Source: Sphaerisporangium rubeum
GTDB taxonomy: Bacteria; Actinomycetota; Actinomycetes; Streptosporangiales; Streptosporangiaceae
Direction of reading: 5' to 3'
Length of the DNA stretch: 64,000 nt
NCBI RefSeq assembly: GCF_014207705.1
Contig: NZ_JACHIU010000001.1
Location: forward strand, 5,820,501 to 5,884,500
Shown: positions 1 to 64,000 of the stretch, in pieces
How positions within the stretch are numbered: position 1 is the stretch's first letter
Layout of the letters: each line of letters opens with the position of its first letter
Notes under the pieces: model-generated
What the model was told of the DNA's origin: nothing
The model's input: the letters and a program-made list of their open reading frames with translations, nothing else
Database searches by the model: none
Translations under genes and position numbers: made by a program

Positions 1-35
1 GAAAGCCTGCGGCCATGCCGAAACCGCCGAAAGGT

Positions 36-121
36 TCAGGACGCGACGTGGTCGGCGGCGATCGTGTCGATGCGCAAGGCCAGGGTGAAGTCTCGTGGAG
101 TGCGGCCGCCGGTGTCGTGGA
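36..121 (-). pseudogene. 3' remnant of a second pterin-4a-carbinolamine dehydratase gene
   Basis: Read on the minus strand, this stretch encodes HDTGGRTPRDFTLALRID followed by TIAADHVAS and a stop. It closely matches the last 27 residues of the intact dehydratase at 1762-2070 (HDAGGLTQNDFVLALRID, then TIAADHAAS), and the DNA is also clearly similar. Upstream of the HD motif the similarity ends and there is no start codon, so only the gene tail remains. The Fic gene stop codon lies 15 bases away. It looks like a leftover from a recombination or insertion event at the 3' end of the gene. Confidence 0.7.
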
Positions 122-135
122 GATGAGGACCGGCG

Positions 136-1476
136 CTAGGACTCAAGCCCTTTGATGGCCTCGTTCAGATCGCGTGCCGGGTGGTACATGAACCGCTTGT
201 CCACACGCACTTTCTCCAGGAGACCGTGTTTCTCCAGTTCGATCAGATCCTGACGCGCGGTCTCCGCCGACACGCGATGGGATGCGCGGTGGGACTGCAC
301 CGAGTAGGTCGCTCCTGGGTTCTTCAGCGCGTTGTGCAGTAGGGCGAGCTGCCTGGTGTTGAAGCGGCCGGCGTCGCGGCGCAGCCTGGTGCGTAGTTCC
401 CTGACTTCGGCCATCTTGCGTTCGAGATAGAGGTTGAGCGCGTCGATGGCCTGATGAAGCACCTTGAGGTTGAACAGCAGGAAGTAGGTCAGATCACTCT
501 CATCGGACTCGGTGAACAGATAGGCGCGGCCGTACTGTGCGTGGGACTTCTTGATGACGCTCGATATCGAGATGAACTCCGTGAGCCAGTATCCCTGGTT
601 CAGCATCGACCAGTAGAAAAGCAACCGGGCCGTCCGGCCGTTGCCGTCCTCGAAAGGATGGTCGTACCCCATCATGAAGTGAATGATGATGGCCCTGACG
701 ACGCCAGGAAGGTAGCCTCCGCCGTCGGCGCCGTTGGCGAAGTCGCAGAGACGCCGCATCCTCTCGGGAAGCTGCTCGGCCGGTGGCGGCTCGTGGAGCA
801 GCTCCCCCGTGTTGTCGTACACACCCACTCTGGGAACTGCGGGTGATTGGAACCGTCCCGCCGCGTCGGGGGTGTCCAGTGTGCCCTCGGTCGCGATGCG
901 ATGGATGTGGCAGATGATGTCCGGTGTCAGGATTTCAGAGCGAATCTCGCCGACGAATTCCATCGCATGGTAGTTGTTCAGGATCATGCGCTCGCTACGA
1001 TCACGTGGTTCCCGGCCGGAGCGGATCATCTCGGTCGCCACGCGCTTCTCTGTTCTCGCGCCTTCGAGCTGACTTGAGGTTATCGCCTCCTCGATCAGAG
1101 AACTGACGAGATATCTGTCACGTGTGGCGGGGTTGGTGACCTCCTCACTCAGGCTTATGTGTCCTCCGGTGTTGATGCTGACGAACTCGTTCTCACGAAG
1201 CACATCGTCCGGCAACGCATAGGTGAAATGTCTTCCACGGACATCGAGCAACGGGACCCGTCGGGCCATGGTCCGGCGAGCGAGTTTCATCACGGCCCAC
1301 CAGTCCTCCCGGGTCAGGTGGTCGGGTGCGGAGCGATGACGGATCTCGTCCCAGTGGTAGTAAGGCGTCTGGTTGGCGGCGAGCAGATGGTGATCGATGG
1401 CTCCGGCCAGAGAATCGTTCGCCAGCATGCGCTGCAACAGTTCAGCTAGTGGCGGTGGGGTCTCTGGCCTGCGCAT
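136..1476 (-). CDS. Fic family protein (class II, probable AMP transferase)
   Basis: Fic enzymes transfer AMP, or another phosphate-containing group, from a nucleotide to a hydroxyl of a target protein. The catalytic motif HPFEDGNGRTAR is intact at residues 273-284. The inhibitory motif S-x-x-x-E-G is present at residues 134-139 (SSQLEG), N-terminal to the Fic core, which marks a class II self-inhibited protein. The N-terminal 130 residues fit the Fic_N region, and a C-terminal winged-helix-like segment (about 370-440) resembles those of stand-alone Fic regulators. A GGAG sequence precedes the ATG by five bases. No antitoxin-like partner lies beside it. It sits between an intact gene and a 3' fragment of the same gene, which suggests acquisition. 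Target unknown. Confidence 0.88.
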   Translation of the reverse strand: MRRPETPPPLAELLQRMLANDSLAGAIDHHLLAANQTPYYHWDEIRHRSAPDHLTREDWWAVMKLARRTMARRVPLLDVRGRHFTYALPDDVLRENEFVSINTGGHISLSEEVTNPATRDRYLVSSLIEEAITSSQLEGARTEKRVATEMIRSGREPRDRSERMILNNYHAMEFVGEIRSEILTPDIICHIHRIATEGTLDTPDAAGRFQSPAVPRVGVYDNTGELLHEPPPAEQLPERMRRLCDFANGADGGGYLPGVVRAIIIHFMMGYDHPFEDGNGRTARLLFYWSMLNQGYWLTEFISISSVIKKSHAQYGRAYLFTESDESDLTYFLLFNLKVLHQAIDALNLYLERKMAEVRELRTRLRRDAGRFNTRQLALLHNALKNPGATYSVQSHRASHRVSAETARQDLIELEKHGLLEKVRVDKRFMYHPARDLNEAIKGLES

Positions 1477-1552
1477 TCGATCTCCAATGTGTGCTCCAGG
1501 ATCGGAGCGGAGTTCTCGGCTCGCGAGGAGGGTGCCGGAAGTCTGGTCCGCT

Positions 1553-1584
1553 GCGGACCGGGGCCGTCGACGGCGCCGGTCCGC
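1553..1584. repeat. GC-rich inverted repeat upstream of the fic gene
   Basis: GCGGACCGG (1553-1561) pairs with CCGGTCCGC (1576-1584), and the loop contains a second palindrome, GCCGTCGACGGC. It lies between the Fic start and the dehydratase stop, both minus strand, and could end dehydratase transcription. There is no T tract. Confidence 0.5.
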
Positions 1585-1619
1585 TCAGGTCCTGACCCAG
1601 AGTAGTCCCTGCTCCCGGC

Positions 1620-1658
1620 CAACTCCCAGCTTCTCCCAGTTCTGGGAGTTGGGAGTTG
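1620..1658. repeat. Palindromic repeat, copy A (CTCCCAG-TT-CTGGGAG)
   Basis: CAACTCCCAG at 1620-1629 pairs with CTGGGAGTTG at 1642-1651, and a tighter perfect palindrome CTCCCAG-TT-CTGGGAG sits at 1633-1648. A second, near-identical element follows 99 bases later. The repeats are found only in the gap between the Fic gene and the dehydratase gene. Confidence 0.7.
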
Positions 1659-1710
1659 AGCCGGGTGAATCCCCAGCGTCTGAGGGGTGTGCGCGGACGG
1701 CCGGTACGTA

Positions 1711-1757
1711 CTCCCAGTCAACTCCCAGGATCTCCCAGTTCTGGGAGTTGGACGTTG
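1711..1757. repeat. Palindromic repeat, copy B (CTCCCAG-TT-CTGGGAG)
   Basis: This is the second copy of the element at 1620-1658. CAACTCCCAG at 1719-1728 pairs with CTGGGAGTTG at 1741-1750, and the inner CTCCCAG-TT-CTGGGAG is at 1732-1747. It lies 12 bases beyond the dehydratase stop. Paired operators or a repeat family are both possible. Confidence 0.7.
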
Positions 1758-1761
1758 AAGG

Positions 1762-2070
1762 TCAGGAGGCGGCGTGGTCGGCGGCGATGGTGTCGATGCG
1801 GAGGGCCAGGACGAAGTCGTTCTGGGTGAGGCCGCCGGCGTCGTGGGTGGTGAGGGTGAGGTGGAGTTTGCGCCAGCGGATGTCGATGTCGGGGTGGTGG
1901 TTGAGGGCTTCGGCCTGCTCGGCGATGTCGTTGACAACCGCTATGGCGGTGCGGAAGTCCGGGGCCACTATGGTGCGGCGGATCTCGTCGCCTTCGCGGT
2001 GCCAGTCGGGGATCTCACGAAGGCGTGCGGTGATCGCGTCGTCGTCCAGCCTCTCCATGCCGATCATCAT
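1762..2070 (-). CDS. 4a-hydroxytetrahydrobiopterin dehydratase (pterin-4a-carbinolamine dehydratase)
   Basis: This enzyme dehydrates 4a-hydroxytetrahydropterin to the quinonoid dihydropterin, in cofactor recycling for aromatic hydroxylases. The family signature is clear: EALNHHPDIDIRW with the paired catalytic histidines, then LTTHDAGGLT. The length of about 100 residues is normal. Two or three in-frame starts are possible: I chose the ATG of MMIGMERL because homologues begin near MERLDD; a GTG directly behind the upstream permease stop would add 12 unlikely residues. The gene follows the sugar permease within 40 bases, so it may be co-transcribed with it, although no functional link is obvious. 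A fragment of a second copy lies at 36-121. Confidence 0.9.
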   Translation of the reverse strand: MMIGMERLDDDAITARLREIPDWHREGDEIRRTIVAPDFRTAIAVVNDIAEQAEALNHHPDIDIRWRKLHLTLTTHDAGGLTQNDFVLALRIDTIAADHAAS

Positions 2071-2106
2071 TTCACGTGGTGGCGGCGTTGTCGCGTGTGC
2101 GAGCAC

Positions 2107-3012
2107 TCACTTGACGGCGCCGGCGGTGAGGCCGGACTGGATCTGGCGTTGGAAGATTATGTAGACGATGAGCATGGGGATGATGGCCATGCTCAGGGCC
2201 GCGAAGAGGCCGGGCCAGTCGGCTTCGTAGCCGGCGTTGGTGTTGATGTTGGCTATGCCTTGGGTGATGAGCCATTTGTCCTCCACGCCGCCGGAGAGGA
2301 GGACGATGGGGAGGAGGTACTGGTTCCACTGGCCGAGGATGTTGAAGATGGTGATGCTGATCAGGCCTGGTTTCGCCATCGGCATCATGATCTGGAAGAA
2401 GGTGCGGGTGTGGGAGGCGCCGTCCATCATGGCGGCTTCGGCCACCGAGGTCGGCAGGGTTTTGAAGAAGGCGGTGAGGAAGAAGACGGTGAACGGCAGT
2501 GAGTAGGCGATGTAGACGAGGATGACGCCGAGGTGGGTGTCGATCAGGCCGAGGTTGCGGACGACGAAGAAAAGCGGGACCAGTGCGAGGAACACGGGGA
2601 ACGCGAGGCCTGAGACGAACATGTAGTACACGAGGCGGTTGCCGAAGAAGCGGTAGCGCGCGAGGACGTACGCGGCCATGGCGCCGAACAGCATCGTGAA
2701 GGCGGTGCTGATCGTGACGACGAAGACCGTGTTGAGCATGTAGCGGCCGATGTGGGCCTTGTCCCAGGCGCGGACCCAGGCGTCGAACGAGTAGGTGGCC
2801 GGCAGCGCGAGCGGCGCGTCGCCGACGATCTCGGCGTTGGTCTTGAAGGACGCGAGGAACGTCCACAGGATGGGGCCGACGACGAGGATCAGCCAGACGA
2901 CGAGGGCCAGGTGGGACAGTGCGCCGAAGACGCCGAGGGGGTTCTTCGGACGGGCCGGACGGGTGGCGGTGCGCGGGGCGGCCCGCCGTACCGTGTCGGT
3001 GGAGGTCGCCAT
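2107..3012 (-). CDS. ngcG: Sugar ABC transporter permease, NgcG/MalG type
   Basis: This is the second inner-membrane permease of a CUT1-family importer. It has six predicted membrane segments, beginning with LALVVWLILVVGPILWTFLA near residue 35. The EAA loop (EAAMMDGAS near residue 190) is where the ATPase docks. It follows the partner permease immediately, without a gap. No ATPase gene is present here; actinomycete CUT1 importers commonly share one distant MsiK ATPase. The assignment to N-acetylglucosamine/chitobiose rests on the binding protein of the same operon, so the exact sugar is inferred. Confidence 0.85.
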   Translation of the reverse strand: MATSTDTVRRAAPRTATRPARPKNPLGVFGALSHLALVVWLILVVGPILWTFLASFKTNAEIVGDAPLALPATYSFDAWVRAWDKAHIGRYMLNTVFVVTISTAFTMLFGAMAAYVLARYRFFGNRLVYYMFVSGLAFPVFLALVPLFFVVRNLGLIDTHLGVILVYIAYSLPFTVFFLTAFFKTLPTSVAEAAMMDGASHTRTFFQIMMPMAKPGLISITIFNILGQWNQYLLPIVLLSGGVEDKWLITQGIANINTNAGYEADWPGLFAALSMAIIPMLIVYIIFQRQIQSGLTAGAVK

Positions 3013-3936
3013 CTAGAGCTCGATCCTCTCGCGGCGTGTCACGCGGAGGCTGAGCGCCGCGAACGTGAGGGTCAGGAAGAACAGGGCCACACCCATCGCG
3101 GAGGCGTAGCCGAACTTGGAGAAGGTGAAGGCGTTGCGCCAGATCTCCAGCGGCAGCACGGTGGTGGCGTTGTCGGGGCCGCCGCGGTCGACCGAGAGCA
3201 CCTGCACCAGCGCGAAGCAGTCGAAGGCGGCGATGCCGAGGTAGACCCAGCCGACCTGGATGGTGTCCCAGATCAGCGGCAGCGTGATGCTGAAGAACAG
3301 GCGGAACCGGCCGGCGCCGTCGAGCGCGGCGGCCTCGAAGACGTCCTTCGGCACGGCGGCCATGCCGGCGGAGAACAGCACGACGTAGAAGCCGACGGAC
3401 TGCCAGACGAGGACACCCATGATCGACCACAGCGCGAGGTCCGGCGCGATGAGCCAGCCGACCGGAGCGATGCCGACGAGGTCGAGCAGGCCGTTGATGA
3501 TGCCGGTGCCGTCGGGACGGTACACGGCCTGGAACAGCACGCCGATGACGGCCACCGCGAGGACCTGCGGGAAGAAGTACACCACGCGGTACAGCCGCGA
3601 CCCGAACACGCCGGTCATGCGGCCACCCTTGCTGCCTCCTCCGAGGTTCAGCAGGAACGAGAAGAACAGCGCGATGGCGATGGTGATCAGCGGCATGGCG
3701 ACCAGGAGCAGCGCGTGGTGGCGCACCGCGGCCCAGAAGACCTCGTCGGAGAACAGGCGGGTGAAGTTCTCGAACCCGATGTACTGCGGGTTTCCCGTGA
3801 TGCCTCGCCAGTTGGTGAGCGAGATGTAGAACGCCTGCGCGTACGGGCCGATCACGAAGACCGCGTACAGCGCGACGGGAATCACGAGGAAGGAGAAGAC
3901 GAACCCGTACATCCGTGTCTTGGCCGAGGTCAGCAT
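3013..3936 (-). CDS. ngcF: Sugar ABC transporter permease, NgcF/MalF type
   Basis: This is the first permease of the CUT1 importer. It is 307 residues with six predicted membrane helices; the first (VFSFLVIPVALYAVFVIG) starts near residue 13. The EAA loop is EAAALDGAGR at 201-210. The start lies about 30 bases beyond the stop of the binding-protein gene, and the stop directly precedes the next permease, so the order is binding protein, permease, permease, as in the Streptomyces ngcEFG operon. The substrate is inferred from the operon partner. Confidence 0.85.
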   Translation of the reverse strand: MLTSAKTRMYGFVFSFLVIPVALYAVFVIGPYAQAFYISLTNWRGITGNPQYIGFENFTRLFSDEVFWAAVRHHALLLVAMPLITIAIALFFSFLLNLGGGSKGGRMTGVFGSRLYRVVYFFPQVLAVAVIGVLFQAVYRPDGTGIINGLLDLVGIAPVGWLIAPDLALWSIMGVLVWQSVGFYVVLFSAGMAAVPKDVFEAAALDGAGRFRLFFSITLPLIWDTIQVGWVYLGIAAFDCFALVQVLSVDRGGPDNATTVLPLEIWRNAFTFSKFGYASAMGVALFFLTLTFAALSLRVTRRERIEL

Positions 3937-3969
3937 CCCGGGCCTCCCTGGTCGCCATGCCGCATCCGG

Positions 3970-5421
3970 CTACACCGTCCGGTTCTGCTTGGTGATGGAG
4001 GAGTCGGCCTTGACCGCGTCGGCCTTCTTCTGCATGTTGGCGCAGAACTGCTCGGCGGTGATGCGGCCGAACATCAGGGAGTTGGTCTGCTTGCGCAGCT
4101 CGGTCTCCAGCTCCTTGTACCAGTTCTCGAAGCTGCTGTAGGTGACGATGTTGTTCCCGGCGGCCGTCTGCGCGTCGGCGACACTCTTCAGGCCCGGTGT
4201 GAGGGACAGGCCTTCGGCGGCGCCGACGACCACGGTGAGGCTGCCGGACTTCTCGGTGAAGCCCTTGGCGCCTTCCTTGGAGAGCATGATGCGCGCGTAC
4301 TCCAGGGCCCCGGCGGTGTTCTTGCCCTTGGCGGGGATGATGTACGGCTCGCCGGCGGCGGCGCGGATCGCCTCGAACGGCATCTTGTCGCTCGCGGTGA
4401 GACTCGGGGTGGGGGTCACCGCGTACTCGAAGGAGCCGGGGGTGTTGTCCTTCTGCTCGTTCTCCAGCCAGGAACCCGACGGGTACAGCGCCACCTTGTC
4501 CTGGTTCTGGCGGGTCTGCACCTCGGTGTGGATGAGCCCTTCGTAGCTCTTGTCCATGAACTTGCCGATCTCGGCCCAGGCGGCGGCGGACTGCTTCACC
4601 GAGTCGCGGGTCCACGCGCCGTCGGCGAGGTTGTCGATGTCGATGAGGACCTGGTTGCCCTCGATCTTGGCGGCCGTGATGAGGATCATCCAGTACTGGT
4701 AGTACGAGGCGTTCTTGCCGGCGTACGCGTAGGGGGTCAGCCCCGCGTCCTTGATGGTGCCGCAGAGCGTCTTGAACTCGTCGAACGTCTTCGGCGGGGT
4801 CCAGCCCTTCTCCTGGAAGAGCTTGGCGTTGTACCACAGGCCGTAGCCGGTGAAGACGTAGTTGAGGATGTACGGCTTGTCGGCGATCAGGCCGGACTCG
4901 ACCGTGCCGGGGACCAGCGTGTCGCGTACCTTCTTGCTCGGGTCGTCGATGGAAGGCGCGTCGAACAGCGGGGTGAGGTCCAGGAGCTGGCCCTCGGTCT
5001 GCAGCGCGCCGTTGTCCATCAGGTCGGAGCCGGAGTTGGCGATGAAGTCCGGCACGTCGCCGCTGGCGAAGCGGGGCTGCAGGGTCTGCGAGATCTGCTG
5101 CGTGGCGACGTGCTTGACCGAGGCGTTGGGGAATTCCTTCTTGTACAGCGGCTCGTGCACGTCGGTGGCGTAGGAGTCGCCGAGGCCGCCTTTGAAGATG
5201 ACGACTTCGAGCGGTGCGTCCGCCTTCACGCCGAACGGGTTGGCCCCCGAGGTCGGCGCCGCGGCGGACGTGGCCGGCGCGGCGTCGCCGCCACCGGCGC
5301 CGCTGGTGGCGCAGGAGCTGAGGAACCCCGCCGCGGGGCCCGCGACGAGAGCGGTGAGGCCGATACGGCGGAGCATCTGCCGCCGGGTGATGTCTTTCGG
5401 CGTGCCGGCGGAGTAGGCCAT
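3970..5421 (-). CDS. ngcE: NgcE-like N-acetylglucosamine/chitobiose-binding lipoprotein
   Basis: This is the extracytoplasmic substrate-binding protein of the CUT1 importer. The N-terminus has a Tat motif (RRQMLRR, residues 13-19) followed by a lipobox LSSC with the lipidated cysteine at about residue 37, so it should be folded before export and membrane-anchored. The mature part follows the family 1 binding-protein fold; segments such as ALQTEGQLLDLTPL and VPGTVESG resemble what I know of the NgcE family for N-acetylglucosamine and diacetylchitobiose. The ATG at 5421 is chosen because CTGGAGG lies just upstream; an earlier in-frame ATG would put residues before the Tat region. A strong palindromic operator lies about 30 bases upstream. 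Confidence 0.83.
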   Translation of the reverse strand: MAYSAGTPKDITRRQMLRRIGLTALVAGPAAGFLSSCATSGAGGGDAAPATSAAAPTSGANPFGVKADAPLEVVIFKGGLGDSYATDVHEPLYKKEFPNASVKHVATQQISQTLQPRFASGDVPDFIANSGSDLMDNGALQTEGQLLDLTPLFDAPSIDDPSKKVRDTLVPGTVESGLIADKPYILNYVFTGYGLWYNAKLFQEKGWTPPKTFDEFKTLCGTIKDAGLTPYAYAGKNASYYQYWMILITAAKIEGNQVLIDIDNLADGAWTRDSVKQSAAAWAEIGKFMDKSYEGLIHTEVQTRQNQDKVALYPSGSWLENEQKDNTPGSFEYAVTPTPSLTASDKMPFEAIRAAAGEPYIIPAKGKNTAGALEYARIMLSKEGAKGFTEKSGSLTVVVGAAEGLSLTPGLKSVADAQTAAGNNIVTYSSFENWYKELETELRKQTNSLMFGRITAEQFCANMQKKADAVKADSSITKQNRTV

Positions 5422-5789
5422 GCAACCCTCCAGGAAGGGAGTTATCAATTAGGAAAGTTTCCTAAACGTTTGAGGAACGTACGTCCAACGCCGTGCACCG
5501 TCAAGTGGTATAGGCCAACCCGTGATCGAGCTGTAGCCGACCAGCAAGGGGACCGCGACCGACGCGCACATGCACCGCCTCCGGAAACGCCTGCGTAACC
5601 CGCCAACGCCACAGGTCACCGGCCGATGATGACACACAACGCCACAGGATTGACAGACCTTTGACCCGGTCTAGACCAGTGAGCGGGAAACCATCCGAAG
5701 AGTGGACATCGCCTGCATTCAACGGCAAAGAGCGACTAGCGTCACTTACCGGACGTCCCCAAGTAGCCCTAGTAGCGAGGAGCACGGGT
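5422..5789. other. Divergent intergenic region upstream of the sugar importer
   Basis: This 368-base gap separates the minus-strand importer operon from the plus-strand DUF4032 gene. It holds the operator-like palindromes at 5449-5471 near the importer start. An open frame continues upstream of the DUF4032 start, but its composition and homology do not support coding before 5790. No RNA gene was recognised. Confidence 0.5.
5449..5471. promoter_or_regulatory. Operator palindromes of the ngcEFG-like operon
   Basis: A perfect 17-base palindrome TTAGGAAAGTTTCCTAA occupies 5449-5465, and an overlapping AAACGTTT palindrome sits at 5464-5471. Both lie 28-50 bases upstream of the binding-protein ATG, where a repressor would block transcription. 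The first resembles sites used by ROK-family sugar repressors, the second the CG-centred core of LacI-family sites. No regulator gene is adjacent. Confidence 0.65.
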
Positions 5790-7040
5790 TTGCCGCTCCA
5801 GATCACCGGCGCGCCGAGCGACCCCGACCTCATCCGCCTGCCGTGGGAGACCCCGCTGGAGGAATGGCCGGAACACCACCTGGTCACGCTCCCCCGAGGC
5901 ATCTCCCGCCACATCGTGCGGTTCGCGCGGCTGTCGGGACGCGTCTACGCCATCAAGGAGATCAACAGCCGGTTCGCCAGGCGCGAGTACCAGCTTCTGT
6001 GGGACCTCGGCCGCCACGACGCACCCTCCGTGGAACCGGTCGCCGTCGTCACCGGCCGCACCACCGCCGACGGCGAGCCGCTCGACTCCGCGCTCATCAC
6101 CCGGCACCTGCAGTTCTCCCTGCCGTACCGCGCCGTGCTGTCGGGCTCGCTGCGGCCCGACACGCTCATCCGCCTGCTCGACGCGCTCGCCGTGCTGCTG
6201 GTGCGCCTGCACCTCGCCGGGTTTTACTGGGGTGACTGCTCGCTGAGCAACACCCTGTTCCGCAGGGACGCCGGCGCGTTCGCCGCCTACCTCGTGGACG
6301 CCGAGACCGGTGAGCTGCACCCGGTGCTCAGCCGGGGCCAGCGCGACCAGGACATCGAGGTCGCGCGGGTCAACATCTTCGGCGAGATGCTCGACCTGGA
6401 GGCCGGCGGGTTCCTCCACCCCTCGATCGACCCGCTGGCGTTCGCCGACCAGCTCGTGGCGCGGTACCACCGGCTGTGGGAGGAGCTCACGCAGGAGGAG
6501 ATCGTCGAGGACGTCGAGTGGCACCTGATCGACCAGCGCATCAGGCGGCTCAACTCGCTCGGCTTCGACGTCGCCGAGATGATGATCCGCCGCAAGGCCG
6601 GCACGGCGCGGCTCATGGTCAAGCCCAAGGTCGTGGACGCCGGCCACCACCAGCGCCGGCTGCTGCGGCTCACCGGCCTCGACGTGGAGGAGAACCAGGC
6701 CCGCCGGCTGCTCAACGACCTGGACTCCTTCCGCGTGGCCCGCGGCCTGCGGCACGAGGACGAGGCGATCGTCGCGCACCTGTGGCTGGCCGAGATCTTC
6801 CAGCCGACCGTGCTCGCCATCCCGCCGGACCTGCGCGGCAAGCTGGAACCCGCGCAGCTGTTCCACGAGGTGCTCGACCACCGGTGGTACATGTCGGAGG
6901 CCGAGGGCCGGGACGTCGGGCTGGACGCGGCGTTGCGGTCGTACATCGACACCGTGCTGGTGCACAAACCCGACGAGAAGGCACTGATCGGGGACGACGC
7001 GGTGCCGGGGACCGAGCAGGTGCCGGACCTGACCCTCTGA
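5790..7040 (+). CDS. DUF4032 protein with kinase-like N-terminal domain
   Basis: This conserved actinobacterial protein has an N-terminal region related to lipopolysaccharide/WaaP-type kinases. A Lys in YAIKEINSRFARREY looks like the nucleotide-binding lysine, and the segment HLAGFYWGDCSLSNTLF resembles a kinase catalytic loop (GD...N). VDAETGE provides a DxE-type metal site. The C-terminal half is the DUF4032 domain. I chose the TTG at 5790 because AGGAG lies eight bases upstream and homologues begin near LQIT...LPWETPLEEWP. It stands alone in its orientation, converging on a DUF523 gene. Substrate unknown. Confidence 0.8.
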   Translation: MPLQITGAPSDPDLIRLPWETPLEEWPEHHLVTLPRGISRHIVRFARLSGRVYAIKEINSRFARREYQLLWDLGRHDAPSVEPVAVVTGRTTADGEPLDSALITRHLQFSLPYRAVLSGSLRPDTLIRLLDALAVLLVRLHLAGFYWGDCSLSNTLFRRDAGAFAAYLVDAETGELHPVLSRGQRDQDIEVARVNIFGEMLDLEAGGFLHPSIDPLAFADQLVARYHRLWEELTQEEIVEDVEWHLIDQRIRRLNSLGFDVAEMMIRRKAGTARLMVKPKVVDAGHHQRRLLRLTGLDVEENQARRLLNDLDSFRVARGLRHEDEAIVAHLWLAEIFQPTVLAIPPDLRGKLEPAQLFHEVLDHRWYMSEAEGRDVGLDAALRSYIDTVLVHKPDEKALIGDDAVPGTEQVPDLTL

Positions 7041-7090
7041 CGAGGGGGATCGGAACCTCCGGCCGTACGACCCCACCCGCCGACGAGGTC

Positions 7091-7594
7091 TCAGCCCTTC
7101 ACGGCCTCCAGCTCCTTGAGGTAGGTCGCGGCCTCGGCCAGGTGGGCCTCGCTGAAGACGCGCACGCCGTGCACCGACAGCAGGGCCGCCGTCACGCCGG
7201 AGCCGGGGGTGACGCGGCCGCGGAAGGTGCCGTCGTGGATGCGCAGGGTGCCGCAGGACGGGCTGCCGTCCTTGAGCACGGCGAGCTTGAGGTTCATGGA
7301 GCGTGCCACGGCGAGCGCGGCCTGCGCGCCGGCGAGGAAGTGGCGGGTCACGTCGGCCCCCTCGGCGGTGAGGATGCGCGCGCTGCCGGCCAGCACCGCC
7401 GGCCCGCCGACCCCGCCTTCGATCTCGGCGGGAGGACGCGGCACCGGCAGGCCGCCTTCGACCTCAGGACAGAACGGCACGAGCCTGCCCTCGGCGCGCC
7501 AGGTGGCGAGGAGCGCGTCGTGCACGGTCTTCGCCTGGCCGTCGAAACGCACCGGACGCCCCATCAGGCACGCGCTGACCAGGATCCTTTCCAT
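7091..7594 (-). CDS. DUF523 family protein
   Basis: This is a 167-residue member of the DUF523 family, found widely in bacteria as a small stand-alone protein and of uncertain biochemical role. Family landmarks are ILVSACLMGRPVRFDG at the N-terminus, FCPEVEGGLPVPRPP near residue 42, and LKDGSPSCGTLRIHDG near residue 108. The cysteines in SACLMG, FCPE and SPSCG are the conserved set, which suggests metal or cluster binding, but this is not shown here. It converges on the DUF4032 gene, 50 bases away. Confidence 0.85.
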   Translation of the reverse strand: MERILVSACLMGRPVRFDGQAKTVHDALLATWRAEGRLVPFCPEVEGGLPVPRPPAEIEGGVGGPAVLAGSARILTAEGADVTRHFLAGAQAALAVARSMNLKLAVLKDGSPSCGTLRIHDGTFRGRVTPGSGVTAALLSVHGVRVFSEAHLAEAATYLKELEAVKG

Positions 7595-7856
7595 TCCCCC
7601 ACGGTAACGCGCAACGGACGCGGATGGTGACGGCGTCGTTGCATCCGCATATGTCGCTTTATGAGTAAATCAGCAGAGATATACCGAGCGATATTCGACG
7701 GCAGCTCTGCCACCTGGTCGGTCAAGCATTCCACGCAGTAAAAGATCCTTATATCCGAGGACTTTACCGTCCCATTGACCGAAGCCGACACGACCCGGTG
7801 ATCTCCCTAGAGTCGGCCAGGTTCCGTTACGGACCGTATCCGGCGAGGGGTGCACC
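7595..7856. promoter_or_regulatory. AT-richer promoter region of the roadblock gene pair
   Basis: This 262-base divergent gap is noticeably richer in A and T than its surroundings between about 7640 and 7770, as expected for promoters serving both the DUF523 gene and the roadblock genes. A TTGACC hexamer occurs near 7776. I cannot place a convincing -10 with confidence. Confidence 0.35.
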
Positions 7857-8384
7857 GTGCTCGACATCGAAAGCTGCCTGACCGAGGCACTGGCCGTCCC
7901 CGGCGCGATCGAAGCACTCGTGGCCGAGGACGCCTGCGGCCTGGTCGCCGCGTCCGGCTCACCGGCCTCCCCCGGCCCGCGCGCCACGGCCGACGCGTTC
8001 ACCGCGAGCCTGCGTGCCACCCTCGACGCTCTCGCGCCGAGCGCGCCAGGCGGCTACGCGGGGCTGGAAGAGCTCGTCGTCACCACCGACAGGGGACACC
8101 ACCTGCTGCGTCCCTTCTCCCCCTCGGCGCTGGTGTACCTGCGGCTGGACGGCGAACGCGCCAACCTCGCACTGGCCCTGCACCGGCTGCGCGCCGTCAC
8201 CGTCCGGCTGGCGGAACTGGCCGCCGCCGGCCTCCTCACCGCCCCACCCCCGGCACCGGACGTCCAGCCCGCACTCCCCCGCCGCGCCAGGCGTCACGCG
8301 CGGACCGGCGACCCCCCACCGGACGGCTCCGCCGACATCGGAGTGCTCGTACGGCTCCGCGACGCTCTGGAACGCCTTCTCTAG
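7857..8384 (+). CDS. Roadblock/LC7 domain protein with C-terminal extension
   Basis: Roadblock/LC7 proteins are small alpha/beta proteins that dimerise and usually act on Ras-like GTPases of the MglA type. The core covers residues 1-120; LVVTTDRGHHLLRPF and LDGERANLALALHRLR match the next gene (ILITLSAQYHIIRPL and LDRQRANLALARHSLR). A proline-rich tail of about 50 residues ends in a predicted helix. The start is a GTG preceded by GGCGAGGGG. The gene is followed 40 bases later by a second roadblock gene, but unlike Streptomyces conservons there is no histidine kinase, DUF742 protein or GTPase here. Confidence 0.78.
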   Translation: MLDIESCLTEALAVPGAIEALVAEDACGLVAASGSPASPGPRATADAFTASLRATLDALAPSAPGGYAGLEELVVTTDRGHHLLRPFSPSALVYLRLDGERANLALALHRLRAVTVRLAELAAAGLLTAPPPAPDVQPALPRRARRHARTGDPPPDGSADIGVLVRLRDALERLL

Positions 8385-8424
8385 CTCTTCCTTCTCCCCT
8401 CATCACTGTCAACCAGGAGGAAAC

Positions 8425-8796
8425 ATGGCAAACATCGACGTCACGCTCAAGGAGATGATGTCCGTCGACGGCGCCATCGGCGCCGCCGTCGTCGACTACG
8501 GCAGTGGCATGGCACTCGGCACACTAGGCGGGTCCAAGGACCTCGACCTCCAGGTCGCCGCCGCCGGCAACACCGAGGTCATCAAGGCCAAGCTCCGCAC
8601 CATGGAGGCCCTGCGCCTCCATGAGGGCATCGAGGACATCCTCATCACCCTGAGCGCGCAGTACCACATCATCCGCCCCCTGTCCGGCCGCAGCGGCAAG
8701 GGCCTGTTCCTCTACCTGGCCCTCGACCGCCAGCGCGCCAACCTGGCCCTGGCCCGCCACTCCCTGCGGAGCATCGAGGAGGCACTGGAGGTCTGA
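8425..8796 (+). CDS. Roadblock/LC7 domain protein
   Basis: This is a 123-residue single-domain roadblock protein beginning MANIDVTLKEMMSVDGAIGA, which is the family's typical opening. The ATG at 8425 has a strong ribosome site (AGGAGG, spacing about 6). It aligns with the preceding roadblock protein, sharing the RANLALA...LR helix, and the two probably form a heterodimer or a regulator pair. A GTPase partner must be encoded elsewhere, if one exists. Confidence 0.85.
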   Translation: MANIDVTLKEMMSVDGAIGAAVVDYGSGMALGTLGGSKDLDLQVAAAGNTEVIKAKLRTMEALRLHEGIEDILITLSAQYHIIRPLSGRSGKGLFLYLALDRQRANLALARHSLRSIEEALEV

Positions 8797-8859
8797 CCCG
8801 TCCCACCCGGCGACCGGGAACCGCGACGGCACGCCGGCGAGAGGCCCGCGGCCCGGCGG

Positions 8860-9735
8860 CTACAGCACGGCGGCGCGGGTGGTGAGCTCGGTGATCGCCG
8901 CCACGAAGTCGGGCCAGAGCGCACGCGGCAGGTCGTGGCCCATCCCGGGGAACGTCAGCAGCTTGGCCCCCGGGATGGCGTCCGCGGTGGCGACCCCACC
9001 GGCGAGCTGGACAAGCTGGTCGGCCTCCCCGTGGATCACCAGCGCCGGCACCGACAACTCGCGCAGCGCCGCCGTCCGGTCCCCCGACGCGAGGAGCGCC
9101 GCGAACTGCCGGCCGAACCCCGGCGGGTCGAACGACCGGTCATAGGCCTGCCCCGCGATCTCCCGCACCCGCGCCTCGTCCGCCGGATACGCCGGCGACC
9201 CCAGCACCTTCCACGACTCGACCGCACGCCGCACCACCGACTCCCGGTCAGGAGCCGCCGGCGCCAGCAGCGCACCGAGCGCCAGCTCTGTAGGAGCCCC
9301 CACATCCGGACTCGTCGTCGACATGATCGACGTGAGACTGAGCGTCCTCCCCGGGTACCTGATCGCGAACTCCTGCGCGATCATCCCCCCCATCGAGGCC
9401 CCCACCACATGCACCGCGTCCAGCCCAAGAACGTCCAACAGCCCCGCCGTGTCGGCCGCCATGTCCTTCAGCAGATACGGCGCCTCCGGCACCCCCTCGC
9501 CACGCGCCGCCGGAAGCCGCGGCACCCCCGCCTCATGCAGATGCGTCGACAACCCCGCGTCCCGGTTGTCGAACCGCACGACGTAATGCCCCGCGGCGGC
9601 CAGCTCCGCGCAGAACTCCTCGTCCCAACTGATCATCTGAGCCCCGAGCCCCATGATCAGCACCAACACCCTCCCCCCGGCGTCCCCGAAGGTGTCGTAG
9701 GCGATCTCGATCCCGTTGACCCGCACACGATCCAT
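8860..9735 (-). CDS. Alpha/beta hydrolase
   Basis: This is a 291-residue alpha/beta hydrolase of the broad esterase/haloperoxidase-like group. The nucleophile elbow is GASMGGM (Ser near residue 110), the oxyanion region is LIMGLGAQM near residue 30, the acid is likely the Asp in IHGEADQLVQ, and the histidine lies in GMGHDLP near the C-terminus. DRDAGLS-type residues (FDNRDAGLSTHL) are typical of the family. The substrate cannot be told from the sequence. The ATG at 9735 gives the normal length; the frame stays open far upstream, but that stretch overlaps the hydrogenase genes. Confidence 0.85.
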   Translation of the reverse strand: MDRVRVNGIEIAYDTFGDAGGRVLVLIMGLGAQMISWDEEFCAELAAAGHYVVRFDNRDAGLSTHLHEAGVPRLPAARGEGVPEAPYLLKDMAADTAGLLDVLGLDAVHVVGASMGGMIAQEFAIRYPGRTLSLTSIMSTTSPDVGAPTELALGALLAPAAPDRESVVRRAVESWKVLGSPAYPADEARVREIAGQAYDRSFDPPGFGRQFAALLASGDRTAALRELSVPALVIHGEADQLVQLAGGVATADAIPGAKLLTFPGMGHDLPRALWPDFVAAITELTTRAAVL

Positions 9736-9821
9736 GCCGACAGAATTCCATTCGGTTCCCTGGCCCACAAGCCCGCCACGGGACCACGGCCACCAGGGAC
9801 GCACGCGCCAGGACCTGCCGG

Positions 9822-10181
9822 TCAGCGGCGTGTCACCGGGCCGCCGCGGTCGGTGCCGACGCCGGTGAAGTGGTCCGGGCCGGCGGCGCCGGCGGGACGG
9901 CCGGTGCGGGGGTGTTCGCCTGCGGGGACGCGGCCGGGCCGGTGTTTCTCGCGGGACAGGCGTTCGGGGCGGGTGGTCATGCTCTGGCCTACGTCGAGAG
10001 CGCTGGTGGCGTGGGTGTCGGTGGGGGGGACGCCGTGGCGTTCGGCTTCCGAGATTTCTCTTGGGGGACGGCGGTCGCCGGGTGGGGGGTGTTGGAAGGC
10101 GAGTTTGGTGCCTTTTATGGCGTCCTGGTGGGCCTGTTGGCGGATTTTCTTTTTGTTTGGGCTGTTGGGGAGATCGGTCAT
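9822..10181 (-). CDS. Hypothetical protein, last gene of the hydrogenase operon
   Basis: This predicted protein of 119 residues is basic, rich in Pro, Arg and His, and probably disordered beyond residue 30 (MTDLPNSPNKKKIRQQAHQD opens it). I recognise no domain. Third codon positions are strongly G/C, which supports real coding despite a local dip in GC near its start. The ATG at 10181 is preceded by GGGGGTGG. It lies 60 bases behind hypE on the same strand and would be the last gene of the hydrogenase transcript. It might instead be a spurious frame. Confidence 0.45.
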   Translation of the reverse strand: MTDLPNSPNKKKIRQQAHQDAIKGTKLAFQHPPPGDRRPPREISEAERHGVPPTDTHATSALDVGQSMTTRPERLSREKHRPGRVPAGEHPRTGRPAGAAGPDHFTGVGTDRGGPVTRR

Positions 10182-10244
10182 CGGTACCACCCCCGTGGGT
10201 ACGGTGTCTTCTCTGGGTCATTTCTGGTTGTTCCCCGCTCGGGG

Positions 10245-11345
10245 TCAGCAGATGCGAGGCAGGGGGTCGCCTACCAGGACGTCGACGATTCTGGTGCCGC
10301 CGAAGGCGGTGTGGAGGAGGACGAGGCCCGGGGGGTCGGGGGCCACGCGGCCGATCACCGTGGCGGTGGCGCCTTGGGGGTGGGAGCGGAGTGCGGACAG
10401 CGCGGTGTCGGTGGTGTCGCGGTCGACCACGGCGATCATGCGGCCTTCGCAGGCGGCGTACAGGGGGTCGATGCCGAGGAGTTCGCAGCAGCCGCGTACG
10501 GCGGGGCGGACGGGGATCTGGGTCTCCGTCAGGACGATCGCCGTGCCTGAGGATTCGGCGATCTCGTTGAGCACGGTGGCGACGCCGCCTCTGGTGGCGT
10601 CGCGGAGGCAGCGTACGGCGCCTTCGGGGCAGGTTTCCAGGAGGCGTGCGGTGAGGGTGTTCAGGGGGGCGGTGTCGGAGGTGACGTCGGCTTGGATGTC
10701 GAAGGCGCCTCTGGCGAGCATGACGGTGACGCCGTGGTCGCCGATGGGGCCGGAGACGATGACGGTGTCGCCGGCGCGGGCCGCGGTGGCGGTCAGAGTG
10801 AGGCCGGGGTGCACCACGCCTACGCCTGCTGTGGTGATGTAGCAGCCGTCGGCTTTGCCTTTCTGGACGACCTTGGTGTCGCCGGTGACGATGGTGACGC
10901 CGGCGGCGCGAGCGGCGGTGGCCATGCTGGCGGTGATGCGGCGCAGGTCGGCCAGGGGGAAGCCCTCTTCGAGGATGAAGCCGGCGGAGAGGTGGGCGGG
11001 GGTGGCGCCGCACATGGCGAGGTCGTTGACGGTGCCGTTGACGGCCAGGTCGCCGATGTCGCCGCCGGGGAAGAACAGGGGGGTGACGACGAAGGAGTCG
11101 GTGGTGAAGGCGAGTTCGCCGGTGACGGCGCCGTCGGCGAGGGGTTCGAGGAGGGGGTTCCTGAACGCGTCCAGGAAGACGTCCTCGATCAGGGTGCGGG
11201 TGGCCTTGCCGCCGGCGCCGTGGGCCAGGGTGATCAGCTCGTCGCGTACCTTCGCCTTGCGGCGGCGGGCCCGCTGGATGCGGTCGAGCACCTGCTCCTC
11301 GCGGGTGAGCGTGCGGGGGTCCGCAGAAGGGTCGTCGGTGGTCAT
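10245..11345 (-). CDS. hypE: Hydrogenase maturation protein HypE
   Basis: HypE accepts a carbamoyl group on its C-terminal cysteine and dehydrates it to thiocyanate, giving the CN ligands of the [NiFe] site. The C-terminus is PRIC, the required terminal cysteine. The N-terminal half shows the PurM-like ATP-binding core with LITLAHGAGGKAT and FTTDSFVV. The length of 366 residues includes about 35 extra N-terminal residues. The ATG overlaps the stop of a 20-codon mini-ORF as ATGA, so translation is probably coupled. The carbamoyl donor HypF is not encoded in the window. Confidence 0.95.
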   Translation of the reverse strand: MTTDDPSADPRTLTREEQVLDRIQRARRRKAKVRDELITLAHGAGGKATRTLIEDVFLDAFRNPLLEPLADGAVTGELAFTTDSFVVTPLFFPGGDIGDLAVNGTVNDLAMCGATPAHLSAGFILEEGFPLADLRRITASMATAARAAGVTIVTGDTKVVQKGKADGCYITTAGVGVVHPGLTLTATAARAGDTVIVSGPIGDHGVTVMLARGAFDIQADVTSDTAPLNTLTARLLETCPEGAVRCLRDATRGGVATVLNEIAESSGTAIVLTETQIPVRPAVRGCCELLGIDPLYAACEGRMIAVVDRDTTDTALSALRSHPQGATATVIGRVAPDPPGLVLLHTAFGGTRIVDVLVGDPLPRIC

Positions 11346-11404
11346 GTGCGGGTGGCCTCGTTCGCGCGGGTGAGTGTGCGGGGGGCCACTGGAGCGGTGG
11401 TCAT
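11342..11404 (-). CDS. 20-codon mini-ORF between hypD and hypE, from a tandem duplication
   Basis: This short frame encodes MTTAPVAPRTLTRANEATRT. Its ATG overlaps the hypD stop (ATGA), and its own stop overlaps the hypE ATG (ATGA). Its DNA is an imperfect duplicate, 59 bases apart, of the hypD end plus hypE start: both copies read GAGGCCACCCG-ACATGACCACC and, further on, CCCCGCAC-CTCACCCGCG. The peptide therefore imitates the HypE N-terminus (MTTDDPSADPRTLTREE). It probably serves as a translational relay rather than as a functional peptide. Confidence 0.55.
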   Translation of the reverse strand: MTTAPVAPRTLTRANEATRT

Positions 11405-12528
11405 GTTCGGGTGGCCTCTTTGACGCGGGTGCGGGAGAAGCGGCCGAAGTTGTAGTAGGCGGCGCAGGCGCCTTCTGAGGAGACCATGCAGGTGCCTATG
11501 GGGGTTTCCGGGGTGCAGGCGGTGCCGAAGACCTTGCATTCCCAGGGTTTCAGTACGCCTTTGAGCACTTCGCCGCACTGGCAGGCCTTGGGGTCGGCGA
11601 CGCGGGTGGCGGGGAGGTCGAAGAGACGTTCGGCGTCGTAGGCGGCATAGCGGTCGCGCAGGCGCAGGGCCGAGTGCGAGATGAAGCCGAGGCCGCGCCA
11701 CTCGAAGTGCGGCCGGGGTTCCATGGTCTGGTTGATGACGGACAGGGCCTTGGGGTTGCCGTCCCAGGGGACCACGCGGGAGTACTGGTTCTCGACGGCG
11801 GCGTGGCCACGGGACAACTGGGTCAGGCCGGCGTGCACGGCCTGGAGGACGTCGAGAGGTTCGAAACCGGCGACGACCAGGGGTTTGCCGTACTGCTCGG
11901 CGATGAAGCGGTACGGACGGCAGCCGATGACCGCCGACACGTGGCCGGGGCCGATGAAGCCGTCGAGGCGCAGGTCGGGTGAGTCGAGGATGGCCTTGAT
12001 GGCGGGGATGATGGTGACGTGGTTGCAGAAGACCGAGAAGTTGGCGATGCCTTCGGCCTCGGCGCGCAGCAGCGTCATGGCGGTGGACGGGGCCGTGGTC
12101 TCGAAACCGACGGCCATGAACACCACCTGGTGGTCGGGGTTGTCGCGAGCGATCTTGAGCGCGTCCAGCGGTGAGTACACGACGCGGATGTCGGCGCCGC
12201 GTGCCGCCGCGTCCTGGAAGGAGCCACGGCCGCCGGGGACGCGGGTCATGTCGCCGAACGACGTCATGATGACGCCAGGCCGCTCGGCGATGTGGATGGC
12301 GTCGTCGATGCGGCCCATCGGGATCACGCACACGGGACAGCCGGGGCCGTGCACCAGCGTGATCGCCTCGGGGAGGTGGTCCTCCAGGCCGTGTTTGTAG
12401 ATGGTGTGCGTGTGGCCGCCGCACACCTCCATGAACTTGTACCGCCGTCCCGGCTCGCACAGCGCGGCGACGCCGGCGGCGAGCGCGCGGGCCGTCGCCG
12501 CGTCGCGGTACTCGTCGACGAAACGCAT
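11401..12528 (-). CDS. hypD: Hydrogenase maturation protein HypD
   Basis: HypD is the iron-sulfur scaffold where, together with HypC, the Fe(CN)2CO group is assembled. All signature cysteines are visible: EVCGGHTHTIYKHGL near residue 35, GPGCPVCVIP near 70, and the C-terminal cluster region CQCGEV, CKVFGTACTPETPIGTC and EGACAAYYNFG. The length of 375 residues is typical. It follows hypC by nine bases in the same transcript. Confidence 0.97.
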   Translation of the reverse strand: MRFVDEYRDAATARALAAGVAALCEPGRRYKFMEVCGGHTHTIYKHGLEDHLPEAITLVHGPGCPVCVIPMGRIDDAIHIAERPGVIMTSFGDMTRVPGGRGSFQDAAARGADIRVVYSPLDALKIARDNPDHQVVFMAVGFETTAPSTAMTLLRAEAEGIANFSVFCNHVTIIPAIKAILDSPDLRLDGFIGPGHVSAVIGCRPYRFIAEQYGKPLVVAGFEPLDVLQAVHAGLTQLSRGHAAVENQYSRVVPWDGNPKALSVINQTMEPRPHFEWRGLGFISHSALRLRDRYAAYDAERLFDLPATRVADPKACQCGEVLKGVLKPWECKVFGTACTPETPIGTCMVSSEGACAAYYNFGRFSRTRVKEATRT

Positions 12529-12536
12529 CCCGGACC

Positions 12537-12815
12537 CTACCCTTCGCCGATCATGGATTCGCGCAGCGCGGCCATCTCGTCGTCGTACGCCTGGCCGATG
12601 CTCTCCAGGAAGTCGAGCGCCGCCTTGGCCTCCACCTCGTCGATCTTGGAGAGCGCGAAGCCGACGTGGATGAGGACCCAGTCCCCCGGCGCCAGGTCCT
12701 CCCCCTCCAGCAGGCCGATGTTGACGGCGCGCCGTACGCCGCTCACGTCGACCTGCGCGAGGTCGGGACGGTCAGACGGCATCTCCACGATCTCCCCGGG
12801 GATCCCCAGGCACAT
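12537..12815 (-). CDS. hypC: Hydrogenase maturation chaperone HypC
   Basis: HypC is a small OB-fold chaperone that carries iron between HypD and the hydrogenase large subunit. It begins MCLGIPG; the cysteine exposed after removal of Met1 is the functional residue. GDWVLIHVGFALSKID is the family core. At 92 residues it is slightly long because of an acidic C-terminal helix. Its start overlaps the end of hypA by 44 bases. Confidence 0.96.
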   Translation of the reverse strand: MCLGIPGEIVEMPSDRPDLAQVDVSGVRRAVNIGLLEGEDLAPGDWVLIHVGFALSKIDEVEAKAALDFLESIGQAYDDEMAALRESMIGEG

Positions 12816-13155
12816 AGGTCGCCTCCGCGAGCTGGATGGATTCGAGTACGAGGTCGTCGCCGCCTTCGGTGTCCACGTCGGCGGACCCGCAGGCGGGACA
12901 GACGGTGTGCGGGTCGGCCGACAGGGTCGCGGCCCCGCACTCGGCGCACGTCACCCGCACCGGCAGGGTGACGAGGTCGAGGCGGGCCCCCTCGGCCACC
13001 GTCCCCTCACTGACCAGCGCGAAGGCGTCGCCGATCGACGGCTCCGCCACCCGTAGCAGCGCGCCGACCTGCACGCGCGCGCGGCAGACCCGCCGGCCGT
13101 CCGCTCGCTTCTCCACGGCCGCGAGGATCGACTCCGCGATCCCGAACTCATGCAC
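12772..13155 (-). CDS. hypA: Hydrogenase nickel-insertion protein HypA
   Basis: HypA delivers nickel to the hydrogenase large subunit. The N-terminal MHE nickel-binding motif is intact, and the zinc site is formed by CAEC and CPAC (residues about 70-95). The length of 127 residues is normal. Its usual partner, the GTPase HypB, is not found anywhere in this window, so nickel loading must use a distant HypB or proceed without it. The gene overlaps hypC. Confidence 0.95.
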   Translation of the reverse strand: MHEFGIAESILAAVEKRADGRRVCRARVQVGALLRVAEPSIGDAFALVSEGTVAEGARLDLVTLPVRVTCAECGAATLSADPHTVCPACGSADVDTEGGDDLVLESIQLAEATYVPGDPRGDRGDAV

Positions 13156-13204
13156 GATCCCTACCCCCCGTCGTCTCTGTGTTCGTCCCGGTCCTGGTCA
13201 AAGG

Positions 13205-13309
13205 TCACATCTGGCGGATCTTCAGGTAGCGCTTGATGTCGGGGAGGGAGCGGTAGACCAGGACTCCTGCGGCCGTCAGGACGGCGAGCTTCACCAGGTG
13301 TCGTCGCAT
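13205..13309 (-). CDS. DUF6893-like 34-residue protein
   Basis: This tiny gene encodes MRRHLVKLAVLTAAGVLVY and then RSLPDIKRYLKIRQM. It has a basic start, one hydrophobic helix of about 15 residues, and a basic amphipathic end with the LPDIKRYLKI motif that I associate with DUF6893 small proteins of actinobacteria. Its ATG overlaps the end of the maturation protease gene by 19 bases, and it precedes hypA by about 50 bases, so it belongs to the hydrogenase operon. It may be a membrane-interacting accessory peptide. The function is unknown. Confidence 0.7.
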   Translation of the reverse strand: MRRHLVKLAVLTAAGVLVYRSLPDIKRYLKIRQM

Positions 13310-13782
13310 CGGGATACCTCCGGTTGTTCTGACTGGCGGAGCAGTTCGAGCACCAGGCCGGCGGCGCGCGGCACGGCGCCGGCGACCGGCGGGCTGAGGT
13401 CCATGCCGGGTGCGGTGGTGGCGGGTTCGCAGCCGACGAGCAGCACGGGGATCGTCATCTCGCCGAGCGTGCCGGCGAGGGCCAGCACCGCCTCGGGGTT
13501 CATGTCGTGCGCGTCGAACAGCGCGCCGGTGAGGTCGCCTTCGGTGGGACGCAGCACGTACAGGGTGCCTGGGGGGTCGCCGCGAGGTGCGAGGTCCACG
13601 AGGATCGCGGCGTCGTACCCGCCGCCGGTCAGCTCGTACGCCAGGTGCACGCCGCGGATGCCGAAGTCGGCGACGACGGCGCCGTCCGGCAGGTCGCGGC
13701 CGGCGAGTTCGCGCGCCACGGCGACACCGAAGCCGTCGTCCCCGAGGAACACGTTGCCGACACCGGCCACCAGGGTCTTCAC
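13291..13782 (-). CDS. Hydrogenase maturation protease (HyaD/HycI family)
   Basis: This endopeptidase removes the C-terminal tail of the large subunit after nickel insertion. It begins VAGVGNVFLGDDGFGVAVA, the family's nickel-sensing GxGN...DDG motif (Asp near residue 15). DFGIRGVHLAYEL and ILVDLAPRG carry the second acidic ligand, and DAHDMNPEAVL the third histidine region. The expected substrate is the large subunit at 17040-18833, whose C-terminus carries a 21-residue extension. The gene overlaps its neighbour on each side by a few bases. Confidence 0.93.
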   Translation of the reverse strand: MKTLVAGVGNVFLGDDGFGVAVARELAGRDLPDGAVVADFGIRGVHLAYELTGGGYDAAILVDLAPRGDPPGTLYVLRPTEGDLTGALFDAHDMNPEAVLALAGTLGEMTIPVLLVGCEPATTAPGMDLSPPVAGAVPRAAGLVLELLRQSEQPEVSRCDDTW

Positions 13783-15134
13783 GTCCCGGCCTCCTTCGGC
13801 AGGAGTTCCACCTCGTCAGGCGCGAAGTACAGGTAGCGGCCGTGCGAGCGGCGCAGGTCGGCGCCGGGGTCGTCCTCCAGGGTGACGGCGAGGTGCCGCG
13901 CGCCGTCCACGTCGGTCAGCACGGCCTCCACGACGGCGGTGCGGCCGGTGAGGAACATGTCGTGCGCGTCGGCGCGTCGTTTGCCGGGGACCAGCCGCAC
14001 CCGGCTGCCTTTGCCGATCGCGCGGCCGTTCACCGTGACGTCGGCGGCGGGGCCGAGGTGACGGATGGCGCCGTGGAGGCGTTCCAGCAGCTCAGGTGGC
14101 AGGTCGGCGGCTCGGTCGAGCAGGTCGGCGGCGCGGGGGTCGGTGGCGGCGGCCTCGCGTCGCTCCTCGTCGGTGAGGGTGAGCGCGCGCAGGTGCAGCA
14201 TCTCGTCGATCTCGGTCGCGTCGAACGTCGCGCCGGGGCTCTCGGGTGCCACGCGGGGATGGTCGCCGAGGATGATCGGCGCGGACAGCACCACGTCGCG
14301 ACGGCCGGGGTCGCCGACCAGCACCGGCCAGGTGTGCCGGTTGCGGCAGGTGCGCGCCGCGGCGCGGGCCCACTCCGGCGGGTCGGCGAGCGACAGGAAC
14401 GACCCGGCGGTGGCGCCGATGAGCAGGTGCGCGGCGACCAGCGAGTGCCGCAGCGCCTCCTCGCGTCCGTCGCCGCGCGCCACCCACGCACCGGTGTCCT
14501 GCCGCCAGGTGGTGGCCCGCATCGTCTCCCACGGCGGCGCGTCGCCGCCGGGGAGCCACGCGGTGCGGTTCTCCACGTGGACACGCAGCTTGAGCAGGCC
14601 GTACGGACCGGGGGGACGTTCGGCGCGCACGCCGAGCACGGCGTGCAGGGGCCGGTGCGCGGTGACGACGCGGCCGACGGTCTCGCCGGACGGGCCGGTG
14701 ACGGTCTCCTCGGCCCGGTCGCCGGGGATCCGGATCACGACGGTGCGTTCGGCGCCGATCAGGTGCGGCACGGCGAGCACGGCCTCGGTCTCGCGCTCGG
14801 TGGCGTCGTCGTACGACAGGTGCGTGGTGTCGCCGCACCGCAGCTCGGCGACCGGCGTGAACCGGCCGTCCTCGGCGCGTTCGACGCGGCGTTCGCGCAC
14901 GTGCAGGAACCGCAGCCGTACCCGCAGCAGCGCGTTGGCGCCGCCGTCGAGGAGACACTCGGTGACGCTGGCCGACGGTTCGGCGGTCTCCTGGTACGCC
15001 GGAGGCACCAGCACACCGAACTGCCAGCGCAGCCGGTTCTTCGGGGCCGAGGCACGGTAGGGGTAGAGCAGGTACCCCTCGTACAGCACGGCGTCGGCCA
15101 CCGCGCGGGCCGCCTCCATCGGGACGCTCCTCAC
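13779..15134 (-). CDS. Conserved hydrogenase-operon protein of unknown function (451 aa)
   Basis: I do not recognise a named domain. The protein is 451 residues, soluble, without signal or membrane segments. It opens with VADAVLYEGYLLYPYRASAPKN, ends with a region rich in charged residues (DPGADLRRSHGRYLYFAPDE), and contains a possible metal or nucleotide segment around GDHPRVAPESPGATFDATEIDE. It lies inside the hydrogenase operon with four-base overlaps on both sides, which points to a role in hydrogenase maturation or assembly. From memory, similar proteins accompany group 1h hydrogenases in actinobacteria. Biochemical role unknown. Confidence 0.75.
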   Translation of the reverse strand: MRSVPMEAARAVADAVLYEGYLLYPYRASAPKNRLRWQFGVLVPPAYQETAEPSASVTECLLDGGANALLRVRLRFLHVRERRVERAEDGRFTPVAELRCGDTTHLSYDDATERETEAVLAVPHLIGAERTVVIRIPGDRAEETVTGPSGETVGRVVTAHRPLHAVLGVRAERPPGPYGLLKLRVHVENRTAWLPGGDAPPWETMRATTWRQDTGAWVARGDGREEALRHSLVAAHLLIGATAGSFLSLADPPEWARAAARTCRNRHTWPVLVGDPGRRDVVLSAPIILGDHPRVAPESPGATFDATEIDEMLHLRALTLTDEERREAAATDPRAADLLDRAADLPPELLERLHGAIRHLGPAADVTVNGRAIGKGSRVRLVPGKRRADAHDMFLTGRTAVVEAVLTDVDGARHLAVTLEDDPGADLRRSHGRYLYFAPDEVELLPKEAGT

Positions 15135-15760
15135 GTCGCCTCCTTCAGCAGTGCCTCGACGACCTCGTCCCAGGTGGCGAGGGCCCGGCCCGCCTTGTAC
15201 CGCTGGAGCGAGCGCAGGGTGTCGCGCCGCAGCCGCAGCCAGCCGCAGCCGGGGAAGTAGCGGTCCATCAGCTCACGCCACACCGCGACCGGCAGGCCGC
15301 AGCGCGCCTCGCGGTCCCACGGCACCGGGGTGGCCGTGAGGCCGTCACCGGTGCGCGCGAACACGGTGCCGCTGAACAGCATCAGCATCGGGACCTCGCC
15401 GCCGCGCAGTGACGCCAGGTACTTGCCGGCCGCGACCTCCAGGTCGTAGCTGCACGGCACCGGCACGTCGATCTCGGTGGCGCCGGTGTACCTCGGCACG
15501 AGCACCGGCACGGTGGCGAACGGGAACGGCTTCACCGTCTCCCCCCACCGGGTGGGGTCGCCGAACAGGTCGCCGAGCAGGTCCGCCTCCCCGGCGGTGT
15601 ACGTCCGCCGCTGCGGCTCCACCCTGATCTGGCAGCGCAGCGCCACGGCGTGCACGGCGCCGGTCCCCGGTCCCGTGACGGCGAGCCGGAACGCCAGCGT
15701 GGGGCAGGCCGCGTACAGGTCGGCCCGCACCCCCCGGCACTCGAACCGGATGTCAAGCAC
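15131..15760 (-). CDS. DUF6084 family protein
   Basis: This is a 209-residue soluble protein matching what I recall of DUF6084: it opens LDIRFECRGVRADLYAACPT and contains a beta-rich region, then a conserved tail CGWLRLRRDTLRSLQRYKA. It contains no clear catalytic motif. The gene overlaps the DUF5947 gene by eight bases and the next gene by four. It is one of the uncharacterised proteins that accompany Hhy hydrogenases; a maturation or assembly role is an inference from location. Confidence 0.75.
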   Translation of the reverse strand: MLDIRFECRGVRADLYAACPTLAFRLAVTGPGTGAVHAVALRCQIRVEPQRRTYTAGEADLLGDLFGDPTRWGETVKPFPFATVPVLVPRYTGATEIDVPVPCSYDLEVAAGKYLASLRGGEVPMLMLFSGTVFARTGDGLTATPVPWDREARCGLPVAVWRELMDRYFPGCGWLRLRRDTLRSLQRYKAGRALATWDEVVEALLKEAT

Positions 15761-16421
15761 CCCTTTCCTCCTCTCCCTCGAAGTCCGCGCACCGCTGCCG
15801 CAGACCGGCGAAGAACCCCTCGATGGCGTCCCATGCCTCGCGTCCGCCGTGGAAGCCCCGCCAGCGGGTGCGCAGCAGACCGGTCAGCTCGTAGCAGGCG
15901 TCCACCGGCACCAGATGGCAGGTGAAACCCGTGCCGGGGTCGCGGTCGACGAGGAACGCCTCGACGTCCGGCAGCGGACCGGCGGCGGTGAGCGCGGGGA
16001 CGGCCGCGAGCACCCGGTCCCACGCGTCGGCCGGCACGGGGGCCTCGGTGGCGCCACCGGGGCTCGGGTAGAACGCGACGACCCGGTCCAGCTCGGAGTT
16101 GTGGAAGAAGAACGCCGTGCGCACCGGCACGCACAGCGCGTCCCAGTCCCTTTGGTCGAGTGCGAAGCCGGGGAAGGTGAGATAGCGGTCCGGTACGGCG
16201 CGGTACCGGCCGGCGCCGCTCGCGCCGTTGCGCAGGAGCAGCAGGTGACAGCCCTTGCAGGCGCACAGCAACGACCGCCGGCCCGTCTCCGTCACATGGC
16301 CGTGCGGCTCCCCTGCGGGCTCGCCGCACAGCTCGCACCGCTGCGCGGTGACCGGCCGTGGCTCCCTGAACCGCAGGAGGCCGCGCGCCGGCACACGCGG
16401 CCGGGTCTCGCCGGGGGTCAC
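15753..16421 (-). CDS. DUF5947 family protein with N-terminal zinc-finger-like motif
   Basis: This 222-residue protein shows CELCGEP and, 22 residues later, CACKGCH, a probable four-cysteine metal site like a rubredoxin or zinc ribbon. The remaining domain includes FPGFALDQRDWDALCVPV and FFHNSELDRVVAFYPSPGG, characteristic of DUF5947. I chose the GTG at 16421 because it overlaps the NifU-like gene stop as GTGA; the frame is open further upstream but runs into the previous gene. It is possibly a rubredoxin-like electron carrier or scaffold for the hydrogenase, similar in spirit to HoxR/HupI proteins. Confidence 0.78.
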   Translation of the reverse strand: MTPGETRPRVPARGLLRFREPRPVTAQRCELCGEPAGEPHGHVTETGRRSLLCACKGCHLLLLRNGASGAGRYRAVPDRYLTFPGFALDQRDWDALCVPVRTAFFFHNSELDRVVAFYPSPGGATEAPVPADAWDRVLAAVPALTAAGPLPDVEAFLVDRDPGTGFTCHLVPVDACYELTGLLRTRWRGFHGGREAWDAIEGFFAGLRQRCADFEGEEERGA

Positions 16422-17059
16422 GGCGTGGTGTCCTGATGTGCGGGCTGCCGAGACGCCGGGTCCTGATGAACCGGGTCCTGAGGGGTGTCCTGCGGGACCG
16501 GACACGGGCCGGGTGGCCGGTTGCGGATCCACAGCAGGCCCGAGTCGTCGGGGAGGCCCTCGACCTCCAGGCGGGTCACCTCCGGCGCCGACTGCCGTAC
16601 GGCCCTTTCGATGCCGCCGGTCACCGTGGCCTGCGAGGACGCGCAGCCGTCGCAGCCGCCGACCAGCCGCAGCCGTACGACGCCGTCCACGCTCACGCCG
16701 AGGAGCTCCACGCCGCCGTCGTGCAGGCCGAGCATGGGCCGCACCCGGTCGAGCGCGGCGCGGACCCGTTCCGCGGTGCCGAGCGGGTGCAGGTCGTGCA
16801 GGACGAGCAGGCCGGACACGACCTCGTCCTCGGTGAGGCGGCGCAGCACCCCGGCGGCCTCGCCGTCCACGACGATCTCCATGACGCGTTCGAGGCCCGC
16901 GCCGTACAGGTCGCCGAGCGCGCGCACGAGGTCTTCGGCCGTGGAGCGGGCCGCCGGGCCGGCGAGCCGGCCGAGTTCGTCGATCAGCGTCTCGACGCGT
17001 TCACCGGTGGCGTGCACATCGGTACGCCACCGGGAGCCGTCAGCCGGTGGCGTAGGCAT
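16418..17059 (-). CDS. NifU-like iron-sulfur scaffold protein
   Basis: The C-terminal domain (residues about 90-180) is NifU-like, with the cluster-binding CDGC motif in GGCDGCASSQATVTGGIE. The N-terminal 80 residues are helical and unrelated to NifU N-domains. A Pro/Gln/Asp-rich tail follows. It probably supplies or repairs [Fe-S] clusters in the hydrogenase small subunit. The ATG at 17059 (MPTPPADGSRW) overlaps the end of the large-subunit gene by 20 bases; longer and shorter in-frame starts exist. Confidence 0.85.
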   Translation of the reverse strand: MPTPPADGSRWRTDVHATGERVETLIDELGRLAGPAARSTAEDLVRALGDLYGAGLERVMEIVVDGEAAGVLRRLTEDEVVSGLLVLHDLHPLGTAERVRAALDRVRPMLGLHDGGVELLGVSVDGVVRLRLVGGCDGCASSQATVTGGIERAVRQSAPEVTRLEVEGLPDDSGLLWIRNRPPGPCPVPQDTPQDPVHQDPASRQPAHQDTTP

Positions 17060-18833
17060 GGGGACTGTGCAGTTTCCGCAGTTCCTTGCCACGGCCGAGG
17101 TACATGTGCACGCCGCACGGCAGGCAGGGGTCGAAGCTGCGCACGGTGCGCATGATGTCGATGCCCTTGAAGGTGTCCGGCGGGTTCTCCTCGAAGATCG
17201 GCGTGTTCTGCACGGCGTCCTCGTACGGCCCCGGCACGCCGTTGACGTCGCGGACGCTGGCGTTCCACGGGGTCGGCGGGTACGGGTGGTAGTTGGCGAT
17301 CCGGCCGTTGCGTATCACCATGTGGTGCGACAGCACGCCGCGCACCGCCTCGGTGAAGCCGCAGCTGATGGCCTCGTCCGGCACCTCGAACGGCTTCCAC
17401 GTCTGGCTGCGGCCCTGCCGCACCTCGTTCAGGCCCTGCTCGGCGAAGTGCAGCGCGCACGCCGCCATGTACGCCTGGAAGTAGCTGCGCGCGCGGTTGC
17501 GTTCCAGCGCGTTGGACAACAGCTCGCCGTCGCGTTCGGGGATCTTCCACTCGAACGTCGTCTCGGGCCTGGTGGCGCTCTTCGGCAGGTTGATGAGCAC
17601 GCTGCGGCCGGTGGAGCGGACGTAGCCGCCGACGTCCACCAGGCCCGACAACGCGGTGGACCACAGGCGCGCGATGGGGCCGCCGCCGGTGTCCAGCGGA
17701 AGCATGTCGGTGCCGTCGAACCAGCGCGGCGACATGACCCAGCTGTACTTGTCGGTGAAGTCGCGTTTCTGGGGCCGCGGGATGGTGTGCTGGTTCCACG
17801 GGTGCCGCATGTCGACCGGGTTGCCGAGCGGGTCGTGGGTGACGAACGGCTCCTGGCCGGCCCAGTCGTCGTAGTAGGAGCTGCCGAGTAGGACGCGGAT
17901 GCCGAGGTTGATGTCCACCAGGTCGTTGGTGATGAGCTCGCCGTCCACGATGATGCCGGGGCTGACGAACATGCGCCGGCCCCAGTCGTTCATGTTCTGG
18001 TAGGTGAAGTCGCAGTACTCGGGGTCGTTGAGGCTGCCCCAGCAGCCGAGCAGCACCCGTCTGCGGCCCACCTGCTCGTACCCCGGCAGCGCGTCGTAGA
18101 AGAAGTCGAACAGGTCGTCGTGCATCGGCACGACCTTCTTCACGAAGTCGACGTACCGCATGAGGCGGGTCAGGTAGTCGGTGAACAGCTGCACGGTGGC
18201 CACGGTGCCGACGCCGCCGGGGTACAGCGTGGACGGGTGCACGTGCCTGCCTTCCATGAGGCAGAACATCTCGCGCGCGACGCGGCTCATGGTGAGGGCC
18301 TCGCGGTAGAACTCGCCTTCCAGGGGGTTGAGCGAGCGCATGATGTCGCCGACGGTGCGGAAGCCGTGCTCGGCGGCGTGCGGCGCCTCGGTGGCGTTGG
18401 CCCGTTCCAGCACGCCGGGGTTGGTGGCGGCGACCATCTTCTCGCAGTAGTCCACCCCCACCAGGTTCTCCTGGTAGATGTTGTGGTCGAACATGTACTC
18501 GGCGGCCTCACCGAGGTTGACGATCCACTCGGCGAGCGCGGGGGGCCGCACGCCGTACGCCATGTTCTGCGCGTACACCGAGCACGTGGCGTGGTTGTCG
18601 CCGCAGATGCCGCAGATGCGGCTGGTGATGAAGTGCGCGTCCCTCGGGTCCTTGCCTTTCATGAAGACGCTGTAGCCGCGGAAGATGGACGAGGTGCTGT
18701 GGCACTCCACCACTTCCTTGCGCGCGAAGTCGATCTTGGCGTAGATGCCGAGGCTGCCGACGATCCGGGTGATCGGGTCCCAGGCCATCTCGACCAGCTC
18801 ACGGCTCTCGCCGCGCTCCTTGGAGGTCGTCAT
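17040..18833 (-). CDS. hhyL: [NiFe] hydrogenase large subunit, group 1h (Hhy)
   Basis: This is the catalytic subunit that oxidises H2. The N-terminal nickel motif is RICGICGDNHATCS (Cys74, Cys77) and the C-terminal one DPCLPCGVHMY (Cys570, Cys573). The histidine at 576 should be followed by cleavage of the last 21 residues. The extra residues GDNHATCS after the first motif mark the actinobacterial high-affinity type formerly called group 5. The length of 597 residues fits. It follows the small subunit by 27 bases. Known relatives scavenge atmospheric H2 during spore or stationary survival; that role is inferred here. Confidence 0.96.
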   Translation of the reverse strand: MTTSKERGESRELVEMAWDPITRIVGSLGIYAKIDFARKEVVECHSTSSIFRGYSVFMKGKDPRDAHFITSRICGICGDNHATCSVYAQNMAYGVRPPALAEWIVNLGEAAEYMFDHNIYQENLVGVDYCEKMVAATNPGVLERANATEAPHAAEHGFRTVGDIMRSLNPLEGEFYREALTMSRVAREMFCLMEGRHVHPSTLYPGGVGTVATVQLFTDYLTRLMRYVDFVKKVVPMHDDLFDFFYDALPGYEQVGRRRVLLGCWGSLNDPEYCDFTYQNMNDWGRRMFVSPGIIVDGELITNDLVDINLGIRVLLGSSYYDDWAGQEPFVTHDPLGNPVDMRHPWNQHTIPRPQKRDFTDKYSWVMSPRWFDGTDMLPLDTGGGPIARLWSTALSGLVDVGGYVRSTGRSVLINLPKSATRPETTFEWKIPERDGELLSNALERNRARSYFQAYMAACALHFAEQGLNEVRQGRSQTWKPFEVPDEAISCGFTEAVRGVLSHHMVIRNGRIANYHPYPPTPWNASVRDVNGVPGPYEDAVQNTPIFEENPPDTFKGIDIMRTVRSFDPCLPCGVHMYLGRGKELRKLHSPHAYATG

Positions 18834-18860
18834 CTCCGCTCCGTCCTCATGTCAGCCATG

Positions 18861-19928
18861 TCAGCTCCAGGGAGCCTGGTAACCGGTGAGCAGCGCGCGG
18901 CCCTTGGACCGCCACTTCGGCTCCTTGTCGACCGTGTGCAGCGTGATGCCGCGCAGCCGGCGGACGACGCCGCCGTAGACGGTGCTCGCCGTGGTGGAGA
19001 GCAAGGCGCCGGGTGGTTCGTCCATGAACGGCATGAACTTGTCGGGGAAACCCGGCATGGTGCAGGCGATGCAGATGCCGCCGACGTTGGGACAGCCGCC
19101 GAGACCGGCCATCCAGCCGCGTTTCGGCACGTTGCACTTCACCACCGGGCCCCAGCAGCCGATCTTGACCAGGCACGTCGGCGAGCCGTACTCGTAGGCG
19201 AACTGGCCCTGTTCGTAGTAGCCGCCGCGGTCGCAGCCCTCGTGGACGGTCTGGGTGAACAGCCACGTGGGACGCAGCGCCTCGTCCAGCGGGATCATCG
19301 GCGCCTGGCCGTTGAGCTGGTGCAACAGGTACACCAGGGTCTCGGACATGTTGTCCGGCTGCACGGGACAACCCGGCACGTTGACGATCGGCACGCCGGC
19401 CTTGGACCGCCAGTTCCAGCCGAGGTAGTCCGCGAGGCCCATCGAGCCGGTCGGGTTGCCCGCCATGGCGTGGATGCCGCCGTACGTCGCGCAGGTACCG
19501 GTGGCGACGACCGCCGTCGCCTGCGGCGCCAGGCGGTCCAGCCACTCCGGCAGCGTCATCGGCTGGCCGGTGTCGGGGTTGTTGCCGAACCCCGACCAGT
19601 AGCCTTCCTGCTTGATGGACTCGTTGGGGATGGAGCCCTCGACGACCAGCACGAACGGGTCCAGGCCGCCGCGCGCCGCCTGGAAGTACCAGTCGATCAT
19701 GCTGTCGGCGCCGCCGGCGGGACCGCTGTCGTAGTCGAGCAGCGGCCAGTGCACCTTGACCGGCGGCAGGCCCGGCAGCGTGCCGAGCAGGATGTCCTCG
19801 ATGGCCGGCTGCGTCGCGGCGGTCAGCGACACCGAGTCGCCGTCGCAGCTCATGCCGGCGTTGAGCCAGAGGATGTGGACGACGGGTTCCTCCCCGGCGG
19901 TGTCCGCCGGCCCGCTCTGTACGGCCAT
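18861..19928 (-). CDS. hhyS: [NiFe] hydrogenase small subunit, group 1h (Hhy)
   Basis: This is the electron-transfer subunit with three iron-sulfur clusters. Near the N-terminus the proximal-cluster motif reads SCDGDS (Cys28, Asp31), with Asp where most hydrogenases have Cys; a 3Cys-1Asp proximal cluster is known from the Ralstonia actinobacterial-type hydrogenase. Other ligands are in GTCATYGG, VPGCPVQP, CLVKIGCWGPVVKC and GGCPNVGGICIAC. There is no Tat signal and no membrane anchor, so the enzyme should be cytoplasmic. The ATG at 19928 has GGGAGG seven bases upstream. Confidence 0.96.
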   Translation of the reverse strand: MAVQSGPADTAGEEPVVHILWLNAGMSCDGDSVSLTAATQPAIEDILLGTLPGLPPVKVHWPLLDYDSGPAGGADSMIDWYFQAARGGLDPFVLVVEGSIPNESIKQEGYWSGFGNNPDTGQPMTLPEWLDRLAPQATAVVATGTCATYGGIHAMAGNPTGSMGLADYLGWNWRSKAGVPIVNVPGCPVQPDNMSETLVYLLHQLNGQAPMIPLDEALRPTWLFTQTVHEGCDRGGYYEQGQFAYEYGSPTCLVKIGCWGPVVKCNVPKRGWMAGLGGCPNVGGICIACTMPGFPDKFMPFMDEPPGALLSTTASTVYGGVVRRLRGITLHTVDKEPKWRSKGRALLTGYQAPWS

Positions 19929-19944
19929 GCCGCCTCCCGTTCCG

Positions 19945-20643
19945 CTAGGTGCCGATCGGCGTCGAATCGCGCAAAGCGTGCTGCGTGGCCTCCCACAGGA
20001 CGTGGTAGACGGTGGTCTGCGCCTCCTGGATGCGGTGCACCGAGGACGAGGGGATGACGAACAGGTGGTCGATGACGCCGGCCATGGGGGGCTCGGCGAG
20101 CCTGCCGCCGTGGTAGCCGGCGAGCGCGACGGTGAGCACACCGCGTGCTCTGGCCTCCTGGAACGCGCCGACGAGGTTGACCGAGCCGCCGCTCGTGGAC
20201 AGGCCGAGCGCGATGTCGCCGGGCCTCGCGAGCGCGGCGAGCTGACGCGCGAACACCACGTCGAAGCCGACGTCGTTGGACAACGCCGTCATCACGGCGA
20301 CGTCGCAGGTCAGGCAGAGCGCCGGCAGCGGACGGCCGGTGGACGGAGCGAGGAACGCGGTGGCGACCTGCTGCGCGTCGGTGCTGCTGCCGCCGTTGCC
20401 GAACGTGAACATGCGTCCGCCGGCGGCGAACCGTCCCGCCATGTCCCGCGCGCAGGCCACCAGGCGCTCGGCGTGCAGCACGCGGACCCGCCGCCGCAGT
20501 TCGGTGATCTCGGCGACCTTCTCGCGCGTGGACGCCACCGCGGCGGCCATCAGCTCGTCACCGTTCCCTGAGGGCCTCGACCCGAGGAACGGGTACAGCT
20601 CGTCGGTGCCGTGGCGCGCGCCGTCCTCCTCAGTGGTGCGCAT
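19945..20643 (-). CDS. SIS-domain protein, GmhA-like (hydrogenase operon)
   Basis: This is a 232-residue sugar isomerase (SIS) fold protein. It has the phosphosugar-binding signatures FGNGGSSTDAQQVA (residues about 75-90) and LGLSTSGGSVNLVGAF (about 145-160), which match the sedoheptulose-7-phosphate isomerase GmhA group. The catalytic residues of GmhA were not verified. The ATG at 20643 has GGGGAGG upstream and overlaps the neighbouring SIS gene by 14 bases. It sits 16 bases upstream of the hydrogenase small subunit, which implies a hydrogenase-related rather than lipopolysaccharide role. Actual substrate unknown. Confidence 0.88.
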   Translation of the reverse strand: MRTTEEDGARHGTDELYPFLGSRPSGNGDELMAAAVASTREKVAEITELRRRVRVLHAERLVACARDMAGRFAAGGRMFTFGNGGSSTDAQQVATAFLAPSTGRPLPALCLTCDVAVMTALSNDVGFDVVFARQLAALARPGDIALGLSTSGGSVNLVGAFQEARARGVLTVALAGYHGGRLAEPPMAGVIDHLFVIPSSSVHRIQEAQTTVYHVLWEATQHALRDSTPIGT

Positions 20644-21256
20644 CGGCACCCGGCCTCCCCGCGCCGGCGCGCGCGTGGAACACATGGACCAGTTCCCACA
20701 GCACGTGGTAGGCGGTCACGTGGATCTCTTTCACGACGGCGGGGTCGGGTGAGTCCGCGACGAGCGCGTGGACGACGGCAGGGCTGCGTGCGATCGGGCC
20801 GCCGTCCCCGCCGGTGAGGGCCAGGGTGTACAGGCCGAGCTCATGCGCCGCCTCAAGGCCGCGCAGCACCGCCGGGCAGTGGCCGTCCTGCGAGATGCCG
20901 AGCGCCATGTCCTGCGGCTCGGCGTAGCGGCGCACCTGGTGCGCGAACGCCTCGGCGAGGCCGGCACGGCCGCCGACGCCGGTGACGGTGGTGGCGTCGT
21001 TGCCGAGCGCGATGGCCGGCAGCGCGCGCGTGCCGACGACCACAGGGTGCATGAACTCCACGGCCACATGCGAGGCGTCGGTGCCCGCGCCGCCGGTGCC
21101 GAAGACGATGAGCTTGCCGCCGCTCCGGAACCGTTCGGCCATCCGCCGGCACGCGGTGGCGATCCGCTCGGCGTCCTCGGCGAGCCGCACCCCCGCCGCG
21201 TCACGCCGGCGGAAGGCCTCGTCGACCGCCGTCCGCGCGGTGGATGTCACACCCAT
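20630..21256 (-). CDS. SIS-domain protein, first gene of the hydrogenase operon
   Basis: This is a 208-residue SIS protein paralogous to the next gene. Its phosphosugar loop is FGTGGAGTDASHVAVEF, and the second loop, LGISQDGHCPAVLRGL, lacks the usual Ser-x-Ser/Thr-Gly-Gly, so it may have lost isomerase activity or bind something else. Both proteins share the ending TAYHVLWE/TVYHVLWE, showing a common ancestor. The ATG at 21256 has GGAG seven bases upstream. The two probably form a heteromer. As the first gene, it marks the operon promoter just upstream. Confidence 0.85.
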   Translation of the reverse strand: MGVTSTARTAVDEAFRRRDAAGVRLAEDAERIATACRRMAERFRSGGKLIVFGTGGAGTDASHVAVEFMHPVVVGTRALPAIALGNDATTVTGVGGRAGLAEAFAHQVRRYAEPQDMALGISQDGHCPAVLRGLEAAHELGLYTLALTGGDGGPIARSPAVVHALVADSPDPAVVKEIHVTAYHVLWELVHVFHARAGAGRPGADAHH

Positions 21257-21369
21257 GACCACACTCCGTCATATACCGTGACCGCCAGGTTACGACCCGT
21301 ACACATGCCGTTGTCACCTCAAGCAGGACAACCAGCAGTAAAGGCTTCAGCCCGGCGGTACGGCGGGGC
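21257..21369 (-). promoter_or_regulatory. Putative promoter region of the hydrogenase operon
   Basis: This 113-base gap precedes the first SIS gene and follows another minus-strand gene start region upstream. On the minus strand it holds an inverted repeat GTTGTC-N11-GACAAC (about 21309-21331) and an AT-rich TATATG just before the ribosome site. A regulator binding the repeat could control the operon. The precise promoter elements are not certain. Confidence 0.35.
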
Positions 21370-22023
21370 TCAGGGACCCGGCGGCAGGTGGCGGGAGAAC
21401 CAGTCGGCGGCCAGGTCCGTGACCTGGTCGAGGGTGCCGGGTTCCTCGAACAGGTGAGTGGCCGTCGGGACGATCCGCAGCCGCGAGGAGCCGGGGAGCC
21501 GCGCGAGCGCCTCCCGGTTGAGGCCCACCACCACGGGGTCGCGCTCGCCGACGATCAGGAGGGTCGGCTGCCGCACGTGTCCGAGGTGGTTCCCCGCGAG
21601 GTCGGGACGGCCGCCGCGCGACACCACGGCCCGGACGATCCGCGGGCACTCGGCGGCGGTCACCAGGGCCGCGGCGGCGCCGGTGCTGGCGCCGAACAGG
21701 CCGACGCCGAGACGGGCCACGGCGTGCCGGCCGGCGAGGTCGTAGGTGACCGCGATCAGGCGGGAGGCCAGCAGGCAGATGTCGAAACGCAGGGACGCGC
21801 GGGACTCGTCCCGCTCCTCCTCGGGGGTGAGCAGGTCGACCAGGACGGTGGCGAGACCGGCCTGCTGCAGACCCTCGGCGACGTGACGGTTGCGCGGGCT
21901 CATGCGGCTGCTTCCGCTGCCGTGCGCGAACAGGACCACACCGGCGGCCCGGCCGGGGACCACGACATCGCCTTCCAGTGTGACACCCGCCGCGGAGAAC
22001 AATGTGCTCTGGCTGACGGCCAT
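21370..22023 (-). CDS. Dienelactone-hydrolase-like alpha/beta hydrolase
   Basis: This is a 217-residue alpha/beta hydrolase resembling the dienelactone hydrolase group. Its core begins LFAHGSGSSRMSPRNRHVAE; the nucleophile elbow is FGASTGAAAALV (Ser near 113), the acid lies in LLIVGERDPVV, and the histidine in PTATHLFEEPGTL. The gene starts 20 bases after the fusion gene and probably shares its transcript. From memory, such hydrolases are often found fused or adjacent to the same phosphoribosyltransferase domain in actinobacteria. Substrate unknown. Confidence 0.83.
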   Translation of the reverse strand: MAVSQSTLFSAAGVTLEGDVVVPGRAAGVVLFAHGSGSSRMSPRNRHVAEGLQQAGLATVLVDLLTPEEERDESRASLRFDICLLASRLIAVTYDLAGRHAVARLGVGLFGASTGAAAALVTAAECPRIVRAVVSRGGRPDLAGNHLGHVRQPTLLIVGERDPVVVGLNREALARLPGSSRLRIVPTATHLFEEPGTLDQVTDLAADWFSRHLPPGP

Positions 22024-22043
22024 CACCTGCTCCTTTCTGTGGT

Positions 22044-23987
22044 TCAGCGGGTGAACGCGGCGGCGAGGTCGAGGGGCCGCACCGCGTGGGTCTCGTCGAA
22101 GTGGACGACCGCGTCGAACTGGCCGCCGATCCTGGCGCGGACGTGGCCGCCGGCGAGGCCGTCCGGCGGGATGACGTCGGGGAGCACCCGCTCGGGCCGG
22201 GACACGTCGAGCGGTCCCTCACCGGGGAAGGTGACGAGGAAGTCCTTGGCCCCCGTCTCGTGGAGCAACGCCTCCACGCTGCCGGGGACCGCGGGCTCCG
22301 GCCGGACGGCGGCGGGTGGCGCACCGAAGCGGGGGGCGGCGGTCACCGTGCCGGAGTAGGTGGTGAGGCCGAGCAGGCGTGCCGCGCCGGGGTGGCGCTC
22401 GCGAACCAGGCGGCCGACGCTGAGCTCGCCGCGGCAGGCGGCCTCGGTGGCGCAGGCGTCGCCGAGATGCGGGATGGTGCCCCAGACCACGATCCGTGCC
22501 GGACGGTCGAGGCGCCGGTCGAGATGATCGAGCAGCGCGTCGAGCGTGCCGGCCATGTGCCGGGTCCGGACGTTCCAGGAGGAGACGTGGCCCCGGAACA
22601 GCGCTCTGTCGTACTCACCGTCGGTCTCGACGACCCGCGCCACATGCTCGCCGTAGAACAGTTCGTCCTCGGCCGGCAGGCCCTGCTCCCTGGCCCGCCG
22701 CAGGGTCTCGCGGCGCAGCCAGGCCAGCCGCGTGACCATCTCGGCCTCACGCCGCTCGCCGGCCCCGCAGGCGGCGTCGAACACCGGGTCTCCGGCCTCG
22801 CCGCAGCCGCAGCCGAGGTGGCCGCGCGCCAGCCTGGCGCGCGCGCGTGCGGCGGCCGGCGGGTCGGTGGCGTCGAGCGCGGCGACGATCTCGGTGGCGG
22901 TGCGGTGCAGCGCGTACAGGTCGAGGCCGTACAGACCGGTGGCGGGGACGCCGGGGGCCAGGCCGTCGTTGTGGCGCCGCAGCCATTCGACGAAGTCCAG
23001 CACCTCCGTGTTGCGCCAGGCCCAGGCGGGGAAACGGCGGAAACCGCGCAGCGCCTCCTCGGCGTCGGCGTCCCCGCCGGCGCCTCTGACGTAGCGGTCG
23101 GCGCGGCAGGCGTCCGGCCAGTCGGCGAGCAGAGCGACGGCGGCGAACCCCTTCTCCTCGATCAGAGCCCTGGTCAGCTCCACCCGTGCCGCGTGGAACT
23201 CATGGGTGCCGTGCGACGCGGCGCCGACCAGCACCAGGCGTGCGTCGCCGACCAGATCGAGCAGCGCCTCGGTCCTCGCGCGGCCGGCCAGCGGCTCCAC
23301 GGCGACCGCCTCGTCACCGGGGGCCCGGCCCACCGAACGGCCGGCGGCGCGGCGGTCCAGCATCTCGCGCACCTCTGCGGCGCCGGTCCCGGCGGCCCTG
23401 CGGTAGCAGCGTTCCGGCGCGAGGAACGCCGCGGGGCCGACGGCGCACACCACCTCGTCGGCCTCGGCGGAGAGCTCACGCACGGACGGCTCGCAGGCGG
23501 CCGGCAGCGCCACCACCAGGCGGGCCGGGCCGAGGCGGCGCAGCGCCTGGACGGCGGCCCGCAGCCGCGCGCCGGTGCCGAGGCCGTCGTCGGCGAGGAT
23601 CGCGACGCCGCCTTCGACCGGCCGCGGTGGACGGCCCCTGCGGTAGTGCCGCTCGAAGCGCCGCACCTCGCGTCCCTCTCTGGCCGCGACGTGCTCCACC
23701 ACCTCCGGTTCCACCGACAGGCCCCGGATGACGTCGTCGTTCAGCGTGATCAGGCCGCCGGCGGCGACCGCACCCATGACCAGGTCCTCCTGTCCCGGCA
23801 CGCCGAGCTCGCGGACCACGAGCACGTCCAGCGGAGCGTGCAGCGCCTCGGCGATCTCGGCGGCCACGGCCGCGCCACCCGGCGGCATGGCGAGCACCAC
23901 CACGTCCCGGCGTCCCCGGTAGGCGCCGAGCAGCGCGGCGAGTCCCCGGCCGGCGTCCCGGCGGTCGTGGAAGAGATGCTCGGGCAT
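22044..23987 (-). CDS. Phosphoribosyltransferase / erythromycin esterase-like fusion protein (Rv2030c-like)
   Basis: Residues 1-215 form a phosphoribosyltransferase-like domain, with the PRPP-loop region VAILADDGLGTGARL near residue 128. Residues about 225-647 match the erythromycin esterase family (SHGTHEFHAARVELTRALIE). The two-domain order is that of Mycobacterium tuberculosis Rv2030c, a dormancy (DosR) regulon member. Two catalytic positions look lost: the usual GEATHG reads GAASHG, and the usual EADWPD reads LADWPD; the later WAHN motif reads WGTI. Macrolide hydrolysis is therefore doubtful. It heads a two-gene unit beside the hydrogenase operon. Role unknown; possibly stress or dormancy related. 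Confidence 0.85.
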   Translation of the reverse strand: MPEHLFHDRRDAGRGLAALLGAYRGRRDVVVLAMPPGGAAVAAEIAEALHAPLDVLVVRELGVPGQEDLVMGAVAAGGLITLNDDVIRGLSVEPEVVEHVAAREGREVRRFERHYRRGRPPRPVEGGVAILADDGLGTGARLRAAVQALRRLGPARLVVALPAACEPSVRELSAEADEVVCAVGPAAFLAPERCYRRAAGTGAAEVREMLDRRAAGRSVGRAPGDEAVAVEPLAGRARTEALLDLVGDARLVLVGAASHGTHEFHAARVELTRALIEEKGFAAVALLADWPDACRADRYVRGAGGDADAEEALRGFRRFPAWAWRNTEVLDFVEWLRRHNDGLAPGVPATGLYGLDLYALHRTATEIVAALDATDPPAAARARARLARGHLGCGCGEAGDPVFDAACGAGERREAEMVTRLAWLRRETLRRAREQGLPAEDELFYGEHVARVVETDGEYDRALFRGHVSSWNVRTRHMAGTLDALLDHLDRRLDRPARIVVWGTIPHLGDACATEAACRGELSVGRLVRERHPGAARLLGLTTYSGTVTAAPRFGAPPAAVRPEPAVPGSVEALLHETGAKDFLVTFPGEGPLDVSRPERVLPDVIPPDGLAGGHVRARIGGQFDAVVHFDETHAVRPLDLAAAFTR

Positions 23988-24282
23988 GACGCTGCCTCAC
24001 GTGCGGCGCGGCGGGTCGTGCGCGGCGCGTCCCGGCGGTCCCGGACATGGGCCCGCTGACGGGCCGCCATGGCCTCGCGGTCACCTGCGAGCCTACGCCG
24101 AGGTCCGCGTCTTCCCTCGCGCCACCCCGGCACCGGTACGGCACTCAGCTATCGAAAACCTCCCAAAATCTACGAAAGCCTTCATCGGCCTTTAACCAGG
24201 GCATCATTCATATAGCCGGGCATTTTTCAAGGCGGGGGAAATCTTTAATACGAGAGGAGGGACAGGTGGAGGAAATTCTTAA

Positions 24283-24311
24283 TTGACACCCCAAAGTGAG
24301 CGCCGCATAAT
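24283..24311 (+). promoter_or_regulatory. Sigma70-type promoter for the encapsulin operon
   Basis: A perfect -35 hexamer TTGACA (24283-24288) is followed after exactly 17 bases by CATAAT (24306-24311), one mismatch from the -10 consensus. The region just upstream is A/T-rich, like an UP element. Transcription would start near 24318, giving a leader of about 265 bases before the encapsulin start. Confidence 0.7.
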
Positions 24312-24460
24312 TGCTGCTGTCCGGCCCCCGGCCAGGCGTCAGGCAGCAGTCGGCACCCCCCGTTTCCACGGCATTCCTCGTCCCCCCGGCGATGCGAAAT
24401 AAGTTTCACAATCCGCTTTCTGCTGTCTTCGCTTCTCGACCGGCGCCGTCATCGTCCCCT

Positions 24461-24486
24461 CCTGCCTCAGGCATTCCCGAGGCAGG
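24461..24486. repeat. Inverted repeat in the encapsulin leader
   Basis: CCTGCCTC at 24461-24468 and GAGGCAGG at 24479-24486 form a perfect eight-base stem with a ten-base loop, about 100 bases upstream of the shell start. It lies in the presumed 5' leader and could be an operator or an RNA control element. Confidence 0.55.
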
Positions 24487-24583
24487 TGTACGACCCATGG
24501 CGGCGCGCCGGAACCAACGGCAGGCGGCATCCCGGGTACCCCGCGATTTTCGTGCAACGCGATAAAGATTGGTGGTGCGGCTC

Positions 24584-25993
24584 GTGACAGAGACGCTCGA
24601 CGCGCATGAGAACCTGCAGAACGGCCGGCAGCAGCGAAGCCTCGCGCCTGAGGCGGCGCGCAATCTGGCGACCACGACCAAATCGCAGCCGCAAATGCAG
24701 AACATCTCTTCGAGATGGCTGCTGCGCATGCTGCCCTGGGTCCACGTCGCCGGCGGCACCTACCGCGTCAACCGCCGCCTCACCTACGACATCGGCGACG
24801 GCCGGCTCAGCTTCACCGTGCAGGGCGGCGACGTGCGGGTCGTGCCGCCGGAGCTGCGCGAGCTCGCGCTGCTGCGCAGCTTCGACGACGACTCGGCGCT
24901 GGAGGCGCTCGCCGACCGCTTCACGCAGGAAACCTACGAGCCCGGCGACGTCATCGTCGAGCGCGGCGGGGCCGCCGATCGCGTCGTCCTGATCGCGCAC
25001 GGCAAGGCCAGCAAGATCGGCGCCGGTGAGTACGGCGAGGAGACCATCCTCGCCGTCATGGCCGACGGCGAGTACTACGGCCAGGAGGCCATCGCCTCCA
25101 CCGACCCCGGCACCTACGAGCACACCGTCAAGGCGGTCACCGCGACCACCGCGCTCAGCCTGTCGCGTGCCGACTTCCAGGAGCTCATGGGACAGTCGGA
25201 GTCGCTGCGCGAGCACGTCGCCGCGCAGCGCGCGGGCCACCGGCCGCCGCACAACAAGCTCGGTGAGGCGGCGATCGCCATCACCTCCGGCCACTACGGC
25301 GAGCCCCTGCTCGACGGCACGTTCGTCGACTACGAGACCTCGCCGCGCGAGTACGACCTCAGCGTCGCGCAGACGGTGCTGCGCATCCACTCGCGGGTCG
25401 CCGACCTGTACAACCAGCCGATGAACCAGACGCACCAGCAGCTCCGCCTCACCGTCGAGGCGCTGCGCGAGCGTCAGGAACACGAAATGATCAACAACCG
25501 CGAGTTCGGGTTGCTGCACAACACCGACCTGCGCCAGCGCATCCAGACCCGCACCGGCCCGCCGACGCCGGACGACATGGACGAGCTGCTGTCGCGGCGG
25601 CGCAGGACCAACATCTTCCTCGCGCACCCGCGCACCATCGCCGCCTTCGGCCGCGAGTGCAACAAGCGCGGCCTGTACCCCGACACGGTCGAGCTCAACG
25701 GCCACGCCATCCCCGCGTGGCGTGGCGTGCCGGTCCTGCCGTGCAACAAGATCCCGATCAGCAAGACCCGCACCAGCTCCATCCTCGCCATGCGGCTCGG
25801 CGAGGAGGACCAAGGCGTCATCGGCCTCCACCAGACCGGTCTGCCGGACGAGTACGAGCCGAGCCTGTCGGTGCGGTTCATGGGGATCGACGACCAGGCG
25901 ATCATCTCCTACCTCGTCAGCGCCTACTACTCGGTGGCGGTGCTCGTGCCGGACGCTCTCGGCGTGCTGGAGCACGTCGAGATCGGCCACTGA
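24584..25993 (+). CDS. Family 2B encapsulin nanocompartment shell protein with cNMP-binding-like insertion
   Basis: Encapsulins self-assemble into icosahedral protein shells that enclose cargo enzymes. This 469-residue protein has the family 2 N-arm ([24 protein letters not shown]), a CRP-like cyclic-nucleotide-binding domain at about residues 115-205 ([28 protein letters not shown]) that defines subfamily 2B, and the HK97-like remainder ([30 protein letters not shown]). The GTG at 24584 fits the family start (TETLDAHE); the frame is open 15 bases further upstream from a TTG. It is directly followed by a polyprenyl synthase gene, which matches known 2B operons containing terpenoid enzymes as cargo. 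Whether the insertion binds a nucleotide is unknown. Confidence 0.93.
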
Positions 25994-26056
25994 CCCGGCC
26001 GCGACGGGGATCGAACGGAACCACAGGAAACCGGCACGACGCGAAGGGCGGTGCGC

Positions 26057-27091
26057 ATGAGCGGGGTGATGACCGGCGCACGACCGGCACCTGAGGTGCT
26101 GGCGTGGAGCCGCGACCTGGTCCGGCCCGCCCTGCGCGCCGCCGTGGAGACCCTCCCCGGGTCCGTCAGGGAGATCGCGGGCTACCACTTCGGCTGGCTG
26201 GACGAGCAGGGACGTCCGGCGGCCGCAGGCGGCGGCAAGGCGATCAGGCCCGCGCTCGTCCTGCTCGCCGCCGAGGCGGCAGGCGGCCGGGCCGCGGACG
26301 CCGTGCCGGGGGCGGTCGCGGTCGAGCTGGTGCACAACTTCTCGTTGCTGCACGACGACGTGATGGACGGCGACGCGACCCGCCGCCACCGGCCCACCGC
26401 CTGGCGGGTCTTCGGGGTCAGCCACGCCATCCTCGCCGGGGACGCGCTGCTGACGCTCGCCTTCGAGGTGCTCGCCGACAGCGGTCACCCCGGCATGCGT
26501 GACGCGGCGCGCGGGCTCGCCGGCGCGGTGCTCGACCTCGTCGAGGGCCAGGGGGCCGACACGTCGTTCGAGACACGTGAGGAGGTCGGGCTGGAGGAGT
26601 GCGTGCGCATGGCCGAGCGCAAGACCGGCGCGCTGCTCGGCGGCGCGTGCGCGCTCGGCGCACTGCTCGGCGGCGGCGACGCCGGCCGGGTGGAGCGGCT
26701 GCGCGCGTTCGGCGACCGGCTGGGGCTGGCCTTCCAGTTCGTGGACGACCTGCTCGGCATCTGGGGTGATCCCACGGTGACCGGCAAGCCCACGCACTCC
26801 GACCTGCGCAACCGCAAGAAGTCACTGCCGGTGGTGGCGGCCCTGTCGTCCGGCACCCCGGCCGGACACGACCTCGCCGCGCTCTACCGCGGTGAACATG
26901 AGCTGGACGCCGCGGACCTCACCAGGGCCGCGACGCTGATCGAGGCGGCGGGTGCCCGGTCATGGAGCCGGACCCGTGTGGACGAACTTTTTCACGAGGC
27001 CCTCACCCACCTCTCGTCGGCCGACCCGGCCTCCCGGCCCGCCGCCGAACTCCACGCACTGGCCCACCTGATCGCACACCGCGACCACTGA
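26057..27091 (+). CDS. Polyprenyl diphosphate synthase, probable encapsulin cargo
   Basis: This trans-isoprenyl synthase condenses isopentenyl diphosphate with an allylic diphosphate. Both aspartate-rich motifs are intact: DDVMDGD (near residue 95) and DDLLGIWGD (near residue 230). The substrate-binding segments GGGKAIRPAL and RNRKKSLPVV are present. The length of 344 residues suggests a geranyl/geranylgeranyl-type enzyme; the residues before the first motif (VHNFSLLHDD) do not let me fix the chain length. The ATG at 26057 has AAGGG upstream. It lies 63 bases behind the shell gene, the arrangement seen in family 2B encapsulin operons, so it may be packaged. It could also supply precursors to the geosmin synthase further right. 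Confidence 0.92.
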   Translation: MSGVMTGARPAPEVLAWSRDLVRPALRAAVETLPGSVREIAGYHFGWLDEQGRPAAAGGGKAIRPALVLLAAEAAGGRAADAVPGAVAVELVHNFSLLHDDVMDGDATRRHRPTAWRVFGVSHAILAGDALLTLAFEVLADSGHPGMRDAARGLAGAVLDLVEGQGADTSFETREEVGLEECVRMAERKTGALLGGACALGALLGGGDAGRVERLRAFGDRLGLAFQFVDDLLGIWGDPTVTGKPTHSDLRNRKKSLPVVAALSSGTPAGHDLAALYRGEHELDAADLTRAATLIEAAGARSWSRTRVDELFHEALTHLSSADPASRPAAELHALAHLIAHRDH

Positions 27092-27122
27092 GCGTTCAGG
27101 GAAGGTGCGCGGGAAAACGACC

Positions 27123-27152
27123 GTCGCACCGCCGTGGGGACGGCGGTGCGAC
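27123..27152 (+). terminator. Terminator hairpin after the polyprenyl synthase gene
   Basis: GTCGCACCGCCGT at 27123-27135 pairs perfectly with ACGGCGGTGCGAC at 27140-27152 around a GGGG loop. The 13-base stem is very stable, starts about 30 bases behind the gene, and is followed by AGTTGCCTC rather than a long T tract. Confidence 0.75.
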
Positions 27153-27224
27153 AGTTGCCTCATCTCTCCCGGTGCCGTTTCCGGCGGGACCCCTGCCCCG
27201 GGAGTGAGGCGACGGCGAATTGGG

Positions 27225-27270
27225 GGCGGGCCCCGCCTCGGACTGATCGATCAGCCGTGACGGGGCCCGC
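27225..27270 (-). terminator. Terminator hairpin behind the GH6 cellulase gene
   Basis: GCGGGCCCCG (27225-27234) pairs with CGGGGCCCGC (27261-27270), and the loop contains another palindrome, CTGATCGATCAG. It lies just beyond the stop of the minus-strand cellulase gene at 27285. Confidence 0.7.
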
Positions 27271-27284
27271 TGCTCAGATGCGGA

Positions 27285-29942
27285 TCAGGACAGAGCCGGG
27301 TAGGCGTTCGCCATGAGCTGGCGGAACTGCGCGGAGAACCACGCACCGGCGATCGGAGCGTCCGGCAGCGCACCAGTGGGGTTGTTGCCGTTGAGCGCGT
27401 TGCCACCGTAGGTGGGGTCACACATCCGGTCGAAGCCCTTGCCCTGGTCGTTGGGGATCTCCTGGCTCGCGCCGTCCGACTCACCCGGGGGCTTGATCCA
27501 CACGTAGGCGTCGATACCGGTGGCGGGGTTCGCCCTCGGCCGCTCGCCGATGCCGGCACCGCTCTGGTTGCACCAGTTGCCGGCGTGGATGCGCCTGTCG
27601 ACCTTCGACTGGTTGACGAAGGTGTTCAGGTCGGTCGAGGTGCTCGGACCGGACGGCCGGGCCGAACCGCCCCAGCCGTTGCGGCCGGTGTCGATCAGCA
27701 TTCCGATGGTGCTGGGGAAGCCCAGCGACACCAGGCGGGTGCGGAAGGCCTGAGCGAAGGTCAGCTCGTCGATGTACATGTTCCAGTCGACCCAGCGGGA
27801 CTGCCGGATCTGCTGGCCGTTCACCGTGCCGTTGACCGTGAAGTACGGCTCGGTGAGCGCGGAGTAGTTGGAGGTGTTGGTGATGAAGCCGGTCACGCTG
27901 TTGAAGCCGGCGGTGGTGCCGCGGATGGTCGAGGCGAACAGCTCGGCCGACGGGCCGAAGTTGGTGTCCCAGCCGAGCCAGCCGTGGTGCGCGGCGTCGA
28001 TGTAGTTGTAGGTGTTGCCGAGCGGGTACAGCTTGTTCAGCGCGTACTGCACACCCTGCACGTAGGCACCGGAGCTCTGCGCCTCGGCGCAGGCGGCGAT
28101 GTTGGTGTTGGTGACCAGGTTCGGCAGCGAGTCGATCTCGATGATGTTGACGATCCGCAGGTTCCGGTAGGCCGGGTCCGCCATGATCGCCGCGATCGGG
28201 TCGATGTACTCGGCCTTGTACCGGGCCAGGCCGTTCTCGGAGATCTTCAGCTCGCCGTTGGAGGCGAGAGCCGAGCAGTCACGGTTCGGCAGGTTGTAGA
28301 TGACGAACTGGATCGTCACCGCCGAGCTGCCGTTGGCCGCGTCCTGGCGGACGGCCTCGTCCAGGTGTGCCTTGACACCCATGGCGGTGCTGGTGCCGGC
28401 GATGGCGGCGATGCGGTCGATCCACACACCGGTGGAGTAGTTCGAGACGCGGGTGCCGCCGGGCTCGGCCGCGGCCTTGCTCGACCAGTCGGGGTTCACG
28501 TAGCCGGTGGCGCCGACGTACGGGTTGTCCACGCGGGTCGGGGTCGTGCCGCCGTCGTCGTCGGACTCGGTCGCGGTGACCGCCACCGAGGTCAGACCGG
28601 AGGAGGCCACGTTGATGGTGCGGCTGCCGTTGGTCTGGTCGGAGTCCTGCGCCGCGGCGAGCGTCACTGTCTGCGGGGTCTGCCAGTTGGACGTGGTGAA
28701 CGTCAGGCTCGCGCCGCTGCTGACCGTGATGTCGGTGTCACCGGAACCGGCGGTGTTGGTCACCGTCACGCTGCCGCTGGGGGCGATCGCCAGGCGCACG
28801 GTGTAGCTGGCGGTGCCACCCTCGGGGACCGTCACGGCGGTCTGGGAGACCACGAGCGACTGGGTGCCCTGGCTGGTGTCGTCGTCGGCCTCGGTCGCGG
28901 TCACGGAGATCGAGTTCAGGCCGGAGGAGGCGACCGTGATGGTACGGCTGCCGTTGGTGGTGTCGGAGTCCTGCGCCGCGGCCAGCGTCACCGTCTGCGG
29001 GGTCTGCCAGTTCGACGTGGTGAACGTCAGGCTGCCGCCGCTGCTGACGGTGATGTCCGAGTCACCGGAACCGGCGGTGTTGGTCACCGTCACGTTGCCG
29101 GTGGGAGCGATCGCCAGGCGCACGGTGTAGCTGGCGGTGCCACCCTCGGGGACCGGCACGGCGGTCGGGGAGACCAACAGTGACTGGGTGCCCTGGCTGG
29201 TGTCGTCGTCGGCCTCGGTCGCGGTGACCGTGACCGGGGTGATGCCGCTGGCCGCGACCGAGAAGGTCCGCGTGCCGTTGGTGGTGTCGGAGTCCTGCGC
29301 GGCCCGCAGCGTCACCGTCTGCGCGGTCTGCCAGTTCGACGTGGTGAACGACAGGCTGCCGCCGCTGGCGACGGAGAGGTCGGAGTCACCGGAGCCGGCC
29401 GTCGTGGTGACGGTCACGTTGCTGCTCGGCGCGGAGGACAGGCGCACGGAGTAGGTGGCGGTGCCACCCTCGGGGACCGTGACGCTGGTCGGGGTGACGA
29501 CCAGGCTCGGGGTCTGGTTCTGGCCACCGTTGCACGGGGTGCCGTTGATGGCGAACGAGCTCGGGTTGGTGTTGGTGCCGCTGTAGGTGCCGTTGAAGCC
29601 GACACTGAAGGTGGCTCCCGTGCCCTGGCTGCCGTTGTACGACGCGTTCCGCACGGTCACGTTGGAGCCGGACTGCGACCACTCGCCGTTCCAGCCGTTG
29701 CTGACCCGCTGACCGCTCGGAAAGGGGAAGGTGAGTGTCCAGTTGCTGAGCGGGTCGCCGGTGTTGCGGATGGAGATCTCGCCGCCGAAGCCGCCGCCGC
29801 CTTCCCACGACTTCGTATACGTGACCTGGCAGTTGACCGCCGCGTGCGCGGCCGTCGGACCGGCGACGAGCCCGACGGCGGTGGCGAACATGACCGCCGC
29901 CCCCGCCATGGCTCTGCGCCAGAAGCTCTTGTGGGGTCCCAT
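27285..29942 (-). CDS. Secreted GH6 cellulase (cellobiohydrolase-type) with CBM2 and three repeat modules
   Basis: This is a secreted 1,4-beta-glucanase acting on cellulose. Residues 1-34 are a Sec-type signal peptide ending AHA. Residues about 35-138 are a cellulose-binding CBM2 (SWEGGGGFGGEISIRN, CNGG closing cysteine). Residues about 142-455 hold three near-identical beta-sandwich modules of about 108 residues (VTVPEGG start, VTATEADDD end), like Calx-beta modules. Residues about 460-885 are GH6, with NRDCSALASNGE around a catalytic aspartate and IEIDSLPNLV. The ATG at 29942 is supported by an upstream GAGGGAG. A CebR-type operator lies about 90 bases upstream, implying induction by cellobiose. 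Confidence 0.95.
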   Translation of the reverse strand: MGPHKSFWRRAMAGAAVMFATAVGLVAGPTAAHAAVNCQVTYTKSWEGGGGFGGEISIRNTGDPLSNWTLTFPFPSGQRVSNGWNGEWSQSGSNVTVRNASYNGSQGTGATFSVGFNGTYSGTNTNPSSFAINGTPCNGGQNQTPSLVVTPTSVTVPEGGTATYSVRLSSAPSSNVTVTTTAGSGDSDLSVASGGSLSFTTSNWQTAQTVTLRAAQDSDTTNGTRTFSVAASGITPVTVTATEADDDTSQGTQSLLVSPTAVPVPEGGTASYTVRLAIAPTGNVTVTNTAGSGDSDITVSSGGSLTFTTSNWQTPQTVTLAAAQDSDTTNGSRTITVASSGLNSISVTATEADDDTSQGTQSLVVSQTAVTVPEGGTASYTVRLAIAPSGSVTVTNTAGSGDTDITVSSGASLTFTTSNWQTPQTVTLAAAQDSDQTNGSRTINVASSGLTSVAVTATESDDDGGTTPTRVDNPYVGATGYVNPDWSSKAAAEPGGTRVSNYSTGVWIDRIAAIAGTSTAMGVKAHLDEAVRQDAANGSSAVTIQFVIYNLPNRDCSALASNGELKISENGLARYKAEYIDPIAAIMADPAYRNLRIVNIIEIDSLPNLVTNTNIAACAEAQSSGAYVQGVQYALNKLYPLGNTYNYIDAAHHGWLGWDTNFGPSAELFASTIRGTTAGFNSVTGFITNTSNYSALTEPYFTVNGTVNGQQIRQSRWVDWNMYIDELTFAQAFRTRLVSLGFPSTIGMLIDTGRNGWGGSARPSGPSTSTDLNTFVNQSKVDRRIHAGNWCNQSGAGIGERPRANPATGIDAYVWIKPPGESDGASQEIPNDQGKGFDRMCDPTYGGNALNGNNPTGALPDAPIAGAWFSAQFRQLMANAYPALS

Positions 29943-30365
29943 CGTTTGTAAATCTCCCTCACGTAAATGTCGGGGGGTCGCCGCCTTCTTGTTGACGGCC
30001 AAGCAGCACCCAGCTCGGACACGCGGCGTGGGAGCGCTCCCATAGTCCGGTTGTTTCCGGAGGATGTACAGCACGTTGCGAACGACCGCCCCGGACGGCG
30101 ACGGCCCGATGTCCGCCACGGCCACCTGCCGGGCCGTGGCCTCGACAAACGCACTTCCGGAGCCGCGGACCCTCCTGCGACATCCGATGAAACATTCATC
30201 TGGTACGTGTCCCGACCGGACCCGCACCACCCGTCACCTGCCGAAAGATCGCAAGGCAATCGTCCCCGTACGGATCTGGCGTGTTCATAACCGGTTCAGC
30301 CCGGTTCGCCAGGGTGCCGTGCGTAGCCGGAGCACGACGTCGTCCGGCGGGACGAAAGGCAGGAA
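29943..30365. other. Divergent intergenic region between the cellulase and the PHP phosphoesterase
   Basis: This 423-base gap contains the CebR-like operator at 30029-30042 and presumably promoters in both directions. Short frames cover it but none has a good ribosome site together with a recognisable product. Nothing else was found. Confidence 0.45.
30029..30042. promoter_or_regulatory. CebR-type operator upstream of the GH6 cellulase
   Basis: The 14-base palindrome TGGGAGCGCTCCCA is exactly the box bound by the cellobiose-responsive LacI-family repressor CebR in streptomycetes. It is placed 87-100 bases upstream of the cellulase ATG, where it should overlap or neighbour the promoter. The cebR gene itself is not in the window. 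Confidence 0.88.
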
Positions 30366-32093
30366 ATGGGACACGGCTCCTCTCACGGTCACCCACACGA
30401 TCATCCGCACGAGCACCCGCGCAGCGAGGCCGCACTCGACCAGGGTGACCTGGCCGCCGTCGTCGACATGGCGATCCCCGACGCGGAGCTCTCCCCCGGT
30501 CAGGTGTCCCGGCGCCAGATGTTCCGCCGCGCCGGGCTCCTCGGCGCCGGTCTGACCGCCGCGGGTGTGCTCGGCACCCCCGCCGCCGCGTCGGCCGCCA
30601 CACCGCGGCACACCGGAGGCGGCAGGGAACCGCGCGGCGGCTACCTGTGGCTCGCCGGCGACCACCACATCCACACCCAGCACAGCTCCGACGGCATGTA
30701 CAAGGTGAGCGACCAGGTCGGCCACGGCGCCGCGTACGGCCTCGACTGGATGGTCATCACCGACCACGGCAGCGTCGCGCACGCCAAGATCGGTGTGGAG
30801 AAGGTCAACCCCGACATCGTGGCCGCGCGCCGCGACCACAAGGAGACCCTGGTCTTCCAGGGCCTGGAGTGGAACATTCCCGGCGCCGAGCACGGCACCG
30901 TCTTCGTGGCCCCCGGCCGCAACGAGGTGTCCACACTCAAGGAGTTCGAGAACGGCTACGACGGCTCGGTCAAGAACGCCGGCGCGAGCACCCCGCAGAA
31001 CGAGGCCCTCGCCATCGCCGGCCTGAACTTCCTGGCCGATTCGGTGCGCCGCCGCCGCGTCGACGGCGCGCTGTTCCTCGCCAACCACCCCTCGCGCAAG
31101 GGCCTGGACTCCCCGCACGAGATCCGCGGCTGGCGCGACGCGCAGCCCGGCATCGCGGTCGGCATGGAAGGCGCGCCGGGCCACCAGGCCGCCGGCATCC
31201 CCAGGCCCGCCGGTCCCGGCTCCGGCCGCGGCTTCTACGACAGCACCCCCGGCGCCGACTCCTGGCCGGGCTACCCGCCGGAGAGCTACAAGACGTTCGG
31301 CGGCTTCGACTGGATGACCTCGACCGTCGGCGGTCTGTGGGACAGCCTGCTCGCCGAGGGCAAGGGCTGGTGGATCACCGCCAACTCCGACGCGCACGCG
31401 ATCCACGCCGACACCACGGTGCGCGGCGGCGGCGACTTCAACGCCGACGGCCGCTACGACGACCCCGCCTACGGCGGCACGCTCAACGTCAACGCGGGTG
31501 ACTTCTGGCCCGGTTTCTACAGCCGCACCCACGTCGGCGCACGGTCGTTCGACTACCTCGCGGTCATGGAGGCGATCCGCCAGGGCCGGGTGTGGGTGGA
31601 CCACGGCGGCCTGATCAGCGCGCTCGTCGTACGGGCCCGCCAGTCCGGCACCGGACAGCTCGGCGTCAGCCTCGGCGACACGCTGCACGTGCGCAAGGGG
31701 GCCAAGGTGGAGGTCTCCATCGAGATCACCCTCGCCGGCGTCCCCAACTGGGCCCAGGTCGTGCCGGCGCTGGCCCGTGTGGACGTCATCCAGGGTGACG
31801 TGACCGGCCCGGTCACCGACCCCGACGCCTTCACCACGCCGTCCACCAAGGTCGTGTCGTCCTACGAGGTCGGCAAGAACAGCGGCACCGTGACGTTCAC
31901 CTACAAGGTGGGTGCCGTGGACCGTCCGGTGTACGTGCGGCTGCGCGGCACCGACGGCAAGCGGTCCGCGCCGGGCCTGCTCGGCGCGGCCGTGGACCCG
32001 CACGGCCCGGCGATCGACGTGTACGGCGACGCCGACCCGTGGAACGACCTGTGGTTCTACAGCAACCCCATCTGGATCGTGCCCCGCGGATGA
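30366..32093 (+). CDS. Tat-exported PHP-domain phosphoesterase-like protein with His-rich N-terminus
   Basis: The PHP superfamily binds two or three metal ions and hydrolyses phosphoesters. Metal motifs are visible as GDHHIHTQHSSDG (residues about 98-110), VITDHGSVAH, ANHPSRKG and ANSDAHAIH. A Tat motif RRQMFRR at about residues 49-55 and a hydrophobic stretch ending AASAA point to export in folded form. Before the Tat motif lie nearly 50 residues; the first 18 contain seven histidines (MGHGSSHGHPHDHPHEHP), unusual for a signal peptide. The stop overlaps the next gene as ATGA. Substrate unknown; phosphate scavenging outside the cell is a guess. Confidence 0.83.
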   Translation: MGHGSSHGHPHDHPHEHPRSEAALDQGDLAAVVDMAIPDAELSPGQVSRRQMFRRAGLLGAGLTAAGVLGTPAAASAATPRHTGGGREPRGGYLWLAGDHHIHTQHSSDGMYKVSDQVGHGAAYGLDWMVITDHGSVAHAKIGVEKVNPDIVAARRDHKETLVFQGLEWNIPGAEHGTVFVAPGRNEVSTLKEFENGYDGSVKNAGASTPQNEALAIAGLNFLADSVRRRRVDGALFLANHPSRKGLDSPHEIRGWRDAQPGIAVGMEGAPGHQAAGIPRPAGPGSGRGFYDSTPGADSWPGYPPESYKTFGGFDWMTSTVGGLWDSLLAEGKGWWITANSDAHAIHADTTVRGGGDFNADGRYDDPAYGGTLNVNAGDFWPGFYSRTHVGARSFDYLAVMEAIRQGRVWVDHGGLISALVVRARQSGTGQLGVSLGDTLHVRKGAKVEVSIEITLAGVPNWAQVVPALARVDVIQGDVTGPVTDPDAFTTPSTKVVSSYEVGKNSGTVTFTYKVGAVDRPVYVRLRGTDGKRSAPGLLGAAVDPHGPAIDVYGDADPWNDLWFYSNPIWIVPRG

Positions 32094-32647
32094 TCCTCGG
32101 CCTGGACACAGGCACGCGGACGCTCACGGAGGCCGAGCACCTTCTCCACGACCTGGTGAAGGCGCTCGGCCTCGGTGAGGACACTGTGGCCTGCACACAC
32201 TTCGTCCGCACCGGCGACGGCCCGCCGCACGTGGCCTGCTCGCTGACCGTGCCGCACCTGCCGGGCCCCGCGGCCCTGCCGGACGGAGCCGGCACGGCGT
32301 CCGGCGCCGGCCGTACCGGTCCCGAGGACCTCGCGGAAGGCGCGGCCCTCGCCGCCATCGCGCACGCCACAGGCACCGGGGGACGCCTCGTGCTCTTCCC
32401 CGGCCACGGCGCGCTGACCGGCACCCTCGGCGTGGCGGAGATCATGGCGCGTTCCGGCATCGAGCGCGTCGTCGTGCTGGCGCACACCGGCGACCCGGCG
32501 CCGGACACCCCGGTGGTGACCCGCGACTTCGTACGGCCGCAGTGGTGCGACGGCAAGATCGTGCTGCTCACGATGCCCGCCGCCGACGGCCGCCTGATGC
32601 CGGCCGAGGTGCCGGACCCGACCCCCTGCTGCGCCGACCACGGCTGA
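32090..32647 (+). CDS. Hypothetical protein coupled to the PHP phosphoesterase gene
   Basis: I do not recognise this 185-residue protein. It has no signal peptide or membrane segment. It shows an alpha/beta pattern: GGRLVLFPGHGALTGTLGVAE, then a strand with IERVVVLAHTGDP, then the cysteine-containing ends QWCDGKIVLLTMP and PTPCCADHG. The closing CC pair might bind metal. The ATG overlaps the PHP stop codon (ATGA), so the two are translationally coupled and probably act together. Strong third-position GC supports coding. Confidence 0.65.
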   Translation: MILGLDTGTRTLTEAEHLLHDLVKALGLGEDTVACTHFVRTGDGPPHVACSLTVPHLPGPAALPDGAGTASGAGRTGPEDLAEGAALAAIAHATGTGGRLVLFPGHGALTGTLGVAEIMARSGIERVVVLAHTGDPAPDTPVVTRDFVRPQWCDGKIVLLTMPAADGRLMPAEVPDPTPCCADHG

Positions 32648-32657
32648 GGCGGGGACA

Positions 32658-32703
32658 CCGCCGCCGGGACGCCTTCAGCGGCCGGCGTGCGTCCCGGCGG
32701 CGG
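32658..32703 (+). terminator. Terminator-like hairpin after the PHP operon
   Basis: CCGCCGCCGGGACGC at 32658-32672 pairs perfectly over 15 bases with GCGTCCCGGCGGCGG at 32689-32703. It begins ten bases behind the stop of the last gene of the unit. There is no T tract, as is common in high-GC actinomycetes. Confidence 0.7.
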
Positions 32704-32853
32704 GCCACAGGTCCGCACGCTCGGAGAAGCGGGGTGGCCCGCGGTCCTGCGACGATGAGGTCTCATCGAGCAGGCTGCCCCGGCTCAAGCTCCCAGCGGG
32801 CCGTGCCGGTGATCCGGCGTGGCGGGACGCGGGGCTCGTCACGGAGGTCGATC

Positions 32854-33375
32854 ATGACGACGACGACGGTCCCAGAGTTCAAGGACCTCATCGCGCAGAC
32901 CCGTTTCTCGGCGCTGCACCTGGAGATGCGCGACCAGTACACCCCCAAAGGCGCGGTCTTCGTGGACTGGAAGGCCGGCGTCCCCATCGAGCTGGAGCGG
33001 CACCAGGCGTGGGTCGACCTGGTGGGTGAGACCATCGGACGCGGGGTGGACTGGCGCCGTGCGCGCATCGTGTCGGAGCCGGTGACCGAGTTCATCCGGT
33101 ACGAGCACGAGACCACCACCATCGTGAACGTCCCCGCCGGGGAGAACGTGCGGTGGCTGCCGCGGCGGTTCGCCTCCGACCTGCTGCTGCCCGGCAACGA
33201 CTTCTGGGTGTTCGACGAGAAGCTGGTGCGGTTCACCCACTTCACCGGGGACGGCGCGTACGGGCCGCACGAGCTGACCGACGACCCGAGGATCGTCAAG
33301 GCGTGCCTCGAGGCGTTCGAGGCCGTGTGGGCCCGCGCGATCGACCACAAGGACTACGAGCCGGTCTCCGCCTGA
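32854..33375 (+). CDS. DUF6879 family protein
   Basis: This is a 173-residue protein of the actinobacterial DUF6879 family, with the landmarks ALHLEMRDQYTPKGAVFVDW, RARIVSEPVTEFIRYEH, AGENVRWLPRRFASDLLLPG and NDFWVFDEKLVRF. Such proteins are frequent in actinomycetes, often beside helix-turn-helix regulators, but no biochemical role is established to my knowledge. Here it precedes a truncated globin gene by 25 bases and may be co-transcribed with it. The ATG at 32854 has CGGAGG upstream. Confidence 0.8.
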   Translation: MTTTTVPEFKDLIAQTRFSALHLEMRDQYTPKGAVFVDWKAGVPIELERHQAWVDLVGETIGRGVDWRRARIVSEPVTEFIRYEHETTTIVNVPAGENVRWLPRRFASDLLLPGNDFWVFDEKLVRFTHFTGDGAYGPHELTDDPRIVKACLEAFEAVWARAIDHKDYEPVSA

Positions 33376-33400
33376 GGACGTCCGCCGAACGGGAGGTCCC

Positions 33401-33922
33401 ATGCCGTCACAGGTGCCCGCGCACGACGGGAAGGTCCTGCTGGTCGCCGACCAAGGCGTCAAGCCGGCCGAGCACATGACCGCGTCCGAGGTGGACGCGA
33501 AGGTCGACGACTTCTACACCGGGATCGGTGGCGCGGCGTTCTTCCGCGCGCTCGCCACCCGGTTCTACGAACTGGTCTCCAAGGACGACCTGCTGCCGGC
33601 GCTGTTCCCCGTGCACGACTGGACGCGGCACGCCGACCGGCTGGCCGAGCACTACCTGCGGATCTACGGGGAGAACGACCTGACGGCGGCGTGGGACCCG
33701 CGGATGCACCAGGCGCACGCGCACATGCTCATCAGCCGTGACCACCGGCTGCGGTGGCTCGCGCTGATGCGGGAGGCCGGGACGTCGCTGGCCGCGCCTG
33801 AGCCGTACTTCACCGAGTTCATGACGATCATGAAGATCGCCAGCGGGGAGATGATGGCGGTGTCGCGCGGCGCGGCCATCGCCAGGGGCCAGCGCTTCCA
33901 CTGGGACGGTTCACCCCGATGA
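33401..33922 (+). CDS. Truncated (2-on-2) hemoglobin, group II-like
   Basis: This heme-binding globin of 173 residues carries an N-terminal extension of about 35 residues. The fold markers are GGAAFFRALATRFYELV (helices A/B), LLPALFPVHDWTRHADRLAEHYL and the proximal-histidine segment MHQAHAHMLISRDHRLRWLALM, the pattern of group II truncated hemoglobins that bind O2 or NO. GGGAGG lies close before the ATG. The stop overlaps the start of a flavoprotein monooxygenase gene (ATGA), so the two are coupled. The flavoprotein might reduce or use the globin; that is inference. Confidence 0.86.
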   Translation: MPSQVPAHDGKVLLVADQGVKPAEHMTASEVDAKVDDFYTGIGGAAFFRALATRFYELVSKDDLLPALFPVHDWTRHADRLAEHYLRIYGENDLTAAWDPRMHQAHAHMLISRDHRLRWLALMREAGTSLAAPEPYFTEFMTIMKIASGEMMAVSRGAAIARGQRFHWDGSPR

Positions 33923-35562
33923 CGCCGCCGGCCCGGGTCGCGGTCGTCGGCGCGGGGGCCGCCGGCGCGTTCTTCACCCTGGAACTGGCGCGTCTGCTGC
34001 CGGAGGCGACCGTCGAGCTGTACGACCGCGCGGAACGCTCCCCCGGGGCCGGCATCGTGATGTCGTGGGAGTACGCCGAGAAGGTCAAGGCGGCGCACCC
34101 GGAGGCGTTCGCGCTTCCGGACGCCGCCATGGCCACCTGGGACCGCACGCTGACCGTGGTGGGGGACGAACGCATCTGGTCCGGCGCGTACGGCATGTTC
34201 GGCCTGACCCGGCGGGTGTTCCGGCGGCACGCCGCCGAGCTCGCCGCGCGGCTGCCGAACGTGCGTTTCCTGCGGCACGACGTGCGCAGCCGGCCGGCCG
34301 GCGCCGATCTCGTGGTGGTGGCCGACGGCGCCGGCAGCCGCTTGCGCGGCCGGTACGGCGGCCCGTTCGGCACGCGTGGCACACCCGGCGCCACCGTCTT
34401 CCTGTGGATGCGCACCCCGGCCGTCCTCGACCCGACGTTCGTGCTGCGCTCCTGTGGCCCCGGCCTGCTGATCGTGCACTCCTACCCGCATGGCGCCGCC
34501 GAGAGCACGTTCATCGTCGAGGCCCACCCCCGCACCCTGGACGCGCTCGGCCTGCTGGACCGGCCGCTCCCCGAGATCGAGCGCGAACTCGCCGCCATCT
34601 TCGCCGGCGAGCTCGGCGGCGCTCCCCTGCACTCGCAGACGTGGGGCTGGCGTGCCTTCCCCACCATCGTCAACGAACGCTGGCACACCCGGCAGGACGA
34701 CGGCCACACCGTCCTCATCGGCGACGCCGCGCACACCACCCACTTCTCCATCGGCTCCGGCACCGCGCTCGCCATCGACGACGCCTTGACGCTGGCCCGT
34801 TCCCTGGCCACCTGCCGCGACCTCCCCACGGCGCTGGCCGACTACGAGTCCACCCGCCGTCCCGTCGTCACCGCGGCCCAGGCCGAGGCACGCGAGAGCC
34901 GCCAGTGGTTCGAGACCCTCAGCCTCCGTCCCCGCCTCAACGGCCACCAGACCGTCTTCGCTCTGCGCAGCCGCCGCACCGCCAACACCTACTCCCGCCT
35001 CAGCTCCCACGACCCGGCCTTCACCACAGCCCTCCTGAGAACCCTCACCGACGACCCCACCACCCCGGCGAACCTCCCCCTGACCGTCGGCCCTCTCCAC
35101 CTCACCGGCCGGACGGCCACCGTGGACGGCGCCGCCGAGGTGGTGCTCCCCACGACGGCGGGAGACGTCCGGTGCGCGGTCGCGGACGGGCCCCCCGGCG
35201 AGGCGGCCTCCGTGCCGGCGTGTGTCCTGGTCGAGGTGAACGACCGCAGTGACGTCGGGGAACTGGTGCGCGCGTACCGCGCGGCGGGCGCGTGCGCGGT
35301 GGGGCTGCTCGTCCGCGAGGACGTGCCGTTGAAGGAGCCGCACGGCGCGGACCTTCTCGCGGTGCCGGTCCAGCCGGGCAGCGGCCGGGTCGAGCGGACG
35401 CGACTGGCCGACCGGCTCAGGTACGACCACCGGATCCCGGTCCTGCTCCTCACCCCGCAGGAGCTTCCGCAGGACGAGATCGACACGCTCATCGCCGCGG
35501 GCCGTATCGACCTCGTGGCCACGATCGGCCCGCGGGACATGGCGCGCATCCCGGCCCGTTGA
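33919..35562 (+). CDS. FAD-dependent monooxygenase with shortened C-terminal flavin-reductase-like region
   Basis: Residues 1-380 are a group A flavoprotein hydroxylase: GAGAAGAFF dinucleotide motif at about 11-19 and GDAAHTTHFSIGSGTALAIDD near 272, the latter close to 2-aminobenzoyl-CoA or salicyloyl-CoA monooxygenases. In those enzymes an old-yellow-enzyme barrel of about 350 residues follows. Here only about 160 residues remain, ending with DRLRYDHRIPVLLLTPQELP and LIAAGRIDLVATIGPRD, which look like the last strands of such a barrel. So the reductase half appears internally deleted or reduced. It is coupled to the globin gene. Substrate unknown. Confidence 0.75.
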   Translation: MTPPARVAVVGAGAAGAFFTLELARLLPEATVELYDRAERSPGAGIVMSWEYAEKVKAAHPEAFALPDAAMATWDRTLTVVGDERIWSGAYGMFGLTRRVFRRHAAELAARLPNVRFLRHDVRSRPAGADLVVVADGAGSRLRGRYGGPFGTRGTPGATVFLWMRTPAVLDPTFVLRSCGPGLLIVHSYPHGAAESTFIVEAHPRTLDALGLLDRPLPEIERELAAIFAGELGGAPLHSQTWGWRAFPTIVNERWHTRQDDGHTVLIGDAAHTTHFSIGSGTALAIDDALTLARSLATCRDLPTALADYESTRRPVVTAAQAEARESRQWFETLSLRPRLNGHQTVFALRSRRTANTYSRLSSHDPAFTTALLRTLTDDPTTPANLPLTVGPLHLTGRTATVDGAAEVVLPTTAGDVRCAVADGPPGEAASVPACVLVEVNDRSDVGELVRAYRAAGACAVGLLVREDVPLKEPHGADLLAVPVQPGSGRVERTRLADRLRYDHRIPVLLLTPQELPQDEIDTLIAAGRIDLVATIGPRDMARIPAR

Positions 35563-35648
35563 CACGCCGCACTCTCGAAGATGCTCCGCGACCGGCGAAG
35601 CGGAACAGTGGTGGGGATCGATGCGGCCGGTCGGATCCAGGAGGGTCA

Positions 35649-36752
35649 GTGACGGACATCGTCATGGAACGGAGAACCCGATCGGGGCTCGTCGTGCGGG
35701 ACGGCCTGCCGGACGACTGGGACGACCAGGCCGGCGCGGGCCCGGCGACGCTCAGCGCCAGATGGATCGGCCTCGCGGCCCCGCGACTCCCCGGCGGCCT
35801 GCGCACGTTCGCGCTCTACGACGACGACCGCCTCTCGGTGGCCTTCACCGGCGGCGTCCAGGACGCGCCGAACGGCCACCCCCGCTTCGACCCCCACATG
35901 ATCCTCACCGGCGCGTCGGCCCCGGAAGGGGTGGCCGAGCACGGCCCGCACCCCTGGCGCCACGCCGACCCGGCGGACCTCTTCCCCTGCCTGCTGATCA
36001 TGTTCCCCAACTACGAGACCGCGCCGGCCGGCCCCGACGCCAAGGACCCCCAGGCGGCGCGTCGTTTCATCGGCGCGCTGAACACCTGGGCCGAGGACAA
36101 CGGCATCCGTACCGTCGTCTATCTGTACCTGCGCAGCGACCACCCCGAGTTCGCCGGGGCCCTCGCCGAGACCGGCCACACCCTCGTCCCCATGATCGAC
36201 CGGTGCGACATGCCGGTCACCTGGACCGGCTTCGACGGCTACCTGCGCACCCTCTCCCGCAACAAGCGCACCGCCGTACGCCGCGAGCTCCGTGAGATCG
36301 CCGAACGCGGCATCACCGTCACCGAACGGCCGTTCGGCGACGAGGAGGCCGAGCTGATCGGCCTGCGCTGCAAGCTCGTCGCCAAGTACGGCGGCACCCC
36401 CGACCCCGAGCGCGAGGCGACCTCGCTGCGCTACCTGCGCGACCACTTCGGCGGCGGCGACCTGCTCGTGGTCGAGGCGCGCAAGGACGGCAGGATGCTG
36501 GCCTTCAGTCTGTTCATCAGGGACGGCGACAGCCTGACCGTCCTGATGAACGGCACCGACCACGACCACCCCGACGCCTCGTTCGTCTACTTCGCGACGA
36601 TGTTCTACCGTCCCGCCGAGCTCGCCCCCGCACTCGGCGTGCGGACCATCGGCTACGGCATCGGGACCGTCGCCGCCAAGAAGTCACGCGGCTGCACGAC
36701 GGACACCCTCTACGCGGCCGTCCGGACGAATCAACGATGGGAGACGTCTTGA
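35649..36752 (+). CDS. GNAT/FemAB-like acyltransferase
   Basis: This is a 367-residue protein with a FemAB/GNAT-type acyltransferase arrangement (the peptidogalycan or BioF2-like group). Key segments are the helix YLRTLSRNKRTAVRRELREI, the strand pair LLVVEARKDGRMLAFSLFI and LTVLMNGTDHDHPDASFVYF, typical of acyl-donor-binding FemAB-like folds. The start GTG at 35649 has AGGAGGG upstream. The stop overlaps the start of the following MFS transporter gene by 16 bases, so the pair is co-translated. The neighbourhood (MFS exporter, PIG-L deacetylase, repeat peptide) suggests it modifies a secreted small molecule or peptide; this is inference. Confidence 0.75.
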   Translation: MTDIVMERRTRSGLVVRDGLPDDWDDQAGAGPATLSARWIGLAAPRLPGGLRTFALYDDDRLSVAFTGGVQDAPNGHPRFDPHMILTGASAPEGVAEHGPHPWRHADPADLFPCLLIMFPNYETAPAGPDAKDPQAARRFIGALNTWAEDNGIRTVVYLYLRSDHPEFAGALAETGHTLVPMIDRCDMPVTWTGFDGYLRTLSRNKRTAVRRELREIAERGITVTERPFGDEEAELIGLRCKLVAKYGGTPDPEREATSLRYLRDHFGGGDLLVVEARKDGRMLAFSLFIRDGDSLTVLMNGTDHDHPDASFVYFATMFYRPAELAPALGVRTIGYGIGTVAAKKSRGCTTDTLYAAVRTNQRWETS

Positions 36753-38020
36753 CCGTCACCAAGGAGAACGAGGCCGCGTCCCCGCCGTCGTCGTTGCGCG
36801 ACCGCCTGTCGCGGCTGCTGCCGCCGGCGGGTCCCGGCCGGCTGCTCGTCGTCTGCTCGGCCGTGTCCAGCGTCGGCAACGGGCTGTACCTGTCGGGGTC
36901 GGCCGTGTACTTCATCCGCGAGGTCGGGCTGTCGTCCAGCCAGGTCGGCATCGGCCTGTCCCTGATCGGCCTGGCGAGCCTGCCGATCAACGTGCCGCTC
37001 GGTCACCTCGCCGACCGGTTCGGCCCCCGCGAGGTCACGGTCGCGCTGACGCTCGCCAAGGTCGTCGCGCTCGGCCTGGTGACGCTGGTCGCGAACTTCC
37101 CCGCGTACCTGCTGGTGGTGGGCCTGCTCGGCATCGCCGACAGCGGCGGCCAGGTGTCACGCGGCGCGCTCATCTCCGGCCTGATGGGCCGCGAGGGCCG
37201 GGTGAAGCTGTCGGCGTACCTGCGGTCGGTGTTCAACGCCGGCTTCACGCTCGGCGTGCTCGCGGCCGGCGTCGTGATCGCCATCGACACGCGGCCCGCG
37301 TATCTGTCGCTGATGTGGGGAAACGCGCTCGCGATGCTGGTGGCGGCGGCGCTGTACCTGCGGCTGCCGAGGGTCCCCGGCACGCGCGGCGACAAGGCGC
37401 GGGACGGCGACGGCGGCTGGCTGTCGCTGCGCGACTGGCCGTACCTGGCGGTCGCGCAGGTCGCCGGCATCGCGCGTCTCGGCCCGGTGCTCGCCGCCGT
37501 GGGCCTGCCGGTGTGGCTGGTCACCCAGACCGAGGCGCCGCGCGCGCTCGCGGCGTGGCTCATGGCCATCAACACGCTGATGGTGGTGTTCCTGCAGGTC
37601 CGCGCGGCGCGCGGCGCGGACACCGTCGCGGGTGCGGCCCGGCTGCAACGCTGGACGTTCCTCGGGCTCGCCGCCGCCTGTGTGATCACCGGCCTCGCGG
37701 CGGGGGTGCCGGCGGTGACCGCCACCGTGATCATGGTGGTGGCCATGGTCGTGTTCTCGCTCGGCGAGATCTGGGGGGAAGGCGCGCGGTGGGGCCTGCG
37801 GTACGAACTGGCCCCCGACCACGCGCAGGGCCGGTACGGCGGCCTGTTCTCCACCGGTGACGCGCTCGCCGCCGTGGCGGGCCCGACGCTGGTGACCCTG
37901 CTGCCTGAGCGGTTCGGCCTCGGCGGCTGGGCCGTGCTCGCCGTGCTGTTCGCCGCGGGCCTGCTGCTCAGCGGCCCGGTCATCCGCTGGGCCGAGCGCA
38001 CCCGTCCGGTGGCCGCCTGA
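36737..38020 (+). CDS. MFS transporter
   Basis: This 427-residue transporter has twelve predicted membrane helices. The MFS motif between helices 2 and 3 reads GHLADRFGPREV, confirming the family. The N-terminal 35 residues are cytoplasmic and polar. It is coupled to the FemAB-like gene and converges on the PIG-L gene with only seven bases between stops. It most likely exports a product made by its neighbours; the substrate cannot be read from the sequence. Confidence 0.87.
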   Translation: MGDVLTVTKENEAASPPSSLRDRLSRLLPPAGPGRLLVVCSAVSSVGNGLYLSGSAVYFIREVGLSSSQVGIGLSLIGLASLPINVPLGHLADRFGPREVTVALTLAKVVALGLVTLVANFPAYLLVVGLLGIADSGGQVSRGALISGLMGREGRVKLSAYLRSVFNAGFTLGVLAAGVVIAIDTRPAYLSLMWGNALAMLVAAALYLRLPRVPGTRGDKARDGDGGWLSLRDWPYLAVAQVAGIARLGPVLAAVGLPVWLVTQTEAPRALAAWLMAINTLMVVFLQVRAARGADTVAGAARLQRWTFLGLAAACVITGLAAGVPAVTATVIMVVAMVVFSLGEIWGEGARWGLRYELAPDHAQGRYGGLFSTGDALAAVAGPTLVTLLPERFGLGGWAVLAVLFAAGLLLSGPVIRWAERTRPVAA

Positions 38021-38027
38021 CCACCGG

Positions 38028-38759
38028 TCACACGCCGATCATCTCGAACGCGATGGCGGGGGTGCCGCCGAACCTGCGGCCGAACCGTTCGACCTTGGCG
38101 AGCAGGAAGCCGCGCGCGTCCGCCATCGGGTGGTCCTCGCCGAGGGCCGGCAGGTAGGACCGGTGGGCCTCCAGCGCGGCGACCCCCTGGTCGATGGTGC
38201 CGGTGACGTCCACGGCGTGCCGCGCGTACGGCGAACCGCCGACGGCCGCGTACCGCACACCGGACCACGGCCGCAGGCCCTTCTCCAGCAACTCGGGGAA
38301 GATCCAGCGGTTTCCCGCGTCCGCCGCGGCGTCGAGCGCGGCGGTGCCGACATTTCTGTGGTCGGCGGAATTCCAGTCGCCGCTGCGCCAGCGTTCGTGG
38401 TGGTTCAGCGTCACCAGGATGTCGGGCTGGTACGTGCGGATGGCGGCGGCGATGTCGCGGCGCAGCGGCAATCCGTATTCGATGACGCCGTCGCGGTGAC
38501 CGAGGAAATCGACCTTGTCGACCCCGACCACCGCGGCGGCCTCGATCTGCTCGCGCGCACGCACCCGTCCCGCCTCCTCGGGGGTCATCGTGTCGATCCC
38601 CGCCTCGCCGCGGCTGGCGATGACGTACACGACCTCCTTCCCCGCGGCGGTCCAGGCCGCCACCGCGAGCGCCGGCCCGTACTCCAGATCGTCCGGATGG
38701 GCCACGACCGCCAGGGCCCGCCCCCAGTCGTCCGGCATCGGGACGTACGGCTCTGCCAT
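38028..38759 (-). CDS. PIG-L family deacetylase
   Basis: PIG-L (LmbE) enzymes are zinc-dependent N-deacetylases acting on N-acetylglucosaminyl or related groups, as in mycothiol biosynthesis. The zinc motif AHPDDLEYG sits at residues 20-28, and the third ligand histidine is in SADHRNVG near residue 133. At 243 residues it is of average length. It lies 150 bases downstream of the VWD-repeat peptide gene on the same strand, behind a hairpin that may reduce read-through, so the two probably share a transcript. Confidence 0.87.
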   Translation of the reverse strand: MAEPYVPMPDDWGRALAVVAHPDDLEYGPALAVAAWTAAGKEVVYVIASRGEAGIDTMTPEEAGRVRAREQIEAAAVVGVDKVDFLGHRDGVIEYGLPLRRDIAAAIRTYQPDILVTLNHHERWRSGDWNSADHRNVGTAALDAAADAGNRWIFPELLEKGLRPWSGVRYAAVGGSPYARHAVDVTGTIDQGVAALEAHRSYLPALGEDHPMADARGFLLAKVERFGRRFGGTPAIAFEMIGV

Positions 38760-38840
38760 GTCTCACCTTCTCCTTTCCTTTCGTCCGCGCGAGGCGGCAC
38801 GGATCGCGTCCTGGCTGGTGGGGCCGGGTGACCCGACCGC

Positions 38841-38869
38841 GGGCCGGCGGCGTGGCACGCCGCCGGCCC
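38841..38869 (-). terminator. Attenuator-like hairpin between the VWD peptide gene and the PIG-L gene
   Basis: GGGCCGGCGGCGT (38841-38853) and ACGCCGCCGGCCC (38857-38869) form a perfect 13-base stem with a three-base GGC loop. It lies 40 bases behind the peptide stop. A partial terminator directly after a small peptide gene is a common way to make far more peptide mRNA than downstream enzyme mRNA. Confidence 0.7.
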
Positions 38870-38908
38870 CGGCCAGGCGGACCCGGTCCGCGGACGGTGT
38901 CGCCGGCG

Positions 38909-39127
38909 TCAGTCCCAGACCTTCGCCTCGTCCCACACCTCCAGCCGGTCCCAGACCTTCAGCTCGTCCCACACCTTCAGCTCGTCCCAGACCTCGAACT
39001 CGTCGAAGACGCGGCGCAGCTCGGCGCGGTCCCAGACCTCGTACCGGTCCCACACCTCGTGGCGGTCCCACACCTCCTGGCGGTCCCACACCTCGAGCTC
39101 GTCCCAGACCTTCTGTGCCATCGGCAT
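38909..39127 (-). CDS. Repetitive 72-residue peptide of six-residue VWD repeats, candidate RiPP precursor
   Basis: After a short opening MPMAQK, the peptide is almost wholly a six-residue repeat of the form VWD-[ER]-x-[EK]. It reads VWDELE, VWDRQE, VWDRHE, VWDRYE, VWDRAE, an interruption LRR, then VFDEFE, VWDELK twice, VWDRLE, VWDEAK and a terminal VWD. The DNA shows a matching 18-base period on the minus strand (CGTCCCAGACCT-like units). The ATG at 39127 is preceded by AAAGGG; an ATG two codons later is also possible. I recognise no family. The multi-core look, the following hairpin and the neighbours (PIG-L, MFS, FemAB-like) suggest a ribosomally made and modified peptide, but no classical RiPP enzyme is adjacent. 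Confidence 0.72.
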   Translation of the reverse strand: MPMAQKVWDELEVWDRQEVWDRHEVWDRYEVWDRAELRRVFDEFEVWDELKVWDELKVWDRLEVWDEAKVWD

Positions 39128-41730
<2,603 letters not shown>

Positions 41731-41740
41731 CGACCACCTC

Positions 41741-41781
41741 ATCGGCCCAGTGCTCACCGGCGAGGTGAGCACTGGGCCGAT
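41741..41781 (+). terminator. Intrinsic terminator of the geosmin synthase gene
   Basis: ATCGGCCCAGTGCTCACC (41741-41758) and GGTGAGCACTGGGCCGAT (41764-41781) form a perfect 18-base stem with a five-base loop, followed by TTGTT. It lies ten bases behind the stop codon. Confidence 0.93.
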
Positions 41782-41930
41782 TTGTTCGGTCCGGACGCCG
41801 CGCACCGGCTCACTTTCCCCGCCGCCATTCAAGGGAGGTGAAACCCGTATTTATCGGGGGTTCGGTGATCTCGTTTGGCGGACCCTTAGGAGCGTCGGAG
41901 TAGGCGCAGTGCTGGAGGGGGTTGCGCCAG

Positions 41931-42710
41931 GTGCGGAACGGCAGTGATTCGGATGTCGGGGTCAGCTCTGAGGAAGCTCGGAGAGCCGGCGCGGCTGATG
42001 GAAGAAATCAGGCGCTTTGTCCGGTGTTTGTGATTGATCCTTCTTATCGGCCGGTGTTCTTCGAGCGGATCGACGCCTATCTCAACGCGGTGCAGAGCCG
42101 GCTGCTGATCGATCGTGGGGAGGCGCTCAGCGCGATCGAGAAGCAGGCGCACGGGTCGTCGGTGTCCCTGACGCGGCGGGTCAACGAACTGCAGGCGATC
42201 ACCATGGCTTTCGGGCCGGAGAGGGTGGCGCTCGGAAGGGCCGGGGGGAGCGGGGAGGACGCCTGGGGGGAGCCTCGGCCGCTCACGCATGAGGAGGCCG
42301 ATCAGGAGAGGCTGGTGCGCGATCTGCGGCGGCATCACGCGCAGATCGAGGCGCATGTCACGTCGTTGACGTCGGTGAGCGGCAACTGGTTGCAGTGCTG
42401 GGCCGCGTTCCAGGAGCAGGCGCAGCTCGCGCTGGAGACGGCGAACGGCCTCGGGGCCTGTTACAAGGAGGGGCTGCTCGACACGCATCAGCACGCGGAG
42501 GAGATCGCGCGCCGGTGGCGTCCGCCGGTGTTCCGGCTGCGGGAGGAGTGGTCGCAGGATCCTCTGGTCCGGCTGCAGGACGCGATCCCGCGTGGAGTGC
42601 GCGACAGCGCGACCCAGGCGTGGGAACAGTGGCTCGATCTGTGGCGGTCGGACAACATGCCGCGGCCCATCGAGGGCCGCGACGCGCCGCGGGGACGGTG
42701 GACCGGATGA
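41931..42710 (+). CDS. Ter-operon helical protein of unknown function
   Basis: This soluble protein of about 259 residues is predicted to be mostly alpha-helical with coiled-coil-like stretches (ERIDAYLNAVQSRLLIDRGE, DQERLVRDLRRHHAQIEAHV). I recognise no domain. The GTG at 41931 (spacing about 8 from GGAGG) is preferred over a TTG nine bases upstream, which sits almost on the ribosome site. The stop overlaps the next gene as ATGA. It is the first gene of a six-gene unit containing TerD and a TerC-like protein, so it probably belongs to a tellurite/stress (Ter) system. Confidence 0.65.
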   Translation: MRNGSDSDVGVSSEEARRAGAADGRNQALCPVFVIDPSYRPVFFERIDAYLNAVQSRLLIDRGEALSAIEKQAHGSSVSLTRRVNELQAITMAFGPERVALGRAGGSGEDAWGEPRPLTHEEADQERLVRDLRRHHAQIEAHVTSLTSVSGNWLQCWAAFQEQAQLALETANGLGACYKEGLLDTHQHAEEIARRWRPPVFRLREEWSQDPLVRLQDAIPRGVRDSATQAWEQWLDLWRSDNMPRPIEGRDAPRGRWTG

Positions 42711-43579
42711 GCGCCGCATGGGAGTGGGTCAGGACGGCGGGCCGCTCGATCGCCGCTCGGGAGCGGGCCGGGTCGGCGGGTCGCGTGGTCGCCGCTCGGA
42801 GGCGGGCCGGGTCGGCCGGTCGCGTGGTCGCCGCTCAGGGGCCGGCCAGGACGGCGGTGTGGGTGCTCACCACGGTGCTGTTGCTGCTGCCGTGTGCGGC
42901 GGGGTGTACGGGTGGGGCCGACGGGCCGACCAAGGCGATGTGCGGTGCGGTGATCGACATCACCGGGTTCCGTGGATACCCGGAGGCCGAGCGGTATGTC
43001 GACCAGCGGCTGCGCAACTTCCTCAAGGGGTGCGACTGGGTGGGGTACGCGGCGATCACCGGGAACTCCGAGGGGTCGCCGTGCGGGAGTGCGCCGGTGC
43101 CGCTGTTCGTGCTGCCCGAGGAGAACCCCAACGACAACCCGGTCATCGAGAAGACCGTGCGCAAGGCGCATCTGGCCGAGGCCATCAGCCGTACCAAGAA
43201 CCTGCTGACCTGCACCAAGGACGACGCGCGCGGGTCGGACGTGCTCGGGGGGCTGCGGGTCATCGGCGGTCAGTTCGACGGGTCGCCGGCGCCGGACGGC
43301 GAGCGGCGGGTCGTGGTGTTCAGCGACATGATGAGCAACGTCGGCGTGCTGGACCTGGAGACGTGCGCGTTCGACGACGAGTCGGCCCGCAAGGCGAAGG
43401 TCGACGAGCTGAAGCAGAAGAACCTCCTCCCCCGGCTGGACGACGTGTCCGTCGACGTCTACGGGTTCAACCTGCTGTCCGAACGCCGGCCCGACTGCGT
43501 GCCACCTCTGAAGCTGCTGTGGACGGCGATCTTCGCCGCGGCCGGTGTGCCGGACGGCGGCCTGAACATCCAGCAGTGA
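42707..43579 (+). CDS. Membrane-anchored VWA-like protein of the Ter operon
   Basis: The N-terminus has about 45 Ala/Arg/Gly-rich residues, then a hydrophobic helix (TAVWVLTTVLLLLPCAAGC) ending in a possible lipobox-like cysteine, so the rest is likely outside the membrane. The outer domain resembles a von Willebrand A fold: VVVFSDMMSN is the metal-site strand, although the first DxSxS motif is not evident; VSVDVYGFNLLS would be another core strand. Cysteines in CTKDD, ETCAF and DCVPP could form disulfides. The DNA of the N-terminus contains a 39-base tandem repeat. The gene is translationally coupled to its upstream neighbour. Confidence 0.65.
   Translation: MSAAWEWVRTAGRSIAARERAGSAGRVVAARRRAGSAGRVVAAQGPARTAVWVLTTVLLLLPCAAGCTGGADGPTKAMCGAVIDITGFRGYPEAERYVDQRLRNFLKGCDWVGYAAITGNSEGSPCGSAPVPLFVLPEENPNDNPVIEKTVRKAHLAEAISRTKNLLTCTKDDARGSDVLGGLRVIGGQFDGSPAPDGERRVVVFSDMMSNVGVLDLETCAFDDESARKAKVDELKQKNLLPRLDDVSVDVYGFNLLSERRPDCVPPLKLLWTAIFAAAGVPDGGLNIQQ
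42751..42848 (+). repeat. 39-base tandem repeat (about 2.5 copies) inside the VWA-like gene
   Basis: Units beginning CGCCGCTC at about 42751, 42790 and 42829 repeat with a 39-base period. They encode AARERAGSAGRVV, AARRRAGSAGRVV and a partial AAQGPARTAV. The repeat keeps the frame and expands the basic, cytoplasmic N-terminus. Confidence 0.75.
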
Positions 43580-43610
43580 CTCCACGACCTCACGAGATCG
43601 GAACACATCC

Positions 43611-44939
43611 ATGGCCGTCAAGCAGTTGATACCGCGCAAGCGGGTCAGGCACGAGGAGTTACCCGAGTCCCCGTCGAAGGCCCCGTCGAAGGCCCCGTCG
43701 AAGGCCCCGTCGAAGGCCCCGTCGAAGGCCCCGGTGGCGGTGGAGCCGCCGGACCGGTGGCGTCCGGGTCCCCTCGACCTGCCGGACTGGGGGGAGCTTG
43801 AGGCGAAGGCCGTCGCCAAGGGAGCGGCGGACGCCAAGAGTCCGGGCTTCGACTCGGTCACGTTGAAGACGCAAGGGTACGAGCCGCCGCATCTGCTGGT
43901 GCTGGACGCGCAGCGGCAGCAGGCGATCGAGGACGTGCACGCGCTCCTGGCCCGTCAGGAGCACGAGGCCCGTGCCGCGCGCGCGGCGCACGGCAAGCGT
44001 GCCGAGGCGGTGGCGGAGGACTACGTCCGCACCCGCGCCGTGCACGAGGTGGCGAGGGGCCGGGTCGAGAGCCTGGAGATCGGGCCGTCGCAGTGGCCGG
44101 GTGACGGCAAGCCGAGCTCGATCGCGCTCGGCGGCGGGTGGCGGGAGGCGCTGCGCTCGTGGGGGGTGCCGTTCCTCCTGCTGCTCGTGCTCCTCACCGT
44201 CGAGGTCCCCATCTACTACGCGACGTTCCTGAACTGGGGTGAGACGACGGTCATGACGTACGCGCTGGCCATCGGCGCGATCTTCGTGTTCGTCTTCGGC
44301 CCCCACATGTACGGCCGCAAGTTCCGCGAGTGGCAGGAGTTCCGGGGACGGCGCAGGCACGGCCAGGAGGACACCCGGCGGCGCGGGCTGGCGGGCCGGC
44401 CGGTGATCCTGTTCCTCATCCCGGTGATCTGGCTGCTCGCCATCGGCGCGGTCGCGTCGCTGCGGCTGCTGCTCATCGGCGACGTCGTCTACATCGACGC
44501 GGACGGCAACGAGCAGCGCATGCCGAGCGCGATCGACGGCTGGGGCCTGGTGCCGACGGTCATCCTCGTCACCGCGCTGATGATCTTCACGGCGCTGATC
44601 GCGACCGAGCTCGGCCGCCGCATGGGCAACCCCAACGACCGCGCGCTCACCGAGCACCGGGCCCATCTGCACCGGACCGGCCAGACGCTGGCCGCCGCGC
44701 AGGCACGCCAGGAGGAGTGCGACGCGTACGCCATGGAGCTGGACCACTTCCTCTCCACCGTCGACGAGACCCGTGAGCGGTACACCACGCGGATCGAGGG
44801 GGGCTACGACCACGTGGAGACCGTCTACATGGACGCCTTGATCAGCGGGGTCGACGACCCCAAGGCGTCGCTGTTCGGGCCGTCGGTCCTGGACCGGCAC
44901 CAGCGCCGCCGGCACGACCACAACCAGTCCGACACCTGA
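43611..44939 (+). CDS. Ter-operon membrane protein with APSK repeats
   Basis: This 442-residue protein has a basic N-terminus with five or six Ala-Pro-Ser-Lys repeats, a helical region at about 95-150 (coiled-coil-like, QQAIEDVHALLARQEHEARA), then four predicted membrane helices (for example WGVPFLLLLVLLTVEVPIYY, YALAIGAIFVFVFG) and a C-terminal helical stretch. I recognise no catalytic motif. It precedes TerD by ten bases and so belongs to the Ter unit. It may be the membrane platform for TerD-like proteins, which is inferred from location. Confidence 0.65.
   Translation: MAVKQLIPRKRVRHEELPESPSKAPSKAPSKAPSKAPSKAPVAVEPPDRWRPGPLDLPDWGELEAKAVAKGAADAKSPGFDSVTLKTQGYEPPHLLVLDAQRQQAIEDVHALLARQEHEARAARAAHGKRAEAVAEDYVRTRAVHEVARGRVESLEIGPSQWPGDGKPSSIALGGGWREALRSWGVPFLLLLVLLTVEVPIYYATFLNWGETTVMTYALAIGAIFVFVFGPHMYGRKFREWQEFRGRRRHGQEDTRRRGLAGRPVILFLIPVIWLLAIGAVASLRLLLIGDVVYIDADGNEQRMPSAIDGWGLVPTVILVTALMIFTALIATELGRRMGNPNDRALTEHRAHLHRTGQTLAAAQARQEECDAYAMELDHFLSTVDETRERYTTRIEGGYDHVETVYMDALISGVDDPKASLFGPSVLDRHQRRRHDHNQSDT
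43671..43730 (+). repeat. Five-copy 12-base tandem repeat encoding Pro-Ser-Lys-Ala
   Basis: The unit CCGTCGAAGGCC is repeated five times without interruption and adds four residues per copy to the N-terminus of the membrane protein. A short perfect repeat of this kind is prone to slippage and may vary in length between strains. Confidence 0.9.
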
Positions 44940-44949
44940 GGAGACCGAT

Positions 44950-45531
44950 ATGGGAGTGAGCCTGACCAAAGGCGGCGACGCTCCGCTCGCCGGACCGCAC
45001 CTGAGCAAGGTCCTTGTGGCTCTCGGCTGGCGGTCGCTGGACGTCACCGGCCGGGACGTCGACCTGGACGCCTCGGCGCTGATGGTGGGCCGCAGCGGAC
45101 GGGTGCTGTCCGACGAGCACTTCGTCTTCTACAACAACCTCAAGAGCCCGGACACGTCGGTCGAGCACAAAGGTGACAACCGTGTCGGCGCCGGGGCCGC
45201 CGAGCAGGACTGCGAGACCATCCTGATCGACCTGGCCGCGGTGCCGCCGCGGTGCGTCCGCATCCTGTTCCCCGTGTCGATCTACGACGGAGAGCGGACG
45301 GGACAGACGTTCGGTCAGGTGCGCGACGCGTACATCCGGGTCGTGGACGAGGCCACCGCGGACGAGGTGGTCCGGTACGACCTGACGGAGGACTACGCCA
45401 AGGACTCGGCGGTGATCTTCGGTGAGCTGTTCCGCCAAGGCGACCAGTGGCGGTTCCGCGCGGTCGGGGACGGCTACTCGCAGGGCCTGCGGGCCATCGC
45501 CGTCGGCTACGGGGTGAACGTCAGCTCATGA
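44950..45531 (+). CDS. terD: TerD family calcium-binding stress protein
   Basis: TerD proteins bind calcium and are linked to tellurite resistance and general stress responses. Landmarks are VALGWRSLDVTGRDVDLDASAL, FVFYNNLKSPDTSVEHKGDN with the acidic GDNRVG calcium motif, and FGQVRDAYIRVVDEAT. The length of 193 residues is normal. The gene overlaps the start of a TerC-like gene (ATGA) and lies ten bases behind the membrane protein gene. Confidence 0.95.
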   Translation: MGVSLTKGGDAPLAGPHLSKVLVALGWRSLDVTGRDVDLDASALMVGRSGRVLSDEHFVFYNNLKSPDTSVEHKGDNRVGAGAAEQDCETILIDLAAVPPRCVRILFPVSIYDGERTGQTFGQVRDAYIRVVDEATADEVVRYDLTEDYAKDSAVIFGELFRQGDQWRFRAVGDGYSQGLRAIAVGYGVNVSS

Positions 45532-46685
45532 TCGGGAGAATCTTCGGCTGGTCGTTCACCCTGACCGGGGTGGGCCTCCTCGCGGCGCTGCTGTTCGGCG
45601 GCCCGCGCGCTCTGGTGCTCGTGGCGATCCTCGCGGTCCTCGAGATCTCCCTGTCGTTCGACAACGCGGTGGTCAACGCCAAGGTGATCGAGCGGATGAG
45701 CCCGTTCTGGCAGCGGATGTTCCTCACCGTCGGCATCGTGATCGCGGTGTTCGGCATGCGCCTGGCGTTCCCGCTGCTCATCGTGGGGATCACCGCCAAG
45801 CTGAGCCCGGCGGAGGCCATCAGCCTCGCGGTGAACGACGCCACCGAGTACGGCAGGAGGTTGCAGGAGGCGCATCCGCTGATCGCGGCGTTCGGCGGCA
45901 TGTTCCTGCTGATGATCTTCCTGGACTTCATCTTCGAGGAGCGCGAGTTCGCGTGGCTGGCGTGGCTGGAACGTCCGCTCGCCAAGATCGGCAAGCTGGA
46001 TCAGCTGTCGGTCGTGGTGGCGCTGTCGGTGCTGGTCGGCGCCACCGCGGTCGCCGACGTGGACACCGGCAGCGTGCTCACCGCCGGCGTGCTCGGCGTC
46101 GTGACGTACCTGCTGGTCAACAGCCTCGGCGAGCTGTTCGAGGCGGGACAGCGGGTCGCGGGGGCCGAGGAGGAAGGCATCGGCACGGGCCTGCCGGCGC
46201 TCGCCAGGGACGCCGAGCCGCAGGAGGCGCCGGTGCGCCGCCGGCCGTCCGCCGTGGTGGGGGCCGCGGGACGTGCCGGGTTCTTCCTGTTCCTGTACCT
46301 GGAGGTGCTCGACGCGTCGTTCTCGTTCGACGGCGTGGTGGGGGCCTTCGCGATCAGCGACGAACTGCTGATCATCGCGCTCGGCCTCGGGATCGGCGCG
46401 ATGTACGTGCGGTCGCTGACGATCTACCTGGTGCGCAGGGGCACGCTGAGCGAGTACGTGTACCTGGAGCACGGCGCGCACTGGGCCATCGGCGTGCTGG
46501 CCACGATCATGCTGGTCAGCCTCGGCCGTGAGGTGCCGGAGATCGTCACCGGGCTCATCGGCCTCGGATTCATCGTCACCGCGATGATCTCCTCGACGCT
46601 CCGCAACCGCGCCAGGGACCGGGACCTCGCCGCCGCCGCCGAGGCCGGCGAGGCGACCCCCGAACCCGCCGAGACACGGCAGTGA
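45528..46685 (+). CDS. TerC-like DUF475 integral membrane protein
   Basis: This 385-residue protein has about nine predicted membrane helices. Two copies of the TerC-type motif occur, LEISLSFDNAVVNAKV near residue 38 and LDASFSFDGVVGAF near residue 262; the acidic residues within the membrane suggest metal-ion transport, and TerC relatives are implicated in manganese export and tellurite resistance. DUF475 members often pair with TerD, as here. The ATG overlaps the terD stop. The stop overlaps the upstream end of the next gene's frame. Confidence 0.9.
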   Translation: MIGRIFGWSFTLTGVGLLAALLFGGPRALVLVAILAVLEISLSFDNAVVNAKVIERMSPFWQRMFLTVGIVIAVFGMRLAFPLLIVGITAKLSPAEAISLAVNDATEYGRRLQEAHPLIAAFGGMFLLMIFLDFIFEEREFAWLAWLERPLAKIGKLDQLSVVVALSVLVGATAVADVDTGSVLTAGVLGVVTYLLVNSLGELFEAGQRVAGAEEEGIGTGLPALARDAEPQEAPVRRRPSAVVGAAGRAGFFLFLYLEVLDASFSFDGVVGAFAISDELLIIALGLGIGAMYVRSLTIYLVRRGTLSEYVYLEHGAHWAIGVLATIMLVSLGREVPEIVTGLIGLGFIVTAMISSTLRNRARDRDLAAAAEAGEATPEPAETRQ

Positions 46686-46699
46686 CGAAAGGACCGGCC

Positions 46700-47284
46700 A
46701 TGGCGGAGCAGCGCCGGGTGACGCTCACCAAGGACGCCCCGAGGATGGACATACCTCGGGAGAACGGCCGGATGCGGGTCAACCTGACCTGGAACTCGAC
46801 CGGTTCCTCCCCCATCGACCTGGACCTGTGCTGCCTGTGGGAGCTGACCGACGGGTCCCGGGGCTGCGTGCAGGCGCTCGGCGGCAAGTTCCGCGTCCCC
46901 AGGGACGGCGACGACCCCGTCATCGCCCTGGACCGCGACGAGCGCGCCGGCGGCCCCGAGGGGGAGAACATGACCATCGACATGGCGCGGGCCCACCTGA
47001 TCAGCCGGGTCCTGGTGTTCGCCTACATCTACCACGGCGTGCCGAACTGGGCCGCCGCGAACGGGGTCGCCACGATCCACCCGGTCAGCGGCCCGCCGAT
47101 CGAGGTGCCGCTGGACGGCGCGGACCCCCGCGCGCGGGTGTGCGCGATGTTCATGCTCCGCAACACCGGGGGCCGGCTGGCGATCCGCAGAGAGGTCCGT
47201 TACTTCACCCGGGGCCACCGTCAGATGGACGCCACCTACAAGTGGGGCCTCACCTGGCGGCCCGGCATCAAGAGAACCCCCTGA
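46700..47284 (+). CDS. TerD-related protein, last gene of the Ter operon
   Basis: This 194-residue protein has a TerD-like beta-sandwich: VNLTWNSTGSSPIDLDLCCL, CVQALGGKFRVPRDGDDPVIALDRDER and ISRVLVFAYIYHGVPNWAAA. It resembles TerA/TerF-type stress proteins more than TerD itself. The ATG at 46700 has AAAGGA upstream; a GTG 18 bases earlier is an alternative. It closes the six-gene unit and is followed by two hairpins before a convergent gene. Confidence 0.82.
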   Translation: MAEQRRVTLTKDAPRMDIPRENGRMRVNLTWNSTGSSPIDLDLCCLWELTDGSRGCVQALGGKFRVPRDGDDPVIALDRDERAGGPEGENMTIDMARAHLISRVLVFAYIYHGVPNWAAANGVATIHPVSGPPIEVPLDGADPRARVCAMFMLRNTGGRLAIRREVRYFTRGHRQMDATYKWGLTWRPGIKRTP

Positions 47285-47297
47285 CCCCCCGATCCCC

Positions 47298-47330
47298 GCC
47301 CCGGCGCCACTCCCCACGCGGCGCCGGGGC
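47298..47330 (+). terminator. Terminator hairpin after the Ter operon
   Basis: GCCCCGGCGCC at 47298-47308 pairs perfectly with GGCGCCGGGGC at 47320-47330. It lies 14 bases behind the last gene of the Ter unit. Confidence 0.75.
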
Positions 47331-47340
47331 GGTCCTCACC

Positions 47341-47383
47341 CGGGGTCCCCGGGCCGCGAGGGGCAGGCGGCCCGGGGGCCCCG
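47341..47383. terminator. Bidirectional terminator hairpin between convergent genes
   Basis: CGGGGTCCCCGGGCCGC at 47341-47357 pairs with GCGGCCCGGGGGCCCCG at 47367-47383, with a single G-T mismatch over 17 bases. It lies eight bases behind the stop of the minus-strand gene at 47391 and can serve both directions. Confidence 0.75.
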
Positions 47384-47390
47384 TCTGCGG

Positions 47391-47975
47391 TCACCCGGGT
47401 GGGCCGACCGCGTGGATGTAGGCGGGGATGGACCGGGTCGGCGTGGTGACCACCACGGGACGGAACCGGGTCTTGTGCAGGTCGGGGGACTCCGGGTAGG
47501 CCAGGTCGTCGAGCAACGGCCCTGAGATGATCATCGCCAGGTCGCTCGCGGGGCTGCCGGCCAGTTCGGCGCGCAGGTCGTCGCTCGCGCACATCTGCGC
47601 GACCGCGGTCACCGCCTGGCCGGTGAAGCCGTCGTCGGTGATGCGGACCAGCCCCTGGTGGAACGACAGGCGGCAGCGCATGCGGCGGTCGCCGGCGCGG
47701 TCGCGGTTGCGGTGCCACAGGGTCGTGCACAGCTCACGGGTGAGACCGGCCACGACCCGGGCCTCGTCCACCCCGGAGGTCAGCACCAGCAGCACCCCTG
47801 TGGGCTGGATCTGCAGTGTCGCGTGGTCGAGCCCGGCCGCGACGCCGGCCCGTTCGACCACCTCGGCCAGCCGGGACCGCGGATCGCCGCGTAGCGGTCC
47901 CTCGCCTTCCACCGCCACGCAGAGCCGCCGCACCGGGCCGGTCAACGGATCGGTCAACGGGTCCAGCACGTCCAT
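47391..47975 (-). CDS. Cyclase-like-fold protein of unknown function
   Basis: This 194-residue protein resembles catalytically inert relatives of class III nucleotidyl cyclases that I have seen in actinomycetes: VEGEGPLRG at the first strand, LQIQPTGVLLVLTSGVDEAR, then MRCRLSFHQGLVRITDDG and a helix GQAVTAVAQMCASDDLRAEL. The metal-binding aspartates of true cyclases are not apparent. There is no membrane segment. It stands alone, converging on the Ter operon. A regulatory or nucleotide-sensing role is possible but unsupported. Confidence 0.6.
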   Translation of the reverse strand: MDVLDPLTDPLTGPVRRLCVAVEGEGPLRGDPRSRLAEVVERAGVAAGLDHATLQIQPTGVLLVLTSGVDEARVVAGLTRELCTTLWHRNRDRAGDRRMRCRLSFHQGLVRITDDGFTGQAVTAVAQMCASDDLRAELAGSPASDLAMIISGPLLDDLAYPESPDLHKTRFRPVVVTTPTRSIPAYIHAVGPPG

Positions 47976-48149
47976 GAGCCACTCCCCCGCCAGGTCAGGT
48001 GTGTTCTGTCAGCTCCACCACTGTCACCCGGAGCGCTCGGCAACACCCCGTATTCAGGCGGGATTCCGCTGATTCGCGCGGCCGTACCGGCGGCACAGCG
48101 GAACGCCGTGCGGCGCACCGGTGGCGCCGCACGGCGTTGCGCGCGGGTC

Positions 48150-48920
48150 TCAGATCGTCGTCATACGGCGCAGGATGCGGGCCGCCGTACGGGACAGGAA
48201 CTCGACGTCCTCCGGGGTGTGGGACGCGTACGCGTTGGCGAGCACCCACTTGGCGACGCGGCGAGGCGGCATCAGGGTCAGGCCCTCGGCGATCACGAGG
48301 CCGTCCTTGACCTTGCCGCCGTGGACGGCGAGCAGGGGACGGATCTCGATCGGCTCGCCGGCCTCGCGGGACAGGACCTCCTGCAGCGCGGCGGCGGCGT
48401 CGACCAGGTCCTTGGCCACCTTGGAGCCGGAGCGCTCGCCGAGGAACAGGCGTCCGCCGTACGCCGCGATGTGGCAGTCCGGCTGCCATGCCTCGTTGTC
48501 GACGATCCAGACGCCACCCGGCCCGATGACCAGGTGGTCGATGGACGCCTTGCCAGGGACGGCGCGGCCGTCGAGCACGTTGTAGCTCTGTTTGGCGAGC
48601 GCGCGCCGTAACGACTTGCCGGTCCGCGTGGCACCGCTGCGCTTGCCGCGCCAGACGGCCGTGGCCTCGAACATGCGCCACGAGACGAACCCGTCGACGG
48701 CCCAGACGGCCGCGCCGCCGAGCACGCCGATGAGCAGGGGAAGCGGGAAGCCGCGGTAGATGGCGAGCGCGGTGATGATGACGAACCCCGCGCCTGCCAT
48801 GACGTTGCGTCTGCGGCGCCGCTCCGATCTGGTCTCGCGCCAGCGGAGCTCGTACATCACGGACGGCGAGCCCCAGGCGAACTTGTCGTCAGGCGGCACG
48901 TAGATAGACCCGTTGGGCAC
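48150..48920 (-). CDS. NERD-domain membrane protein
   Basis: Two predicted membrane helices near residues 40-80 (AGAGFVIITALAIYRGFPLPLL and GVLGGAAVWAVDGFV) precede a NERD domain (residues about 110-230): VLDGRAVPGKASIDHLVIGPGGVWIVDNE contains the Asp and Asp/Glu-type metal residues of the nuclease-related fold, and KDLVDAAAALQEVLS follows. NERD domains are related to nucleases, but many family members have unknown function. The GTG at 48920 has GGGGGTTT upstream. It diverges from the TetR gene. Confidence 0.8.
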   Translation of the reverse strand: MPNGSIYVPPDDKFAWGSPSVMYELRWRETRSERRRRRNVMAGAGFVIITALAIYRGFPLPLLIGVLGGAAVWAVDGFVSWRMFEATAVWRGKRSGATRTGKSLRRALAKQSYNVLDGRAVPGKASIDHLVIGPGGVWIVDNEAWQPDCHIAAYGGRLFLGERSGSKVAKDLVDAAAALQEVLSREAGEPIEIRPLLAVHGGKVKDGLVIAEGLTLMPPRRVAKWVLANAYASHTPEDVEFLSRTAARILRRMTTI

Positions 48921-49058
48921 CGGAAACCCCCACGATTTCGGGTAGCTCAGTCGACTTAACCAGGGGGATACCCAATCGGGAGCTCCAACTTTGCGAAGGT
49001 GACGGAAATAACACACCCGCGATACCCACCACGTGCGCCGGACGGACGCGCCATCGGT

Positions 49059-49074
49059 TACCGACCAGTCGGTA
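49059..49074. promoter_or_regulatory. TetR-type operator TACCGAC-CA-GTCGGTA
   Basis: A perfect palindrome with seven-base arms sits 34-49 bases upstream of the TetR gene ATG, a typical autoregulatory location. A closely related site (TACCGACC-GGCCGGTA) occurs at 54282-54297 upstream of the operon that this regulator probably controls. Confidence 0.78.
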
Positions 49075-49107
49075 CGCTGGCGGCAGGTGACTTCAGGGAG
49101 GCGTGCG

Positions 49108-49752
49108 ATGGCGCGCGGCGACGTCCGGGACCGGACCATGGATGACGGCGGCCGTGGCCCCGGAGGCGCGGGTGAGCGGCGCGAGGAGCCGGTGCGGCGG
49201 CGGCTGCTCGCCGAGGCGACACGGCTGTTCGCCGCCAAGGGGTTCGAGAACACCTCGGTGCAGGAGATCGTGTCGGCCGCCGGGGTGACCAAAGGAGCGA
49301 TGTACCACTACTTCGACTCCAAGGACGATCTGCTGCACGAGGTCTACGCGCGGGTGCTGCGGCTCCAGACCGACCGCCTCGACCGGTTCGCGGACGCGCC
49401 GGGGCCGGTGGCGGACCGGGTGCGCGCCGCGGCGGCCGACGTCATCGTGACGACCATCGAGAACCTCGACGACTTCAAGATCTTTTTCCGGTCGATGCAC
49501 CAGCTCGCGCCGGAGACCCAGCGGTCCGTGCGCGCCGAGCGGCGCCGCTACCACGAGCGGTTCCGCGACCTGATCGGCGAGGGACGGCGCACCGGGGTGT
49601 TCCGCGACGACGTCCCCGCCGACCTGGTGGTGGACTACTTCTTCGGCTCGGTCCACCACCTCGGCACGTGGTTCCGGCCGGACGGCGCGCTGTCGGCGCG
49701 CGAGATCGGCGACCACTTCGCCGGCCTGCTGCTGGCCTCCCTGCGTCCCTGA
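49108..49752 (+). CDS. TetR family transcriptional regulator
   Basis: This is a 214-residue regulator with a classic TetR DNA-binding domain: ATRLFAAKGFENTSVQEIVS and AAGVTKGAMYHYFDSKDDLL (residues about 38-80). The C-terminal ligand domain includes HLGTWFRPDGALSAREIGDHF, common in FadR-like or KstR2-like regulators of fatty-acid or sterol degradation. The ATG at 49108 has GGGAGG eight bases upstream. The gene converges on an acyl-CoA dehydrogenase operon and carries its own operator-like palindrome, so it probably represses that operon until an acyl-CoA is bound. Confidence 0.92.
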   Translation: MARGDVRDRTMDDGGRGPGGAGERREEPVRRRLLAEATRLFAAKGFENTSVQEIVSAAGVTKGAMYHYFDSKDDLLHEVYARVLRLQTDRLDRFADAPGPVADRVRAAAADVIVTTIENLDDFKIFFRSMHQLAPETQRSVRAERRRYHERFRDLIGEGRRTGVFRDDVPADLVVDYFFGSVHHLGTWFRPDGALSAREIGDHFAGLLLASLRP

Positions 49753-49778
49753 CCGGCAAGGATCGGACCGGCCCGGCG

Positions 49779-50891
49779 TCAGGCCGGCGCGGGGAGGCCG
49801 GCCGCGCCGGTGAGCGCGTCGCGGTGGTCCCCCGGGGTGCCGAGCGCGATCTCGCCGGCCTTGGCCCGCTTGAGGAACAGGTGCAGGGGATGCTCCCACG
49901 TCATGCCGATGCCGCCGTGGAGCTGGAGGCACTCCTCGGCGGCGCGCACGGCCACCGTGCCGCACCAGGCCTGCGCCACCGCCGCGGCGGTCGCGGTGTC
50001 GGCGCCGGTGGCGGCGGCGTCGGCGGCGTTGCGCGCGGCGGCCCTGGCCTGCACGATCGCGAGCCACAGGTCGGCCAGGCGGTGCTTGATCGCCTGGAAG
50101 GAGCCCACGGGCCTGGCGAACTGGCGGCGTTCGGTGACGTAGCCGACGGTCGTCGCCAGGCACCACTCGGCCACGCCGAGCTGCTCGGACGCGAGCAGCC
50201 CCGCGCCGAGCTCCAGGGCCGCGCGCAGCGGCCCGAGATCAGGCGCGACCAGGGTCGCCGCGGCGGCGTCGAACGTGACGACCGCGACGGGACGGGTCAC
50301 GTCGAGCGACACCGACGGCTGTACGCCGGTGGCCTCGGCCGCGTACAGCGCGCCGGAGGCCGGCACGAGGAACACGTCGGCGGCCTCCGCGCCGGCCACG
50401 GCGGTCACCCGGCCGGTCAGCGTGCCGTCCTCGGCGGTCACGGTGTCACGCGCGGCGGCACGCGGCGACGCGGTCACGGTGTCAGGCGCGGCGGCGTACG
50501 GCGAGGCGGCGAACGACACCGCGAGCGCGGCCGTCGTGCGTCCCTCGGCCAGCGGCCCGAGCAGCTCGGTCGCGGCATCGGTGCCGGCGGCGAGCAGCGC
50601 CTTGGTGGCCATGACGGAGCTGGTGAGGAACGGCACAGGAGCGACACCTCGGCCGAGCTCCTCCAGCACGACCGCGGCCTCACGCGGCGACGCGCCGGCC
50701 CCGCCGAGCTCCTCGGGGACCAGCAGCCCCGCGACGCCGATGTCGCAGGCGAGCGCCTTCCACACCCCGGCGTCGTACAGCGGCTCCTCCCCGGCGCGGG
50801 CCGCCATGGCGGACGGAGGACACCGGTCGGCGAGCAGCGCGCGCACGGCGGCCCGCAGCTCCTCCTCCACGTCCGAGTACAGCAGGGTCAT
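49779..50891 (-). CDS. Acyl-CoA dehydrogenase family protein (third of three)
   Basis: This 370-residue acyl-CoA dehydrogenase is atypically divergent. The segments IGVAGLLVPEELGGAGASPREA (N-domain), ERRQFARPVGSFQAIKHRLAD (FAD-contact helix) and ECLQLHGGIGMTWEHPLHLFLKR (C-domain) are clear. The middle beta-domain is short and carries an Ala/Thr-rich insertion (TVTASPRAAARDTVTAE), so substrate contacts may be lost. Such short members often pair with a full-length partner to form heterotetramers, as for FadE pairs in mycobacteria. The ATG at 50891 overlaps the upstream gene's stop by four bases. Confidence 0.88.
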   Translation of the reverse strand: MTLLYSDVEEELRAAVRALLADRCPPSAMAARAGEEPLYDAGVWKALACDIGVAGLLVPEELGGAGASPREAAVVLEELGRGVAPVPFLTSSVMATKALLAAGTDAATELLGPLAEGRTTAALAVSFAASPYAAAPDTVTASPRAAARDTVTAEDGTLTGRVTAVAGAEAADVFLVPASGALYAAEATGVQPSVSLDVTRPVAVVTFDAAAATLVAPDLGPLRAALELGAGLLASEQLGVAEWCLATTVGYVTERRQFARPVGSFQAIKHRLADLWLAIVQARAAARNAADAAATGADTATAAAVAQAWCGTVAVRAAEECLQLHGGIGMTWEHPLHLFLKRAKAGEIALGTPGDHRDALTGAAGLPAPA

Positions 50892-52066
50892 CGCGGCAGG
50901 TCCTTCCACGGGACGTCCTTGTCGGCGCGCGGCTCGGCAGGCAGGCCGAGCACCCGCTCGGCGACGATGGTGCGCAGGATCTCCGAGGTGCCACCCTCGA
51001 TGGAGTTCCCCTTGGCCCGCAGGTACCGGTACCCGGGGCCGCGGCCGACGAAGTCGACGGTGTCGGAGCGGCGGAACGTCCAGTCGTCGTACGCCAGGCC
51101 CTCCTCACGCAGCAACTCCACCTCGGCGCCGGACAGCGCCTGGTTGAGGCGCGCGAAGGCGAGCTTCATCCCCGAGCCCTCCGGTCCCGGGGTCCCCGCG
51201 GCGAGCTGCTCACGCAGCCGGACCGCGGCCAGGCGCGTCACCTCGGCCTCCACCCACAGCTCCAGCAGGCGGCGGTGCAGGTCGTGGGTGCGCAGCTCGG
51301 GCCGGGTGCGCCAGGTCTCGGTGATCAGCGCCATCATGCCGCCGCCGCGCCGGCCGGGGGTGCCGCCGATGGCGACCCGTTCGTTCATCAGCGTGGTCTG
51401 CGCGACCCGCCAGCCCTCGCCGACCGCGCCGAGCCGCAGCGTGTCAGGCAGCCGTACGCCGGTCAGGAACACCTCGTTGAACTCGGCCTCGCCGGTGATC
51501 TGCCGCAGCGGACGCACCTCGACGCCGGACGCGTGCATGTCGCAGACGAAGTACGTCAGACCCTGGTGTTTCGGCACATCGGGGTCGGTGCGCGCCACCA
51601 TGATGGCCCAGCGCGCCATGTGGGCCCCCGACGTCCAGACCTTCTGGCCGTCCACCACCCAGTCGTCCCCGTCGCGCACCGCGCGGGTGGCGAGGGTCGC
51701 GAGGTCGGAACCGGCGCCTGGCTCGCTGAACAGCTGGCACCAGAGTTCCTCGCCGGTCCACAGCGGACGCAGGAAGCGCCGCTTCTGCTCCTCGGTGCCG
51801 AAGGTCAGCAGCGTCGGGGCCGCCATGCCGAGCCCGATGGCCTGCCGTCCCACGTCGAGCTGCGGCGTGCCGTCGAACTCACGCTCCACGACGGCCTGCA
51901 GCCCGCGCGGCGCGCCGAGGCCGCCGAGACCCGGCGGGAAGTGCACCCAGGCGAGGCCCGCGTCGTACCGCGCGCGCAGGAACGCCTCCCGTCCCATGGC
52001 GTCCGGGTCGTGGCCCGCGAGGAACTCGCGGGCCCGCTCCACGATCGTCGTCTCGTCTGCCGTCAC
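50888..52066 (-). CDS. Acyl-CoA dehydrogenase (second of three)
   Basis: This full-length enzyme (392 residues) oxidises acyl-CoA thioesters using FAD. Landmarks: CQLFSEPGAGSDLATLATRA (substrate loop), WVVDGQKVWTSGAHMARW, NERVAIGGTPG and the C-terminal SIEGGTSEILRTIVAERVLG, where the Glu of EGGT is in the catalytic position. The GTG at 52066 overlaps the stop of the upstream gene (GTGA). It probably forms a heteromer with the shorter dehydrogenase that follows. Substrate unknown; medium-chain, branched or steroid side chains are possible. Confidence 0.92.
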   Translation of the reverse strand: MTADETTIVERAREFLAGHDPDAMGREAFLRARYDAGLAWVHFPPGLGGLGAPRGLQAVVEREFDGTPQLDVGRQAIGLGMAAPTLLTFGTEEQKRRFLRPLWTGEELWCQLFSEPGAGSDLATLATRAVRDGDDWVVDGQKVWTSGAHMARWAIMVARTDPDVPKHQGLTYFVCDMHASGVEVRPLRQITGEAEFNEVFLTGVRLPDTLRLGAVGEGWRVAQTTLMNERVAIGGTPGRRGGGMMALITETWRTRPELRTHDLHRRLLELWVEAEVTRLAAVRLREQLAAGTPGPEGSGMKLAFARLNQALSGAEVELLREEGLAYDDWTFRRSDTVDFVGRGPGYRYLRAKGNSIEGGTSEILRTIVAERVLGLPAEPRADKDVPWKDLPR

Positions 52067-53280
52067 CGGTCGTCCTTCGCTGTGTGCTTCTTGAGCTCGC
52101 GGCGGGCGAGCGACCGTTTGTGCACCTCGTCGGGGCCGTCGGCGAGGCGGAGCGCGCGGGCCGCGGTCCACAGGCCGGCGAGCGGGAAGTCCTGGCTGAC
52201 GCCGCCGGCGCCGTGCACCTGGATGGCCTTGTCGAGGATCCACTCCACCGTCGCCGGGGTGGCGATCTTGATGGCCTGGATCTCGGTGTGCGCGCCGCGG
52301 TTGCCGACCGTGTCCATCAGCCACGCGGTCTTCAGCACCAGCAGGCGCAGCTGCTCGACCCGGACCCGTGACTCGGCGATCCAGTCCTGCACGACCCCCT
52401 GCTCGGCCACCGCCTTGCCGAAGGCGGTGCGCGACAGCGCGCGTGCGCACATCAGCTCGATGGCGCGTTCGGCCATGCCGATCAGGCGCATGCAGTGGTG
52501 GATGCGGCCGGGGCCGAGCCGGGCCTGCGCGATGGCGAACCCGCCGCCTTCCTCGCCGATCAGGCCGGCCGCCGGCACCCTGACGTCCTCGAACAGCACC
52601 TCGGCGTGGCCGCCGTGGTCGCCGTCGGTGTAGCCGAACACGTGCATGCCGCGCACCACGGTCAGGCCGGGGGTGTCGCGCGGTACGAGGATCATGCTCT
52701 GCCTGCGGTGCGGCGGCGCGTCCCGCGACGTCCGTCCCATCACGATGAAGATCGCGCAGTCGGGGTTCATGGCGCCGGACGCGTACCACTTGCGGCCGTT
52801 GATCACGTACTCGTCGCCGTCGCGCACGACGGACGTGGCGATGTTGGTGGCGTCGGACGAGGCGACGTCCGGCTCGGTCATGGCGAACGCCGACCTGATG
52901 CGGCCGTCCAGCAGGGGCGAAAGCCAGTCGCGGCGCTGGGCCTCGGTGCCGAACATGGCGAGCAGCTCCATGTTCCCGGTGTCCGGCGCCGCGCAGTTGG
53001 TGGCGGCCGGCGCGATGCGGGGACTGCGGCCCATGATCTCGGCGAGCGGCGCGTACCGCAGATTGGTCAGGCCCGCGCCGTGCTCGCCGGGGAGGAACAG
53101 GTTCCACAGGCCGCGAGCGCGCGCCTCGCTCCTGAGGTCCGCCATCATCGGCGGCGTGCGCCAGCCGCTTTCCGCGGCCTGGCGTTCGAACTCCGCCTCC
53201 GCCGGGTACACGCATTCGTCCATGAACGCGGTCAGGCGCGCGCGCAGTTCCTCGGTGGCGGCGTCGTAGCCGAAGTCCAT
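52063..53280 (-). CDS. Acyl-CoA dehydrogenase, ACAD10/11-like (first of three)
   Basis: This 405-residue enzyme has the motifs FAMTEPDVASSDATNIATSV, NGRKWYASGAMNPDC and a catalytic-loop region RALRLADGPDEVHKRSLARREL typical of the ACAD10/11 branch, in which Asp replaces the usual Glu base. ACAD10/11 act on 4-hydroxy or long/branched acyl-CoAs together with an aminoglycoside-phosphotransferase-like kinase domain. That kinase homologue is encoded one base upstream, so this is the split bacterial form of the animal fusion protein. The ATG at 53280 gives the typical start MDFGYDAATEELRARL. Confidence 0.93.
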   Translation of the reverse strand: MDFGYDAATEELRARLTAFMDECVYPAEAEFERQAAESGWRTPPMMADLRSEARARGLWNLFLPGEHGAGLTNLRYAPLAEIMGRSPRIAPAATNCAAPDTGNMELLAMFGTEAQRRDWLSPLLDGRIRSAFAMTEPDVASSDATNIATSVVRDGDEYVINGRKWYASGAMNPDCAIFIVMGRTSRDAPPHRRQSMILVPRDTPGLTVVRGMHVFGYTDGDHGGHAEVLFEDVRVPAAGLIGEEGGGFAIAQARLGPGRIHHCMRLIGMAERAIELMCARALSRTAFGKAVAEQGVVQDWIAESRVRVEQLRLLVLKTAWLMDTVGNRGAHTEIQAIKIATPATVEWILDKAIQVHGAGGVSQDFPLAGLWTAARALRLADGPDEVHKRSLARRELKKHTAKDDR

Positions 53281-53281
53281 C

Positions 53282-54253
53282 TCAGTCCTCCAGTGCGCCG
53301 AGGCCGTGCGCGACCAGCGGCGCGACGTTGGCGCCGACGTCGGCGAAGCCCTCACCGACGGTGAGGCCCCTGGTGTGGCGGAAGTGGATGCCCTCGGCGA
53401 TCACCGCGAGCTTGAAGCAGGCCAGGCCGAGGTACCAGCCGAGCCGTGAGATGTCGAGGCCCGCGCCTGCGGCGTACCGCTCGGCGAGCTCCCCCGACGG
53501 GACATGGCCACCGGCGGCTGCCTGGCCTTCGAGTGCGGTGAACTCGGTGTACAGCAGGAACAGCGCGAGGTCGGTGAGGGGGTCGCCGAGGGTGGACATC
53601 TCCCAGTCGAGCACCGCGCGCACCTCGCCGCCGGCGATGAGGGTGTTGCCGAGCTTGAAGTCGCCGTGCACGATCGTGTCCCGCTGGGTGACCGGCGCCG
53701 ACGCGGCCAGGCGGTCGTGCAGGGTGTCGATCCCCGGCACGTCCCTGCTGCGGGACACGTCGAGCTGCCGTTTCCAGCGGCGCACCTGGCGCTGGAGGAA
53801 CCCCTCCGGCCGGCCGAAGTCAGCGAGGCCCACGGCGGCGGGATCGAGCGCGTGCAGGCGCGCGAGCACGTCGGTGAGCTTGACGTCGATCTCCTCGCTC
53901 GCCGGGGGCTGCTCGCCGTCGACGTACTCCATGACGTAGAACGGGGCCCCGATGACGTCGTCGTCCTCGCACAGCAGGTAGGTGCGCGGCACCGGCACCC
54001 CGGTGCCGTGCAGCGCGGTCAGCACGCGGTACTCGCGTCCCATGTCGTGCGCGGTGGCGAGGACGTGGCCGAGCGGGGGCCTGCGCACCACGAACGGCCG
54101 TTCCTCGTCGCGCACGAGGTAGGTCAGGTTGGACATGCCGCCGTGGATCACCTCGGCCGTCAGCGTGCCGCGCGCGACCCCCCGCGTGACCAGGTGTTCC
54201 TCAAGGCGCCTGAGATCCAGACCCGGCGGGCCGGTCTCCGGTCGTACGGCCAT
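53282..54253 (-). CDS. Phosphotransferase (APH-like kinase), first gene of the ACAD/phosphotransferase operon
   Basis: This 323-residue aminoglycoside-phosphotransferase-like kinase is homologous to the kinase domain of human ACAD10/ACAD11. Kinase signs are VIHGGMSNLTYLV, RPFVVRRPPLG (Lys/Arg region), the catalytic loop IVHGDFKLGNTLI (HGD...N) and VLDWEMSTLGDPL with the metal-binding Asp. In ACAD11 the kinase phosphorylates the 4-hydroxyl of acyl-CoAs before elimination and dehydrogenation. With the dehydrogenase one base downstream, degradation of 4-hydroxy acids or related lipids is likely. An operator-like palindrome lies 30-45 bases upstream. Confidence 0.92.
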   Translation of the reverse strand: MAVRPETGPPGLDLRRLEEHLVTRGVARGTLTAEVIHGGMSNLTYLVRDEERPFVVRRPPLGHVLATAHDMGREYRVLTALHGTGVPVPRTYLLCEDDDVIGAPFYVMEYVDGEQPPASEEIDVKLTDVLARLHALDPAAVGLADFGRPEGFLQRQVRRWKRQLDVSRSRDVPGIDTLHDRLAASAPVTQRDTIVHGDFKLGNTLIAGGEVRAVLDWEMSTLGDPLTDLALFLLYTEFTALEGQAAAGGHVPSGELAERYAAGAGLDISRLGWYLGLACFKLAVIAEGIHFRHTRGLTVGEGFADVGANVAPLVAHGLGALED

Positions 54254-54281
54254 CGTCCCCCCTGCGCTCGTGGCTGGAGCG

Positions 54282-54297
54282 TACCGACCGGCCGGTA
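54282..54297. promoter_or_regulatory. TetR-type operator upstream of the ACAD/phosphotransferase operon
   Basis: TACCGACC-GGCCGGTA is an imperfect palindrome that shares TACCGACC with the site at 49059-49074. It lies 30-45 bases upstream of the phosphotransferase ATG (minus strand) and about 90 bases before the divergent monooxygenase gene. It is the likely target of the TetR protein at 49108-49752. Confidence 0.65.
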
Positions 54298-54383
54298 TGT
54301 CTGTCGACACACCCTCCGGACGCGGGACCGGCCACCCCGGCTGACATGATCGGCGACCAGATGGACATGCCGGAGGAGGCGTG

Positions 54384-55502
54384 ATGCCGGAAGCCGTGGT
54401 GATCGGCGGCGGAATCGGCGGGCTGACCGCCGCCGCGGCCCTGTCGAAGGCCGGGTGGCGGGTCACGGTCTGCGAGCGGGCCCCGTCCCTGGAACCGGTG
54501 GGGGCCGGCATCGCCATCGCTCCGAACGCACTGGCCGCGCTGGACACCATCGGCGCCGGTGACGACGTCCGCGAGCTGTCGGCGATCCAGGGGGAGGCCG
54601 GCATCCGCCGTTCCGACGGCCGCTGGCTGGTGCGCACCAGCGCGGAGGCGGCGAGCGAGCGCTTCGGCGACCCGACCGTCCTGATGCCGCGCGGCACCTT
54701 GGTGGACCTGATCGCGAGCCGCGTGCCGCAGGAGTCGCTGCGCCTCGGCACGACCGTGGAGAGCGTCGACCCGGTCACCGGCCGCGTGTCCACCTCGGCC
54801 GGCGACCTCACGGCCGACCTGGTGGTGGCCGCCGACGGCATCCACTCCAGGACCCGCCAGGCCCTGTTCCCCGGCCGTCCCGGCCCCGTCTACGCCGGCG
54901 TCACGAGCTGGCGCCTGATCACCCCGTGGCCCTCCGCCGTGACCGGCGGCGAATCATGGGGCCCCGGCCAGGTCTTCGGCGTCATGCCGCTGGCCGGCGA
55001 CCAGGTGTACTGCTACGCCACCGCACCCGCGCCGGCCGGAGCCGGAGGCGGCCAGGCGGCCGAGAAGGCGGAGCTGCTGCGCCTGTTCGGCGGCTGGCAC
55101 GACCCCATCCCCGGCCTGCTGGCCGCGGCCCCGCAGGAGTCGGTCCTGCGCCACGACCTGTACGCCTTGGCGCGTCCCCTGCCGGCGCTGCACTCGGGCC
55201 GGGTCGTCCTGCTCGGCGACGCGGCGCACGCCATGACCCCCAATCTCGGCCAAGGCGCCTGCCAGGCCATCGAGGACGCGGTCGTGCTGGCCGCCGTCGC
55301 CGACCCGGCCGCCTACACCGAGGCGCGGCTGGCCCGCACGTCGGCGATCATGCGGCGTTCCTGGTCGATCTGCCGTCTGACCCGTTGGTCCAACCCGGTG
55401 GCCGTCCGCGCGCGCGACGCGGTCATGGCGATGGCGGGACGGTCAGGCGCCACGCTCCGGTCGTTCGACGACGTCTTCGCCTGGCGGCCGCCGCGGCCCT
55501 AG
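54384..55502 (+). CDS. FAD-dependent monooxygenase
   Basis: This 372-residue group A flavoprotein monooxygenase shows the GxGxxG fold AVVIGGGIGGLTAAAAL at residues 4-20, the DG motif DLVVAADGIHSRTRQAL near residue 157 and the FAD/GD motif RVVLLGDAAHAMTPNLGQGACQAIED near residue 272. It resembles salicylate/zeaxanthin-type hydroxylases, the group that uses NAD(P)H and O2 on small aromatic or polyene substrates. GGAGGAGG lies before the ATG; a GTG three bases upstream is also in frame. It diverges from the ACAD operon across the operator and may share its regulation. Confidence 0.88.
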   Translation: MPEAVVIGGGIGGLTAAAALSKAGWRVTVCERAPSLEPVGAGIAIAPNALAALDTIGAGDDVRELSAIQGEAGIRRSDGRWLVRTSAEAASERFGDPTVLMPRGTLVDLIASRVPQESLRLGTTVESVDPVTGRVSTSAGDLTADLVVAADGIHSRTRQALFPGRPGPVYAGVTSWRLITPWPSAVTGGESWGPGQVFGVMPLAGDQVYCYATAPAPAGAGGGQAAEKAELLRLFGGWHDPIPGLLAAAPQESVLRHDLYALARPLPALHSGRVVLLGDAAHAMTPNLGQGACQAIEDAVVLAAVADPAAYTEARLARTSAIMRRSWSICRLTRWSNPVAVRARDAVMAMAGRSGATLRSFDDVFAWRPPRP

Positions 55503-56380
55503 CCGGAGGTCCGGGTGACCCCCACCGGCAGTGGAGGGACCGGCGCCGGGGGTGGCACGGCGTGTTTGGTGTCGGGTGCGAGGCGGCCGAGGGTGATGGT
55601 GCCGGCGATGAGGACGGCGCCGAACAGCAGCGCGGGGACGACGTGCGCCGCCACCGGGACGGGCTCGCCGAGCATGGTGACGCCGGCGATGATCGAGGTG
55701 ATGGGGTCCACCACCTGCACACCGGCGTAGGCGATGCCGAAGTACCCGACGGCGTAGGAACGCTGGAGCAGCACGATCGCGACCAGCAGCAGCGCCGGGA
55801 TGGCCAGGGTGAACCAGTGGACCAGGCGGCCGAGGTCGCCGCCGAGCCCGCCGCCGACCACGCGCACGAACGTCGACACCGCGGCGGTCACCGTGCCGGC
55901 GCCGACCGACAGCACCAGCGCCTTGGCGGGGCCGCGCAGGCGTTTGGCGATGAGCTCGCAGACGGCGGCGACGACGCCGACGCAGGCGAGGAACCACAGC
56001 GCGTCCGGGGTGGACAGCACGGGCCTGGTGTCGTCGTGCGGGATGAGCATCATCAGGCCGAGCAGGCCACCCGCCACGGCGACGGAGCCGATGACCTCGG
56101 CCTTGGTCGGCCGCCTGCCGTGCAGCGCGGCGGCGAGCGGCACGGCGAACACCAGGGTGGTGACGCTCACCGGCTGCACGATCACCAGCGGCGCGAGCGC
56201 CAGCGCGACCGCGTGCAGGCCGGCCCCCGCGAGTCCGACGACACCGCCGATGAACCACCGGGGACGGCGGACCAGCTTGAACGAGGCTCCGCCGCGCACC
56301 ACTTCGTACTGCTGGAGCGCCGCGCCGACGGCGTAGCCGAGCGCGCCGACCAGCGCGACGGTGATCCCGGCCCAGATCAT
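55499..56380 (-). CDS. DMT-type (EamA-like) transporter
   Basis: This 293-residue integral membrane protein has about ten predicted helices, the drug/metabolite transporter arrangement. Segments include VALVGALGYAVGAALQQYEVV, the paired motif LAPLVIVQPVSVTTLVFAVPLAAALHGRR and, in the second half, YFGIAYAGVQVVDPITSIIAGV with conserved proline-rich membrane turns. It is of the multi-helix DMT group without known substrate. It converges on the monooxygenase gene, overlapping by four bases. Confidence 0.85.
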   Translation of the reverse strand: MIWAGITVALVGALGYAVGAALQQYEVVRGGASFKLVRRPRWFIGGVVGLAGAGLHAVALALAPLVIVQPVSVTTLVFAVPLAAALHGRRPTKAEVIGSVAVAGGLLGLMMLIPHDDTRPVLSTPDALWFLACVGVVAAVCELIAKRLRGPAKALVLSVGAGTVTAAVSTFVRVVGGGLGGDLGRLVHWFTLAIPALLLVAIVLLQRSYAVGYFGIAYAGVQVVDPITSIIAGVTMLGEPVPVAAHVVPALLFGAVLIAGTITLGRLAPDTKHAVPPPAPVPPLPVGVTRTSG

Positions 56381-56469
56381 GAGCGGTCACCGGTCACGTG
56401 GCTGCGGGCATGGCGGTGCGAGAGTGATGTGAGCGGAGGCACCTTGCAAGCTTAAGAGAGGTTTACCCG

Positions 56470-58062
56470 TTATGTAGGCACTTCGTCCGCGAGGACGGCC
56501 GCCGCGGCGTTCTTGCCGTTGAGCGCGATCACGCTGCCGCCGGGGTGAGTGGCCGCGCCGCACAGGTACAGCCCGGGGATCGGGGTGCGCGGCGTCAGCC
56601 GGTTCTCCCACATCTGGTCCGGCCGCACCTCACCTTGGAAGATGTGGCCTCCGGTGAGCCCGACCCGCCGCTCGATGTCCGGCGGCCCGAGCACCTCGTA
56701 GCTCTCCAGGCAGTCGCCGAAATCCGGAGCGAACCGGCCGATCAGGTCGATGAACTGCCGCGCCACCTCGTCCCGCCGCGCCTCCCAGCCGCCGTTCATC
56801 GCGTACGGAGCGTACTGTCCGAAGACACTCATCAGGTGCCGTCCCTCCGGCGCCGGCGAGGGGTCGTGGCCGGTCTGCACGTAGATCTCGCCGAAGCCGA
56901 CGGCAGGCTCCCCCGCGTCGCAGCGCTCGAACGCCTTCTGCGCGTCCGCGAGGCCCGTGGTGGCGTTCACCACCCCTTTGGCCATGAACGTCGCGCCGGG
57001 GGCCGCGGTCCAGGACGGCAGCGCGCGCAGCGCCGCATTGAACTTCACCACGGGGCTGCGGATGTCCCACTCCTCGACGCGCCGCCGGTAGTCCGCAGGC
57101 GCGGCGCCGGCGGCGAGCATCGTCATGAGGCGCTTGGGGTCGGCGTTGCAGACGATCGTGCCGGCGGCGATGAACGTGCCGTCCTCCAGGCGCACCCCCT
57201 CGCCGGGGATCACCTCGCCGACCGGCACACCGGTGGCGAGCACGGCGCCGGCCTCGCGCGCGGCGTCGGCGATGGCGAAGCTCACCACCCCCATGCCGCC
57301 GCGCACGTACCCCCACACGGCGCCTTCTCCGTCGATCTCCCCGGCGAAGTGCATGAGCTTGACCGCGGCGGTGCCGGGGTCGTACGGACCGGCGTAGGTG
57401 CCGATGATCCCCTGGCCGAACAACGCGTCCTTGAGCCGCCGGTCGGTGACGAACTCCTCCAGCACGTCGGCGATGGAGGCGTGGAAGACCACGTCCCGCA
57501 TCAGGTCCTCGCCGGCCAGCAGTTCCTCCAGTTCGGCACGGGACGGCGCGTCACCGGCCCAGGTGTCCCTGGCCCCTTTGCGAAGCCGGATCCTGATCTG
57601 GTCGAAAAGATCCTCGTAGGCGAAGTATCCGGCGATGTCGCGTCGACTCAGTCCCAGCCCTCGCAGTCCCTCCAGCGTGCGGCCGTCGTCGAGCCACTGG
57701 CCGAAGGCCGTGCCGTCGTCGAACGGCACCCACAGCTGCGGGTCGGCCAGGTACACCTCAAGCCCGCGCCGGTTCAGCGACAGGTCGCGGATGACCGTCT
57801 CGTCCAGCAGACCGATCACGTACGCGCACGGGCTGATCACGTACCGGTCGTCCGGGAACGGCCGGTCCAGCGTGCAGGCGCCGCCGAGCCGGTCGCGCGC
57901 CTCCAGCACCAGCACCGACCGGCCGGCCCGTGCCAGGTAGGCGGCGCAGGTGAGGCCGTTGTGGCCGCCGCCGACCACGATGACGTCGAAGCGGCGCGCG
58001 GCCAGCTCGGCCACCGGCTCAGGCAGGCCCACCACGCCGAGCCGCTCGGCGATGTCGTTCAT
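56470..58062 (-). CDS. Phytoene-desaturase-like FAD-dependent oxidoreductase (PYROXD2-like)
   Basis: This 530-residue flavoprotein of the carotenoid oxidoreductase superfamily has FDVIVVGGGHNGLTCAAYLARAG (dinucleotide motif, residues 25-47), LEARDRLGGAC and a C-terminal GLYLCGAATHPGGSVIALNGKNAA. It is closer to PYROXD2-like proteins than to bacterial phytoene desaturases, and no carotenoid genes are nearby. AAGGAG lies just before the ATG at 58062. It diverges from the DHA2 transporter across an operator palindrome. Substrate unknown. Confidence 0.88.
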   Translation of the reverse strand: MNDIAERLGVVGLPEPVAELAARRFDVIVVGGGHNGLTCAAYLARAGRSVLVLEARDRLGGACTLDRPFPDDRYVISPCAYVIGLLDETVIRDLSLNRRGLEVYLADPQLWVPFDDGTAFGQWLDDGRTLEGLRGLGLSRRDIAGYFAYEDLFDQIRIRLRKGARDTWAGDAPSRAELEELLAGEDLMRDVVFHASIADVLEEFVTDRRLKDALFGQGIIGTYAGPYDPGTAAVKLMHFAGEIDGEGAVWGYVRGGMGVVSFAIADAAREAGAVLATGVPVGEVIPGEGVRLEDGTFIAAGTIVCNADPKRLMTMLAAGAAPADYRRRVEEWDIRSPVVKFNAALRALPSWTAAPGATFMAKGVVNATTGLADAQKAFERCDAGEPAVGFGEIYVQTGHDPSPAPEGRHLMSVFGQYAPYAMNGGWEARRDEVARQFIDLIGRFAPDFGDCLESYEVLGPPDIERRVGLTGGHIFQGEVRPDQMWENRLTPRTPIPGLYLCGAATHPGGSVIALNGKNAAAAVLADEVPT

Positions 58063-58092
58063 GGCAAACTCCTTCGCGTTCCCCGGCCTAGC

Positions 58093-58112
58093 CTGACTGG
58101 ATAACCAGTCAG
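58093..58112. promoter_or_regulatory. TetR-type operator between divergent oxidoreductase and exporter genes
   Basis: CTGACTGG-ATAA-CCAGTCAG is a perfect palindrome with eight-base arms, located 31-50 bases upstream of the oxidoreductase ATG and about 75-95 bases upstream of the exporter start. It resembles operators of TetR repressors that control drug exporters. No TetR gene lies directly next to it. Confidence 0.75.
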
Positions 58113-58185
58113 TACGCAAGGGATCCCCTGGAGGTTTCGCAGGGGACCTGCGGGAAACCCCACAGCTGGGAGAAAGGTGACACCC

Positions 58186-59715
58186 ATGGACATCGAGCCG
58201 CCACGGCTGAGCCACCGGCAGGTCAACCTGGTGTTCGCCGGGCTCATGGTGGCCCTTCTCCTGGCCGCGCTGGACCAGACGATCGTGTCCACGGCCCTGC
58301 CGACCATCGTCGGCGACCTGCGCGGGGTCGAGCACATCGGGTGGGTCGTGACGGCGTACCTGCTGGCGTCCACCATCGGGCTGCCGATCTACGGCAAGCT
58401 CGGCGACCTCATCGGCCGCAAGGTCGTCTTCCAGTCCGCCATCGCGATCTTCCTGGTGGGCTCGGTGCTGTGCGGGCTGGCGCGGAACATGCCGGAACTG
58501 ATCGGCTTCCGCGCGTTGCAGGGCCTCGGCGGCGGCGGCCTCATGATCGGCGTGCAGGCCATCGTGGCGGACCTGGTGAGCCCGAGGGAACGCGGCAGGT
58601 ACACCGGGATCATCGGGGCCGTCTGGGGCCTGTCCTCGGTGGCGGGGCCGCTGATCGGCGGGTTCCTCACCGAGAGCGCCGACTGGCGCTGGTGCTTCTA
58701 CGTGAACCTGCCGCTCGGCCTGTTCGCGCTCGTGCTGACGGCCGTCGTGCTCAAACTGCCGCGGCCGCGGTCGCGTCCCCGGCTGGACGTCCTCGGCACC
58801 GTGCTCCTCGCGGGGACCTCGGCGTGCGTGGTGCTCGTGACGAGCTGGGGAGGCACCGAGTACGCCTGGGGCTCGGCGCCGATCGTCTCCCTCGCCGTGC
58901 TCGCGGTCGTGCTCGCGGTGGCGTTCGTGTTCGCCGAGCGCAGGGCCGCCGAGCCGATCATCCCGCTGCACCTGTTCCGGCAGAACCTGTTCGCCGTACC
59001 GGCCGCGATCTCGGTGTTCGTGGGTCTCGGCATGTTCGCCGCCGTCGCCTACCTGCCGACGTTCCTGCAGATGGTGAACGGCGCGAGCCCGACGCAGTCC
59101 GGCCTGCTGATGCTGCCGATGGTCGCGGGGATGACGCTGACCTCGATCGGCTCGGGCCGGATCATCGCCGCCACCGGCCGGTACCGGATCTTCCCGATCC
59201 TCGGCACGGGCCTGCTCACCGCCGGCATGGTGCTGCTGTCGCGGATGACCGCCGACAGCTCCATGGTGCTGAACAGCGTCTACATGTTCGTCACGGGCCT
59301 CGGGCTCGGCATGATGATGCAGACGCTGGTGCTGATCGTGCAGAACGCGGTGGAGTACCGCGACGTCGGCGCCGCCACGTCGGCGATCAACTACTTCCGG
59401 CAGACCGGCGCCTCGCTCGGCACCTCGCTCGTCGGTGCAATTTTCATCCATCGGCTCACCACGGAACTGGCGGCGAGCGGGGCCCGGCTGCCGGTGCGGG
59501 GGGTCAGCTCGATCACGCCGCAGATGGTGCACCAGCTTCCGCCGCCGGTGCGCTCGGCGGTCGCGCATGCCTACGCAGCAGCGCTTCCGCCGATCTTCCT
59601 GTACCTGGCGCCGATCGTCGCCGTGGGGTTCGTGCTCGCCTTCTTCGTCAAGGAGATCCCTCTGTCGGAGCGCCTCGCCGCGCCGTCTCCCGGGGTGGCC
59701 GCGCACAGCCGCTGA
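58186..59715 (+). CDS. DHA2 family MFS drug exporter (EmrB/QacA type)
   Basis: This 509-residue transporter has fourteen predicted helices, as in QacA and EmrB. Helix 1 holds the LDQTIVSTALPTIVGDL motif (motif D1) at about residues 28-44, and GKLGDLIGRK is motif A. The C-terminal half follows with LQGLGGGGLMIGVQAIVADLV (motif C region) and ITPQMVHQLPPPVRSAVAHAY. The ATG at 58186 has GAAAGG eight bases upstream; a GTG nine bases earlier is also in frame. It is probably induced through the palindrome upstream. Substrates are likely cationic drugs or the products of a neighbouring pathway. Confidence 0.93.
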   Translation: MDIEPPRLSHRQVNLVFAGLMVALLLAALDQTIVSTALPTIVGDLRGVEHIGWVVTAYLLASTIGLPIYGKLGDLIGRKVVFQSAIAIFLVGSVLCGLARNMPELIGFRALQGLGGGGLMIGVQAIVADLVSPRERGRYTGIIGAVWGLSSVAGPLIGGFLTESADWRWCFYVNLPLGLFALVLTAVVLKLPRPRSRPRLDVLGTVLLAGTSACVVLVTSWGGTEYAWGSAPIVSLAVLAVVLAVAFVFAERRAAEPIIPLHLFRQNLFAVPAAISVFVGLGMFAAVAYLPTFLQMVNGASPTQSGLLMLPMVAGMTLTSIGSGRIIAATGRYRIFPILGTGLLTAGMVLLSRMTADSSMVLNSVYMFVTGLGLGMMMQTLVLIVQNAVEYRDVGAATSAINYFRQTGASLGTSLVGAIFIHRLTTELAASGARLPVRGVSSITPQMVHQLPPPVRSAVAHAYAAALPPIFLYLAPIVAVGFVLAFFVKEIPLSERLAAPSPGVAAHSR

Positions 59716-59786
59716 CCGACGTGCCGCACAATCGCTGACGGGATCTGTGCGGGAACGCCGCTACAGTGGGAAGCGTTGGAGGCGAT

Positions 59787-62039
59787 GTGGCGTCGATATC
59801 GCAGTTAGTGAGAAATCTCCTGGATCGCCCGGGTAGCGCGAATATCTCCCCTTTTCAGCGCATCACCGCGGCGGCCGGTGCCCAGGAGGACCGGGTCAAG
59901 GCTCTTGAGGAGCTGCCGCAGCCGCGGATCGAGGATCTCGCGGAGTTCTGCGCCATCGCACGTGAGGCGGCCGACCGTACGCTCGGCATGCGTCCGTTCG
60001 ACGTGCAGCTCACCGGTGCGCTGGCCCTGTTGTCCGGATATGTCGCCGAGATGGCGACAGGTGAGGGCAAGACACTCGTCGGCGCCATCGCCGCCGCCGG
60101 TTACGCTCTGCGCGGAAAACGGGTCCACGTCATCTCGGTGAACGATTACCTGGCCCGCCGGGACGCCGAGTGGATGGAGCCCCTGTACACGGCCCTCGGC
60201 GTCACCGTCGGGTGGATCGGCCAGGACTCCTCCCCCGAGGAGCGCCGCGAGGCGTACGGCAAGGACGTCACCTACGGGCCGGTCAGCGAACTCGGCTTCG
60301 ACGTGCTGCGCGACCGCGTCGCCACCGACCCCGCCGACATGATCGTCCCCGAGCCCGACGTCGCGCTCGTCGACGAGGCCGACTCGGTGCTCGTGGACGA
60401 GGCCCGTGTGCCGCTGGTCCTCGCCGGCGCGGCCGACACCGGCACCGGCGCCGAGGAGACCGCCGAGCTCGTGCGGCGGCTGTCCCGCGGCTACCACTAC
60501 GAGATGGACGACCAGCGGCGCAACGTCCACCTCACCGCCAAAGGCACCGACGCCGTCGAGAAGGCACTCGGCGGGATCAACCTGTACGAGTCCCCCGATG
60601 TGCTCACCCAGATCAACCTGGCGCTGCACGCGCACGCGCTGCTCGTCCGGGACGTCGACTACCTCGTGCGCGACGGCCGCATCCAGCTCGTCAACCAGTC
60701 ACGCGGCCGGGTCGCCACCCTCCAGCGCTGGCCCGACGGCCTCCAGGCCGCGGTCGAGGCCAAGGAGGCGCTGCCGCCGACCGAGTCGGGTGAGGTGCTC
60801 GACTCGATCACCATCCAGGGCCTCATCCGGCGCTACCCCACGCTGTGCGGCATGACCGGCACGGCGGTCGCCGTCGAGGAGCACTTCCGCGAGTTCTACG
60901 ACCTCAAGGTCGCGGTCATCCCCTCCAACAAGACCTGCGTCCGCGAGGACGAACCGGACCGCCTGTACGGCTCGGCCACCGACAAGGAACAAGCGCTGGT
61001 CGACGAGATCGCCGCCGTCCACGCCACCGGCCGTCCCATCCTCGTCGGCACACTCGACGTGTCGGAGTCCGAGCGCCTCGCCAAAGAGCTGGAGAAGGAG
61101 GGCCTGGAGTGCGTCGTCCTCAACGCCAAGAACGACGCCGAAGAGGCCGCGATCATCGCACGTGCCGGCGAGCACGGCCAGATCACCGTCTCCACGCAGA
61201 TGGCGGGCCGCGGCACCGACATCCGTCTCGGTGACGGCGTCGCCGAGCTCGGCGGGCTGTACGTCATCGGCTCCGGCCGGCATTCCAGCAGCCGCCTGGA
61301 CGACCAGTTGCGCGGCCGGGCCGGCCGTCAGGGGGACCCCGGCGGGTCGGTCTTCATGGTGAGCCTCGAGGACGACCTCATCCAGCGGTTCGCGCCGGAC
61401 GAGTGGCTGCCGCCGGCCGACCACGACGGCCGGGTGCGGCACAAGCGCGCCGTGTACGTCGTCGGCCACGCGCAGCGGGTCGCCGAAGGCGCCAACATGG
61501 AGATCCACCGCAACACCTGGCGGTACACCCGTCTGCTGGAGAACCAGCGTGACCTGGTGCTGGAGCAGCGCGCCAAGGTGCTGACCGGCGACGCCGCCGC
61601 CGAGGCGCTGGAGCGGGCCGCACCCGAGCGGTGGGCCGAGCTGCTGGAGACCGCCGGCGAGGCCGTCCTGCGTGAGGCGGCGCGGCAGATCGTGCTGTAC
61701 CACCTGGACCGCTGCTGGACCGAGCACCTGGCGTTCATGGCGGACGTACGCGAAGGCATCCACCTGCGCGCGCTCGGCCACCGGCTGGTGCCGATCGACG
61801 AGTTCCAGCGCGAAGGCGTCGAGGCGTACAAGCGGCTCATGGACGAGGTGCGCAGCCGCTCGGTCGAGACGCTGGACACCATGCCGATCACCGCCGACGG
61901 CTTCGACCCGCTGGACGGCGGCCTGAAGCGGCCGACGACCACCTGGACGTACCTGGTGCAGGACAACCCGTTCGGCAACGCCATGGACCGCATGCTCAGG
62001 CGCATGTCGGGCCGTAAGAGCCGCGACGAAGACGACTAG
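59787..62039 (+). CDS. secA2: Accessory Sec translocase ATPase SecA2
   Basis: This is a 750-residue SecA paralogue. Walker A reads MATGEGKTLVG (near residue 95), the DEAD box is ALVDEADSVLVDEARVPL, and the second nucleotide domain carries TVSTQMAGRGTDIRLGDGV and RGRAGRQGDPGGSVF. Unlike housekeeping SecA it lacks the C-terminal zinc-binding tail (it ends KSRDEDD). Actinobacterial SecA2 exports a small subset of proteins, often without classical signals. The GTG at 59787 has TTGGAGG upstream; a longer frame begins at 59766. The gene stands alone between an exporter and a dehydrogenase gene. Confidence 0.9.
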   Translation: MASISQLVRNLLDRPGSANISPFQRITAAAGAQEDRVKALEELPQPRIEDLAEFCAIAREAADRTLGMRPFDVQLTGALALLSGYVAEMATGEGKTLVGAIAAAGYALRGKRVHVISVNDYLARRDAEWMEPLYTALGVTVGWIGQDSSPEERREAYGKDVTYGPVSELGFDVLRDRVATDPADMIVPEPDVALVDEADSVLVDEARVPLVLAGAADTGTGAEETAELVRRLSRGYHYEMDDQRRNVHLTAKGTDAVEKALGGINLYESPDVLTQINLALHAHALLVRDVDYLVRDGRIQLVNQSRGRVATLQRWPDGLQAAVEAKEALPPTESGEVLDSITIQGLIRRYPTLCGMTGTAVAVEEHFREFYDLKVAVIPSNKTCVREDEPDRLYGSATDKEQALVDEIAAVHATGRPILVGTLDVSESERLAKELEKEGLECVVLNAKNDAEEAAIIARAGEHGQITVSTQMAGRGTDIRLGDGVAELGGLYVIGSGRHSSSRLDDQLRGRAGRQGDPGGSVFMVSLEDDLIQRFAPDEWLPPADHDGRVRHKRAVYVVGHAQRVAEGANMEIHRNTWRYTRLLENQRDLVLEQRAKVLTGDAAAEALERAAPERWAELLETAGEAVLREAARQIVLYHLDRCWTEHLAFMADVREGIHLRALGHRLVPIDEFQREGVEAYKRLMDEVRSRSVETLDTMPITADGFDPLDGGLKRPTTTWTYLVQDNPFGNAMDRMLRRMSGRKSRDEDD

Positions 62040-62110
62040 GAGAACCCTCGCGACGGCGCGCCGGGAGTGCGGACGCACGACCGGCCGCCTGCGGGTGAGA
62101 CGGTGGACCC

Positions 62111-63274
62111 ATGAACCCGCATGACTTTCTCGACGTCGACCGGGACCTCTCGGACGAGGAACGCGCGATCCGCGACACCGTCAGGGACTACTCCGCCGCC
62201 GAACTGCTGCCGCACGTCGCGGACTGGTACGACTCCGGCACCATCCCCGACCCCCGTGGCCTCGCCAAAGGCTTCGGCAAGCTCGGGTTGCTCGGCATGC
62301 ACCTGACCGGTTACGGCTGCGCCGGCACCAGCGCGGTGAGCTACGGACTGGCGTGCCGCGAGCTGGAGGCCGTGGACAGCGGCCTGCGCAGCTTCGTGTC
62401 GGTGCAGGGGTCGCTCGCGATGACCGCCATCCACCGGTACGGCACCGAGGAGCAGCGCCAGGAGTGGCTGCCGCGCATGGCGACCGGCGAGGCGCTCGGC
62501 TGCTTCGGCCTCACCGAGCCCGACTCCGGCAGCGACCCCGGATCCATGCGCACCCGCGCGCGGCGGGACGGCTCAGACTGGGTGCTCGACGGCACCAAGA
62601 TGTGGATCACCAACGGGTCGGTGGCCGACTGCGCCGTCGTGTGGGCCGCGACCGACGAAGGCATCCGCGGCTTCCTCGTCCCCACCTCCACCCCCGGCTT
62701 CACCGCCAACGTCGTCCACGGCAAGCTGTCGCTGCGCGCGTCCATCACCTCGGAGCTGGTGCTCGACGGCGTGCGCCTCCCCTCCGACGCGCTGCTGCCA
62801 GGCGCGGAAGGCCTCAAGGCGCCGCTGTCGTGCCTGTCGGAGGCGCGGTACGGCATCGTGTGGGGGGTGGCGGGGGCCGCGAGGGACTGCCTGGTCTCGG
62901 CCGTCGAGTACGCCAAGGAGCGCGAGCAGTTCGGCCGGCCCATCGCGGGTTTCCAGCTCACCCAGCTCAAGATCGCCGACATGCTGGTGGACGTCAACCA
63001 CGCGATGCTCACCGCGCTGCGCATCGGCCGGCTCAAGGACGAGGGCCTCGCCAAGCACGCGCACATCAGCTTCGGCAAGCTCGCCAACGTCCGCGCCGCG
63101 CAGCGCGTCGCCGCCAAGGCGAGAAGCGTGCACGGGGCCAACGGCATCACACTGGAGTACCCGGTGATGCGGCACATGATGAACCTGGAGACCGTCGCGA
63201 CGTACGAAGGCACCGAGGAGGTCCACGCGCTCACCCTCGGCCGCGCCGTCACCGGCCTCGACGCCTTCCGCTGA
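62111..63274 (+). CDS. Acyl-CoA dehydrogenase, glutaryl-CoA dehydrogenase-like
   Basis: This 387-residue enzyme is closest to glutaryl-CoA dehydrogenases, which oxidise and decarboxylate glutaryl-CoA in lysine and tryptophan breakdown. Landmarks are CFGLTEPDSGSDPGSMRTRARR, MWITNGSVADCAVVWA, EREQFGRPIAGFQLTQLKIADM and the C-terminal ARSVHGANGITLEYPVMRHMMN and LETVATYEGTEEVHALTLGR, where the Glu of YEGT is the catalytic base. It carries no adjacent electron-transfer flavoprotein genes. GGTGAGAC precedes the ATG. The exact substrate is inferred. Confidence 0.9.
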   Translation: MNPHDFLDVDRDLSDEERAIRDTVRDYSAAELLPHVADWYDSGTIPDPRGLAKGFGKLGLLGMHLTGYGCAGTSAVSYGLACRELEAVDSGLRSFVSVQGSLAMTAIHRYGTEEQRQEWLPRMATGEALGCFGLTEPDSGSDPGSMRTRARRDGSDWVLDGTKMWITNGSVADCAVVWAATDEGIRGFLVPTSTPGFTANVVHGKLSLRASITSELVLDGVRLPSDALLPGAEGLKAPLSCLSEARYGIVWGVAGAARDCLVSAVEYAKEREQFGRPIAGFQLTQLKIADMLVDVNHAMLTALRIGRLKDEGLAKHAHISFGKLANVRAAQRVAAKARSVHGANGITLEYPVMRHMMNLETVATYEGTEEVHALTLGRAVTGLDAFR

Positions 63275-63545
63275 CGGCACGACCGGCCTCGCCGCCGTCC
63301 GCTCACGTTGCGACCGGCTCGCCCCCCAGCGTAAGGTCCTGGTTCTGCGACGTCCCCCGTCGCGTCATCCGGCGCCGTCTCAAGGACGCACGGGTGAAGG
63401 GTACGGCTCGCGCCAGGACTCGCACTCCTCGGGCGGGCCACGCGCTCACCCGGCGCGAGCCGTACCTAGCCGCCGGAGCACGCACCGCCCGGTGATCGTG
63501 CCCCGGCGAGACCTCACAGACCCCCGAGCCGCGAGGTCGGTCTCA
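63275..63545. other. Intergenic region with a large inverted repeat
   Basis: This 271-base gap lies between two convergent genes and has no convincing coding content. It holds a 14-base perfect inverted repeat (63401-63465), which may act as a terminator for one or both genes. Confidence 0.5.
63401..63465. repeat. 14-base inverted repeat with 37-base loop
   Basis: GTACGGCTCGCGCC at 63401-63414 pairs with GGCGCGAGCCGTAC at 63452-63465. It lies between convergent genes and could form a stable stem as DNA or RNA; no T tract follows. Confidence 0.65.
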
Positions 63546-63992
63546 TCAGCTCGCCTGCGCGGCCTCCAGCCCCGCGACGAACCAGACGGTCTTGCCGCCT
63601 CCATCGGCCGGCACGACCCCCCAGTCGTCCGACAGCGCTCCCACGATGACGAGTCCTCGCCCGCCGGTGGCGTCAAGGTCGTCCGGCACCTCGCAAGGCA
63701 ACCCGTCTCCGGCGTCGAACACCTCTCCGTACACCCAGCGTCCATCGCTGCCGAGCCTGAGCGCGAACGCCGTGCCACCGTGCCGGATGGCGTTCGTCAC
63801 CAGCTCGCTCACGATGAGACAGCAGTCGTCGACCAATCCGGCGGTCCCCCACCGGCCCAGTTCCTCACGCACCAAGGTGCGCGCGGCACAAACACTCTGC
63901 GTGTCAGCGGACAGGATCCACTCGGCCGTCCGTACCGGCAGCACACCGAGAAAGCCGCTGGACGAGCGGTTCGCGCGGAAGGTCAGGCACAC
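63546..63992 (-). CDS. RsbW-like ATP-binding (anti-sigma/serine kinase) protein
   Basis: This 148-residue protein is of the GHKL ATPase type. The N box is DDCCLIVSELVTNAIRHGGT, then VFDAGDGLP (G1-like) and ATGGRGLVIVGALSDDWGV (G2 box). Such proteins usually phosphorylate anti-sigma antagonists and are abundant in actinomycetes. The ORF start at 63992 is a GTG with GAGGAG only about two bases upstream, close to the window edge, so the true start may be an internal GTG (before LPVRTAEW). The protein is probably complete within the window, or nearly so. Confidence 0.8.
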   Translation of the reverse strand: MCLTFRANRSSSGFLGVLPVRTAEWILSADTQSVCAARTLVREELGRWGTAGLVDDCCLIVSELVTNAIRHGGTAFALRLGSDGRWVYGEVFDAGDGLPCEVPDDLDATGGRGLVIVGALSDDWGVVPADGGGKTVWFVAGLEAAQAS

Positions 63993-64000
63993 TGCTCCTC

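Follow-up and report, generated by a model that had tools for sequence, protein, structure and literature searches.

A short gene of Sphaerisporangium rubeum encodes a 72-residue peptide with ten Val-Trp-Asp (VWD) units (38909-39127, minus strand), and together with six neighboring genes it forms a conserved, co-inherited cassette. The window referred to below is the whole stretch of DNA that was analyzed (64,000 nucleotides of contig NZ_JACHIU010000001.1), and coordinates are those of the window unless another locus is named. Homologous peptides with 4 to 16 VWD units were found in nine other genomes, and genes for a DUF6879 protein, a globin, an FAD monooxygenase, a FemAB/GNAT protein, an MFS exporter and a PIG-L protein were all present in 10/10 genomes with an intact array (tblastn plus gene calling). 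On balance, and with somewhat better than even confidence, we read the VWD gene as a repetitive, nearly leaderless, multi-copy precursor of a peptide-derived natural product, the Trp (or Trp-Asp) units of which would be oxidized, trimmed and exported.

Translation of the minus-strand frame (MPMAQK-VWDELE-VWDRQE-VWDRHE-VWDRYE-VWDRAE-LRRVFDEFE-VWDELK-VWDELK-VWDRLE-VWDEAK-VWD) confirmed the 72 residues and ten VWD hexapeptide units given in the preliminary description of this DNA: there are ten exact VWD motifs and one VFD, at successive VWD spacings of 6, 6, 6, 6, 15, 6, 6, 6 and 6 residues. The six-codon DNA period that it reported was recovered by TRF as an 18/36-bp array under the gene, and holds at the peptide level except for the one spacing of 15. 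The leader-like opening that it described is there, yet is just six residues long. A codon-usage gene caller chose the same frame and start; the open frame extends upstream to a TTG at 39181, so that the start given here is a predicted one. When the residues of the peptide were shuffled 20,000 times, the maximum was three VWD motifs compared with ten in the real peptide. These shuffles, the homologues and the conserved motif exclude a chance or wrong-frame open reading frame, and the 106 exact VWD motifs across ten homologous loci support the frame. The window peptide contains no Cys, Ser or Thr (2 to 11 Ser plus Thr and 0 to 2 Cys in other family members). Its predicted structure has a mean pLDDT of 47.8 and is helical where predicted, with no confident fold; no signal sequence was evident by eye.

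A six-frame protein search (E value of 0.01) of 297 genomes of the window's family matched 21 genomes, six of which carried VWD arrays (the own genome, G162, G191, G185, G187 and G220); the weak matches in the other 15 were rejected, with no VWD array in the locus retrieved. One of these 15, L013, proved to be three scattered loose-pattern matches inside a large protein. A scan of genome contigs returned seven loci, comprising arrays in Streptomyces t39, man185, albus NRRL F-4971, scopuliridis RB72 and NTH33 and in one Microbispora, plus a rumen bacterium locus (L032) that was set aside as lacking an array. The Microbispora locus (L031) and that of G187 (L037) are one contig with an identical peptide and were counted once, so that VWD arrays are recorded from 11 genomes, ten intact and one decayed (G220). 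The intact set spans two actinobacterial families and consists of the window, five Streptomyces, the one Microbispora, a genus that like the window falls in the Streptosporangiaceae, and three more members of the window's family (G162, G191 and G185). The ten intact peptides hold 10, 14, 15, 4, 16, 14, 11, 9, 8 and 5 VWD copies (106 in total), a variation in repeat number that the preliminary description had proposed to look for. Spacings are mostly 6, with 5, 10, 12 and 15 also occurring; arrays are as short as 30 residues and peptides as long as 125. All 108 Trp residues are followed by Asp, and are preceded by Val in 106 cases, by Thr in one and by Ser in one; VFD is present twice. The Val codons of the 106 VWD motifs are mixed (79 GTC, 25 GTG and 2 GTT), which implies that selection acts at the amino-acid level. 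Net charge (K+R minus D+E) ranges from -5 to -17. Between 6 and 17 residues lie ahead of the first VWD, and the N-terminal openings are similar within Streptomyces and dissimilar between groups. The dN/dS ratio between the G162 and G191 peptides was only about 0.5, from 14 changes. A separate frame of AQTWPV hexapeptide repeats in G135 (L041, 9561-9938) matched the VWD query weakly on the opposite strand; none of six cassette proteins was matched at that locus by tblastn.

The six conserved genes lie beside the peptide gene. The first (32854-33375, plus strand) encodes a DUF6879 protein (PF21806, 6e-50), by its Pfam name a family of unknown function, which we propose as a peptide- or ligand-binding protein. 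Its predicted structure has a phospholipase-D-like fold, the HxK(x)4D catalytic motif is missing from all ten cassette sequences, and a sequence search against solved structures returned nothing better than an E value of 0.23. The second (33401-33922, plus strand) encodes a truncated-globin-like heme protein with an N-terminal extension (PF01152, 6e-11; nearest solved chain 2bmm, 1e-13); to our knowledge, the roles of actinobacterial truncated globins are mostly unassigned. It overlaps by 4 nt, in 10/10 genomes (in L029 with an upstream start rather than that of the gene caller), with the gene of an FAD monooxygenase (33919-35562, plus strand) that has a C-terminal extension of ∼150 residues and whose nearest solved relative is VioD (phmmer, 6e-30; profile, 4.7e-46, compared with 6e-10 for the protein ranked after it). 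A kynurenine-type scheme, with the globin as dioxygenase, PIG-L as deformylase and the flavoprotein as kynurenine hydroxylase, appears improbable on this comparison (VioD at 4.7e-46 versus kynurenine 3-monooxygenase at 3.5e-9). Next are a FemAB/GNAT-like acyl- or aminoacyltransferase (35649-36752, plus strand; PF13480, 3e-9, and PF04339, 1e-8, scanned as the longer frame 35292-36752), which had no match among solved structures at 0.01, and an MFS exporter (36737-38020, plus strand; PF07690, 4e-28) with a homologue in all nine other genomes. The last is a PIG-L (LmbE-like) deacetylase or amidase of a cassette-specific subfamily (38028-38759, minus strand; PF02585, 6e-25). Pfam thus bore out the PIG-L, FemAB-like and MFS neighbors named in the preliminary description, which had left out the globin, the FAD monooxygenase and the DUF6879 protein (32854-35562), all part of the conserved set. 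Its statement that no classical RiPP enzyme is adjacent stands for the families scanned (Pfam and NCBIfam), but overlooked the oxidative pair of globin and VioD-like flavoprotein. No class-defining RiPP maturase was found among the window's cassette proteins in Pfam and NCBIfam (for the flavoprotein, among the best 25 of 41 NCBIfam families); the similarity of the flavoprotein to the methanobactin enzyme MbnF (21 bits, with a cutoff of 800) is general flavoprotein similarity. No PqqD-like Pfam match was found among the cassette proteins scanned, a search that weak recognition domains may escape. The core cassette has no protease gene. An anti-phage defense role was rejected, as 0/7 proteins matched PADLOC defense models at 1e-5.

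Co-occurrence of PIG-L, FemAB and MFS genes with VWD peptides, which the preliminary description had suggested examining, was found in 10/10 intact-array genomes. The FemAB homologue was located by tblastn in eight other genomes (nine loci) and by gene calling in G185. Cassette proteins are 53 to 98% identical across the set. In G185 the cassette is complete and split by >50 kb on one contig, with globin, flavoprotein and MFS beside the peptide (L036) and PIG-L, FemAB and DUF6879 in L083. The peptide gene lies upstream of enzyme genes on the same strand in Streptomyces, where FemAB is next, and in G185 and Microbispora, where the globin is next. In the window the peptide gene points the same way as PIG-L, and in G162 and G191 the two converge. 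Pairwise distance matrices of six cassette genes correlate at 0.75 to 0.93, which partly reflects shared descent and is not independent proof of co-function. Searches in the reverse direction, from enzyme to array, drew on thin and partly overlapping genome samples, and their frequencies apply within these samples. Cassette-type PIG-L (at least 77% identical) occurred in 5/297 genomes of the order, including the own genome, all five with VWD arrays; the copies elsewhere are 77 to 78% identical, and the remaining matches reach 64% at most (128/297 genomes match at all). Cassette-type FemAB was confined to the own genome among 394 of the class, where three genomes matched and the other copies were 32 to 37% identical; among 392 Streptomyces genomes two had it at 59%, both with arrays, and three had copies at 35 to 44% with no array seen in the cluster. 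Distant FemAB relatives (L086 to L091, 30 to 46% identical) were discarded as belonging to other clusters in which no VWD array was found. The globin profile, at an E value of 1e-25, matched 1/394 genomes (the own genome), 1/15 Microbispora and 1/130 relatives of G654, all with arrays.

Several other genes near these loci deserve mention in their own right. Divergent from the VWD gene is a two-domain terpene cyclase (39478-41730, plus strand) that scores 1,154 bits against a cutoff of 1,200 for the NCBIfam family 2 encapsulin cargo; it was rejected as a member of the system, having a relative among loci L026 to L042 only in G220 (L035). Similar 47-residue peptides ending in TTCTDCVPNY are encoded in clusters that contain another FemAB-like gene in the own genome (L091, 19266-19409) and in G005 (L089, 1306-1449) and possibly belong to a second, different peptide pathway. 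In both close relatives the VWD gene is adjoined by a gene (L033, 10142-11401; L034, 10045-11304) whose product, as we read it, resembles a proline iminopeptidase-type hydrolase and is a candidate trimming enzyme. Elsewhere in the window, the sole Rfam match was a full-length one to Sernc350, a Saccharopolyspora antisense RNA (24647-25131, minus strand; 183 bits), unrelated to the VWD gene. A 324-bp tandem repeat of 2.9 copies (28554-29498) lies within the gene of an 885-residue protein (27285-29942, minus strand), and a 12-bp repeat of 5.4 copies with 100% matches (43669-43733) encodes SKAP repeats near the start of a 442-residue protein.

The decayed array is in G220, a congener of the Microbispora. 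There the flank is collinear with 3069-9536 of L031, and the VWD-like gene follows this flank with one gene between. Its product has 12 Trp residues, only five of them in VWD and nine before Asp. None of 60 cassette proteins matched the 31-kb contig of G220 at an E value of 0.01, and the genome had no globin match at 1e-25. Such a pattern would look like relaxed constraint after enzyme loss, if the cassette was formerly present.

In six genomes (the five Streptomyces and G185) a TrmO-like gene lies inside the cassette (the L026 copy is PF01980), and these same genomes encode a related type I polyketide synthase (PKS), the third protein of which is 67 to 79% identical in G185, G650 and G654. 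In 4/6 (G185, G651, G652 and G653) the PKS adjoins the cassette, whereas in G650 and G654 the two are on separate contigs. The contiguous four also carry, on the same contig, deoxysugar-type genes, which we name from their sequence rather than from a domain scan, and flavoprotein homologues of CmlS/QhpG type (L036, 4507-5676, and homologues in L101, L102 and L104), related to CmlS, QhpG, LodB and GoxB and situated in the PKS/VWD clusters. The five Streptomyces further have PigD- and PigE-like genes, an ACP and a FabF-like synthase; in a family scan of L028 PigE was above its cutoff and PigD below (784 versus 950 bits), and G185 had no PigD match. In the window, G162, G191 and Microbispora the cassette occurs and this PKS does not (PKS matches at most 49% identical, or none at an E value of 1e-100), and with these four genomes the cassette looks like a self-contained module able to combine with other clusters.

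A strong GC-rich hairpin (38831-38880, minus strand), a proposed partial terminator or attenuator, begins 29 nt and ends 78 nt past the stop codon of the peptide gene. Its stability (-88.8 kcal/mol; z score of -3.18; 0/200 shuffles as good) supports the stable, attenuator-like hairpin noticed earlier, and over 20 kb of sequence only 0.05% of the 50-nt windows fold as stably as its best 50 nt. The associated claim, that hairpin and peptide gene lead into PIG-L on the same strand, is true of the window and fails in the nine other genomes, the coupling being peculiar to the window. Strong hairpins follow the peptide gene in 7/10 loci (the window, G185 and the five Streptomyces), where strong means a best 50-nt fold within 150 nt downstream that no more than 1.7% of blocks of like size attain, a line set after the values had been seen; these folds begin 13 to 97 nt past the stop codon. 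The hairpin is weak in G162 and G191 (5 and 11% of blocks) and absent in Microbispora (L031, 53%). In the five Streptomyces 97.3% of pairs are kept with two compensated pairs, for which the control is modest (13/500 shuffles reach the covariation score and 75/500 the number of compensated pairs). The FemAB start given by the gene caller in L026 precedes the hairpin, and comparison with L030 indicates that the gene caller set it too early. The window hairpin lacks a T-run and does not appear in a terminator scan of 36000-40500; the promoter and terminator scan of that interval found no sigma-70 site and one terminator-like site, at chance level and away from the hairpin. In RiPP operons the precursor gene is usually separated from the enzyme genes by a leaky stem-loop.

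The reading of the VWD gene as encoding a precursor peptide, raised in the preliminary description, is strengthened by the presence of the cassette in 10/10 genomes and by the range of 4 to 16 repeats; the modification itself we infer. With Trp in practically every unit and no Cys, Ser or Thr in the window peptide, Trp oxidation by the globin and flavoprotein would be the simplest chemistry. The DUF6879 protein, with its degenerate phospholipase-D fold, may hold the VWD peptide while the translationally coupled globin and VioD-like flavoprotein oxidize the indole of each Trp, most simply by ring hydroxylation as in VioD. FemAB would add an acyl or aminoacyl group and PIG-L would take one off, as tailoring, protection or release, and proteolysis between units would yield a small molecule derived from Trp or from Val-Trp-Asp. 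An exporter of MFS type suggests a small final product; such an exporter is not expected to carry the whole peptide, and trimming must therefore be assumed. This product might be exported by the MFS protein or, in the larger clusters, be joined to or work alongside a polyketide. Tandem VWD copies would give more yield per precursor, and the hairpin would keep precursor mRNA in excess over enzyme mRNA. The chemistry may instead take place at Asp, which is as constant as Trp, and the part of the globin could be limited to oxygen supply or NO detoxification. Against the precursor reading count the apparently poor leader (6 to 17 residues ahead of the first VWD, with openings unlike between groups), a core set free of proteases and of any RiPP maturase recognized by Pfam or NCBIfam, a dN/dS ratio of only about 0.5 between the G162 and G191 peptides, and a hairpin that is absent in Microbispora, weak in G162 and G191 and free of a T-run.

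The strongest rival, though an unlikely one, is a scaffold or docking protein in which the VWD units, as short linear motifs, would bind one or more cassette enzymes and bring them together while staying chemically unchanged. Free variation in copy number and linkers, an acidic chain and the lack of a confident predicted fold would suit such beads on a string, and strict W-D conservation also suits a binding motif. A scaffold has no need of a strong hairpin after its gene, however, and 4 to 16 units with the same enzyme set better fit substrate dosage, without being decisive; we know of no comparable scaffold that accompanies a metabolic cassette. It is less probable still that the peptide as such is the final product, either a Trp/Asp-rich binder of metal, heme or a product or an immunity sponge. 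Its acidic, Trp-rich composition and the constant presence of a heme-type protein in the cassette are in keeping with this, and six genomes hold a related PKS whose product the peptide could sequester, but four carry the cassette and lack that PKS, inspection by eye shows no signal sequence, and the modification enzymes are left unexplained. We think it improbable to a further degree that a Trp-rich frame and hairpin form a trp-type attenuator that senses charged tRNA-Trp, the peptide being irrelevant. Many Trp codons are indeed followed by a very stable hairpin, yet in the seven loci with a strong hairpin this begins 13 to 97 nt past the stop, beyond the reach of a ribosome halted at most of the Trp codons; each Trp has Asp after it and 106/108 have Val before it, although the Val codons vary; the peptides reach 125 residues; and the next gene differs (PIG-L, FemAB or globin) and is convergent in G162 and G191. 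A structural repeat protein, the alternative given in the preliminary description, is disfavored, with arrays down to 30 residues, a hexad phase broken by spacings of 5, 10, 12 and 15, and no confident fold in the predicted model; the broken phase also speaks to a hexapeptide left-handed beta-helix, for which the model (pLDDT of 47.8) is too poor to judge the fold. A chance array beside unrelated genes can be dismissed as scarcely credible: GC-rich genomes readily give rise to low-complexity tandem repeats and the window has others, but conservation of the cassette in two families and 10/10 genomes, with at most three VWD in 20,000 shuffles, already contradicts it.

The precursor reading places the cassette beside several known systems. 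As a short peptide gene conserved with tailoring-type enzymes in 10/10 intact-array genomes it resembles RiPPs in the broad sense. It lacks the class-defining maturase (Pfam, NCBIfam) of any named class, and the window peptide, with no Cys, Ser or Thr, could not provide a lanthipeptide, thiopeptide or azol(in)e core; the cassette thus appears to resemble RiPP pathways in logic and to fit no named class. VioD of violacein biosynthesis hydroxylates a free indole intermediate. It is the nearest solved relative of the cassette flavoprotein (PDB 3c4a and 8gqr; residues 6 to 354), which differs in having an extra C-terminal part and in being encoded with a peptide gene. LysW-type amino-group carriers are small, acidic ribosomal carriers with Trp beside acidic residues on which metabolites are built, features that the VWD peptide shares in being small, acidic and ribosomal with Trp beside acidic residues; they have a single C-terminal attachment site and an ATP-grasp ligase, whereas no ATP-grasp was found in the cassette scans. 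Four further systems are comparable. TvgA is a TVGG-repeat precursor in which TvgB repeatedly forms cyclopropylglycine (PMC9062424), so that a short repeated motif has one kind of residue modified repeatedly; the enzyme is a radical-SAM protein acting on Val in TVGG, whereas the VWD cassette is Trp-centered, has the globin and flavoprotein, and gave no radical-SAM match in the scans. QhpG, of cysteine tryptophylquinone biogenesis, dihydroxylates peptidyl Trp and is thus an FAD enzyme that hydroxylates Trp within a ribosomal polypeptide (PMC7876137), but it acts on an enzyme subunit that has a single target Trp, and the cassette flavoprotein is closer to VioD. Crocagins are very small Trp-derived alkaloids from a ribosomal precursor with peptide-binding proteins that may derive from aminopeptidases; they differ in a 21-residue precursor with a leader, a single three-residue core and other enzymes (PMC10070186). 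In the ammosamide/PEARL pathway, peptidyl Trp on a scaffold peptide is oxidized by a flavin-dependent enzyme (PMC11117183), but that Trp is appended by tRNA-dependent ligases, while the many Trp residues of a VWD peptide are encoded by its gene, and the scans listed no ligase family of this kind. A literature search by title and start of abstract, with subscription papers outside its range, gave no paper on the VWD peptide or cassette among the matches listed, and a string search of the literature for DUF6879 and five VWD hexamers had no match.

A new class of ribosomal product, with a globin and VioD-like flavoprotein acting as a coupled pair on every Trp, a degenerate phospholipase-D protein as holder, and freed Trp units that serve by themselves or are built into a glycosylated and possibly halogenated polyketide, is a tentative proposal that we hold with well under even confidence. 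If the precursor reading is true, the cassette adds a repeat-type, almost leaderless precursor without a known RiPP maturase. As a defined set of seven genes it poses the question of whether a truncated globin can itself modify peptides or support an enzyme that does, and it makes the roles of DUF6879 and of the actinobacterial truncated globin testable. The PKS-linked cassettes raise the further question of whether ribosomal peptides may be a source of building blocks for polyketide assembly.
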